Part shown: positions 1-40,063 of the stretch, piece after piece
Layout of the letters: each line of letters opens with the position of its first letter
How positions within the stretch are numbered: position 1 is the stretch's first letter
Source: Candidatus Dormiibacterota bacterium
Lineage (GTDB): Bacteria; Vulcanimicrobiota; Vulcanimicrobiia; Vulcanimicrobiales; Vulcanimicrobiaceae
NCBI GenBank assembly: GCA_035532035.1
Contig: DATKRS010000015.1
Span: 1-40,063, forward strand
Reading direction: 5' to 3'
Length of the DNA: 40,063 nt
The notes under the pieces: generated by a model
What the model saw: only the letters and a program-made list of their open reading frames with translations
The model's database searches: none
What the model was told of the DNA's origin: nothing
Position numbers and translations under genes: made by a program

Positions 1-1220
1 TAGTGCGTGTGCGTGAAGTTGCCCACGGCCGCTCCAGCCGCGCGAATCGCGTCGAGCGCGGCGCGCATGCCGAGCGGCTCTCGCGACCGCCCGACGGCGG
101 CGAAGTAGCATTCGGGGTCGATATTGAGCGTGCGCGTCTGCACCATCGCCACGGGAACGTTGCGCAGAAATGCCGCCGCCGCCGCCACTTCCTCTGCGTC
201 GTCGGTGACGCCGGGGTGCGTCAACAGATTGAGCGAGACCCGAAGGCCGCGCTCGACGGCGAGACGCGCGGACGCGAGGACGTCGTCGAGTTCGTATCCG
301 ATCGGCCGGTAGTAGGCCGCGTAGACGGCGGGACGAAAGGAGTTGAGGCTGATACGCACCGCGTCCAGCCCAGCGTCGATGCAGGTCCCGAGCGCACGCG
401 GCATGCTGCCGTTGGTGTTGAGATTGATCGTTCCGTTGCGGCGCTTCTCGCGAATGATGTCGATGGCCCGCGCAATCGCCGAGGACCGAAGCAACGGCTC
501 GCCTTCGCACCCTTGGCCGAAGGAGACGATGCCGTCGTCGACGCGCTCGAGATGCCGGATGGCCACGCGCGCCAGCTCCTGCGCAGAGATCTCATACGAG
601 ATCCGTTCCTGCGGCGAGGGAACGTGCGTCTGCGGCTCCTGCTCCGAGATGCAGCCGATGCAGCGGGCGTTGCACCGCGGGGAAACCGGAAGCGCCGCTT
701 CGCCGCGCTCGAGAAAGACGTTCTGCGCGGTGAAGCATCCGTACTCGCGCGAGCAACGGGCAACTTGTGCGAGCACGCGATTCTCTACGTCCTCCGCGAG
801 ACGGCGATCGAGCACCGCCTCCAGCTGACCCGGCTCGAAGCGCCGCGGGAGCCAATCCTCGCTCTCGTCCGTTCGCATCGCGGCAACGTGCAGCGTATCG
901 TTGAGGACGCAGGCAAAGGTGTAGCCGAAGAGCGGCAGAGCCGGCGCGTCCGGCTCCGATTCGTACGCAGGAACGAGAAGCCGCGTGTACCCTGCGGGTA
1001 AAGCAGCCGCAAGTGCGTAGCGTCTCGACGCCGGGCCCGAGGCCGTGAGCGGATGACGCTGCGGGAGAATCATCGGCATCGTTCCTGCCGGTGCGGCGAT
1101 CAACTCGTCGGCGTGCGCTTCGCGAACGACGCCGCCGTCGGCCAGAGGGACTGCCGTCTCGTCGAAGTAGATTCGACCGCGCCGATCGCAGTACGCGAGC
1201 CCCGCCGTTAGAGCTTCCAC
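1..1220 (-). CDS. Radical SAM protein (partial, runs off left edge)
   Basis: The minus frame from a GTG at 1220 is open to the window edge (406 codons visible). About 180 residues in lies CNARCIGC, the CX3CX2C cluster motif of radical SAM enzymes, whose three cysteines bind the 4Fe-4S cluster that cleaves S-adenosylmethionine. It is followed by SFGQGCEGEPLL, LNTNGS and AVRISLNSF, matching the strand order of a radical SAM barrel. The first ~165 residues (starting near AYCDRRGRIYFDE) form a separate N-terminal domain I cannot name. The GTG start overlaps the dapF stop by 13 bases, so translation is probably coupled and the gene is the last visible member of the miaB-to-dapF operon. Substrate unknown. 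The alternative minus-strand reading at 592-1368 is a shadow frame lacking the cysteine motif. Confidence 0.85.
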   Translation of the reverse strand, partial: MEALTAGLAYCDRRGRIYFDETAVPLADGGVVREAHADELIAAPAGTMPMILPQRHPLTASGPASRRYALAAALPAGYTRLLVPAYESEPDAPALPLFGYTFACVLNDTLHVAAMRTDESEDWLPRRFEPGQLEAVLDRRLAEDVENRVLAQVARCSREYGCFTAQNVFLERGEAALPVSPRCNARCIGCISEQEPQTHVPSPQERISYEISAQELARVAIRHLERVDDGIVSFGQGCEGEPLLRSSAIARAIDIIREKRRNGTINLNTNGSMPRALGTCIDAGLDAVRISLNSFRPAVYAAYYRPIGYELDDVLASARLAVERGLRVSLNLLTHPGVTDDAEEVAAAAAFLRNVPVAMVQTRTLNIDPECYFAAVGRSREPLGMRAALDAIRAAGAAVGNFTHTH

Positions 1221-1993
1221 GGGTCGATCGCCGTTTCGAAAACGCGCATCGCAGGGCCGGTGAGATGCGCTTCTCCTTCGCCGTCCCATTCGACGACCAA
1301 GACGCCGCCAGGAACGTGTACGTCGACCGGCGAGCGCGCGCGTCCGAGCGCGATGGCGGTAGCGGCACACGCGACGGCGCCGGTGCCGCACGCTTGCGTC
1401 AGCCCGACGCCGCGCTCCCAATGGCGCACGCGCAGGGCGTGCTCGTTCTCGACGACGGCGAGGTGGACGTTCGCGCCCTGCGGCAAGGCCGGCGAGCGTT
1501 GCAACGCGATCGCCGTCGCTACCAGATCCATGTCGTCGCCTGCGGCTCGCAACAGGACGACGTGGGGATTTCCGAGCGAGACGACGCGCGCCTGCGCGAG
1601 CTCGAGTGCGACCGATTCGAAACGCGGAACGCCCATTGCGACGCGAACGAGATACTGCGGCTCGCGGGCAACCACGCGCGTCGCAATGACGCCGGCTTCG
1701 GTCTCGACCATGAGAGCGGCGCCCTCGCCCGCCTCGTCGAGATAGCGTGCGACGCAGCGGATTCCGTTTCCGCACATCTCGGCTTCGCTACCATCCGCAT
1801 TGAAGACGCGCATCGCAACCTGCGCGATGCGTGACGAGCCGACCACGAGCAGACCGTCCGCTCCGATACCACCGCGCCGGTCGCAGAGGCACCGCGCGAG
1901 CTCGGGCCCCCGCTCGACGGCCGCTTCGCGCGCATCGACCACGACGAAGTCGTTGTGCGCGCCGTGCATCTTCACCAAACGCATGGAGTTCAT
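1208..1993 (-). CDS. dapF: Diaminopimelate epimerase DapF
   Basis: Converts LL- to meso-diaminopimelate, the last step before lysine and the source of the peptidoglycan cross-linking residue; cytoplasmic and cofactor-free. The 261-residue protein has both catalytic-cysteine motifs: MCGNGIRC with Cys74 and ACGTGA with Cys202. It also has the N-terminal KMHGAHNDF signature (usually KMHGLGNDF) and GNPHVV. Length is close to the family norm of 270-280. The ATG at 1993 has AAGGG about nine bases upstream; an in-frame ATG at 1984 is the alternative. It lies 12 bases after miaA and overlaps the downstream radical SAM gene. Confidence 0.96.
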   Translation of the reverse strand: MNSMRLVKMHGAHNDFVVVDAREAAVERGPELARCLCDRRGGIGADGLLVVGSSRIAQVAMRVFNADGSEAEMCGNGIRCVARYLDEAGEGAALMVETEAGVIATRVVAREPQYLVRVAMGVPRFESVALELAQARVVSLGNPHVVLLRAAGDDMDLVATAIALQRSPALPQGANVHLAVVENEHALRVRHWERGVGLTQACGTGAVACAATAIALGRARSPVDVHVPGGVLVVEWDGEGEAHLTGPAMRVFETAIDPWKL

Positions 1994-2005
1994 CGTGTAC
2001 GACCC

Positions 2006-2896
2006 TTACCGCCAACCCAGAGTTTCCCTTGCGAACGCCTCGAGAGCGTCCGCACGAACGCGGCGCGCGGTGCGCTCGCCGCGAAACCAGGCGCGTTGAC
2101 GCCGCGCATACCGCCGCGTCGCCCGCGCGAGCAACCGGCGAAGCTCTCCCGCCGTCGACCATCCACGGGCCCACGCGAGCGCGAGCGGGTAGCCGACCGC
2201 GTTCGAAGCGACCGCTTGTGCCCCGATGCGCTCGGCTTCGTCGACGAACCCGGCGGCGAGCATCGCGTCGACGCGCCGCTCGATGCGCGCGTCCAGCTCG
2301 TCGAGGGGCACGTCGAGCACCGCGTACGCAAAGCCGATACCCTGCGACGCAAGCGTCGGCAGAGCACCGTCGCGGTCCGGGGCCACGCCGCTCGCGAGGG
2401 CGACTTCTAATGCGCGCAGCACGCGATAGGTGTCCTCCGGATGGAGCGCCGCCGCTCGGACGGGATCCCGCGATGCGAGCCATGCGTGGAGCACGCCGGC
2501 GGGATGCACGCGTGCCTCGATCGCCAGGCGCTGCCGAAGGCCGCGATCGTACTGGGGAGCAAGAGCAACCTCCCCCGCGAGCGCACGCAGATAGAATCCC
2601 GTTCCGCCGGCGACGATCGTGCGCTTCGCGCGTGCGCGAATCTCTTGGATCGCACGTATCGCATCCAACGCGAAGCGCGCCGCCGAATATCGTTCGTACG
2701 GATCGACGATTCCGACGAGATGATGTGGAACAGTGGCGAGCTGCTCCGGCGTGGGAGCCGCGGTTCCAATCGGCATGTCGCGATAGATTTGGCGCGAGTC
2801 GGCTCCCACGATCTCCGCGTCGAACGCCCGGGCGAGCGCGAGTGCGGCCGCAGTCTTTCCGCAAGCGGTTGGACCGCCGAGCAGCAGGACGTCCAT
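2006..2896 (-). CDS. miaA: tRNA dimethylallyltransferase MiaA
   Basis: Transfers the dimethylallyl group to N6 of A37 in tRNAs reading UNN codons, giving i6A, the substrate of MiaB encoded upstream in the same operon. The 296-residue product has the P-loop GPTACGKT at residues 8-15, the ADSRQIYRDMPIGTA motif that binds the target base, a VGGTGFYLRAL-type motif (VAGGTGFYLRAL) and a C-terminal RRYARRQRAWFR segment typical of the family. The frame stays open far upstream, but homology begins at the ATG at 2896, five bases after the mutL stop, so that start is chosen. Having miaA and miaB in one operon would coordinate the two steps of ms2i6A synthesis. Confidence 0.96.
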   Translation of the reverse strand: MDVLLLGGPTACGKTAAALALARAFDAEIVGADSRQIYRDMPIGTAAPTPEQLATVPHHLVGIVDPYERYSAARFALDAIRAIQEIRARAKRTIVAGGTGFYLRALAGEVALAPQYDRGLRQRLAIEARVHPAGVLHAWLASRDPVRAAALHPEDTYRVLRALEVALASGVAPDRDGALPTLASQGIGFAYAVLDVPLDELDARIERRVDAMLAAGFVDEAERIGAQAVASNAVGYPLALAWARGWSTAGELRRLLARATRRYARRQRAWFRGERTARRVRADALEAFARETLGWR

Positions 2897-2901
2897 CGAC
2901 G

Positions 2902-4590
2902 CTAGCGTTTGAACAGACGCGCGATCTCGCTCGGCTCCAAGCGCACCATCGTCGGCCGTCCGTGCGGACAGTGCATCGGGTTCGAGCATGATCCGAGGCG
3001 CCGCACGAGCGTCGCCATCTCCTCCATTTCGAGCCGCTCGCCAGCAACGGTCACGGAGTGGCACGCGAGCGATGCCCAGACGCGCTCGCGAGCGTCGCGC
3101 TGCTTCCTCCCGTCGGTCAGGTCGTCGAGAAATCCCGCGAGATCGAAGGCCCGCGCCCCGTAGCCGGCGGGCGTTGCAACGATGCGATAGCTGCGCTCTC
3201 CGAACGACTCGATCTCGAGACCGCCCTCGGCGAGCGCATCGAGAACGTGCGCGAGCGCGTCGCTCTGCGTCGCGTCGAGATCCACGACGTACGGCACCAG
3301 GAGCGGCTCGCTCGCAACGTGAGCGACGATCGCCTCGTATGCGACGCGCTCGTGCGCGGCATGCTGATCCACGAGGAGCAGCGCCTCGCCGTCCGTGGCC
3401 ACGATGTACGTTCGGTCGACCTGACCGAGCACGCGCAGACCGCCGTCGCCGTTCTCGCTCGCGATCGCGCCAGCGTTCTCGAACAGCGTCACCGCAGCGG
3501 GAACGCCGCTCGCCATCGCGGAGAACGTAACGCTGCCGGTGCTTCCGGCATGGTCTTGCAAGCGTTGCGCTGCATCTTCGCGCAGCGTCGATGCAATCGT
3601 CCTGCGAACGGCATCGAGCACTTGCGCGCCGTAGCGAAAACGCACCTCGCTCTTGGTCGGATGGACGTTTGCGTCGATGTTCTCCGGCGGGAGATCGAGA
3701 AAGAGGACGCCGTACGGCTGTCGACCCAGCATGGTAAACGTCGCGTAACCTGCGCTCCACGCCCCCGCCATCGCTCCGCCGCGTACCGCGCGGCCGTTGA
3801 CGAAGAGCAACTGCAGACGGCGGTCCGGGCGATCGTTCCCCGGCGTGCTGATGAAGCCGCTCAGGCTTCCTCCGAGCGTTCGATCGGCCTGCGCGAGCGG
3901 AATCAGCGCACTCGCGGCCTGTCGCCCGAAGACCATCGCGAGCCGCTCGCGCGGATCGTCGCTCGCCGGCATAACCCACACGTCTTTGCCGTCGTGACGC
4001 AGCGTAAAGGTGATTCTCGGATACGCGAGCGCAAAGGTGGAGAGCAGGCCGGAGATGCGGGCAAACTCGGCGCCTGGCGAGCGCAAAAACTCGCGGCGCG
4101 CCGGCACCTCCGCGAAGAGGTGACGTGCTCGCACGCGCGTGCCCGGGGGCGCCGCGAACGGCTCGACCGCCGACGATGCTTCCGCGTGCGCCGTGACGCG
4201 CGAACCGATCGGTGCGTCGCGCGTCCGCGAAACGATCTCCAGCTCGCTCACGGCGGCAATCGACGCCAATCCCTCGCCCCGAAACCCGAGGGTTGCGATC
4301 GCATGCAGATCGGCCGCAGCCGCGAGCTTGCTGGTCGCGTGCCGCGTAACAGCGAGCGCGAGCTGCTCAGGCGCGATCCCCGCGCCGTCGTCGATCACCT
4401 CCACGAGATCGGCGCCGCCGCGCTCTACGCTCACGGTGACGCGGGCGGCGCGGGCATCGACGGCATTCTCGACCAACTCCTTCACCACCGATGCCGGGCG
4501 CTCGATCACTTCGCCCGCGGCAATCTGACCGACCGTCACCGCGTCGAGAAGCCGAATCGTTGGACTCGGCTCCGAATCAGTCTTAGGCAT
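2902..4590 (-). CDS. mutL: DNA mismatch repair protein MutL (endonuclease type)
   Basis: A 562-residue GHKL ATPase that couples mismatch recognition by MutS to strand removal. The N-terminal ATPase motifs are present: ENAVDARA (variant of ELVDNSLDA-type motif I), DDGAGI, RGEGLASI and GTRVRARHLF. Near residue 407 is DQHAAHERVAYE, matching the DQHA(X)2E(X)4E metal-binding motif of nicking MutL proteins, and near residue 541 is CPHGRPT, also part of that active site. This fits organisms lacking MutH and Dam. The open frame extends upstream into mutS, but homology starts at the ATG at 4590, whose ATGCCTAA overlaps the mutS stop, giving translational coupling. Confidence 0.96.
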   Translation of the reverse strand: MPKTDSEPSPTIRLLDAVTVGQIAAGEVIERPASVVKELVENAVDARAARVTVSVERGGADLVEVIDDGAGIAPEQLALAVTRHATSKLAAAADLHAIATLGFRGEGLASIAAVSELEIVSRTRDAPIGSRVTAHAEASSAVEPFAAPPGTRVRARHLFAEVPARREFLRSPGAEFARISGLLSTFALAYPRITFTLRHDGKDVWVMPASDDPRERLAMVFGRQAASALIPLAQADRTLGGSLSGFISTPGNDRPDRRLQLLFVNGRAVRGGAMAGAWSAGYATFTMLGRQPYGVLFLDLPPENIDANVHPTKSEVRFRYGAQVLDAVRRTIASTLREDAAQRLQDHAGSTGSVTFSAMASGVPAAVTLFENAGAIASENGDGGLRVLGQVDRTYIVATDGEALLLVDQHAAHERVAYEAIVAHVASEPLLVPYVVDLDATQSDALAHVLDALAEGGLEIESFGERSYRIVATPAGYGARAFDLAGFLDDLTDGRKQRDARERVWASLACHSVTVAGERLEMEEMATLVRRLGSCSNPMHCPHGRPTMVRLEPSEIARLFKR

Positions 4591-7069
4591 CGGGACGTAG
4601 GAAGGAGAGCTGGAGCTCGGACGGCGTGGGCTTGCGCAAGCGCCGTCGCAGCGGGACGTTCGCTTCGACGTCGGCGTTGCCCGAGAGCGCATCGGCGACT
4701 TCGCGGGCGCGCTCGATGACGGCCTCGGGCAAGCCCGCCATGCGCGCGACCTCGATGCCGAAGCTGCGCGACGAACTTCCCGGCTGAACGCGATGCGAAA
4801 AGACCGGCGCGCCGTCGCGAGCCGTGTTCTCCACCGCCGTGATGTGATGGTTAGCAACGAACGGCCAGTGCTCGGCGAGCGCGCACAGCTCGTGAAAGTG
4901 TGTCGCGAAGAGCACCATAGGCGTCTGCTCTTCGAGGCCGAGCAGATACTCGCAGATCGCCTGCGCGATCGCAAGCCCATCGATCGTACCGGTTCCACGC
5001 CCAACCTCGTCGATGAGCAACAGCGAACGCCGCGTGCTTCGACGCAGAATGTTGGCGGCCTCGGTCATCTCCATATAAAAGGTAGAGTGTCCGGCAGCGA
5101 GGTCGTCCCCCGCACCGATGCGCGTGAAGATTCGGTCGACGATCCCGAGCTCCATCGTTTTCGCCGGAACGAACGAACCGATCTGCGCCATGATGACGAG
5201 CAAGCCCGCCTGGCGCAGATAGGTGGATTTGCCGCCCATGTTCGGCCCGGTCAGCAAGATGAAGCGCTGATCGTGCGAGCGCAGCCGAAGGTCGTTCGGC
5301 ACGAAGCTCGCGTGCAGGACCGCTTCCATTACCGGATGGCGCCCGTCTTCTATCGCAATCGCGCTCGCGTCGGCGAAGGTTGGGCGAACGTATCCGCGCT
5401 CCGCGGCGCAGTGCGCGAGCGCGCAGAATACGTCGATTTCGGCGAGTGCGTGCGCCGCTTCGAGCAGCGCGGCGGTGCGCGCCGCGACGCGCTCGCAGAG
5501 TGCGCCGTAGAGGCGCTCTTCGATACGCTCTTGGCGCGTCTGCGCGGTCGAGATCGCGAGCTCAAGCTCCTTGAGCTCCGGGGTGATGTAACGCTCGCCG
5601 TTCGCAAGCGTCTGCTTTCGCACGTACTCCGGCGGAAGCTCGCCCGCATACGAACGGCTAATCTCGATCGCGTAGCCGAATGGGCTTGCGTACTTCAGCC
5701 TCAGCGTCTTGATGCCGGTCCGCCGGCGCTCGCGCTCCTCGAGCTCCGAGAGTTTCGAGCGCGCGTCGCTGCGCAGGCTCACGCATTCTGCAAGCTCCGC
5801 ATCGGCATCAGGACGAATGACGCCGCCTGCGGAAACGAGGAGCGGCGGCTCGTCGACGAGCGTCGCACGCAGATCGCCCAGGAGATCGCCGAACCCGCCG
5901 AGGACCGCGAGGCGCGACGCGAACGCCTCCGGGAGAGAAGCGCGCAACGGCTCGAAGATCTCGAGCGTCCTGCGCAGCGACGCGAGATCCCGCGGCGTCG
6001 CGCGCCCAAAGCGCACGCGCTGCGCGATGCGCTCGAGATCGAAACATCCCCGAAGCAGCTCGCGAACGGCCCCTCTGCGGGCGTGTTCCGCGAGCATCAC
6101 CTGCACGGCGTCCTGTCGATCGGAGATTCGCCGCGGGTCGAGGAGCGGTGCGAGGATCCAGCGAGCGAGCGTTCGCGATCCCATGGCCGTCTCGCAGCAG
6201 TCGAGCGTCGCGAGCAGCGTCGCGCGCGGGTTCTGCCCATCGGCCTTCGTCAGCTCTAGATGTTTACGCGTCGACGGATCGAGCGCGAGAAAACCGCGCG
6301 AGCGATAAGGCTGCGGATCCAATATCAGCGACGTGCCGCACAGAGCGGTCCGCCGAACGAACGCGCCGAGCGCATCAAGCGCGCGGTGGATCGCCATCGA
6401 CTCGTCGAGAGAGAACCCGTCGATCGCGCCGCGATCCCGTTCCTCCACGACACCGAGGACGGGCGCCGCAAAGCGCGCGCCGAGCTCTTCGACGGCGAAG
6501 GCCATCGTCGCTCGAATCTCCGTAGGGAGGTCCGCGATGACCTCCGTAGGCGCGACGCGAACCAGCTCCGCCATCATTTCGTCGTATGCGTCCTCGTCGG
6601 CAAAGGCGGTAGCGGCGCATTGTCCCGTCGAGACGTCTGCGTAGGCGAGCGCAAAGGCGTCGCCCAGCGCGGCGATCGCGCAGAGGTAGTTGTTGGTCTT
6701 CCCGTCGAGAAACTGTTCTTCGATCAGCGTCCCGGGGGTGACGATGCGCGTGACGTCGCGGGCGACCAGCTTGTTCGGCTGAGGCGCCTCGAGTTGATCG
6801 GCAAGCGCGACGACGAAACGCTGTTGCACGAGCTTCGCCAGATACTGCGTCAGCGCGTGATGCGGCACGCCCGCCATCGCGACGCGCCGACCGCCGCCCG
6901 CTTCCTTACTCGTCAACGCGATCTGCAGCGCGCGCGCAACCGTCTCCGCGTCCTCTCCGTAGGCTTCGTAGAAGTCGCCGACGCGCGAGAGCAATATCGC
7001 CTCGGGATGCCGCGCCTTCATCCCGAAGTACTGCTCGAGCATCGGCGGGTACTTGCGCGCTTGGCTCAC
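4583..7069 (-). CDS. mutS: DNA mismatch repair protein MutS
   Basis: Mismatch-recognition ATPase of 828 residues, close to the usual 850. The N-terminal domain has GDFYEAYGEDA (residues 31-41), containing the Phe33-X-Glu35 pair that stacks on the mispaired base. The C-terminal ABC ATPase has Walker A GPNMGGKST near residue 607, Walker B LLIDEVGRGT near 685 and an ATHFHEL segment. The start is GTG at 7069, with a GAGG ribosome-binding sequence about ten bases upstream. It lies 13 bases after miaB and overlaps mutL by 8 bases, so MutS and MutL are made together. Confidence 0.97.
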   Translation of the reverse strand: MSQARKYPPMLEQYFGMKARHPEAILLSRVGDFYEAYGEDAETVARALQIALTSKEAGGGRRVAMAGVPHHALTQYLAKLVQQRFVVALADQLEAPQPNKLVARDVTRIVTPGTLIEEQFLDGKTNNYLCAIAALGDAFALAYADVSTGQCAATAFADEDAYDEMMAELVRVAPTEVIADLPTEIRATMAFAVEELGARFAAPVLGVVEERDRGAIDGFSLDESMAIHRALDALGAFVRRTALCGTSLILDPQPYRSRGFLALDPSTRKHLELTKADGQNPRATLLATLDCCETAMGSRTLARWILAPLLDPRRISDRQDAVQVMLAEHARRGAVRELLRGCFDLERIAQRVRFGRATPRDLASLRRTLEIFEPLRASLPEAFASRLAVLGGFGDLLGDLRATLVDEPPLLVSAGGVIRPDADAELAECVSLRSDARSKLSELEERERRRTGIKTLRLKYASPFGYAIEISRSYAGELPPEYVRKQTLANGERYITPELKELELAISTAQTRQERIEERLYGALCERVAARTAALLEAAHALAEIDVFCALAHCAAERGYVRPTFADASAIAIEDGRHPVMEAVLHASFVPNDLRLRSHDQRFILLTGPNMGGKSTYLRQAGLLVIMAQIGSFVPAKTMELGIVDRIFTRIGAGDDLAAGHSTFYMEMTEAANILRRSTRRSLLLIDEVGRGTGTIDGLAIAQAICEYLLGLEEQTPMVLFATHFHELCALAEHWPFVANHHITAVENTARDGAPVFSHRVQPGSSSRSFGIEVARMAGLPEAVIERAREVADALSGNADVEANVPLRRRLRKPTPSELQLSFLRPDA

Positions 7070-7082
7070 GCCCGCGCCTGCC

Positions 7083-8504
7083 TCATCCGGCGATCAGATC
7101 GATTGCCGGCTGCGCGACGCGGATCCCCTCGTCGCGAACGCGCGCGGCGCGACGCACGACCCGCCCCGTGCAACCCCAGAGATGCGACGCGTCGATCGAC
7201 ACGTCGAGCCACGGCGTGCGCGCGTATGCCGTATCGTCGAAATCCGGCGGCTTCGCAGCGACGACCGTCACGTTGTCGCCGCTCTTTGCGGCGAGCCTGG
7301 CGTTGTCTTTCTTCGAGCTCCCTACGATCAAGCAACGCACCGTCGTGCCGATCTTGCGCGTGTGATACGCTTGCGTCGCCGCGTTCTGTGCGTCGACGAG
7401 CCGGCGAAACCGCTGCGCGACCACCGCCGGATCCACCTGGTCCCACGCAGCCGCGGGCGTCCCGCGCCGCTGCGAGTACATGAAGGTGAAGGCGTTTGCG
7501 AATACTCCGCTGCGCACGATATCGAGCGTCTGCGCGAAATCGTCCTCGGTTTCGCCCGGGAAGCCGACGATGAGGTCGGTGGTGATCGCCCAGCCGGGCA
7601 GCGAACGCCGTATCCACGCCACGCGTTCTTCGAAACCCGCGCGCGTATACTTGCGATTCATGCGCCGCAGCATCGCGTCGCTGCCCGATTGAAGCGGTAG
7701 ATGGATGCGAGGGTTCATGCCGGTAACGGCCGCGAGGTCGGCGATCGTCTTCTCCGTGAAGTCCTTCGGATGCGGCGAGATGAACGTGAGGCGCTCGAGG
7801 CCGTCGAGGGCGGCGACGGCTCGGCAGAGGTCGCCGAAGTCCGCGCCGTCGGCCGGGTCGCGCCACGCGTTTACGGTCTGACCGACGAGCATCACCTCGC
7901 GGGCGCCCGCCCTCAGTCGATCGCTAACCTCGCCGAGAATCGCGTTCTTCGCGCGATGATCGAAACGACCGCGCACGTGCGGAACGATGCAGAACGTGCA
8001 ATAGTAGGAACAGCCGCGCTGCACCGTGACGAATGCGCGCAGGTGCGAGAACGCGTCTGCGAGGCCATCGGCCGTGCCGCCGAACGGCTGGAGCAAGAGC
8101 GCGTCGCTCGCAATCGTTTCGTCATCGAGCGCAGCGAGATCGTCGTACTCCGCGCGCCACGCGTCGAGGCGGTCTGCGAACGCGGCGAGCTCCTTCGTGC
8201 CGAAGACCGCGTCGACGTGCGGGGCGCGCGCGCGCATCCGATCGCGATCCTGCTCGGCAAGGCAGCCGACGACGACGAGCCGCACGCGAGGATCTCGCTC
8301 CTTCAACAGCTTGAAGTGGTGGATGCGGCCGTACGCGCGACGCTCGGCATTGTCGCGCACGGTGCATGTATTGACGACGACGACGTTCGCCTCTTCCGGT
8401 CGCTGCGCTACCGCATAGCCGGCGGCGACGGCGCGATCCGCAATATACTGCGAATCTGCCTCATTCATCTGACAGCCGAAGGTTTCAATGTAAACGCGCG
8501 CCAT
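7083..8504 (-). CDS. miaB: tRNA-2-methylthio-N6-dimethylallyladenosine synthase MiaB
   Basis: Radical SAM methylthiotransferase that converts i6A37 to ms2i6A37 in tRNA. The 473-residue protein shows the complete cysteine set: Cys11 (FGCQMN), Cys47 (NTCTVR) and Cys81 (VGCLAEQ) for the auxiliary cluster, and Cys165, Cys169 and Cys172 (GCSYYCTFC) for the radical SAM cluster. VPHVRGR and HLPLQSGSD are further family signatures, and the C-terminal ~70 residues correspond to the TRAM RNA-binding domain. The open frame extends upstream, but homology begins at the ATG at 8504 (MARVYIETFGCQ). First gene of the minus-strand operon; it diverges from der across 48 bases that must hold both promoters. Confidence 0.97.
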   Translation of the reverse strand: MARVYIETFGCQMNEADSQYIADRAVAAGYAVAQRPEEANVVVVNTCTVRDNAERRAYGRIHHFKLLKERDPRVRLVVVGCLAEQDRDRMRARAPHVDAVFGTKELAAFADRLDAWRAEYDDLAALDDETIASDALLLQPFGGTADGLADAFSHLRAFVTVQRGCSYYCTFCIVPHVRGRFDHRAKNAILGEVSDRLRAGAREVMLVGQTVNAWRDPADGADFGDLCRAVAALDGLERLTFISPHPKDFTEKTIADLAAVTGMNPRIHLPLQSGSDAMLRRMNRKYTRAGFEERVAWIRRSLPGWAITTDLIVGFPGETEDDFAQTLDIVRSGVFANAFTFMYSQRRGTPAAAWDQVDPAVVAQRFRRLVDAQNAATQAYHTRKIGTTVRCLIVGSSKKDNARLAAKSGDNVTVVAAKPPDFDDTAYARTPWLDVSIDASHLWGCTGRVVRRAARVRDEGIRVAQPAIDLIAG

Positions 8505-8552
8505 GTCCGTTGCTTGAGGGACTGCATTTCCCGTTGGCGAAGGCTTCTCCCC

Positions 8553-9899
8553 GTGTTCCAGCCGGCAACTGTCGCAATCGTCGGTCGGCCGAACGTCGGC
8601 AAGAGCGCGCTCTTCAATCGCCTGGTCGGCCGGCGCCTCGCAATCGTCGAGGCGACTGCCGGCGTCACGCGCGACCGGCTCTACGCTCTCGCGGAGTGGC
8701 GCGGCTCCTTTTTCACCCTCGTGGACACCGCCGGCATCGATCCCGATGCCGGCCACGGCGACATCGAGGCCTCCACGAGCCGCCAAGCGGAGGTGGCCGC
8801 GCAACAGGCGGACGTCGTGCTCTTTGCCGTGGACGCACAGGTCGGTCGCCAGCCGCTGGACGAGGACGTCGCGCGCATCCTGCGCTCCACGCGGCGGCCG
8901 GTCGTACTCGTCGCGAACAAATCGGAATCGCCGAGCGCGGCGGCATCGGCGCTCGCCGAGTTCGCGCCGCTCGGCTTCGGCGAGCCGGTCACGGTCTCCG
9001 CAATCCACGGTGAGGGGACGGGCGACCTCCTCGATCGCATCGTCGAGCTACTGCCCACGCCAACGGCGACGCCCGACGACGAGAAGGAGCTCGCGATCGC
9101 CATCGTCGGCCGCCCGAATGTCGGCAAGAGCTCGCTGCTCAATGCCCTTCTCGGCGAAGAGCGCGCGATCGTCTCGGAGGTTCCCGGGACGACGCGCGAT
9201 GCGATCGACACGATCATGCGACGTCACGAGCGCACGCTGCGCCTCATCGACACGGCGGGCATGCGCAAAAAACCCGAGGCGCACGGCGCGATCGAATATT
9301 ATGCCGCGCTGCGCTCTCTTGCGGCGATCGCACGCTGCGACATCGCCCTCCTGCTCTTCGATTCGACGGCAGGCGTGACGGCGCTCGACCGCCGGCTGGC
9401 CGGCATCGTCATCGAGGAGCGCAAAGGGCTTATCTTGGTCGGCAACAAGTGGGATCTCGCGCGCGAGCAAGGCGGTGACTTCAGCCAAGGGGAGCTTGCC
9501 AACGCCGTGCACGATCTTCTGCCGTTCGCGCGCTTTGCGCCGGTAACGTTCCTCTCTGCGAAGACGCATCGCCGGCTCGGCAGCCTCATCCCCCTCGTCG
9601 AGCAGATCGCCGAAAATCTCGACCGCCGCATTCCGACCGCGGCACTCAATACCATCGTGCGCGACGCCGTCCTCACCCATCCCGCCCCGGCGGTTGGCGG
9701 GCGAATGCTGCGCGTCTTCTACGCCTCGCAACCGCAGACGCACCCGCCGCTCTTCGTCTTCCACTGTAACGATCCGACCCTCGTGCAGCCGTCGTACGAA
9801 CGCTTTCTCGAAAACGTGCTGCGCCGTCATTGCGATTTTACGGGTGTTCCGCTCAGCTTTCAGTTCCGTCCCCGTCGCACCGAGGAGGCCGGCGCATGA
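8553..9899 (+). CDS. der: Ribosome-associated GTPase Der (EngA)
   Basis: Tandem-domain GTPase needed for 50S subunit maturation, 448 residues. The two G domains each begin with GRPNVGKS (Lys17 in the first; the second about 180 residues later), followed by DTAG motifs. The second domain has canonical NKWDL, while the first reads NKSE instead of NKxD. The C-terminal KH-like domain ends with the characteristic FTGVPLSFQFRPR. The frame is open far upstream, but homology starts at the GTG at 8553 (VFQPATVAIVGRPN). The stop overlaps the plsY start (ATGA), so the two are translationally coupled. Confidence 0.95.
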   Translation: MFQPATVAIVGRPNVGKSALFNRLVGRRLAIVEATAGVTRDRLYALAEWRGSFFTLVDTAGIDPDAGHGDIEASTSRQAEVAAQQADVVLFAVDAQVGRQPLDEDVARILRSTRRPVVLVANKSESPSAAASALAEFAPLGFGEPVTVSAIHGEGTGDLLDRIVELLPTPTATPDDEKELAIAIVGRPNVGKSSLLNALLGEERAIVSEVPGTTRDAIDTIMRRHERTLRLIDTAGMRKKPEAHGAIEYYAALRSLAAIARCDIALLLFDSTAGVTALDRRLAGIVIEERKGLILVGNKWDLAREQGGDFSQGELANAVHDLLPFARFAPVTFLSAKTHRRLGSLIPLVEQIAENLDRRIPTAALNTIVRDAVLTHPAPAVGGRMLRVFYASQPQTHPPLFVFHCNDPTLVQPSYERFLENVLRRHCDFTGVPLSFQFRPRRTEEAGA

Positions 9900-10510
9900 C
9901 TCTCTTCCTGATCGCCCTTTGCGCATTCGCCATCGGCTCGATTCCGTTCGGCTACCTCGTGGGATACTTCGGGTACCGCAAGGACATCCGCGAGCACGGG
10001 TCGGGAAACATCGGCGCGATGAACGCGCTGCGGTCCCTTGGGAAGACGGGCGCGGCCGCCGTTCTCGTGCTCGACGCCGCCAAGGGGTTCGCACCGGCGT
10101 TCTTCGTCGCCGAACGCGGCTACGGCGATACCGCCGCCTCAATCGCCGCCGCTGCCGCGGTGCTCGGCCATTGCTTCTCGCCGTGGCTTCGCGGCCGCGG
10201 AGGCAAAGGCGTGGCAACCTCGTTCGGCGCGATCTTCGCGCTCAACGTCTACGCCGGGACGATCGCAGTACTCGGCTGGATTGCCGGAGCGCTCGCAACG
10301 CAATACTCGTCGATGGGCTCCTTCTTCGGCAGCCTGCTCGCGCCGATTGCGCTCTACATCTTCTCCTACGGTTCCCTCGCGCAGACGCTCTACGGCGTTT
10401 TTGCGCTGCTTCTCATCGCCTATACGCATCGCGAAAACATCGCTCGCTTGAGAGAAGGAACGGAGAACCCCATCCGCCTATCAGGCGCGAGTAATGATAT
10501 CGTCGAATGA
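9896..10510 (+). CDS. plsY: Glycerol-3-phosphate acyltransferase PlsY
   Basis: Membrane acyltransferase that moves an acyl group from acyl-phosphate to glycerol-3-phosphate, the first step of phospholipid synthesis. The 204-residue, strongly hydrophobic protein has the three conserved cytoplasmic motifs: GSIPFGYLVG near the N-terminus, GSGNIGAMNALR (family consensus GSGNIGATNVLR) and GRGGKGVAT. The ATG at 9896 has GAGGAGG seven bases upstream and overlaps the der stop; an upstream in-frame ATG at 9830 would lie within der. The end overlaps efp by 17 bases. Confidence 0.93.
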   Translation: MTLFLIALCAFAIGSIPFGYLVGYFGYRKDIREHGSGNIGAMNALRSLGKTGAAAVLVLDAAKGFAPAFFVAERGYGDTAASIAAAAAVLGHCFSPWLRGRGGKGVATSFGAIFALNVYAGTIAVLGWIAGALATQYSSMGSFFGSLLAPIALYIFSYGSLAQTLYGVFALLLIAYTHRENIARLREGTENPIRLSGASNDIVE

Positions 10511-11057
10511 TCTGCGCAACGGCGTCACCATCAGCGTGGACGGCCAGCTCTGGACCGTCATCGAGTTCCTCCACGTCAAGCCCGGGAAAGGCTCCGCCTT
10601 CGTCCGCACGCGTTTGAAGAACGTCAAGACGGGCACCACGCTCGAGCGGACGTTCCGCGCGGGCGAGAAGCTCGAGCGTGCGACGCTGGACAACCGCGGA
10701 ATGCAGATGCTGTACAACGACGCCGACGGATTTCACTTCATGGACCAAGAGTCGTTCGAGAACGTCACGCTGCAGCGCGAGCTGATCGGCGATCCCGCGG
10801 ATTTCCTGAAAGACGGCATGGTCGTCGACGTGCAGTTCCACGACGGCGTCCCGATCGGCGTCGAACTTCCGGCGCACGTGGAGATCACAATCGTCGAAAC
10901 GGACCCGGGGTTCAGAGGCGACACGGCGACGAACGTCACGAAGCCGGCGAAGCTCGAGACCGGCGCAACCGTGCAAGTCCCGCTCTTCGTCGAAAGCGGC
11001 GACGTCATTCGCATCGATACGCGCGATCGCCGTTACATCGGCCGCGTCAGCTCCTAG
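10494..11057 (+). CDS. efp: Elongation factor P
   Basis: Relieves ribosome stalling at consecutive prolines. The 187-residue length is typical. The N-terminal KOW-like domain carries the loop KPGKGSAF with Lys32 at the tip, the residue that is modified in lysine-type EF-Ps; no modification enzyme is seen in this window. The C-terminal OB domain ends with VPLFVESGDVIRIDTRDRRYIGRV, the usual EF-P ending. The ATG at 10494 lies inside the 3' end of plsY, so expression is tied to that gene. Confidence 0.97.
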   Translation: MISSNDLRNGVTISVDGQLWTVIEFLHVKPGKGSAFVRTRLKNVKTGTTLERTFRAGEKLERATLDNRGMQMLYNDADGFHFMDQESFENVTLQRELIGDPADFLKDGMVVDVQFHDGVPIGVELPAHVEITIVETDPGFRGDTATNVTKPAKLETGATVQVPLFVESGDVIRIDTRDRRYIGRVSS

Positions 11058-11066
11058 CGGTCCGCG

Positions 11067-11840
11067 GTGATCACCGCCGTCGAGCTCCTCATCGCAGCCT
11101 TCTTGGCAAGCGTCTTCGGCTCGATGGTCGGCCTCGGTGGCGGCTTCATCCTCGTGCCGGTACTGCGCCTTTTCTTCGGTCTCGGGCCGGCCGAAGCCGC
11201 GGGAACGGCCCTCGTGCTCGTCGTCGCGAATAGCGGCAGCGGGGCGTTCACCTATCTTCTACAGCAGCGCGTGCACGTGCGCGTCGGCCTGCTCTTCGCC
11301 GCGGGCGGCTTGCCGGGAAGCATCGCCGGGGCTGTACTCGCCAAGCACATCTCCGCTACGCTCTTCGACGCTTTACTGGCACTCCTGCTCTTCACGGTCG
11401 CAGTCGACATGGTGCTGCGACGCGCCAAACACGTGTCGGAACGGGAAGACTCTACCAGACACGTGCACACGCTGCGTGGTATGCCTACGGCTGCCGCGGT
11501 CGCCGTCGGATTCGGCGTCGGCTTGGTGTCGAGTCTCTTCGGCATCGGCGGCGGCGTCGTGCTGGTGCCGACGCTGCTCTATTTCTCGGATCTGCCCGCG
11601 CATGCGATCAGCGCCACCTCACATTTCGGCATCGTTCTCACGTCGCCGGTCGGGCTCACGGTCCACGCCTTTCAGCACGACATTCGCGTCCGCGACATCG
11701 TCCCGCTCGTCATCGGCGGCCTCTGCGGCGGGCCGATCGGGGCGCGCCTCTCGCTACGCCTACGGTCGCGACAGCTTTTGATCTTCGTCGCCGTCGCTCT
11801 CGCGGTCGGCGCGATATCCCTGGTTCTGCGCCATCTGTAG
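11067..11840 (+). CDS. TauE/SafE-family membrane permease
   Basis: An integral membrane protein of 257 residues with about eight hydrophobic segments and the internal repeat typical of TauE/SafE (DUF81) anion permeases: GLGGGFILVP near residue 24 and GIGGGVVLVP in the second half. Family members move sulfite, sulfoacetate and other organosulfur anions; the substrate here cannot be read from sequence. A short polar loop (about residues 113-135, REDSTRHVHTLRG) separates the halves. Start is GTG at 11067, nine bases after efp, so it is likely the last gene of der-plsY-efp, without an obvious functional link. Confidence 0.85.
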   Translation: MITAVELLIAAFLASVFGSMVGLGGGFILVPVLRLFFGLGPAEAAGTALVLVVANSGSGAFTYLLQQRVHVRVGLLFAAGGLPGSIAGAVLAKHISATLFDALLALLLFTVAVDMVLRRAKHVSEREDSTRHVHTLRGMPTAAAVAVGFGVGLVSSLFGIGGGVVLVPTLLYFSDLPAHAISATSHFGIVLTSPVGLTVHAFQHDIRVRDIVPLVIGGLCGGPIGARLSLRLRSRQLLIFVAVALAVGAISLVLRHL

Positions 11841-11853
11841 AACCGCCCGAGGG

Positions 11854-11882
11854 TTGACGCCCGCGCGCGTTCTTGCTATATC
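11854..11882 (+). promoter_or_regulatory. Sigma70-type promoter for the MFS gene, near-leaderless
   Basis: TTGACG at 11854-11859 is followed after exactly 17 bases by TATATC at 11877-11882. Transcription would start near 11889-11890, two or three bases before the ATG at 11892, leaving no room for a Shine-Dalgarno sequence. The match to the -35/-10 consensus and the AT-rich patch in GC-rich surroundings are visible; promoter activity is inferred. Confidence 0.65.
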
Positions 11883-11891
11883 TCTGCGTCT

Positions 11892-13121
11892 ATGGTCGCC
11901 GTTGCGCGGCTCGCGCCGAGCGTCTTTTCCTCGCGCGGGTTCCGACAGTATTTTCTCGGACAATCGCTGAGCCTGCTCGGCGACGGCCTTCGCACGCTCG
12001 CAATTCCGCTCTTCGCGTATCACCTCACGCACTCGGCGCTCTCGACCGGCGCCTCGCTCGCATGCGAGATCGGTCCCTTCTCGCTCTTTGGGTTGGTCGG
12101 CGGATCGCTCGCTGACCGGCTCGACCGCCGAAAGCTCATGATCGCATGCGACGCTATTCGCTGTGCGGTCATGGCCGGGTTCGCCGTCGCCTACGCGATG
12201 CACGTCCTCACAATGCCGATGATCTATAGCGGGCTCGTCGTTATTTCCATTGCAGCGGCGGCGTTCCTGAGCGCGCAGTCCTCGTCGATACCGTATCTCG
12301 TCGGCAAGGATCGCACGACCGAGGCAGTCGCCGTCCTCATCGGCGCGGAGAACTTCTCGAACCTCGTCATGCCGACGCTCGGCGGGGCGCTCTTTGCGAT
12401 CTTCGGCCCCTTTCCGGCGCTCATCATCAACGCCGCGACGTACTTCGCGTCGCAGCTCTCGCTGATGCGCATCCCGACGCTCGGCCCGGAGCAGATCCAC
12501 GGCTTGCCCTCGCCGCGCCAGTTACGTGCGGACATTGCGCTCGGCTTTCGCACGCTCTTGGCAGATCGCGGCATGCGCGCGCAGGCTGCGCTTGCGTTCG
12601 GCTTCAATCTCTTCGCCTTCGGAGGATACTCGATCCTAATCCCGTTCCTGAAGACGGGGTTTGCGGCGAGCGACCGCGAGATCGGTTTCTTCCTCGGGGT
12701 CACCGCCGTCGGCGCCGTCGTCGGCACGCTCTTCTCGACGGTCAACGCCCGCCGCTGGCCGTTCGGCCGGGCGCTCGTCATCGCGTACCTGATCGACGCT
12801 TTCCTCTTCATTCCGGTCGTTCTAACGCACGATCTATGGCTCGCGGCCGCGTGCTGGGCCGGGTCGAACGTCGCTGCAAGCTTCGAGATCGCGCAGATCA
12901 TCGGCTTCCGTCTGCGCATCGCGCCGGCGGAGCTCGTCGGCCGCGTAATGGGAGCGGTACGGCTCGTCGTTCTCGGCGGAATGTTGCCTGGCGTCCTTGT
13001 CTTCGGATGGATCGCCGATCACCGCAGCGCGCACCTTGCGATGAGCATCATGGTGCTAGGCTTCGTGGCGCTGGCCGTCGTAGCGTTCTGTACGCCCGCC
13101 GTACGAAACGAGGCCCGCTGA
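11892..13121 (+). CDS. MFS transporter (EntS/MFS_3-like)
   Basis: A 409-residue major facilitator with about twelve hydrophobic segments. The N-terminal FRQYFLGQSLSLLGDGLRTLAIP and GGSLADRLDRRKLM (loop 2-3 signature, Dx-R-x-x-RR type) resemble the EntS/MFS_3 group, which contains exporters of enterobactin and other small molecules, usually by proton exchange. The substrate is unknown. The ATG at 11892 sits directly behind the promoter and lacks a ribosome-binding site, suggesting leaderless translation. The stop overlaps the next start as TGATG, so a secreted protein is co-translated. Confidence 0.88.
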   Translation: MVAVARLAPSVFSSRGFRQYFLGQSLSLLGDGLRTLAIPLFAYHLTHSALSTGASLACEIGPFSLFGLVGGSLADRLDRRKLMIACDAIRCAVMAGFAVAYAMHVLTMPMIYSGLVVISIAAAAFLSAQSSSIPYLVGKDRTTEAVAVLIGAENFSNLVMPTLGGALFAIFGPFPALIINAATYFASQLSLMRIPTLGPEQIHGLPSPRQLRADIALGFRTLLADRGMRAQAALAFGFNLFAFGGYSILIPFLKTGFAASDREIGFFLGVTAVGAVVGTLFSTVNARRWPFGRALVIAYLIDAFLFIPVVLTHDLWLAAACWAGSNVAASFEIAQIIGFRLRIAPAELVGRVMGAVRLVVLGGMLPGVLVFGWIADHRSAHLAMSIMVLGFVALAVVAFCTPAVRNEAR

Positions 13122-14182
13122 TGCTTCTCCTAAGTGCGATCCTCGCGCTCTCGCTGCCGCCCCACACGCATATCGCTGCGCAAGAGCAGCGCGTGCCGAT
13201 GCGGGTAAGCGCAGACGGCATCGTCGCGGCGAACGTGACGCTGATCGGCGCGAGCGGCGCGTCGAGGATCGTCGTCTGGGACCACGCGCTCCATGCCACG
13301 CTCCTATCGCCGCCTTCTGCGCTGCAGCCCGGAGAGCTCTCCGCAGGGCTGGCGCTCGGAGGCTTCGGGGGTCCTTCGACGCTCTACGTGACGCGCGTGG
13401 CGTCGATGGAGCTCGAGGCAGGCGGAAATCGCCTCACGCCGGTTGCGTACCTCGGGACCTTGTCCGCGCCGCTCGTCCTCGCGCCGTGTGCGAAGATCAC
13501 GCAGCCCGACTTCCTTCCGTACGTCGACGACGTCACCGCGAACGGCATCTACATCACGTACGAATCGCCGGATTCGCCGGAGGTGCTCGACGGCGCCACG
13601 ACCAGCGCCCTGGCACCATACGCCGTGTTGTTCGACGAGGGTTCGTGCACGCTTCTCGGCCGTGCGTCGATTCGAGGCGCGAGCGACGGTTACGTCGTCG
13701 GTTTCCGCGGTTACTTAGGGGCGTTCATCGCGCCGACCGATCTCAACATCGAGACGCAGCGGTACGTCGCCGTGCGCATCCACGGAGGGACGCTCTCCGA
13801 ACTCGGCCCCGGCGTCGCGATGGCCGTCTCTCCAGACGGGACCGCCGTGGGCGCCGATGAGCTGCCCGGACTCCACGATGCGAGCGCGCCTCACGCCATG
13901 CTTTGGCGCCCGGACGGCACGCACGTCGCTCTCGCACCGCATGCGCGCTCGAGCGTCGCGTACGCGATCGATGAAGACGATACCGTTATCGGCACGCTCG
14001 CCGGCACCGACGGAAAGCCTTATGCGTTTATCTGGGCTGACGGACGGCTGCATTTGCTCGACGACGTCGTTCCCGCGAGAGGATGGCATTTCGAAGCCGC
14101 ATTCGCGTTCGGCCCACGCGAAGAGATCCTCGGCACCGGGACGCGCCATGGCGTGCAGAGCGCTTTCGAGATCGCGGAGTAA
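13121..14182 (+). CDS. Secreted HAF-repeat-like protein
   Basis: A 353-residue protein with an N-terminal hydrophobic stretch (LLLSAILALSL, residues 2-12) that fits a short signal peptide, followed by a mainly beta, glycine- and alanine-rich chain. The second half has repeated units of the type PHAMLWRPDGTHVALAPHA and PYAFIWADGRLHLLDDV, with interspersed GTxxGxD segments, similar to HAF extracellular repeats seen in bacterial surface proteins. No catalytic motif is recognised. The ATG at 13121 overlaps the MFS stop. An upstream in-frame ATG at 12836 would be inside the MFS gene and is rejected. Function unknown; exported location is inferred. Confidence 0.7.
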   Translation: MLLLSAILALSLPPHTHIAAQEQRVPMRVSADGIVAANVTLIGASGASRIVVWDHALHATLLSPPSALQPGELSAGLALGGFGGPSTLYVTRVASMELEAGGNRLTPVAYLGTLSAPLVLAPCAKITQPDFLPYVDDVTANGIYITYESPDSPEVLDGATTSALAPYAVLFDEGSCTLLGRASIRGASDGYVVGFRGYLGAFIAPTDLNIETQRYVAVRIHGGTLSELGPGVAMAVSPDGTAVGADELPGLHDASAPHAMLWRPDGTHVALAPHARSSVAYAIDEDDTVIGTLAGTDGKPYAFIWADGRLHLLDDVVPARGWHFEAAFAFGPREEILGTGTRHGVQSAFEIAE

Positions 14183-14193
14183 CGCTCGCCTCG

Positions 14194-15675
14194 ATGACAG
14201 ACATGGTCGCGCGCTACCCGGCGCTGTCCGTCGAGCTGGGAGCGGTCTTCGTTTTGATCGCGGCATTCGCTTCGCGCATCCTGTTGAACCGTCTCGGCAT
14301 CCCTTCGATCGTCACTCTGCTTGGATTTGGATTGATTGCGGGCCCGAGCGGAATCGATTTCGTTCGGCTCGACCTGACGAACCCCGGAACGAGAGCCCTC
14401 CTGCAGCTTGCCGTCGTCATCGTTCTCTTCGAAGCCACGCTACGCCTCGATCTTCGAGGAGTCCCAAAGACGACGATCGCCCTGCTCGCGGTTGCCGGTC
14501 CGGCATTGACTCTCGCAATCGTGCCGAGAGTAGTCCAAGCCTACCATTTCAGCCACTTGTTGGCCTCGATGATTGCTGCTATATGTATCGTGACCGGGCC
14601 CACGGTCATCGGTCCGCTCATGGCGCGAGTGCGCCCTCGGTCATCAGTTGCACATCTGCTGGAATCGGAGGGGCTCGTCCTCGACGCCCTGGGCGTCATC
14701 ATTGCCGCCGTGGTCTTTGCAACGTACACGTCGCGTCCCGGGACGCCGCTCGAGGCAAGTTGGCAGGTAACGCAGCGCATCGGAACCGGCATCGTGCTTG
14801 GCGCGGCATGGGGCGTTCTCGGTCGCTACGTTCTGACGTGGACGGCACGCTGGTCCAGCGACATCAGCAAGGTGGGAGTACTGCTGCTGGGCCTCGGTGC
14901 GTACGCCACCTCGGAGTGGGTCTCGCACGAAAGCGGCTTGGTCGCCGTCGTGCTGTGCGGCTTTCTGCTCGATTTTCGAGTCCTTCCTCACGAACGGCTC
15001 GTGCGTGCGTTCAAGGAGGACCTCTCCATGCTCGCGCTCTCGACCGTGTTCGTCCTATTAGCCTCGCAGATCCGGGTCGAGCAGTTAGGGCCGCTCGTGA
15101 TCCCAGCGATGGCTATCGTCGGCGCACTCGTCGGGATTCGGGTCGTTACTGTGGCTTTAGCAACCTTCCGCAGTGCCTTTACGCTCCCCGAGCGGTTGCT
15201 CACGATGTCCGTCTTCCCTCGCGGCATCGTCGCGGTCTCGCTGGCGACCTATTACGCAACGCAGATTCCGGCATGGGGCCTACGCGGAGGCGACCGTCTG
15301 GCTGGCATCTTGTTTCTCGTCGTCGTCTTCACCATCGCGATCTCCACGCCGAGCGCCATTGCAGTCGCGTTGCGGTTGAGGCTCCAGATGCCCACCGTCG
15401 TCATTGCCGGCATTACGCCGGCAACCTTGGAAAGCGCTCGCCGGTACAAGCGCTCGGGCCATACTCCTGTCTTGATCGATCTGGACGAGCAGGCCGTAGC
15501 ACTCGCACGATCCCATGACTTCGAAGCAGTCACCGCAATCGACCGGCTCCAGGTTGCCCGCATCGTTCGCGAGCGCGGCGCAAAGATATTGATCGTCGAC
15601 TCGACCGCGCGCTGGGACGATTTCGACAGGCGATCCCTTCCGGATCTCGTCACGGTGTTGGGGCCGGAGGGATAA
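14194..15675 (+). CDS. Cation:proton antiporter (CPA/NhaP-like) with C-terminal Rossmann-like domain
   Basis: A 493-residue protein. Residues ~1-395 form a membrane domain of about twelve segments with TGPTVIGPLMARVRP and LESEGLVLDALG, matching the NhaP-type motifs where the aspartate takes part in cation/proton exchange. Residues ~396-493 (VVIAGITPATLESARRYKRSGH, VLIDLDEQAVALA) look like a TrkA-N/Rossmann domain, but the glycine-rich loop is poor, so nucleotide binding is doubtful. It probably exports Na+ or K+ against protons. It starts 11 bases after the HAF-like gene and ends four bases before convergent fumC. Confidence 0.87.
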   Translation: MTDMVARYPALSVELGAVFVLIAAFASRILLNRLGIPSIVTLLGFGLIAGPSGIDFVRLDLTNPGTRALLQLAVVIVLFEATLRLDLRGVPKTTIALLAVAGPALTLAIVPRVVQAYHFSHLLASMIAAICIVTGPTVIGPLMARVRPRSSVAHLLESEGLVLDALGVIIAAVVFATYTSRPGTPLEASWQVTQRIGTGIVLGAAWGVLGRYVLTWTARWSSDISKVGVLLLGLGAYATSEWVSHESGLVAVVLCGFLLDFRVLPHERLVRAFKEDLSMLALSTVFVLLASQIRVEQLGPLVIPAMAIVGALVGIRVVTVALATFRSAFTLPERLLTMSVFPRGIVAVSLATYYATQIPAWGLRGGDRLAGILFLVVVFTIAISTPSAIAVALRLRLQMPTVVIAGITPATLESARRYKRSGHTPVLIDLDEQAVALARSHDFEAVTAIDRLQVARIVRERGAKILIVDSTARWDDFDRRSLPDLVTVLGPEG

Positions 15676-15679
15676 GCGC

Positions 15680-17107
15680 CTATTTCGGCTGGGTCATCTC
15701 CGCGGGAACGACGATCTTGTCGTACTGCGCTTCGTCGACGTAACCGAGGGCGAGCGCTGCGGCTTTGAGCGTCGTCTTCTCGTGATGCGCCTTCTTCGCA
15801 ATCTGCGCCGCCTTGTCGTAGCCGATTACGGGCGAGAGGGCGGTAACGACCATCAGCGACTCGTCGAGATGACGTTTGATGACCTCCTCGTTCGGCTCGA
15901 GGCCTTCCACCATGTGGACCCGGAACATCGTGCACGCGTCGCGCAGGAGCGACGTAGAGTGCAGGAAGTTTGCGATCATCACCGGGTTGAAGACGTTCAG
16001 CTCGAAATTGCCTTGCGACGCGCCGAAGCTGATCGCGAGATCGTTGCCGTAGACCTGCACGCAGACCATGGTCATCGCCTCGCTCTGCGTCGGATTCACC
16101 TTTCCCGGCATGATCGAGCTGCCCGGCTCGTTCTCGGGGAGAATCAACTCGCCGATGCCGGCGCGCGGCCCGGAGCCGAGCCAGCGGATGTCGTTGGCGA
16201 TCTTCATCAGGGCGGCGGCAAGCATCTTGGTCGCCCCGGAGGCGAAGACGAAATCGTCGTGCGACGCGAGCGCGGCGAACTTGTTCGGGTGGGAACGAAA
16301 CGGGAGCCCCGTGAGCTCGGCCACTCTCTTTGCCGTCCGTTCGCCGAACTCGGGGTGCGCGTTCAGGCCCGTGCCAACCGCCGTGCCGCCGATCGCCAGA
16401 TCGAAGAGCGGATCGAGCGCTTCGCGGCACGCCTTGATCGCGCGGTCGACCTGCGTCGCATAACCGGAAAACTCTTGCCCGAGCGTCAGCGGGGTTGCGT
16501 CCTGCAGGTGCGTGCGGCCGACCTTCACGATGCCGCGCCACCGCTCGGCCTTGGCGGCCAATGCGTCGCGCAGCGCCTCGACCGGCGGCAGCATCTCGAT
16601 CATCGCTTGCGCCGCGGCCATGTGCATGGCCGTCGGGAACGTGTCGTTCGACGATTGAGACATGTTGACGTGGTCGTTCGGGTGGATAGGCTTCTTCGAG
16701 CCCATCTCTCCCCCGGCGAGCTCGATGGCCCGGTTCGATATCACCTCATTGACGTTCATGTTCGTCTGGGTGCCGGATCCCGTCTGCCAAATGCGCAGCG
16801 GAAAGTGCGCGTCGAGTTTTCCGGCGACGACCTCATCGGCAGCCGCGACGATGAGACGCGTTTCCTCGTCGCCGAGCTTGCCGAGATCGTGGTTGACGAG
16901 CGCGGCGGCTTTCTTCAAGGTCGCCATCGCGCGGATGACGGCGCGCGGCATCACGTCGCGCGGCCAGGCACCTTCCCCGATGTCAAAATGGATGAGCGAC
17001 CGCGCCGATTGCGCACCATAATAGGCGTCCCCCGGAACCTCGATCGAACCCATCGAATCGGATTCGACGCGCGTGTTGGCCCCATTGCTCGAGATGCTGC
17101 TCTTCAT
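15680..17107 (-). CDS. fumC: Fumarate hydratase class II (FumC)
   Basis: Iron-independent fumarase of the TCA cycle, interconverting fumarate and malate. The 475-residue protein has the superfamily signature [11 protein letters not shown], the [18 protein letters not shown] substrate-binding segment, [15 protein letters not shown] and [10 protein letters not shown] with the catalytic histidine. The ATG at 17107 is preferred because AGGGCGG precedes it; an in-frame ATG ten codons upstream (17137) is the alternative. Aspartase and argininosuccinate lyase share the fold, but the length and the HPNDHVN-type motif fit FumC. No TCA partner is adjacent. Confidence 0.95.
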
Positions 17108-17149
17108 CGCCGCCCTATTCTCGCGCTTCTTCCGCATGAATGCCCGGCC

Positions 17150-17707
17150 TTAAGTCTCAGGCCGCCGGCCGCGGGCAGCCGTTGCGGCGGTCGCCGTCGA
17201 GCCGACGTGCTTCGTTTCGACGACTTCGTAGATCGCAAGCGGAAACCGCGCGTCGAAGCGCCGCTGATTGCAACGCGGGCAGCTCGCCGGCTTGCCGGGA
17301 ATACGCCGGCGCAGCAGCTCGAAGGAACAAGCGTCGCAGCGCAGGATGTAGCGCCTGGTCGACTCTTTGCGCGGACGCACGTGCCCGAGATCGTGATAGA
17401 TCGAGGTCAGGCCGCACTCGCGCATCTTGCGCCGGAATCGAGAACCGTGCCCTGTGTCGCGAAAGCGATCGTAGCACCAGGCATGGACCATCTCGTGCAG
17501 CAGCGTCTCCTCGAGCGCCTCGGGATACCGGCGAAAATGCTTGGGAGAGAGCTCGATCAGCAACGGCGTGCGGCCGTAGGTGATGCGCCCCGCCGAGTTC
17601 GAGAAACGCGCGTTGTACGCGATCCGGCAATCCGGCGCGGTTCCGTTGAAATGACGGTTGTTCAGCCGAGCAAAGAGCAGCTGCAGCTCCGCTTCTGAAG
17701 GCAGCAC
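17150..17707 (-). CDS. SprT-like zinc metalloprotein
   Basis: A 185-residue protein of the SprT/Spartan-like domain family. HEMVHAW gives the HExxH zinc site about 75 residues in, with a further GHGSRFR histidine. The C-terminal part has a CDAC...CPRC zinc ribbon, as in SprT. Eukaryotic relatives degrade DNA-protein crosslinks; the bacterial role is not established. The GTG at 17707 (VLPSEAELQLLF) is chosen because homology starts there; the longer ATG form at 17779 would overlap the divergent TPR gene and adds only an arginine-rich tail. It ends 42 bases before the fumC start and may share its transcript. Confidence 0.8.
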   Translation of the reverse strand: MLPSEAELQLLFARLNNRHFNGTAPDCRIAYNARFSNSAGRITYGRTPLLIELSPKHFRRYPEALEETLLHEMVHAWCYDRFRDTGHGSRFRRKMRECGLTSIYHDLGHVRPRKESTRRYILRCDACSFELLRRRIPGKPASCPRCNQRRFDARFPLAIYEVVETKHVGSTATAATAARGRRPET

Positions 17708-17744
17708 GGATGATTCTCTTCGCCGCTCGTCCAAACGCCTCTTC

Positions 17745-18155
17745 GTGAGCACTCCCGAGCGCGGTCTTCCGCCACGCATCTACCTGCCCTTCGTCGCAGC
17801 ATTCGCCCTCGTCTTTCTCGGGGTCATGGGGTATCTCGTCGCGGTCGGATTCGGATCGGGCGGATCGGTCTTCGGCGCCTCGGGCTCGAGCACGCAGCAG
17901 ACGGCGCAGCAGCGCGTCGAAGGCGGTCCGCCGCCTGCCGTGATGCTCCAGTTCCAAGCATTACGCCGGCGCATTGCCCGCCATCCGAACGACGACGTGG
18001 CCCTGACCCAGCTCGGGGACATGGAGCTGGCCGCAAACCGCTTTAGCGAGGCGATTCCGTACTACCGCCGCGCGCTCGCCGTGAACCCGCACAACGTCGC
18101 GGCTCAGACGGGTCTTACCGAGGCGCAAGAGGCATTGCGCGAAGAGCGCCAGTGA
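17745..18155 (+). CDS. Small membrane-anchored TPR protein
   Basis: A 136-residue protein read from GTG at 17745: a short cytoplasmic N-terminus, one membrane segment (YLPFVAAFALVFLGVMGYLV), a Ser/Gln/Gly-rich linker, then about two tetratricopeptide repeats near the C-terminus (VALTQLGDMELAANRFSEAI, YYRRALAVNPHN). The TPRs are probably exposed outside the membrane and may scaffold a partner. The ORF continues upstream to 17658, but that would overlap the divergent SprT-like gene. The stop overlaps the next start as GTGA, tying it to the two M55 peptidases. No specific function is recognised. Confidence 0.68.
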   Translation: MSTPERGLPPRIYLPFVAAFALVFLGVMGYLVAVGFGSGGSVFGASGSSTQQTAQQRVEGGPPPAVMLQFQALRRRIARHPNDDVALTQLGDMELAANRFSEAIPYYRRALAVNPHNVAAQTGLTEAQEALREERQ

Positions 18156-18985
18156 AGCTCTACGTCTCCTGCGACATGGAAGGGACCGCCGGCGTCTGTT
18201 CCTGGCGCCAGTGCGACCCGGAAGACCGTGACGAATATCCGATCTACCGCCGCTACATGACGCACGAGGTGCGTGCTGCGATCGACGGTGCGCGCGAAGG
18301 CGGGGCGACCGAGTTCCTCGTCAACGACTCGCACTGGTCGATGCGCAACCTCTTATGGGACGAGCTTCCGTCGAGCGTGCGCGTCATCGCCGGGGCTCCG
18401 AAGCCGCATTCGATGGCCGAAGGTCTCGACGGCGGATCGGACGGCGTCTTTCTCACCGGCTATCACGCAAAGAGCGGCGCGCGGGACGGCGTTCTCGCCC
18501 ATACGTTCAGCGACGAAACCGTCTATCGCGTAACGATCAACGGGGTGGAGTGCAGCGAGGCGCTACTCGTGGGCGCGCTCGCCGGCGCGAACGGCATTCC
18601 GGTGCTGCTCGTTACGGGCGATAGCACGATCGTCGCTGAGACCCTGCGCGCGTTTCCTTGGGCGGTCGGCGTCGCCGTCAAAGAATCCATCGGCTACTAC
18701 GCTGCAAATACCCTCACGCCCCAGGCCGCGCAAATCGCCATTCGCGCCGGAGCACGTGACGCGATGGCGCGCGTTGCCGCCGCGCGACCTTTCGCGTTTG
18801 CGGGTCCGGTCGAGATGCGCTTGGAAACGACGGGCGCGCAGCACGCCGACTTCATCGAGCTCATGCCGGGGTTCGAGCGTCTCGACGGGCGCACGGTGCG
18901 CTTTTCGGCAGACGATTACCCGACGGTCTATCGCGCGTACGTCGCCGCGGTTCGGCTCGCCGGGGCCGCGAGCGCACCCGCGTGA
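18152..18985 (+). CDS. M55-family D-aminopeptidase, paralogue 1
   Basis: A 277-residue DppA-like peptidase. The start MKLYVSCDMEGTAGV supplies the metal-binding Asp8 and Glu10. NDSHWSM provides His61, GYHAK His105, and HTFSD His117, corresponding to the zinc ligands and catalytic histidine of Bacillus subtilis DppA, a decameric enzyme acting on D-Ala-containing peptides. Substrates here could be peptidoglycan fragments or D-amino-acid peptides. The GTG start at 18152 overlaps the TPR stop, and the stop overlaps the paralogue's start, so three genes are coupled. Confidence 0.88.
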   Translation: MKLYVSCDMEGTAGVCSWRQCDPEDRDEYPIYRRYMTHEVRAAIDGAREGGATEFLVNDSHWSMRNLLWDELPSSVRVIAGAPKPHSMAEGLDGGSDGVFLTGYHAKSGARDGVLAHTFSDETVYRVTINGVECSEALLVGALAGANGIPVLLVTGDSTIVAETLRAFPWAVGVAVKESIGYYAANTLTPQAAQIAIRAGARDAMARVAAARPFAFAGPVEMRLETTGAQHADFIELMPGFERLDGRTVRFSADDYPTVYRAYVAAVRLAGAASAPA

Positions 18986-19809
18986 AACTCTACGTGTCGA
19001 GCGACATGGAAGGCGTCGCCGGCGTGACCTCCTGGCAGCAGGTCGACGCGCGTACGCCGCATCCTGAGTATGCGATTTTTCGCCGCTACTACACCCTGGA
19101 GGTGCGCGCGGCGATCGACGGCGCACGCGAAGCCGGCGTCACCGACGTGCTCGTCAACGATTCACACGGTCCGATGCACAATCTTCTCTTCGACGAGCTC
19201 CCCAGCGACGTACGCGTCGTTTTCGGCAATCGCAAGCCGTATTCGATGGCCCAGGACGCGGACGGAGGCTTTGGTGGTGCGTTCTTCGTCGGATACCACG
19301 GCGGCGCCGGCGACGCGGACGCGGTGCTCTGCCACACGTACGCGCCGTCGGTGATCTACGAGGCGCGCGTCAACGGCATTCTCTGCAGTGAAGCAACGCT
19401 CAACGCCGGGCTGCTCGGCTATTACGGCGTGCCGGTGCTGCTCGTCACCGGCGATCGCACGACCGTCGACGGCGTCGCGCGGCAGATGCCCTGGGTTACG
19501 GGAGCGATCGTGAAGGAGTCCATCGGCAGCTTTGCCGCCAACTCGCTCTCGCCGGCAGCGGCGCGCGACGCGATTTTTCATGCGGCCCGCGAAGCCGTCT
19601 CTCGCGCGAAGGGCGCGAAACCGTACGTTTTTACGCCGCCGCTCGCGCTCGACGTGCAGCTCGTGACCGCGGCGCAAGCCGACCTCGTTGCATCGATTCC
19701 CAGTTTCGAGCGCACCGGCGGCCGCAGCGTGCGTTTCGTGCACGACGAGTTTCCCGTGCTCTTCCGCGCCTTCGTTGCGGCGTGGCGCATGGGAGGGCTC
19801 GCGAGCTAA
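18982..19809 (+). CDS. M55-family D-aminopeptidase, paralogue 2
   Basis: A 275-residue paralogue of the preceding gene, clearly alignable throughout (MKLYVSSDMEGVAGV, NDSHGPMHNLLFDELP, GYHGG, CHTYAPS, NGILCSEATLNAGLLGYYGVPVLLVTGD, KESIGSFAANSLSP). The Asp8/Glu10 and histidine ligands are kept, so both copies should be active. The GTG at 18982 overlaps the previous stop (GTGA). The tandem pair may act on different peptides or form a mixed oligomer. It converges with the NDH-2 gene. Confidence 0.88.
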   Translation: MKLYVSSDMEGVAGVTSWQQVDARTPHPEYAIFRRYYTLEVRAAIDGAREAGVTDVLVNDSHGPMHNLLFDELPSDVRVVFGNRKPYSMAQDADGGFGGAFFVGYHGGAGDADAVLCHTYAPSVIYEARVNGILCSEATLNAGLLGYYGVPVLLVTGDRTTVDGVARQMPWVTGAIVKESIGSFAANSLSPAAARDAIFHAAREAVSRAKGAKPYVFTPPLALDVQLVTAAQADLVASIPSFERTGGRSVRFVHDEFPVLFRAFVAAWRMGGLAS

Positions 19810-19821
19810 GCACTGCCGCCT

Positions 19822-19839
19822 CGAAGCGAGTCTCGTTCG
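19822..19839. terminator. Weak hairpin between convergent genes
   Basis: CGAAGCGAG and TCTCGTTCG at 19822-19839 can pair with one bulge and a very small loop between the converging M55 and NDH-2 genes. There is no T tract on either side, so termination is only a guess from position. Confidence 0.25.
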
Positions 19840-19840
19840 T

Positions 19841-21178
19841 CTAGAGACGCACCGCGGGCTCGTCGGGAGGAGTCAAGCCTGCCTCAGCCGCCGCACTCGA
19901 CTGCGCGCGGCGGCTGTACACGCGCAGCTCCGCGATATCGCGCGGGAAGAGCACGTCCAACGTCCAATCGAACGCGACGCGCAGCCTCCGATCCAACCCG
20001 GGGAGCCGAAACAGATAGTACGTTCTCCACAAGAACCACGCAAGGAACCCGGTGAGCACGCGATTTCCAGGCAGCTGCGCGACCGCTTTTCGCGCCCCGA
20101 GCGATGCCATCATTCCGAGCGCGCGAAAGTGAAACGGCTTGGTCGGTTGCCCGCGCAGCACTGCGACAAGATTGTCGGCAAGCCGCGGCCCTTCGCGTAC
20201 GGCATGTTGTGCAGTCGGCGGATAGTACGCGCCCGATTCCTCGGGAATTGCGGCGCAATCGCCTGCAGCCCACACGCTGGGAAACTCCGCCGCGCGTAAA
20301 TCCGAGCCTACGATGACCGCCCCGCGTTTTGTCTGCAGGAGCGGGGTCTTCGCGACGATCGGCGACGGTCTCACGCCGGCGCTCCAGACGATCGTCGCCG
20401 TGCGGATCCGCGTTCCGCTTTGGAGGACCAAGCCATCCTCGTCGGCCCGCGCCACGCCGTCTCCCGTTCGCACGTCGACCCCGCGTGCGGCGAGCACGCG
20501 CCCAGCGTACGCACCCATACGCGACGGAAGCCCTGGGAGTAGCGCGCTCCCACCTTCGAGCAACACGACGCGCACGCTCCGTGCCGGTACGCGCGGGTAG
20601 AAGCGCAACACGCTCTTGAAGAGCTCGACGATCTCGCCCGCTGCCTCCACGCCCGTGAAGCCTCCTCCGACGATCGCCACGCTCAGCAGTCGGGAGAGCG
20701 CCGCCGCGTCCTGCGTGGAATCGGCCAGCTCGAGCAACCAGACGAGACGGTTGCGCAACACGGCAGCGTCTTCGAGCGTCTTCAAGGCAAACGCGCGCTC
20801 CGCGACGCCCGGCAGATTGAACGTCGAGGTTGCGGATCCCAACGCGAGAACGACGTGATCGTACGCAAGCGTTTCCGCTCTGCCGGTAAGCATGTGAGTG
20901 TACGTCACGGTACGGGAACGAACGTCGAGCGCATCGACGTCGGCAAGCACGAAGGTCGTTCGTCGCAGTTGGGAACGGATGGGGGTGACGACGTGCCGCA
21001 CGTCCAGCGCGCCGGAGCAGACTTCCGGCAACATGGGCGTGAAGAGGCTGAAGTTCTCACGGCCGACGAGCGTGACCGTTGCTTCCGCAGGACGCAGTCT
21101 ACGCTCCAACCGTGAAGCAACCGCGACCCCTGCAAACCCTCCTCCGAGGATGAGAATGTGCGGCGTCGTACCGCTCAT
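19841..21178 (-). CDS. Type II NADH dehydrogenase (NDH-2-like)
   Basis: A 445-residue FAD enzyme that passes electrons from NADH to quinone without pumping protons. ILGGGFAGVAVASRL near residue 10 binds FAD, VGGGFTGVEAAGE near 170 binds NADH, and VWAAGDCAAIP is the second FAD motif. PPTAQHAVREG resembles the quinone-site AQ-x-A-x-Q motif. The C-terminal LTGFLAWFLWRTYYLFRLPG is amphipathic or membrane-associated, as in other NDH-2 proteins. The ATG at 21178 has GGAGG nine bases upstream and overlaps the 5' end of the divergent protease gene by 21 bases. Confidence 0.9.
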   Translation of the reverse strand: MSGTTPHILILGGGFAGVAVASRLERRLRPAEATVTLVGRENFSLFTPMLPEVCSGALDVRHVVTPIRSQLRRTTFVLADVDALDVRSRTVTYTHMLTGRAETLAYDHVVLALGSATSTFNLPGVAERAFALKTLEDAAVLRNRLVWLLELADSTQDAAALSRLLSVAIVGGGFTGVEAAGEIVELFKSVLRFYPRVPARSVRVVLLEGGSALLPGLPSRMGAYAGRVLAARGVDVRTGDGVARADEDGLVLQSGTRIRTATIVWSAGVRPSPIVAKTPLLQTKRGAVIVGSDLRAAEFPSVWAAGDCAAIPEESGAYYPPTAQHAVREGPRLADNLVAVLRGQPTKPFHFRALGMMASLGARKAVAQLPGNRVLTGFLAWFLWRTYYLFRLPGLDRRLRVAFDWTLDVLFPRDIAELRVYSRRAQSSAAAEAGLTPPDEPAVRL

Positions 21179-21856
21179 CCCGTGGAGCCTCCGCCGCCAA
21201 CGCCTCCCGAGAAGCCCGGTCGCAAAGGGAAAGCCGCCGGCGGGATCGGCGCCGTGGCCGCAACGCTTGCCGCGCTCGCGCTAAAGTTCAAAACGATAAT
21301 CGCGGTGCTCCTCCAGTTCAAGTGGGCGCTGCTGCTCGTCAAAGTCCTCGCATCGAGTTGGACGATCGTGCTCACGCTTTGGCTATATGCGGTCGCATTC
21401 GGTTGGGAGTTCGGCCTTATGTTCGTGCTGCTCATCTTGGCGCACGAACTCGGACACTATGTCGCCTTTCGCGCCTACGGGCTACCGGTCCGCCTCCCTG
21501 TCTTCGTGCCGTTTCTCGGCGCGTTCACCGCCGGCGCCGTTCCGCAAGATCCGGAGCACAGTGCGTATATCGCACTCGCGGGCCCACTCGTCGGGTTCGG
21601 GCTTGCCGCAGCGTGCTATGCGATGGGCGTATCGTTACACGAGCGCTTCTGGCTCGCGGCAGCCTCGGTAGGCTCGTTCTTGAATCTCTTCAATATGATT
21701 CCGATCGTGCCGTTCGACGGCGGGCGCGTCGTCTTTTCGGGTCGCGCCGTACGAACCGGGGCGCGTTACGCGATCTTCGCGTGGTACCTCGCCGTCGTCG
21801 CGGGGCTCGCCGTCGTCATGTGGCAGACGTATTCGGCTCTCGGCGCGTATCGATAA
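21158..21856 (+). CDS. M50 site-2-protease-like membrane metalloprotease
   Basis: A 232-residue membrane protein with a proline-rich N-terminus and five or six hydrophobic segments. [10 protein letters not shown] gives the HExxH zinc site in a membrane helix, and [15 protein letters not shown] gives the second metal-binding motif (NxxPxxPxDGG), both diagnostic of S2P/M50 proteases that cleave membrane regulators. No PDZ domain is present. The GTG at 21158 has GAGGA seven bases upstream; an alternative GTG lies at 21182. It diverges from NDH-2 with overlapping 5' ends and converges on paaJ. Confidence 0.84.
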
Positions 21857-21857
21857 C

Positions 21858-21877
21858 GCGCGCGACGTTCCGCGCGC
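21858..21877. terminator. GC-rich hairpin between convergent genes
   Basis: A perfect 7-base-pair stem GCGCGCG/CGCGCGC with a six-base loop ACGTTC sits in the 27 bases between the M50 protease stop and the paaJ stop. It could end both transcripts; no T run follows, so intrinsic termination is uncertain. Confidence 0.45.
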
Positions 21878-21883
21878 ATCGCG

Positions 21884-23086
21884 CTACGGAGCTTCGAGAA
21901 TCATCGCGATTCCCTGCCCGACCCCGATGCACATCGTGCAGAGCGCGCGCTTGGCTTTCCCGTTCGCGAGCTCGACCGACGCCGTCAGCGCAAGGCGCGC
22001 GCCACTCATGCCGAGCGGATGGCCGAGCGCGATCGCTCCGCCGTTCGGGTTGACGTACGCAGCGTCGTCGGGTGCGCCGAGCTCGCGTAGGCATGCGAGC
22101 GCTTGCGAGGCAAAGGCTTCGTTCAGCTCGATGAGATCGAAGTCTCGCATCGCACGGCCGGTGCGCGCCAAAAGCCTCCGCGTGGCCGCGACCGGGCCCA
22201 TGCCCATGATGCGGGGCTCGACGCCTGCCGTTGCAGCGGCGACGACGCGCGCTCGCGGCCTCAACCCGTAGCGCTCGACCGCGCGCTCGGAGGCGACGAT
22301 CAACGCCGCCGCGCCATCGTTCACGCCGGACGCATTGCCGGCGGTCACCGTGCCGCCCCGGCGAAACGGCGTCGGAAGTTTGGCGAGCGCCTCGCGCGAG
22401 GAATCCGAGCGCGGATGCTCGTCGCGCGAGACGACCGTCATCGATTTCTTCTGCGTCACCGTCACGGGGACGATCTCTTCCGCCATTCTACCGGAGGTGA
22501 TCGCCGCGAGAGCGCGCTCGTGCGATCGCGCGGCAAATGCATCTTGGTCCTCGCGGCTCACGCGAAACTCGGCGGCGACGTTCTCGCCGGTCTCGGGCAT
22601 GCTGTCGATGCCGTACTGCTCTTTGAGGATTGGGTTCACGAACCGCCAGCCGATCGTCGTGTCGTAGATCTCATGCTCGCGCGAAAACGCGCTCGCGGCC
22701 TTTGGCATGACGAACGGCGCACGGCTCATGCTCTCGACGCCGCCTGCCAATGCAAGATCGATCTCTCCTGCGGCGATCGCGCGTGCGGCGATGGCGACGG
22801 CATCCATCCCCGATCCGCAAAGACGGTTCACGGTCGAGCCTGCAACGCCGAACGGTAGCCCCGCGAGCAGCAGCGCCATGCGCGCAACATTGCGATTGTC
22901 TTCGCCGGCCTGATTCGCGCAGCCGAGGTAGACGTCGTCGACGGCCTCCCAATCGACGCCGCTGTTTCGTTCGACGAGGCAACGAATCGGGATCGCCGCC
23001 AAGTCGTCGGCTCGCACGCTCGCGAGTACGCCGCCATACCGTCCGATCGGCGTACGCACGCCGTCGCAGAGAAACGCCGCATTCAT
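21884..23086 (-). CDS. paaJ: 3-oxoadipyl-CoA/3-oxo-5,6-dehydrosuberyl-CoA thiolase
   Basis: Thiolase of 400 residues catalysing both thiolytic steps of phenylacetate degradation, releasing acetyl-CoA and succinyl-CoA. [11 protein letters not shown] holds the nucleophilic cysteine near residue 90, [10 protein letters not shown] the catalytic histidine, and [10 protein letters not shown] the second cysteine. The stretch [18 protein letters not shown] followed by [22 protein letters not shown] is typical of the PaaJ/PcaF subgroup rather than generic acetyl-CoA acetyltransferases. The ATG at 23086 overlaps the paaI stop (ATGA). Last gene of the paa operon. Confidence 0.94.
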
Positions 23087-23520
23087 GCCGGAACGACCGT
23101 TCCCCGCACGGCGGCCGAGTGACCGCGAAAGATCGCGACGATGCGGCCATCCTCGGCGGTAATCGTAACGTCGTAGATGCCGAAACGGCCGTTGAGATTC
23201 GTCTCGCGAGCCTCGGCGATCAACAGCTCGCCTTCGTTTGCGGGCGTCACATACGTGATCGAACAGTGTTGCGCGACAGAAAGCACGTTGCGCGAATTGC
23301 ACGCAAACGCAAAGGCAGAGTCCGCGAGCGTGAAGACGGCTCCGCCGTGCGCGGTCAGGTGGCCGTTGATCATCGCCGGCACGAGGCGCATCGACACCCG
23401 CGCGTATCCGGGAGCCGCCGCCTCGATGCGCATCCCGGCGGCTTGCGACGCGCGGTCGCGTTCGAACATCGCGGCGGCGCAGCGCCGCGCCAGCCCGTCG
23501 TCGTTGGCGGTTGCGGTCAG
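23083..23520 (-). CDS. paaI: Phenylacetate-pathway thioesterase PaaI
   Basis: Hotdog thioesterase thought to rescue CoA from stalled ring-hydroxylated acyl-CoA intermediates. MINGHLTAHGGAVFTLADSAFAFACNS matches the E. coli PaaI active-site helix, with the catalytic aspartate in LADSAF. In the first ~18 codons needed to match family length there is no ATG, GTG or TTG. A CTG at 23520 lies six bases after GAGGAG and would give 145 residues, close to E. coli's 140. Starting at the first ATG (23469) gives 128 residues and removes an N-terminal helix. The CTG start is therefore preferred but unproven. It is coupled to paaG upstream and paaJ downstream. Confidence 0.88.
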   Translation of the reverse strand: MTATANDDGLARRCAAAMFERDRASQAAGMRIEAAAPGYARVSMRLVPAMINGHLTAHGGAVFTLADSAFAFACNSRNVLSVAQHCSITYVTPANEGELLIAEARETNLNGRFGIYDVTITAEDGRIVAIFRGHSAAVRGTVVPA

Positions 23521-23521
23521 A

Positions 23522-24301
23522 TCACTCTCCTCGAAACGAGGGCTCGCGCTTGCGCGCGAACGCCTCGACCCCCTCGTGGAAATCGCGCGTAGCGCCGAGC
23601 GCGCGCTGCGCGTTGCGCTCGGTTTCGAGCTGCGCGCCAAGATCCTGGCTCCACGACGCTGCCATCGCCGCCTTGATCGCGCCGAGCGCTTTCGTCGGCG
23701 CGCGTGAGAGCGCGTGCGCCAGCTCGTCGCACGCCGCATCGAGCTCGCCGTCGGGGACGACCTTCCAAATCGCTCCCCATTCGTAGGCCTGCCGCGCGTC
23801 GAGCGGTGATCCCAGCATCGCGAGCGCGACGGCGCGAGCGTGGCCGATGAGTCTCGGCAACATCCACGTGCCACCGGAATCCGGGAGCAAGCCGATGCGC
23901 GAGAACGACTCGACGAAGGTGGCCGACGCCCCCGCAAGGACGATGTCGCACGCAAAGGCGAGGTTCGCGCCCGCGCCGGCCGCAATGCCGTTGACCCGCG
24001 CGAGCACCGGTTTCTCGAGCTCGCGCATCGCACGCACGAGCGGATTGTAATGACGCTCGAGTACCTCGCCCAAATCGCTCCCTGGGACGATGCTCGGATC
24101 GCCGAGGTCCTGACCGGCGCAGAAGGCTCTGCCGGTTCCCGTCAAAACGATGACGCGGGTTGCCGCGTCGCGTCCGGCTTCTTCGAATCCGGACCTCAGG
24201 GCGTCGATCGTGCTTCGCGTCAACGCGTTGAGCTTCTCCGGGCGATCGATCGTCATCCGCAGCACGCCGCCGTCGCGCGTCACGAGCAGGTCGTGCGTCA
24301 T
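23522..24301 (-). CDS. paaG: 1,2-epoxyphenylacetyl-CoA isomerase PaaG
   Basis: Crotonase-fold enzyme of 259 residues that turns ring-1,2-epoxyphenylacetyl-CoA into oxepin-CoA. FCAGQDLGD, HYNPLVRAM, VNGIAAGAGANLAFACD and FSRIGLLPDSGGTWMLPRLIGHARA align closely with E. coli PaaG, including the aspartate in LPDSGG. This fits PaaG better than the hydratase PaaF, which has a Glu pair. The ATG at 24301 overlaps the paaE stop (ATGA); the longer open frame to 24367 lies within paaE. Confidence 0.92.
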   Translation of the reverse strand: MTHDLLVTRDGGVLRMTIDRPEKLNALTRSTIDALRSGFEEAGRDAATRVIVLTGTGRAFCAGQDLGDPSIVPGSDLGEVLERHYNPLVRAMRELEKPVLARVNGIAAGAGANLAFACDIVLAGASATFVESFSRIGLLPDSGGTWMLPRLIGHARAVALAMLGSPLDARQAYEWGAIWKVVPDGELDAACDELAHALSRAPTKALGAIKAAMAASWSQDLGAQLETERNAQRALGATRDFHEGVEAFARKREPSFRGE

Positions 24302-25386
24302 ATGAGCTGCGCCGCGATCGCATCGACGTCGAGCTCGACGCGATCGGTTACCGGGTGGCTCTGACACATGAGCACGACGCCGCTACGTACCTCGTAATCC
24401 TCGAGAGCGAAATGCACGTCCATGTCGACCTCTCCCGCCGTCAGCTGCGCACGGCATGAAGAGCAGATACCGCTCTTGCACGAATACGGGAGATCGATTC
24501 CGTTTCGCAGACCGGCATCGAGGATCGATTCACTTCCTTTATGCACGTCGAACGCCCTCACCGCTCCGTCGAGCGTCACGCTGACCCGGCAGAGCACCTC
24601 CCGCTGTGCCGTTTCGCCGCGGCGCCGGATCTCCCGGCGGACCTCCCCGTCGGTGGTGAAGCGCTCTAGGATGATGCGGGACCGGTCGAATCCACGATCC
24701 GCGAGTGCGGCGCCGACGCTCTCCATCATCGTCTCCGGGCCACAGAGAAAGACGGCGTCGACGTCGTCGAGATCGATCCATCGCTCGGTGAGCGCGCGCG
24801 CTCGCTCGCCGTCGATGCGCCCGTTGAAGAGATCGACCTCCTGCTTCTCGCGACTCGTGACGAAGATCAGCGAGAAGCGCTCGAGGTAGCGGTCCTTGAG
24901 ACGTAAGAGTTCCTCACGAAACATCGTTGACGACGACGAGCGATTGCCGTAGACGAGCGTGAATCGGCTGTGCGTCTCGATCGCGAGCGCCGTTTCGACG
25001 AGCGAGAGCACCGGCGTGATCCCGCTGCCTGCGGCGAATGCCACGTAGTGTCCGCGATTGGACGGATCGAGCGGCAGGAAGAAGCGGCCCTCGGGGGGCG
25101 CGACGTCGAGACGTTCGCCCCGGCGGAGGCGTTCGTGCGCCCATGCAGAGAAACGCCCGTCGTCGACACGCTTGATCGCAACGCGCAGCCGCCCGTCGAG
25201 CGGGCTCGAGCAGATCGAATAGGATCGCCGCTCCTCGTTCCCGTCGATCGTCGCGCGCAACGTGAGATACTGCCCTTGCGTAAAAGCAAACTCGTCGCGA
25301 AGATGCGCCGGGACGTCGAACTCCACGGCGATCGCGTCACGCGTCTCCTTGCGCACCTCGCGCACGGTCAGCGCATGGAACTTCAT
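24298..25386 (-). CDS. paaE: Phenylacetyl-CoA epoxidase reductase PaaE
   Basis: Electron-transfer subunit of 362 residues feeding the PaaABC oxygenase from NADPH. The N-terminal ferredoxin reductase part has RSYSICSSP for FAD binding, GSGITPVLSL for NAD(P) and FLCGPETMM. The C-terminal plant-type ferredoxin domain has CKSGICSSC and a distant VLMCQS cysteine to hold a 2Fe-2S cluster. The ATG at 25386 forms TAATG with the paaD stop. The open frame continues upstream to 26073 but crosses paaD and paaC, so it is rejected. Confidence 0.95.
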   Translation of the reverse strand: MKFHALTVREVRKETRDAIAVEFDVPAHLRDEFAFTQGQYLTLRATIDGNEERRSYSICSSPLDGRLRVAIKRVDDGRFSAWAHERLRRGERLDVAPPEGRFFLPLDPSNRGHYVAFAAGSGITPVLSLVETALAIETHSRFTLVYGNRSSSSTMFREELLRLKDRYLERFSLIFVTSREKQEVDLFNGRIDGERARALTERWIDLDDVDAVFLCGPETMMESVGAALADRGFDRSRIILERFTTDGEVRREIRRRGETAQREVLCRVSVTLDGAVRAFDVHKGSESILDAGLRNGIDLPYSCKSGICSSCRAQLTAGEVDMDVHFALEDYEVRSGVVLMCQSHPVTDRVELDVDAIAAQLI

Positions 25387-25859
25387 TAATGCGGCTTCAC
25401 GTACTCGAAAGGCTCGCCGCACGCATCGCACCGGTACAGCGCCTTGCACGGCGTGGAGCCGAAACGGCTCTGCTCGCGCGTCGCATCCGAATCGCAACGA
25501 GGGCAAGGTACGCCGAGGATGACCGGGCCCAGTTCCAGCGCCGGATGCGGTGGGGCGATACCGAATGCGCGCAGGCGCTCGCGCCCGCGCTCGCTGAGCC
25601 AGTCCGTCGTCCATGCCGGCGCGAGTTGCACGGCGACGCGCGCGTTCTCGACGCCGTGCTGACGAAGCGCTCGTAACACGTCCTCTCGAATCACGCTCGT
25701 CGCAGGGCAGCCTGAGTACGTCGGCGTCAACGCGACCTCGAGCGCCTCGCCGTCGTACCGGACGCCGCGGACGATGCCGAGATCCGTGATGGAGAGCACG
25801 GGGATCTCCGGATCCGCTACATCGTCGAGCCAACGCAGCACCGTCTCGACGCTCACCAT
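25386..25859 (-). CDS. paaD: Phenylacetyl-CoA epoxidase maturation protein PaaD
   Basis: A 157-residue MIP18/DUF59-type protein thought to help assemble the metal centres of the epoxidase. The N-terminal part has DVADPEIPVLSITDLGIVRGV and PTYSGCPATSVI, with the conserved cysteine, and the C-terminus has a zinc-ribbon-like CPRC...CKALYRCDACG set. The ATG at 25859 overlaps the paaC stop by seven bases. Confidence 0.94.
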   Translation of the reverse strand: MVSVETVLRWLDDVADPEIPVLSITDLGIVRGVRYDGEALEVALTPTYSGCPATSVIREDVLRALRQHGVENARVAVQLAPAWTTDWLSERGRERLRAFGIAPPHPALELGPVILGVPCPRCDSDATREQSRFGSTPCKALYRCDACGEPFEYVKPH

Positions 25860-26617
25860 ATCGCCTCCGGCATCGCACGCGGCAAGACTTGCATCTCGGC
25901 AAGCAGGTACCCGAGGGCCTCCGTATGCACGCCCTGCCTCCCTCCGCGCTGCATCCACGTATCGGCGGGAACGTCGAGCGTCGCCGAGGAGAAGCTCTCC
26001 CGTACGCGCTCGAGCCAGGGCTCGCGCAACGCCTCCGGGCTGAATCCGATAGCGCGCGAGTGCATCGACGCATCGACGTCGTCGCCCAGGAAGAGCTCGC
26101 CCGTGTATCGCCAAAGATCGTTCGCGGCGCGCTGCGCGCGCTCGCGGCTCTCTCGCGTTCCGTCGCCGAGGCGCACTAGCCAGTCTTCGCTGCGGCGCAG
26201 ATGGTAGGCGTTCTCCTTGAACGTCTTCTGCGCGATCGCAGCGATGCGCTCGTCGCTCGAGCGTGCGAGCGCGCCGAGCGCGAAGTGCGCCCAGAGATCA
26301 TAGAAGTAGCCGCGCACCGTCGTCACGGCAAAATCTCCGTTCGGCCGCTCTACGAGCAGGACGTTGCGAAACTCGCGTGCGTCTCGATGGTAGGCCAGGC
26401 GGTCCTCATCGCGACCCGCACCCTCGAGCTCGCCGGCGTAGGCTAGCCACAGACGCGCCTGTCCGAAGAGATCGAGTGACACGTTCGCGAGCGCCACGTC
26501 TTCTTCCATGACCGGCGCGTGTCCGATCCAGGCAGACAGCCGCTGCGCCAGCACCAAAGCGCTGTCGGCGAAACGAAGCACGTACTCTGCGCGAGAATCG
26601 GAGACCGCGGTCGTCAC
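25853..26617 (-). CDS. paaC: Phenylacetyl-CoA epoxidase structural subunit PaaC
   Basis: A 254-residue ferritin-like subunit that forms the heterodimer core with PaaA. It keeps the four-helix pattern (NVSLDLFGQARLWL, YHRDAREFRNVLLVERPNGDFA, KENAYHLRRSEDWL) and FGQ/ERPNGDFA signatures of PaaC. It does not carry the full diiron ligand set of PaaA and is regarded as structural in the family. The GTG at 26617 overlaps the paaB stop (GTGA). Confidence 0.95.
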   Translation of the reverse strand: MTTAVSDSRAEYVLRFADSALVLAQRLSAWIGHAPVMEEDVALANVSLDLFGQARLWLAYAGELEGAGRDEDRLAYHRDAREFRNVLLVERPNGDFAVTTVRGYFYDLWAHFALGALARSSDERIAAIAQKTFKENAYHLRRSEDWLVRLGDGTRESRERAQRAANDLWRYTGELFLGDDVDASMHSRAIGFSPEALREPWLERVRESFSSATLDVPADTWMQRGGRQGVHTEALGYLLAEMQVLPRAMPEAIW

Positions 26618-26898
26618 AGGTGCTTCACGCCCTCCGGAACGTGATAGAAGGTCGGATGGCGGTAGCGCTTGTCCTCTGACGGCTCGAAAAACGCCTCGCC
26701 TTCCGATGGATCGGTCGCGTGAACGTCGGCGGACCTGACCACCCAGATGCTGACGCCTTCGTTGCGCCGCGTATACAGATCGCGGGCGTTCTCGAGCGCC
26801 ATCCGTGCATCGGTCGCATGCAGGCTTCCAACGTGTTTATGCGCGAGGCCGGCCTCGCTGCGCACGAAGATCTCCCACTGCGGCCACGTCTTGCTCAT
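26614..26898 (-). CDS. paaB: Phenylacetyl-CoA epoxidase subunit PaaB
   Basis: A small 94-residue subunit that bridges PaaAC dimers. [42 protein letters not shown] and the C-terminal [15 protein letters not shown] are strongly conserved PaaB features. The ATG at 26898 overlaps the paaA stop (ATGA). The longer open frame upstream lies inside paaA and is not used. Confidence 0.96.
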
Positions 26899-27860
26899 GC
26901 AGCGCTCCTCGCTTCGGCCTTGCGTGCGTGCTCGGCGGCGGCATCGCGCACCCACGCGCCGTCTTCCCATGCGTCGATCCGTGCCTGCAGACGCTCGCGA
27001 TTGCACGGGCCGTCGCCACGAATCACGCGATAGAACTCGTCCCAATCGACCGCGCCGATCTCGTAATGCTGCGTGGCCTCGTTCCAGCGAAGATCCGGGT
27101 CGGGAATCGTCAGACCGAGACGCTCGGACTGTGGAACCGTCTGATCGACAAACTTCTGGCGCAGCTCGTCGTTCGTGAAGAGCTTGATCTTCCATCGCAG
27201 CGACTGTTCGCTGTGCACCGACGCCGCGTCCGGAGGACCGAACATCATCACCGCCGGCCACCACCACCGATCCAGGGCGTCCTGCGCCATGGCTCGTTGC
27301 GCGGGCGTACCGTGCGCGAGCGTCCACATGATATCGAAGCCTTGACGCTGGTGGAAACTCTCCTCTTTGCAGATGCGTACCATCGCTCGCGCGTAGGGGC
27401 CGTACGAGCAACGCGTAATGGGAATTTGATTGATGATCGCCGCACCGTCGACCAGCCATCCGATGGCACCGACGTCCGCCCATGTCAGCGTCGGGTAGTT
27501 GAAGATGCTTGAATACTTTGCTTTGCCCGAGTGAAGCGCTTCCACCATCTCGTCGCGTGGCGTGCCGAGCGTTTCCGCAGCGCTGTAGAGGTACAGCCCG
27601 TGTCCTGCCTCGTCTTGCACTTTTGCAAGCAAGATCACTTTGCGCTGCAACGACGGCGCGCGCGTGATCCAGTTTCCTTCGGGCAGCATGCCGACGATCT
27701 CCGAGTGGGCATGCTGCGAGATCTGGCGCACCAGCGTCTTGCGGTACGCCTCCGGCATCCAATCCGGCGGTTCGATCTTCACCGATCGATCGAGACGCGC
27801 GTTGAATGCGTCCTCGCGCTCGTCGGCTGCGTTCGGCTTCCCCTCGATGCCGTCGCTCAT
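26895..27860 (-). CDS. paaA: Phenylacetyl-CoA 1,2-epoxidase catalytic subunit PaaA
   Basis: Diiron oxygenase subunit of 321 residues that epoxidises the aromatic ring of phenylacetyl-CoA. Two EXXH motifs are visible: [11 protein letters not shown] near residue 85 and [12 protein letters not shown] near 165, with further acidic residues in the flanking helices supplying the remaining iron ligands. [14 protein letters not shown] and [16 protein letters not shown] are PaaA signatures. It lies 13 bases after paaZ and overlaps paaB. Confidence 0.97.
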
Positions 27861-27873
27861 CTGCGTGTAGATG

Positions 27874-29928
27874 TTAGACGACCTCCAGCGCCGGCACGTG
27901 AGCCTCGGTTGCGTTCATCGTGAGCAGATCGTACTGCGCGACCACCTCGTCGCTCTGGTTGAAGATCGTCACCGACCAGCGCACCTCGCCATACTCCGCT
28001 TTGCGCGGCGTCTTCTCTTTGACGGTGAGCCGTACGCGCATGGTGTCGCCGGGATAGACCGGCTTGAGGAAGCGCAAGCTCTCCAGGCCGTAGTTCGCGA
28101 GAACCGGCCCGAGCTCGGGCTTCACGAAGAGTCCTGCCGCGAACGAGAGCAGTAGGTACCCGTGCGCGACGCGCCCATCGAAAAACGGGCTCGCCTTCGC
28201 GGCCGCCTCGTCCATGTGCGCGTAGAACCCGTCGCCGGTGAACTGTGCGAAGTGCTCGATGTCCGCGAGCGTCACTTCGCGCGCCCCGGTGTAGAACGTC
28301 TCGCCGACGCGGAGCGCCTCGAAGGAGAGCTCGAACGGGTGGCGCGTCGATGGGTGTTCGGCCGCGCCCGGATTCCATTGACCGCTCACCGATGCCACCC
28401 GCGACGGCGAGCCCTGCACGGCCGTGCGCTGCATGTAGTGGAAGACGCCCCGTACGCCGCCCATCTCCTCACCGCCGCCTGCGCGACCCGGCCCGCCGTG
28501 CACGAGCGGAGCGAGCGGCGAGCCATGCCCGGTCTGCTCCTTCGCGCAGTCACGATCGACGACGAGGACGCGTCCGTGGAACGGAGCGATTCCAAGCACG
28601 ATGTCGTCAACGGCGGCGGCATGGCCGAAGACCGAAGCAACGAGGCTCCCCCCGCCGCGATTGGCGATCTCGATCGCCTGCGCGACGCCGTCGTACGGCA
28701 TCAGCGTCGTTACCGGGCCGAACGCTTCGACGTCGTGGACCTTCGCGGCGTCGAGCGGCCGGTCGCAGCGCAGAACGATCGGCGACATGAACGCACCGGA
28801 TCGATCGTCCGCGCCGACGCAATCGACGTGCGCTGGATCGCCGTAGACGATCGCTGCTTCGGTCGCGAGCTCGGCAACGCGCGCGCGCACGTCGTCTCGC
28901 TGCGCGAGGCTCACGAGGGCGCCCATCGTCGCGCCTTCGGCGCGCGGGCTTCCGACGACGACCTTCTTCAACCGTTCCGTCAGAGCGCGCTGCACGTCGT
29001 CGAGATAGGTGCGGGGAGCGATCGCACGACGGATGCACGTGCAGCGTTGACCTGCCTTCGTCGTGATCTCGCGCACGATCTCCTTGACGAAGAGATCGAA
29101 CTCGGGCGTTCCGGGTGCGGCGTCGGGCGCAAGGATCGCCGCATTGAGGGAGTCACGCTCCGCAACGAATCGCACCGCGTTCTCGCGTACGGCGGGCACG
29201 GCTTGCAGCCGCGTCGACGTCGTGCGGGATCCCGTGAAAGAAACCACGTCCTGCCCCGTCAAGCGATCGAGCGCGTCACCAAGTCCGCCCGCCACGAACT
29301 GCACGCTGCCTTCGGGAAAGATGCCCGAGCGCACGATTTCCTCGAACACGGCGTGGGCGACGTATGCAGAGGGCGTTGCCGGTTTCGCGACGAGGGGTAC
29401 GCCTGCGATGATCGCAGGGGCAAGCTTTTCGAGCATGCCCCAACATGGAAAATTGTACGCGTTGATGTGGATGGCGACGCCATGGAGCGGCGTCATGACG
29501 TGACGCGCGAAGAACGTGCCGCCCTTGGAGAGCGGCTCGAGCGCACCATCGAGCGCGACGTGCGCGTTCGGCAGCTCGCGGCGTCCCTTCGACGCAAACG
29601 AGAACAGCGTCATGATGCCGCCGTCGACGTCGACGAAACAGTCCTTTTGCGTCGCTCCCGTATCGAACGACAACTCGTAGAAACGTTGCTTGTGCTCGGA
29701 GAGATGAAGCGCGAGCCGTTTTACGAGCTCCGCACGTTCGTGAAAGGTCATGCGGCGTAGCGCCGGTCCGCCCACGGCGCGTGCGTGGTCGAGCACGCCT
29801 TGGAAATCGACCCCTTGGCTCGATACGCGCGTCACGACGTGCCCGTCGATCGCCGAGCGCACCTCGACGAATCCCGTTTCTGCCTCGAACCAGCGACCGC
29901 AGACGTAGCTGCGCAGTCTCTCTTCCAT
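27874..29928 (-). CDS. paaZ: Bifunctional oxepin-CoA hydrolase / semialdehyde dehydrogenase PaaZ
   Basis: A 684-residue fusion enzyme that opens the oxepin-CoA ring and oxidises the resulting aldehyde. The N-terminal aldehyde dehydrogenase domain has [37 protein letters not shown] (general-base glutamate) and [10 protein letters not shown] (nucleophilic cysteine). The C-terminal MaoC-type hydratase domain has [12 protein letters not shown] with the Asp/His pair. The ATG at 29928 ([11 protein letters not shown]) is chosen over 29946 because GGAG precedes it and it matches family N-termini; the upstream ATG also overlaps the palindrome. First structural gene after the promoter. Confidence 0.96.
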
Positions 29929-29939
29929 CTCTCCGCTCC

Positions 29940-29953
29940 CTACCAAATGGTAG
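29940..29953. promoter_or_regulatory. Palindromic operator at the paaZ transcription start
   Basis: CTACCA-AA-TGGTAG is a perfect 6+6 inverted repeat lying directly after the expected start point of the paaZ promoter. Bound repressor would block promoter clearance. The adjacent TetR gene is the natural candidate, with an acyl-CoA such as phenylacetyl-CoA as inducer by analogy with known PaaR proteins; this link is inferred. Confidence 0.65.
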
Positions 29954-29964
29954 GTTCCGACGCT

Positions 29965-29994
29965 ATTTTATCGCTTCCGACGATAGCCCGTCAA
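29965..29994 (-). promoter_or_regulatory. Sigma70-type promoter of the paa operon
   Basis: On the minus strand TTGACG (29994-29989) is followed after 18 bases by TAAAAT (29970-29965). Transcription should begin near 29958. The TGA inside the -35 box is the stop codon of the upstream tetR gene, so the promoter starts exactly where that gene ends. Confidence 0.72.
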
Positions 29995-30572
29995 ATCGCG
30001 CCCAGGCCCTCGAAGACGACGCGTGAGATCGCTCGGGCAATCTGCCAGGCGGCGATGCGCCCGCCGGGTCGATACCATTCCACGACCGAGTTCGACATCC
30101 CGAACGCCAGCCGCGTCGCAAGCCCGGCATCGACGTCCGAGCGAATGCTTCCGTCGCTCTGCGCCGACCGGACGAGTTCGGTCACGTGGGCATCGAATGC
30201 GCGCCGGCGCTCCATCGCCGCGCGCTCGGTCTTCGAGTTGCCGCGTACGCGGAAGAGCACGCTGACCTCCGGCAATAACTGCATCGTTACCTCCGCAACG
30301 CGCACGACGATCGCCTCTAAGCGCGCGCGCGCGTTCCCTTTTCTCGCGGTAGGCTCGTCGAGAACGGCGAAGAGCGCCGTCAACGCACGCTCAAGCCCTC
30401 GCGCAAGCAGCGCCTCTTTGCCCGGCACGTGATGGTAGATGCTCGCTTTCGTGATGCCGGCAGCTTTGGCAATCTCGTCCATCGACGTCGCGTCGAACCC
30501 ACGCTCGGCGAAGATCCGAAACGCGACGTCGGTCAACGAGTCGATATCGTGGCGCTCTCTCGCGTTGACCAT
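29991..30572 (-). CDS. TetR-family regulator, likely of the paa operon
   Basis: A 193-residue regulator. The N-terminal helix-turn-helix is clear: FAERGFDATSMDEIAKAAGITKASIYHHVPGKEALL, near residues 20-55. The helical C-terminal domain would bind the effector. It lies just upstream of paaZ in the same direction, and its stop is part of the paaZ -35 box, so it is the likely repressor binding the palindrome at 29940-29953. The ATG at 30572 is used; the frame is open further upstream, but the extra residues have no TetR similarity. Confidence 0.85.
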   Translation of the reverse strand: MVNARERHDIDSLTDVAFRIFAERGFDATSMDEIAKAAGITKASIYHHVPGKEALLARGLERALTALFAVLDEPTARKGNARARLEAIVVRVAEVTMQLLPEVSVLFRVRGNSKTERAAMERRRAFDAHVTELVRSAQSDGSIRSDVDAGLATRLAFGMSNSVVEWYRPGGRIAAWQIARAISRVVFEGLGAI

Positions 30573-30672
30573 TGCCGCGTAGTGCGCTGCCTCCCCGCCG
30601 TTCCCTCCGCGACAGCCGCGCTCCAAGAGGACGAGCGGGAGGCGGCCCTGACGCCGTCGCAACTCAAGGCTC

Positions 30673-31689
30673 ATGGCTGCAAGAACCCGGCCGAAGCCGG
30701 CTCTCGAGCTTTCAGACGAACAGCTCGTCACGCTTCTGCGCAACATGCTCCTGCAGCGCGCCGTGGACACGCGCGGTTTCCAGTTGAATCGGCAAGGCAA
30801 GATCGGCATCGCCATGGGCTCTGAAGGCCACGAGGCCGTGCAGGCCGGCGCGGGCATGGCGTTCGTGCGCGGGAAAGACTTGCTCTATCCGTATTACCGC
30901 AACACGGGAATCCTCTTGGCCTGCGGGTTCTCACTCGCCGATCTCTTTCGATCGCAGTTCGCACGCGCGACCGACACGACCGCAGGGCGCTCGATCATCA
31001 ATCATGTCACCGGCAAATCGAAGGGGATTGCTTCGATCTCGTCGATCATTGCATCGCAGTGCACGCACGCGGTCGGCGCGGCCTTCGCGTTGAAGTACCG
31101 CGCCGAGAGCGATCGCGCCGTGCTCTGTACGTTCGGCGAAGGCGCGACGAGCGAAGGCGAGTGGCACGAAGCCGTCAACTTCGCAGCCATCCACAGGGTG
31201 CCCGTCGTCTTTCTCTGCGAGAACAATCAGTGGGCGATCTCGACGCACGTGAGCAAGCAGATGGGCAACCCCAACGTCGCCGAACGCGCGCAAGGGTACG
31301 GATTCGAGGGCGTCGCTGTGGATGGCTTCGACCCCGTCGCCGTCTATAGTGCCGTAGAGCGCGCTCGCGAGAAAGCCGTCGCCGGCGGCGGCCCGACGCT
31401 CGTGGAGGCGAAGTGCTATCGCTTTCTCTCGCACACGACCGACGACGACGAGCGCACGTACCGCACGCGCGAAGAGGTCGCGCAAGAGCGAGCGAAGGAC
31501 CCGGTTCCGCGCTTCGAGCAGAGGCTCGTCGAACAAGGCGTTTTGAGCGTCGCGCAAATCGCGACGATGCGCGAAGAGATCACGCGACTCGTCAACGAGA
31601 CGACCGACGCGGTCGAGAACGAGCCATTGCCCGCTCCCGAGACGCTCTATACGCAGGTCTACGCGGGCCCCACCGCCCCTTGGCTCTGA
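30673..31689 (+). CDS. 2-oxoacid dehydrogenase E1 alpha subunit (branched-chain type)
   Basis: A 338-residue thiamine-diphosphate-dependent E1-alpha chain. FGEGATSEGEWHEAVNFAAIH followed by RVPVVFLCENNQWAIS is the TPP/Mg binding motif (GDG appears as GEG, as in several Bacillus homologues). YPYYRNTGILLACG and YRFLSHTTDDDERTYR with the phosphorylation-loop region fit branched-chain (BkdA1-like) rather than pyruvate enzymes. E1-alpha normally works with an E1-beta chain, but none follows here; the next sequence is a decayed transposase. The start ATG at 30673 diverges from tetR across 100 bases. Confidence 0.86.
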   Translation: MAARTRPKPALELSDEQLVTLLRNMLLQRAVDTRGFQLNRQGKIGIAMGSEGHEAVQAGAGMAFVRGKDLLYPYYRNTGILLACGFSLADLFRSQFARATDTTAGRSIINHVTGKSKGIASISSIIASQCTHAVGAAFALKYRAESDRAVLCTFGEGATSEGEWHEAVNFAAIHRVPVVFLCENNQWAISTHVSKQMGNPNVAERAQGYGFEGVAVDGFDPVAVYSAVERAREKAVAGGGPTLVEAKCYRFLSHTTDDDERTYRTREEVAQERAKDPVPRFEQRLVEQGVLSVAQIATMREEITRLVNETTDAVENEPLPAPETLYTQVYAGPTAPWL

Positions 31690-31744
31690 GCCGGAGCCGC
31701 GCCAGGCGAGCGGCGAGCGGCGTCTCCGAGCCGGATACGCCTCG

Positions 31745-31970
31745 CTCAGGACTCTCTGAGACGGCTGGGTCGCTCAGATTGAACCAATGCTGCAAGAAAT
31801 AGATGCGCAGCATCCGCTCCAGCTCGACCGGCGCCATCGGCCTCCTTATAGTAAAACGGCTGCACGATTCTGCGCAGCCGCTTCCAAGGGATTACGCGAT
31901 TCATCTCGCTCAAGAACTTTGCCCGCCTCGTCGTCTTCCCATACCGCTCAACGATGGGGATTCGTCTCAT
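31745..31970 (-). pseudogene. IS5-family transposase N-terminal remnant
   Basis: Two overlapping minus frames together resemble the start of an IS5-type DDE transposase. MRRIPIVERYGKTTRRAKFL, continuing to VIPWKRLRRIVQPFYYK, runs in the first frame; after a frameshift near 31850, MAPVELERMLRIYFLQHWFN and LSDPAVSES follow in the second. Those segments correspond to the family's F-x-EMDRVVPW and RPPxPLERMLRIYFLQxWYxLSDPAxE stretches. Similarity ends around 31745, before the catalytic DDE domain. No terminal inverted repeats were found. It is a non-functional relic directly downstream of the E1-alpha gene. Confidence 0.75.
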
Positions 31971-31986
31971 CCCATGACGCCGGCAA

Positions 31987-32439
31987 TCACAAATCTGGGG
32001 TTGGCGACTTCTTATCCGGCGACACGGGACTCATCAATCCGACAGCGATTCCGTCAGGGTCTTCGATGATCGCGTAGCGTGCGCCCCACAAAGCGTCGTA
32101 CGGTTCTTGCAATCCGCGGTATCCAGCGCCGGTCATGTCGCGGTACAGACCATCCACGTCCGCGCGCGCAGGCACTCCAAATCCGATGACGACTCGGCCG
32201 CTCACGTCTGTTCGATCCTTCCAGCCTGTGTTCCAATGTTGCGCGAATGCGGTGGAATCGAGATCGAAATCCATCACGCGACCCCCTGCCTGGGCTACAC
32301 CGCTGGCATGATGCCCGCCCGTAGGTGTTCGCCACACCCGGTTATTGGGAATCTCCACACCAAGTCTGTGGTAGAACGCAATCGACGCGTCGACATCGCT
32401 GCAAACGACGTTTATCTGGTCGAGGGTCGGCTTGCTCAT
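31987..32439 (-). CDS. VOC-family (glyoxalase/bleomycin-resistance-like) protein
   Basis: A 150-residue two-module VOC-fold protein. LDQINVVCSDVDASIAFYHRLGVEI opens the first beta-alpha-beta-beta-beta unit and YRGLQEPYDALWGARYAIIEDPDGIAVGLMSPV closes the second, with the glutamate/aspartate of EDPDG and an N-terminal acidic/polar ligand region typical of metal-binding members. Substrate unknown. The ATG at 32439 (MSKPTLDQ) follows GGGAAAG; in-frame ATGs at 32445 and 32466 are alternatives. It stands alone next to the IS remnant. Confidence 0.82.
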   Translation of the reverse strand: MSKPTLDQINVVCSDVDASIAFYHRLGVEIPNNRVWRTPTGGHHASGVAQAGGRVMDFDLDSTAFAQHWNTGWKDRTDVSGRVVIGFGVPARADVDGLYRDMTGAGYRGLQEPYDALWGARYAIIEDPDGIAVGLMSPVSPDKKSPTPDL

Positions 32440-32466
32440 GAGCATTTCTTTCCCGCGGTTTGGCAA

Positions 32467-32758
32467 AAGCCATGTAATCTCGAATAAATCAGACCTGCCT
32501 TAATGCAGATTCATCGCACCATTCTGTCGGCGGATAAACGATCGGTCAAAGCCCACAACTCTTTTAGTTCTCCTACGCCGGTGGCTTTGGACATTATGAA
32601 GATCTGAAAATTGTACCCCCTGAGTCGTCTGCGACGTCGGCTCTTGATGGTGTGGACCTGCTGCCGTCCGAGCCTTAGACCCTGGTTCTAGCACCGCGTG
32701 CCATTCGCGCCCACTCCAAGCGCATAAACTTTAAAAAGCCTGAGGGCGACGACAGCCC
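32467..32758. other. Gene-free stretch, lower GC
   Basis: About 290 bases between the VOC gene and the lipoprotein's downstream hairpin, visibly richer in A and T than its surroundings. The only open reading frames are short and show no recognisable protein. A GGGGGTACAATTTT-like motif (minus strand, near 32605-32620) vaguely recalls ends of IS21-type elements, but no transposase is present. I see nothing else in it. Confidence 0.5.
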
Positions 32759-32759
32759 A

Positions 32760-32780
32760 GTGACGCTCGCGAGCCGTCAC
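32760..32780 (-). terminator. Hairpin element, copy A
   Basis: GTGACG and CGTCAC flank CTCGCGAGC, forming a stable stem-loop, with outer CCC/GGG pairs extending it past one mismatch. It lies about 30 bases downstream of the lipoprotein stop on the minus strand and may be its terminator. The same core occurs at 33463-33483 with its terminal G-C pair changed to A-T. Confidence 0.55.
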
Positions 32781-32923
32781 GGGGTGTACGCATGACCCTT
32801 GGGTTGCTTGCCTAGTTGTTCACCCGAAGGTCGTACTGGCAAGTGTCGAAGTTGTGTTTTTCGTCCTGGTGGTGGTCCATGAACGTGACACGGATGTCTT
32901 GCAAACAGCCGCTCTGGATCGTG
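32760..32923 (-). repeat. Diverged direct repeat, unit A (hairpin plus C-terminal module)
   Basis: Unit A covers the hairpin and the last ~37 codons of the lipoprotein. It aligns with unit B at 33463-33623 through the coding stretch TIQSGCLQDIRVTFMDHH to the stop and the following hairpin, with mostly silent or compensatory differences. Homology stops sharply at a shared GTGA. Confidence 0.75.
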
Positions 32924-33336
32924 AATGTCATACGACTGCCGGGGCCGAGAACTTGGTCGGGTTGGAGCCAATCATCGCCCCATTGGTTACTGTTCACCGG
33001 GGAGATGTTGATGTACTCGATGCCTTGATCGGCATTGTTGATGACGGTGAGCGGATGATCCGCCGATGTGGCACCGGAATTGCTCGGATTGCTCTCCGAC
33101 GCACTCGAGGCCGCCGGCGCAGCCGAGGCGGCGGTCGATTCTGCCGGCGCGGGCGAGACGGCGGTCGATTCTGCCGGCGCGGGCGAGACGGCGGCGGGTG
33201 CGGCCGAAGCGGCTACCGGGGCGGCGCCCGGCGACGCTTGCGCGCTCGTGGTTGACGACGAAGACGAGCTGCCGTGGCTGCAAGCCGCAAAAGCGGCGAC
33301 GGTCAGAACGGCGACGATCGATGAAAAACTGCGCAT
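32812..33336 (-). CDS. Small secreted lipoprotein with conserved C-terminal module
   Basis: A 174-residue protein. The N-terminus MRSFSSIVAVLTVAAFAAC is a lipoprotein signal peptide with lipobox AFAAC (Cys19). Then comes a low-complexity Ser/Ala/Pro linker including two exact copies of a 30-base unit (APAESTAVSP-type). The C-terminal ~80 residues (LTVINNADQGIEYINISPVN, WGDDWL, LGPGSRMTFTI, CLQDIRVTFMD, FDTCQYDLRV) resemble a widespread small beta module with the pattern ISPxxxxxWGxDxL...LxxG...CxxDIR. Its function is not known. The ATG at 33336 has AGGAG seven bases upstream. Confidence 0.82.
   Translation of the reverse strand: MRSFSSIVAVLTVAAFAACSHGSSSSSSTTSAQASPGAAPVAASAAPAAVSPAPAESTAVSPAPAESTAASAAPAASSASESNPSNSGATSADHPLTVINNADQGIEYINISPVNSNQWGDDWLQPDQVLGPGSRMTFTIQSGCLQDIRVTFMDHHQDEKHNFDTCQYDLRVNN
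33131..33190. repeat. Two perfect 30-bp tandem repeats in the lipoprotein linker
   Basis: Positions 33131-33160 and 33161-33190 are identical. Each encodes ten linker residues, keeping the reading frame. Such perfect copies suggest recent slippage and a length-variable linker. Confidence 0.9.
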
Positions 33337-33462
33337 GCGCGAACTCCTGTAGAATAGAAGAAGCGAGGCTCTCTTCCTCCCGGTGTTGCGCCAAGCCTGC
33401 GCCAATTTCGTGTGAACGGCGATGCAATCGAGTGCGCGCCCCATTTGGTCGGCACACCCGCC

Positions 33463-33483
33463 ATGACGCTCGCGAGCCGTCAT
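33463..33483 (-). terminator. Hairpin element, copy B
   Basis: Same core as copy A (ATGACG and CGTCAT around CTCGCGAGC), extended by CC/GG at 33461-33485. It lies about 30 bases downstream of the truncated module's TGA, the same place relative to the coding end as copy A. The A-T closing pair in place of G-C keeps the stem. Confidence 0.55.
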
Positions 33484-33623
33484 GGAGGTGCGCGTCACGG
33501 CTCTCCGGGCTTCAGCTGTTCACCCGTAGATCGTACCGGCAGGTGTCGAAGTTGCGCCGTTCGACCTGGTGATGGTCCATGAACGTGACGCGGATGTCTT
33601 GCAGGCAGCCGCTCTGGATGGTG
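33463..33623 (-). repeat. Diverged direct repeat, unit B
   Basis: Second copy of the hairpin-plus-module unit (see 32760-32923). It joins the 3' end of the solute-binding protein gene at the shared GTGA, marking a recombination or deletion junction at about 33623-33626. Confidence 0.75.
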
Positions 33624-33625
33624 AC
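33512..33625 (-). pseudogene. Truncated C-terminal module, in frame after a stop codon
   Basis: The 37 codons VTIQSGCLQDIRVTFMDHHQ through NFDTCRYDLRVNS then TGA are a close copy of the lipoprotein's C-terminus at 32812-32923. They have no start codon or signal peptide. They follow directly and in the same frame after the TAA (33626-33628) of the solute-binding protein, so stop-codon readthrough would append the module. More simply it is the remnant of a deleted paralogue. Confidence 0.75.
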
Positions 33626-35278
33626 TTAAATGTCTACGTTCATGAAGTCGTCGAACGGGGTCACGGAGTTCGGGTGGAAGCCCTTCAGATCGCGGTTGTA
33701 GGCGTACACGTCTTCACGAACGTAGGTCACGATCGTCGGCACGTCCTTGGCCAGTTGTTGAAAGAGGATCGTGTCGTCGGCATTGCGCTGTGCCTGGTCG
33801 TAGTGGGTGAAGAGCGCGTGCATCGCGTCGTCCGCCGTGTGGTTGCACCAGTGCAGATCGTTCTGCCCGTTCGGTGGGATTTGGTCGCATCCGTAGACGA
33901 ACGAGTAGTCGCCGATCGGGTCGTTCCCCCAGGCAAAGAAGACGACGTCCCACTTGCCGTTGTACACGATGCCGCCGGCTTGATACGTGTTGAAGAGTTG
34001 TGAGGACTCGTAGCGGCGCACCGTCATCGCAACCCCGATCTGCTTCCACCATTGCTGGATGAGTGCGAGCATGCTATCCGTGTCGGGCGAGCCCGCCGAA
34101 CTCGCAACCTCGAGGGCGAGACGAACGCCGTTCTTCTGACGTATGCCGTCGGACCCGCGCGTCCAGCCGTCGGCGTCGAGAATCGCGTTTGCCTTTGCGA
34201 TGTCGAAGTTCACGAAGGGAACGTTCGGGTCGAAGTACGGCGCCGACGGCGGCGCGGGCTCTTCTTCCAGAATGCCGACGCCGTGCGCGATCTTGTCGAG
34301 CAGCGTCTTGCGATCGATCGCGAGCTCGAGCGCGTGTCGAACGACCGGGTCGCTGACCGCCGGCCGGCTCACGTTGAAGTCGATATGGTTGTACAGATAC
34401 GCCGGCCGCCGTAAGTACCTAAAACCATTACCCAGTTCCGCGATGCGCCCGAAATAGTTTCCCGGCATCGGATACCAGAGGTCCAAAGCGTGAGCCTGTA
34501 GCTCCGTGAAGACGGTGTTACGGTCGGGGACGATCTCGAAATCGATCTCTTTGAGCTTCGGCTGCCCCCGCCAGTAATAGGGGTTGCGAACCATGACGAC
34601 GTCTTGGCTGCGATTCCACGCCTTGTACATGAACGGTCCCGCGCCGACCGGCAGCGCGTCGAACGGGACGTTGTTGAAGTTCGGATACTTGGCGAGGATG
34701 TGCTTGGGGAGAATCGACGGGTTCGCGTCCGCGCTCGAAAAGAAGACGACGACGAAGGGCGAGTACGGTCTGGAGAGATGAAGGATCACCGTGTACTTGT
34801 TCGGCTCGTCGACGCGCTTGATGCGATCCCATCCGGTGCGACTGACGACGTTATTCGCGGGATTGAGAATCGCGTGGATCGACCAGACGACGTCGTCGGC
34901 GTTGAGCGGCGCTCCGTCCGACCAGCGAACGCCCTTGCGAACGTGATAGGTGATCGTCAAACCGTCGGGGCTGACGCCGCCGTTCGCTTTCGTCGGAACC
35001 TCGGTCGCGATCTCGGGGATCGGGCGATTGTTGCGATCCCACTTGACGAGCCACGCGGCGGTGAGCGACGACATGAGGCCGAGCGTGCTCTGCTGGCTCA
35101 ACGCCGGATTGAGGGAGCTGATATCCTCCGCGGTTGCATAGCGCAGGACGTGCGGGATCGTCCACGCGTTGACGCGGCCGGAGCCGACGCTCGTCGTCGT
35201 GGTGGTCGTCGTGCTCTGGGTGCACCCGCCCGCGGCAATCAGGGCGAGGATGCAGGCGCCGGTCGCAAGTGGCTTCAT
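33626..35278 (-). CDS. ABC-type family-5 solute-binding lipoprotein
   Basis: A 550-residue extracytoplasmic binding protein of the oligopeptide/dipeptide type (SBP_bac_5). The signal peptide ends in lipobox LIAAGGC, followed by a Thr-rich stretch and LRYATAEDISSLNPALS. ITYHVRKGVRWSDGAPLNADDVVWSI and YNHIDFNVSRPAVSDPVVRHALELAIDR are family signatures. Some relatives bind peptides, nickel or haem. No permease or ATPase genes are adjacent, so it either uses transporter subunits encoded elsewhere or works with its operon neighbours. The ATG at 35278 is 28 bases after the preceding gene. Confidence 0.9.
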   Translation of the reverse strand: MKPLATGACILALIAAGGCTQSTTTTTTTSVGSGRVNAWTIPHVLRYATAEDISSLNPALSQQSTLGLMSSLTAAWLVKWDRNNRPIPEIATEVPTKANGGVSPDGLTITYHVRKGVRWSDGAPLNADDVVWSIHAILNPANNVVSRTGWDRIKRVDEPNKYTVILHLSRPYSPFVVVFFSSADANPSILPKHILAKYPNFNNVPFDALPVGAGPFMYKAWNRSQDVVMVRNPYYWRGQPKLKEIDFEIVPDRNTVFTELQAHALDLWYPMPGNYFGRIAELGNGFRYLRRPAYLYNHIDFNVSRPAVSDPVVRHALELAIDRKTLLDKIAHGVGILEEEPAPPSAPYFDPNVPFVNFDIAKANAILDADGWTRGSDGIRQKNGVRLALEVASSAGSPDTDSMLALIQQWWKQIGVAMTVRRYESSQLFNTYQAGGIVYNGKWDVVFFAWGNDPIGDYSFVYGCDQIPPNGQNDLHWCNHTADDAMHALFTHYDQAQRNADDTILFQQLAKDVPTIVTYVREDVYAYNRDLKGFHPNSVTPFDDFMNVDI

Positions 35279-35306
35279 GGCGCCGACTTCGCCGTGCGAG
35301 GCCCGC

Positions 35307-36434
35307 TTACTCCCGCATCTCCCGCGGATCCAGCCCGTTACGCTCGCAGAACCCGACGTACGCCGCCGGGACGATCTCCGACGGCTTGATCTCGCTGCGG
35401 CCTCCCCAAAAGACGTTCGTATATGCGAAGTCGATGCCGGCCTCTCGCAGATGCGCGTCGATTGCGGCCTTGTGCGCGAGCACCAGCTCCTTGTCCATGC
35501 CGTGTGCGACCGCCATGATGTTGACGTCGTGGAACTCTTCGCCGCCCTCACGCCAGTAGGCGTGGGTGATGACGTGATGGCGCCCCACCTCGCGACCGGC
35601 ATCGATTTCGCGCCCGCGCGGCACCGCCCAGTGAAAGAGCGCGTTGTAGCGCGTCACTCGCTCGCCTTGCGCCGTCGCTTTCACGTGCTCGAGAAAGGTC
35701 GAAAAGCGCCCGACCACGCCTTTTGCATTGAGATCGCGTGCCGTTCGCGAAAACGTCGTGAGGTCGACGCCAGCTTCGTCGGCGCGCGCCTGCCAAAGCT
35801 CGCGGACGATCTCCTCGGCGCGGAACTCGCGTTTGAGCGTCGTGAGGACGCGCCACTCGAGCTGCGTCAAGGAAACGACGGCCGTGTCGAGCGGCTCGGC
35901 TAGCGCCTCGGCGCGCGAGCCGGGCTCGAGCCCGCGCCGGCGTACGTGGCCAACGCCGAGTGTGAAGAGCATGCGCGCGGGCATGGCGCGAAAGCGCGTC
36001 GCGCCGACGTGCTGGCGAAGAAACTCCGCATGTTTGCCGAGCGAAAATCCCTGCGGCACCTTTAGCGTCGTCCATAGGCGGTACGTGCTTCCTGCAGATA
36101 TCGCATCGGTCGTTCGGATGACGACGTGACCGGAAAACGGATCGTCGCGCACCATGTACGCGAACGCGGCGTCGAGCTGATCGTTCGAAACTTCCCAAGC
36201 GCAGAGTGCACCCCGCGCCAGGTTCGTCGCCATCAGCGTCTGACGAATGCGGCGAATCGTGCCAGCACGCAGCATCGCAGTGATTCGGTCGATGACGGTT
36301 TCGACGTCGATGCCGCTGCGCGCGGCGATCTCCCCGAACGGATCCTCCTGAAATCCCGTGAGGCGGTCCTCCGAGACGGCAAGAATCGCCGCGTTGACGG
36401 GGTCGGAGACGTTCGCCGGGACGCTCGCGTTCAC
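35307..36434 (-). CDS. Fused AhbA-AhbB/NirD-L-like protein (siroheme decarboxylase-like)
   Basis: A 375-residue protein made of two Lrp/AsnC-like halves. The first (about residues 1-180) has a winged-helix segment DPFGEIAARSGIDVETVIDRI, then IRRIRQTLMATNL, VVIRTTDA and YRLWTTLKVPQG, which align with AhbA/NirD (RRIGxxxxxxxLGY, YNLWFTL). The second (about 181-375) has GRFSTFLEH, VITHAYWREGGEEFHDVNIMAVAHG and a C-terminal EIKPSEIVPAAY, matching AhbB. These families decarboxylate siroheme in the alternative haem and haem d1 pathways, and act as separate subunits or fusions. A regulatory role cannot be excluded. Its neighbours are a TolC-like channel (gap 7) and a binding lipoprotein. Confidence 0.6.
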   Translation of the reverse strand: MNASVPANVSDPVNAAILAVSEDRLTGFQEDPFGEIAARSGIDVETVIDRITAMLRAGTIRRIRQTLMATNLARGALCAWEVSNDQLDAAFAYMVRDDPFSGHVVIRTTDAISAGSTYRLWTTLKVPQGFSLGKHAEFLRQHVGATRFRAMPARMLFTLGVGHVRRRGLEPGSRAEALAEPLDTAVVSLTQLEWRVLTTLKREFRAEEIVRELWQARADEAGVDLTTFSRTARDLNAKGVVGRFSTFLEHVKATAQGERVTRYNALFHWAVPRGREIDAGREVGRHHVITHAYWREGGEEFHDVNIMAVAHGMDKELVLAHKAAIDAHLREAGIDFAYTNVFWGGRSEIKPSEIVPAAYVGFCERNGLDPREMRE

Positions 36435-36441
36435 CGCACGC

Positions 36442-37902
36442 TCAGAGCCGTAGGTCGCTCAAGCCTGTCGCGTAGAGGTAGTTTTGCTCTGCGGTGCGCA
36501 CGCCGTAGAGCGCCGTGATGTAGTCGCTCTGCGCCGTGGCGAGGTTCGCCTCGGCGGTGACGAGGTCGAGAATCGTCCCGACGCCGACGCGGTAGCTCGC
36601 CTGCGCCGCCTGCATGCTGACTTGCGCGCTCGAAAGCTCGGAGTGGGCTTGAACGAGATTGGCTCGAGCGGAGAAGAGCTGCGCCAGCGCCGAGCGCACG
36701 TCCGACTCGACCGTGAGCTTCGCCAGCGCGAGCGCTGCGTTCGCCTCGTCGAGCGTGTACTTCGCGACCTCTGTATTATACCAGGTCAAGCCTTGATCGT
36801 AGATCGGGAACGTGATCGTCGCTCCCAGCGATCGCGCCGGCTGCCAGTGGCCGTTGTTGCCGTACGGTGGAGGAAGCGCCGGAAACTGGCGCGCCGTCGA
36901 GTCGTTCCACGACCCGGTGATCGTTGGCACGCGCGCGAGCTCCGCGTAGCGCAGATTATCGCGGTCTGCGATCACGGTGTGCTGCGCGGACTGGTAGTCT
37001 GGTCGCAGGAGCAACGCCTGCTGCAATGATTTCGCGTACGTCGGCGTGGCGGTGTAGGTGTCCGCACCGAGCGCCTCCGGGACGATCTCCGTGTTTGCGT
37101 CGAGCCCGAGCAGCGTCGCGAACTGACCTTGCGCCGTGATCTCGGCGCCTTGCGCCTGGACGAGCGCGCCTCGAGCCTTTGCCGTTTGATACTCTGCTTG
37201 CGCTAGCGCCGAGAGCGCCGAGACGCCGTTACGAATCTGCGCCCGCACGGCGTTCTCGGAGGTTTCGAACTCGTGCACGAGCTGCCGATCCGCGTCGATG
37301 AGCGCTTTGTCTTGCAACACCGTATAGTAGGATTGCGCGACGTCGTACCCGAGGGTATCGAGCTCGCGTAGAAGCGTGCCGCGCCCCGCGATGTCTGACT
37401 CTTTTGCCGCGCGGATCGCCGAGATCACGCGGCCGCCGTCGAAGATCAACTGCGACACGGTGTAGCCCGCGCTCTCGACCGTCGTGATCTGCGTCGAGGT
37501 CGTGCAAGTTGTCGGGATTGACGGATTGCAGCGCGAGGAGCCGCCGGCGAAACTCTTCTCCCACGAGCCGTTCGCACTGATCGCGGGAAAGAGCGCTTGC
37601 TGCTCGGCGCTGTAACGCGCGCGAAGCTCGCTGTAGACCGCTCGCTGCGAAGCAAACGTCGGCGAGACCGCGACGGCGATGTCGATTGCCTGCGAGAGCG
37701 AAACGCGCGGCGGAACGCCGGTATGCGGCACGAGGAGCTGAACGTCTGGCGCAGGCGTGCCGTAGGCAGGATAGGGCAGCGGCGACAGCGTCGCCGCGGG
37801 CGTGGGGACCGGCGTAGGAATCGGTATCGGGTTCTGCGCGCGCGCAAACGGCGGCGCGACGACCGCAGCCAGCGCGAGCAATGCTGCAAGACGAATACTC
37901 AC
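36442..37902 (-). CDS. TolC-family outer membrane channel
   Basis: A 486-residue outer-membrane efflux protein. A signal peptide (MSIRLAALLALAAVVAPPFARA) is followed by a Pro-rich linker and two alpha-helical repeats typical of TolC (QAIDIAVAVSPTFASQRAVY, LDTLGYDVAQSYYTVLQDKA, ALLLRPDYQSAQHTV, VGVGTILDLVTAEANLATAQ). It would form the channel of an efflux system with the adaptor encoded upstream. GTG start at 37902 overlaps the adaptor stop (GTGA). Confidence 0.9.
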   Translation of the reverse strand: MSIRLAALLALAAVVAPPFARAQNPIPIPTPVPTPAATLSPLPYPAYGTPAPDVQLLVPHTGVPPRVSLSQAIDIAVAVSPTFASQRAVYSELRARYSAEQQALFPAISANGSWEKSFAGGSSRCNPSIPTTCTTSTQITTVESAGYTVSQLIFDGGRVISAIRAAKESDIAGRGTLLRELDTLGYDVAQSYYTVLQDKALIDADRQLVHEFETSENAVRAQIRNGVSALSALAQAEYQTAKARGALVQAQGAEITAQGQFATLLGLDANTEIVPEALGADTYTATPTYAKSLQQALLLRPDYQSAQHTVIADRDNLRYAELARVPTITGSWNDSTARQFPALPPPYGNNGHWQPARSLGATITFPIYDQGLTWYNTEVAKYTLDEANAALALAKLTVESDVRSALAQLFSARANLVQAHSELSSAQVSMQAAQASYRVGVGTILDLVTAEANLATAQSDYITALYGVRTAEQNYLYATGLSDLRL

Positions 37903-39125
37903 GGGGCGGGCGTTCCCGCCACGGCAACCGCGCTCCCGTCGCGTAGCGCGTCTGGGCGCGTCGTGATGACCAAGGTGCCAGGCACGATCCTCGGGCTGAT
38001 CACTTGAGCGAGCGTATCGGTTTCCAGGCCGAGACGAACCGGTACCTGCGAGGCGACGTTGCCGTGGACCGCATACACGAACGTTCCGGCGCCCGTCTGC
38101 GAAACGGCGGATCGCGGAACGACGATCGCGCCCCTCCGGCGCGCCTGCGTGATGACGACGTTGACGAGCATCCCTCCGCGCAGCAGGCTGTCGGGATTAG
38201 GAAGATTCATACGCGCGAGGTACGAGAGCGTGCCCGCCGTCGGCACCGCATTGACCGCCGCGATGCGCCCGTGGAACGAGCGCCCAGGCAGCGAATCCGT
38301 GCTGAAGACGAGCAGCTTGCCGGGCGTCACGTACGCCAGGTCCGAGTCGGGAACGTTGACGTTGATCCACACGGTGCTGACGCGAGAGATGTCGAGCACG
38401 GGAACTTGGGGTCCGGCTTGCGACCCAGGGTCCATCAGCCGCGCGGTGATGACGCCGTCGTAGGGAGCGTACAGATACGTCTGTCCGATCTCGGTCTCGA
38501 GCAAGCCGGCTTGGGCCTGTGCGCTCTGGGCGCTCGCGAGCGATGCCTTTACGTTTTCGCCGGCGACGACGTTGTTGCGTACGCCCATCGTGGCGCTTTG
38601 GTACGCGCTCTGCGCCTGGACGAGCGCGGAGCGCGCGGCCTCCAACGTCTGCTGCGAGACGTATCCTTGGCGAAAGAGCGCGCTGTCTTGGTCGAAGACC
38701 ATGCGCGCGTTTTGATATGCCGCTCTCGCGGTCGAGAGGGCGGTCGTGTTTTGCGTCTGTGCCACCGGCAGACCGATCACCGCTCCACGCGCCGTTGCCG
38801 ACGCTTGGCGATACGCGGCCTGCGCTTGGGCGTACTGCGCGCGCAGCAACGAGTCGTCGATGCGCGCCAGCAGCTCGCCGCGGCGAACGCGATCGCCGAC
38901 GTTGACGTAGACGCCGGTGATCGCGCCGCTCTGCTGAAAGGCGAGCGACGACTGCTCGAGCGGCGCGATCTGGCCGTCGAGCGTGATATACGTCGCGATG
39001 TCTTGGCGCTTTGCCGCGGCTACGTCGACGTTGAGTGGCGGCGCGGCTTGCGAGCCTCCACGTTGGCCGCACGCAGCCAAGACGAGCGCAGCAAGCGCCG
39101 CCGCAGTCAAACGGTGATGGTGCAT
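37899..39125 (-). CDS. RND-type periplasmic adaptor lipoprotein (HlyD/MFP)
   Basis: A 408-residue membrane fusion protein. MHHHRLTAAALAALVLAAC is a lipoprotein signal with lipobox LAAC. The lipoyl-like domain (ITLDGQIAPLEQSSLAFQQSGAI, VYVNVGDRVRRGELLARIDD) surrounds a long coiled-coil hairpin rich in Ala and Gln, followed by YLYAPYDGVITARLMDPGSQ and the beta-barrel domain. It normally joins an inner-membrane pump to TolC, but no pump gene is in the visible operon. The ATG at 39125 sits very close to GGGGAG; the frame is open to 39182, but the lipobox favours 39125. Confidence 0.9.
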   Translation of the reverse strand: MHHHRLTAAALAALVLAACGQRGGSQAAPPLNVDVAAAKRQDIATYITLDGQIAPLEQSSLAFQQSGAITGVYVNVGDRVRRGELLARIDDSLLRAQYAQAQAAYRQASATARGAVIGLPVAQTQNTTALSTARAAYQNARMVFDQDSALFRQGYVSQQTLEAARSALVQAQSAYQSATMGVRNNVVAGENVKASLASAQSAQAQAGLLETEIGQTYLYAPYDGVITARLMDPGSQAGPQVPVLDISRVSTVWINVNVPDSDLAYVTPGKLLVFSTDSLPGRSFHGRIAAVNAVPTAGTLSYLARMNLPNPDSLLRGGMLVNVVITQARRRGAIVVPRSAVSQTGAGTFVYAVHGNVASQVPVRLGLETDTLAQVISPRIVPGTLVITTRPDALRDGSAVAVAGTPAP

Positions 39126-39258
39126 ATCTCCCCTGTTCTCATATGTGTCGGCTGGGGTGAATACCCTCCGACGGCCCCGCATGATTCAATCCGCAGCACA
39201 AAAACCTCAAGCATCCTCTAGGAAGCTCCGGAAGTGCCGACGTATCGGTCCCCCCACG
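39126..39258. other. Divergent intergenic region
   Basis: 133 bases between the adaptor and thioesterase starts. It must carry both promoters, but I find no convincing -35/-10 pair in either direction. Confidence 0.4.
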
Positions 39259-39651
39259 ATGGCAAAGCTCGACATCGGCCGCTCGCACAGCCTGCAGAGC
39301 CGCGTCGAGGAGTGGATGACCGCCGAGCACGCCGGCAACAAGGGCGTGGACGTCCTCGCCACCTCGGTGCTCGTCCAGATGATCGAGCAAGCGGCGACCG
39401 ACTGCCTCGCGCCATTCTTAGAGGAAGGCCGCGTCAGCCTGGGCACCCACATCGAGCTCGAGCACCGGGAGCCCGTCCCCGTGGGGTTCATCGTCAAAAT
39501 CGAGGTCGAGATCGTCACGATCGACGGCCCCCGGGTCACCTTCGCCGTGAGGGTTTTCGACGAGCAGGAAGCAGTGGCCGAGGGCAGCCATGAGCGGTAC
39601 ATCATCGAGCGGTCAAAGTTCCTCTCGAAGTTGCAGGAAAAGCTCTCCTAG
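39259..39651 (+). CDS. Hotdog thioesterase, fluoroacetyl-CoA thioesterase-like
   Basis: A 130-residue single-domain hotdog protein. LATSVLVQMIEQAATDCLAP carries the Thr/Glu region, SLGTHIELEHREPVPVG the catalytic histidine segment, and SHERYII the C-terminal helix motif, the arrangement seen in FlK-type thioesterases. Most relatives act on unknown acyl-CoAs, so defluorination is not implied. The ATG at 39259 is chosen because upstream residues have no similarity. A hairpin follows its stop. Confidence 0.78.
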   Translation: MAKLDIGRSHSLQSRVEEWMTAEHAGNKGVDVLATSVLVQMIEQAATDCLAPFLEEGRVSLGTHIELEHREPVPVGFIVKIEVEIVTIDGPRVTFAVRVFDEQEAVAEGSHERYIIERSKFLSKLQEKLS

Positions 39652-39653
39652 CA

Positions 39654-39673
39654 GGGGGGCTAACCAGCCTCCC
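39654..39673 (+). terminator. Hairpin after the thioesterase gene
   Basis: GGGGGGCT and AGCCTCCC form an 8-pair stem (one G-T) around the loop AACC, three bases after the stop codon. No T tract follows; a terminator is plausible but not certain. Confidence 0.4.
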
Positions 39674-39722
39674 GAAGTGATGCCAAGGATTGCCCTCTGG
39701 GTGGCCCGGGGCCGACGTGACC

Positions 39723-39790
39723 GAGGACCGGTGCGGCGGCCAGGGCTGCTGCTTCAGCGTTGGAGCACTGAGGGACAACCCGAGGTCCTC
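39723..39790 (+). promoter_or_regulatory. Possible structured 5' leader
   Basis: GAGGACC at 39723-39729 can pair with GGTCCTC at 39784-39790, closing a ~68-base GC-rich region with smaller internal stems (for instance around GCTGCTGCTTCAGC). It ends 15 bases before the AGGAGG of the next gene. No known riboswitch consensus is recognised. Confidence 0.3.
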
Positions 39791-39814
39791 ATCTTCTCAA
39801 CCTAGGAGGAAGCT

Positions 39815-40063
39815 TTGAAGCGACTGAGCATCGGGATCCTCACCGCGCTGCTCGCAGCCGGTCTCGGACTCAACGCGGTCGCTGCTCCATCGGCCTCTGC
39901 AACGCATGGCAACATTGGACCCAATGCGCTCGCGCAGGCCTCGGATCAGGCGCCGCCGCCCAACTTCGGCTCTCCGCCGTCGGGGCAAATACCCATACTC
40001 TATAACGACCACCACGTCTACTCGAAGCCCGACGTTCTGAAGCAGGATCGCGTGCTCTCCGCG
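39815..40063 (+). CDS. Secreted protein, probable copper-amine-oxidase N-terminal domain type (partial)
   Basis: The first 83 codons of a gene cut by the right edge, starting at TTG 39815, four bases after a strong AGGAGGA. MKRLSIGILTALLAAGLGLN, then AVAAPSASA, is a good signal peptide with a cleavage site after ASA. The mature start is a Gly/Pro/Gln-rich linker, then GQIPILYNDHHVYSKPDVLK. This kind of beginning is common in proteins carrying the copper amine oxidase-like N-terminal (stalk) domain, but the diagnostic part lies outside the window. Confidence 0.6.
   Translation, partial: MKRLSIGILTALLAAGLGLNAVAAPSASATHGNIGPNALAQASDQAPPPNFGSPPSGQIPILYNDHHVYSKPDVLKQDRVLSA

Follow-up and report, generated by a model that had tools for sequence, protein, structure and literature searches.

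The fused gene in the third place of a four-gene operon from a Candidatus Dormiibacterota bacterium (contig DATKRS010000015.1; the window, that is the whole stretch of DNA analysed, comprises 40,063 nucleotides) encodes a siroheme-decarboxylase homologue and not an AsnC regulator. The protein is best read as a single-chain siroheme decarboxylase that stands at the first committed step of a haem route running through siroheme and ending in HemQ, a reading to which a probability of about 0.8 is assigned. The computed basis consists of the fold, the conservation of the mapped pocket, the co-occurrence with some haem genes and exclusion of others, and the repeated change of state of the gene among relatives; the substrate, the reaction and the order of the pathway are what we infer.

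Operon layout and gene order

The operon lies on the minus strand (Table 1). The adaptor and TolC genes overlap by 4 nucleotides (a gap of -4), and gaps of 7 and 28 nucleotides separate the TolC gene from the fused gene and the fused gene from that of the solute-binding lipoprotein (SBP). An earlier note on this DNA had described the same order and gaps and had named the neighbours as an adaptor lipoprotein, a TolC-like channel and a family-5 binding lipoprotein; the open reading frames and the domain scans, respectively, agree with it. The operon encodes neither an inner-membrane pump nor an ABC permease. The SBP gene falls just beyond the interval 35307-39125 with which that note was concerned.

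Table 1. Genes of the operon and its divergent neighbour in the window
Feature	Position	Strand	Evidence
RND/HlyD-type periplasmic adaptor lipoprotein	37899..39125	-	HlyD_D23 94 bits (Pfam); TIGR01730 197.7 bits, cut-off 94.9
TolC-type outer-membrane channel	36442..37902	-	Pfam OEP 168 bits
Fused AhbA-AhbB (NirDL-like) protein, 375 aa, proposed siroheme decarboxylase	35307..36434	-	Pfam, NCBIfam, fold, mapped pocket residues
Family-5 solute-binding lipoprotein (SBP)	33626..35278	-	Pfam SBP_bac_5 284 bits
Divergent FlK-like thioesterase	39145..39651	+	Conserved; flanks the operon with or without the fused gene

The order adaptor, TolC, fused protein and SBP recurs, with one to five tandem SBP copies, in almost every one of 40 related loci that have the fused gene, and it is therefore kept across the Eremiobacterota family and is not a product of chance. 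Of the four operon proteins, the fused one shows the highest conservation across these 40 loci (67-89% identity to the copy in the window, compared with 36-92% for SBP, 35-92% for TolC and 42-89% for the adaptor). Plasmid records gave no match.

Domains, fold and pocket of the fused protein

In Pfam the fused protein contains two AsnC_trans_reg2 domains (60.2 bits, cut-off 27) and a NirD/L-type HTH that scores below its cut-off (25.8 bits, cut-off 27). The NCBIfam matches are to AhbA for residues 28-161 in the N half, at 51.5 bits, and to AhbB for residues 209-329 in the C half, at 77.6 bits; neither score reaches the respective equivalog cut-off (140 and 125). The only strong relatives in a sequence search of the PDB are NirDL (4ch7) and AhbA/AhbB (4czd), and a profile search aligns the protein with NirDL over residues 26-321 (60 bits).

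The AlphaFold2 model, built from a 55-sequence input (pLDDT 88, pTM 0.82), has NirDL (4ch7/4czc) as its best structural match, with a Z of 25.4 over 300 residues and the two halves in register (Foldseek E 5.6e-19). For AsnC/Lrp regulators, Z does not exceed 9.6, mostly with one half covered. In the model, one barrel is predicted to be built from two HTH-bearing AsnC-like halves, as in siroheme decarboxylases. The earlier description of a two-halved AhbA/AhbB (NirD/L)-like fusion is thus borne out, and the enzymes score best, not the AsnC regulators.

Five residues, H103, R107, H291, Y293 and R295, are invariant both among the 40 orthologues and in a set of 55 sequences that spans several phyla, so that both pocket histidines, on which the earlier note had placed weight, are retained in homologues. 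By alignment, H103 and R107 map to AhbA His115 and Arg119, and H291, Y293 and R295 to AhbB His98, Tyr100 and Arg102 (D. desulfuricans numbering). AhbA His115 is an iron ligand and the AhbB Arg102Ala variant is inactive (PMC4145669). The HxYxR motif is complete in the C half (H291, Y293, R295). The N half has HxVxR in place of HxYxR, with an invariant V105; no role is assigned to the tyrosine of the AhbA half in PMC4145669. Because of the invariant V105, the protein is classed as a subfamily within the NirDL/AhbAB superfamily and not as a typical AhbA. Its role is very probably that of a siroheme-trimming enzyme in the synthesis of haem.

Haem genes of the source genome

One contig of the source genome (C32) carries genes for a Met8-HemC fusion, HemB, HemL, HemA and a SUMT-HemD fusion, those without a curated match being named by sequence motifs. 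They adjoin genes for TatC, ResB, CcsA, a Rieske protein and cytochrome b, which indicates that the organism uses haem proteins. Met8-HemC, HemA, SUMT and HemQ (contig C26; 277 bits, cut-off 253) score over curated cut-offs, while HemE and HemH were not found in this genome. A third contig (C24) encodes a radical-SAM protein closest to NirJ1/AhbC (500.7 and 474 bits against a cut-off of 650) with an intact CxxxCxxC motif (CNLRCEHC); NirJ1 is an alias of AhbC (PMC10991733).

Co-occurrence with haem genes

The haem-gene profile was derived for 65 genomes, most of them metagenome-assembled, from the family and its sister family (f1 and f2), 51 with the fused gene and 14 without. SUMT is present in all 51 carriers and HemQ in 50, and HemE and HemH are each absent from 48, the three carriers that have both being G001, G013 and G047. 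Among the 14 non-carriers, HemE is present in 12, HemH in 11 and SUMT in five (absent from nine). As regards the co-occurrence with haem genes that the earlier note had proposed to survey, the fused gene is thus accompanied by SUMT and HemQ and mostly excludes HemE and HemH, and in genomes that lack it the pattern is mostly reversed. In 38 of the 51 carriers, SUMT is present and a NIR_SIR enzyme (siroheme-using sulfite/nitrite reductase) is absent, and siroheme is therefore probably a precursor in those bacteria.

Opposite states of the fused gene are found inside single genera (g1, g13, g19, g37 and g39). On the tree of the adaptor protein, one operon gene standing in for the species tree, the state changes 12 times, 10 of which are forced by starred branches. 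Of 10 independent pairs, 7-8 show a change of HemE in the opposite direction and none a change in the same direction (median p 0.008), whereas SUMT follows the fused gene in 7-8 (median p 0.016).

AhbC-like enzymes (450-550 bits against the cut-off of 650) occur in a minority of the carriers and, among the family-f1 genomes examined, are confined to carriers. No AhbC is recognisable in many carriers, including the near-complete genomes G015, G012, G054 and G057, the first two of which give weak radical-SAM matches only. This leaves a hole in the proposed route. The surroundings of SUMT and HemQ in carriers yielded nothing specific as a substitute for AhbC.

AhbD-like radical-SAM genes were considered as a marker of the pathway and set aside, being uncorrelated and present in carriers and non-carriers alike. 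They adjoin hemE/hemH in several genomes, and the copy of the source genome is a TIGR04053 member.

The same data bear on a decarboxylase of the same fold that acts on another tetrapyrrole, for example on the acetates of Fe-uroporphyrin, and directly replaces HemE. Such a substrate would fit the crystal structure of NirDL with an Fe-uroporphyrin III analogue, the lack of HemE in 48 of the 51 carriers and the lack of AhbC in many. However, the distribution of SUMT, universal in carriers and missing from nine of 14 non-carriers, points to a methylated precursor, and the restriction of AhbC-like genes to carriers in family f1 also speaks against it. It is considered unlikely, and a siroheme substrate is preferred.

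Relatives in other phyla

A scan in which each GTDB species was represented by a single genome showed relatives of the fused protein to be encoded in at least 575 further stretches. The best 80 of these at least 575 come from Verrucomicrobia, Phycisphaerae, Gemmatimonadetes, Armatimonadetes, Chloroflexi, Thermoanaerobaculia and others, with identities mostly of 63-69%; the carriers comprise many soil and water bacteria in which the customary haem genes are missing. Genuine HemE (>370 bits) is present in three of 50 carriers from other phyla, genomes whose completeness is unstated, and the remainder have no HemE or have weaker URO-D relatives (≤210 bits). No general partner gene, and no recurring tetrapyrrole or efflux genes, were found among the neighbours in other phyla, with the exception of HemW, which in six Verrucomicrobia loci lies directly upstream of the gene or close to it.

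The operon without the fused gene

The fused gene is missing from 11 members of the same family (G006, G007, G008, G009, G011, G019, G023, G027, G034, G043 and G051), and in their genomes the adaptor, TolC and SBP genes are still in place beside the FlK gene, the SBP gene being fragmentary in G051. No credible remnant of the fused gene was found between tolC and the SBP gene in these 11 relatives. Farther out, in family f3, which lacks the fused gene, the adaptor, TolC and SBP genes occur together in G075, and G065 has the same genes with a longer gap. Since the operon persists without the fused gene, the transport genes do not depend on it, and the adaptor, TolC and SBP are probably functionally unrelated to the fused protein.

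The constant slot between tolC and the SBP gene argues for ancestral presence and repeated loss of the fused gene, and we infer loss rather than gain. The gene would then stand between its two neighbours by ancestry, and may have been lost there with the operon undisturbed. Repeated gain through recombination over the flanks is a possible alternative history.

The earlier note had suggested a module for tetrapyrrole export or uptake. In such a module, the adaptor and TolC would export haem precursors, the SBP would capture haem, and a tetrapyrrole would be modified or sensed by the fused protein. Porphyrin export through TolC and haem binding by the family-5 protein DppA, both known from E. 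coli, speak in its favour, as does the family-wide conservation of the gene order. It is nevertheless improbable and was dropped, because the operon occurs without the fused gene, in the 11 relatives and in G075; moreover, it has no pump or permease, and efflux genes do not adjoin the fused gene in other phyla. A fused AsnC/Lrp-type sensor of a tetrapyrrole or other ligand that controls the transport operon, also put forward in that note and in keeping with the HTH and the AsnC fold relatives, is likewise improbable and was discarded on fold and sequence, since the best whole-length matches are enzymes that retain the same HTH, the catalytic residues are invariant, the presence of the gene follows that of haem-biosynthesis genes, and the supposed target operon exists without it.

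Comparison with known systems

The closest known counterpart of the proposed siroheme decarboxylase is NirDL of Hydrogenobacter thermophilus (4ch7, 4czc), in which two HTH-bearing AsnC-like halves are likewise fused in one chain. The two proteins have the fold over 300 residues in common, and both histidines of the pocket as well as the arginines. In contrast to the protein in the window, NirDL serves haem d1 synthesis; the two are only about 18-20% identical, and the window protein has valine for the N-half tyrosine and a longer loop after the N-half motif. Desulfovibrio AhbA/AhbB (4czd, 4un1) and the fused archaeal AhbAB, the latter described for many archaea (PMC11237513), resemble it in the AhbA-like N half, the AhbB-like C half and the mapped catalytic residues, but the window protein scores under the NCBIfam equivalog cut-offs and has relatives in many bacterial phyla. 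Lrp/AsnC regulators share an HTH and a ferredoxin-like ligand domain, but they are single units that match the model at Z ≤9.6, mostly over one half, and an HxYxR pocket is not expected in them.

At the level of the pathway, Haloferax volcanii has Ahb genes and ChdC (PitA) and lacks uroD, cgoX and cpfC (PMC5746218). It therefore resembles the carriers in combining a siroheme decarboxylase with a coproheme decarboxylase, but it differs in having AhbC and AhbD, while many carriers have no recognisable AhbC. The siroheme-dependent route has been placed in archaea and some sulfate reducers (PMC10991733) or in archaea alone (PMC8529089). No paper on a siroheme haem route in the phyla named here was found in a literature search of incomplete coverage.

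Proposed route and its significance

On this reading, haem b would be made through siroheme by a route that replaces HemE and HemH, and the fused decarboxylase would catalyse its first committed step, from siroheme to didecarboxysiroheme. Upstream of it, in the source genome, Glu-tRNA would be converted by HemA, HemL, HemB, HemC and HemD, followed by SUMT and by Met8 in its role as precorrin-2 dehydrogenase. Downstream of the decarboxylase, a NirJ1/AhbC-like radical SAM enzyme would yield coproheme, from which HemQ would form haem b. Of these components, SUMT is present in 51 of 51 carriers, Met8-HemC in the source genome and HemQ in 50 of 51 carriers. In carriers without AhbC, either another enzyme may convert didecarboxysiroheme to coproheme, or the substrate may differ.

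It is a tentative proposal, held at slightly less than even odds, that bacteria of many phyla (Verrucomicrobia, Planctomycetes, Gemmatimonadetes, Armatimonadetes, Acidobacteria, Chloroflexi and Eremiobacterota) use a route with the fused decarboxylase that ends in HemQ, many of them replacing AhbC with a novel enzyme. If this is true, the siroheme haem route would span many bacterial phyla, beyond archaea and some sulfate reducers, and would have repeatedly changed places with the HemE/HemH route, down to the level of congeneric species. It would also expose a missing substitute for AhbC that is testable by genome comparison; the gap resembles the puzzle of the coproheme source for aerobic haem synthesis in Haloferax, which its authors left unexplained (PMC5746218). 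Because such genes can pass for AsnC regulators, their annotations would be corrected. The route would also explain how haem could be made in bacteria without HemE and HemH.

Features flanking the operon

A neighbouring gene group includes an aldehyde dehydrogenase-MaoC (PaaZ-like) fusion. Divergent from the operon lies a gene for an FlK-like (fluoroacetyl-CoA-type) thioesterase, and this position is kept in most of the relatives. A direct repeat of 111 nt (86%) contains the tail of a small lipoprotein-like gene; its second copy starts right where the gene for the family-5 binding lipoprotein (SBP) stops and is a remnant of duplication. The small lipoprotein-like gene also contains three tandem 30-nt repeats.

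Coordinates of the flanking features in the window
Feature	Position
Aldehyde dehydrogenase-MaoC fusion	27874-29946
Small lipoprotein-like gene	32812-33498
111-nt repeat, first copy	32814-32924
Three tandem 30-nt repeats	33105-33194
111-nt repeat, second copy	33514-33624
FlK-like thioesterase gene	39145-39651

Up to five tandem family-5 binding-protein genes are located downstream of the fused gene in loci L035, L040, L065, L068, L069 and others, and no permease gene is found near the multiplied genes in these loci.

Haem-related genes in other loci

In six Verrucomicrobial loci (L106, L111, L113, L118, L119, and L147), a HemW-type gene is located immediately upstream of the fused decarboxylase gene or one to two genes away from it. 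In several carriers of the fused gene (L231-L235), nrdR-like, dut, and PanE/ApbA-like reductase genes are found near the gene for HemQ, the coproheme decarboxylase. The hemE and hemH genes lie near AhbD-like radical-SAM genes in three compared genomes (G001:C158, L227; G013:C86, L226; G061:C46, L230), and some of these loci also have a hemY-like gene. In the genome from which the window comes (G000:C32, L187 13573-15111), precorrin-2 dehydrogenase (Met8/CysG N-terminal) and HemC are encoded as a fusion in a single open frame.
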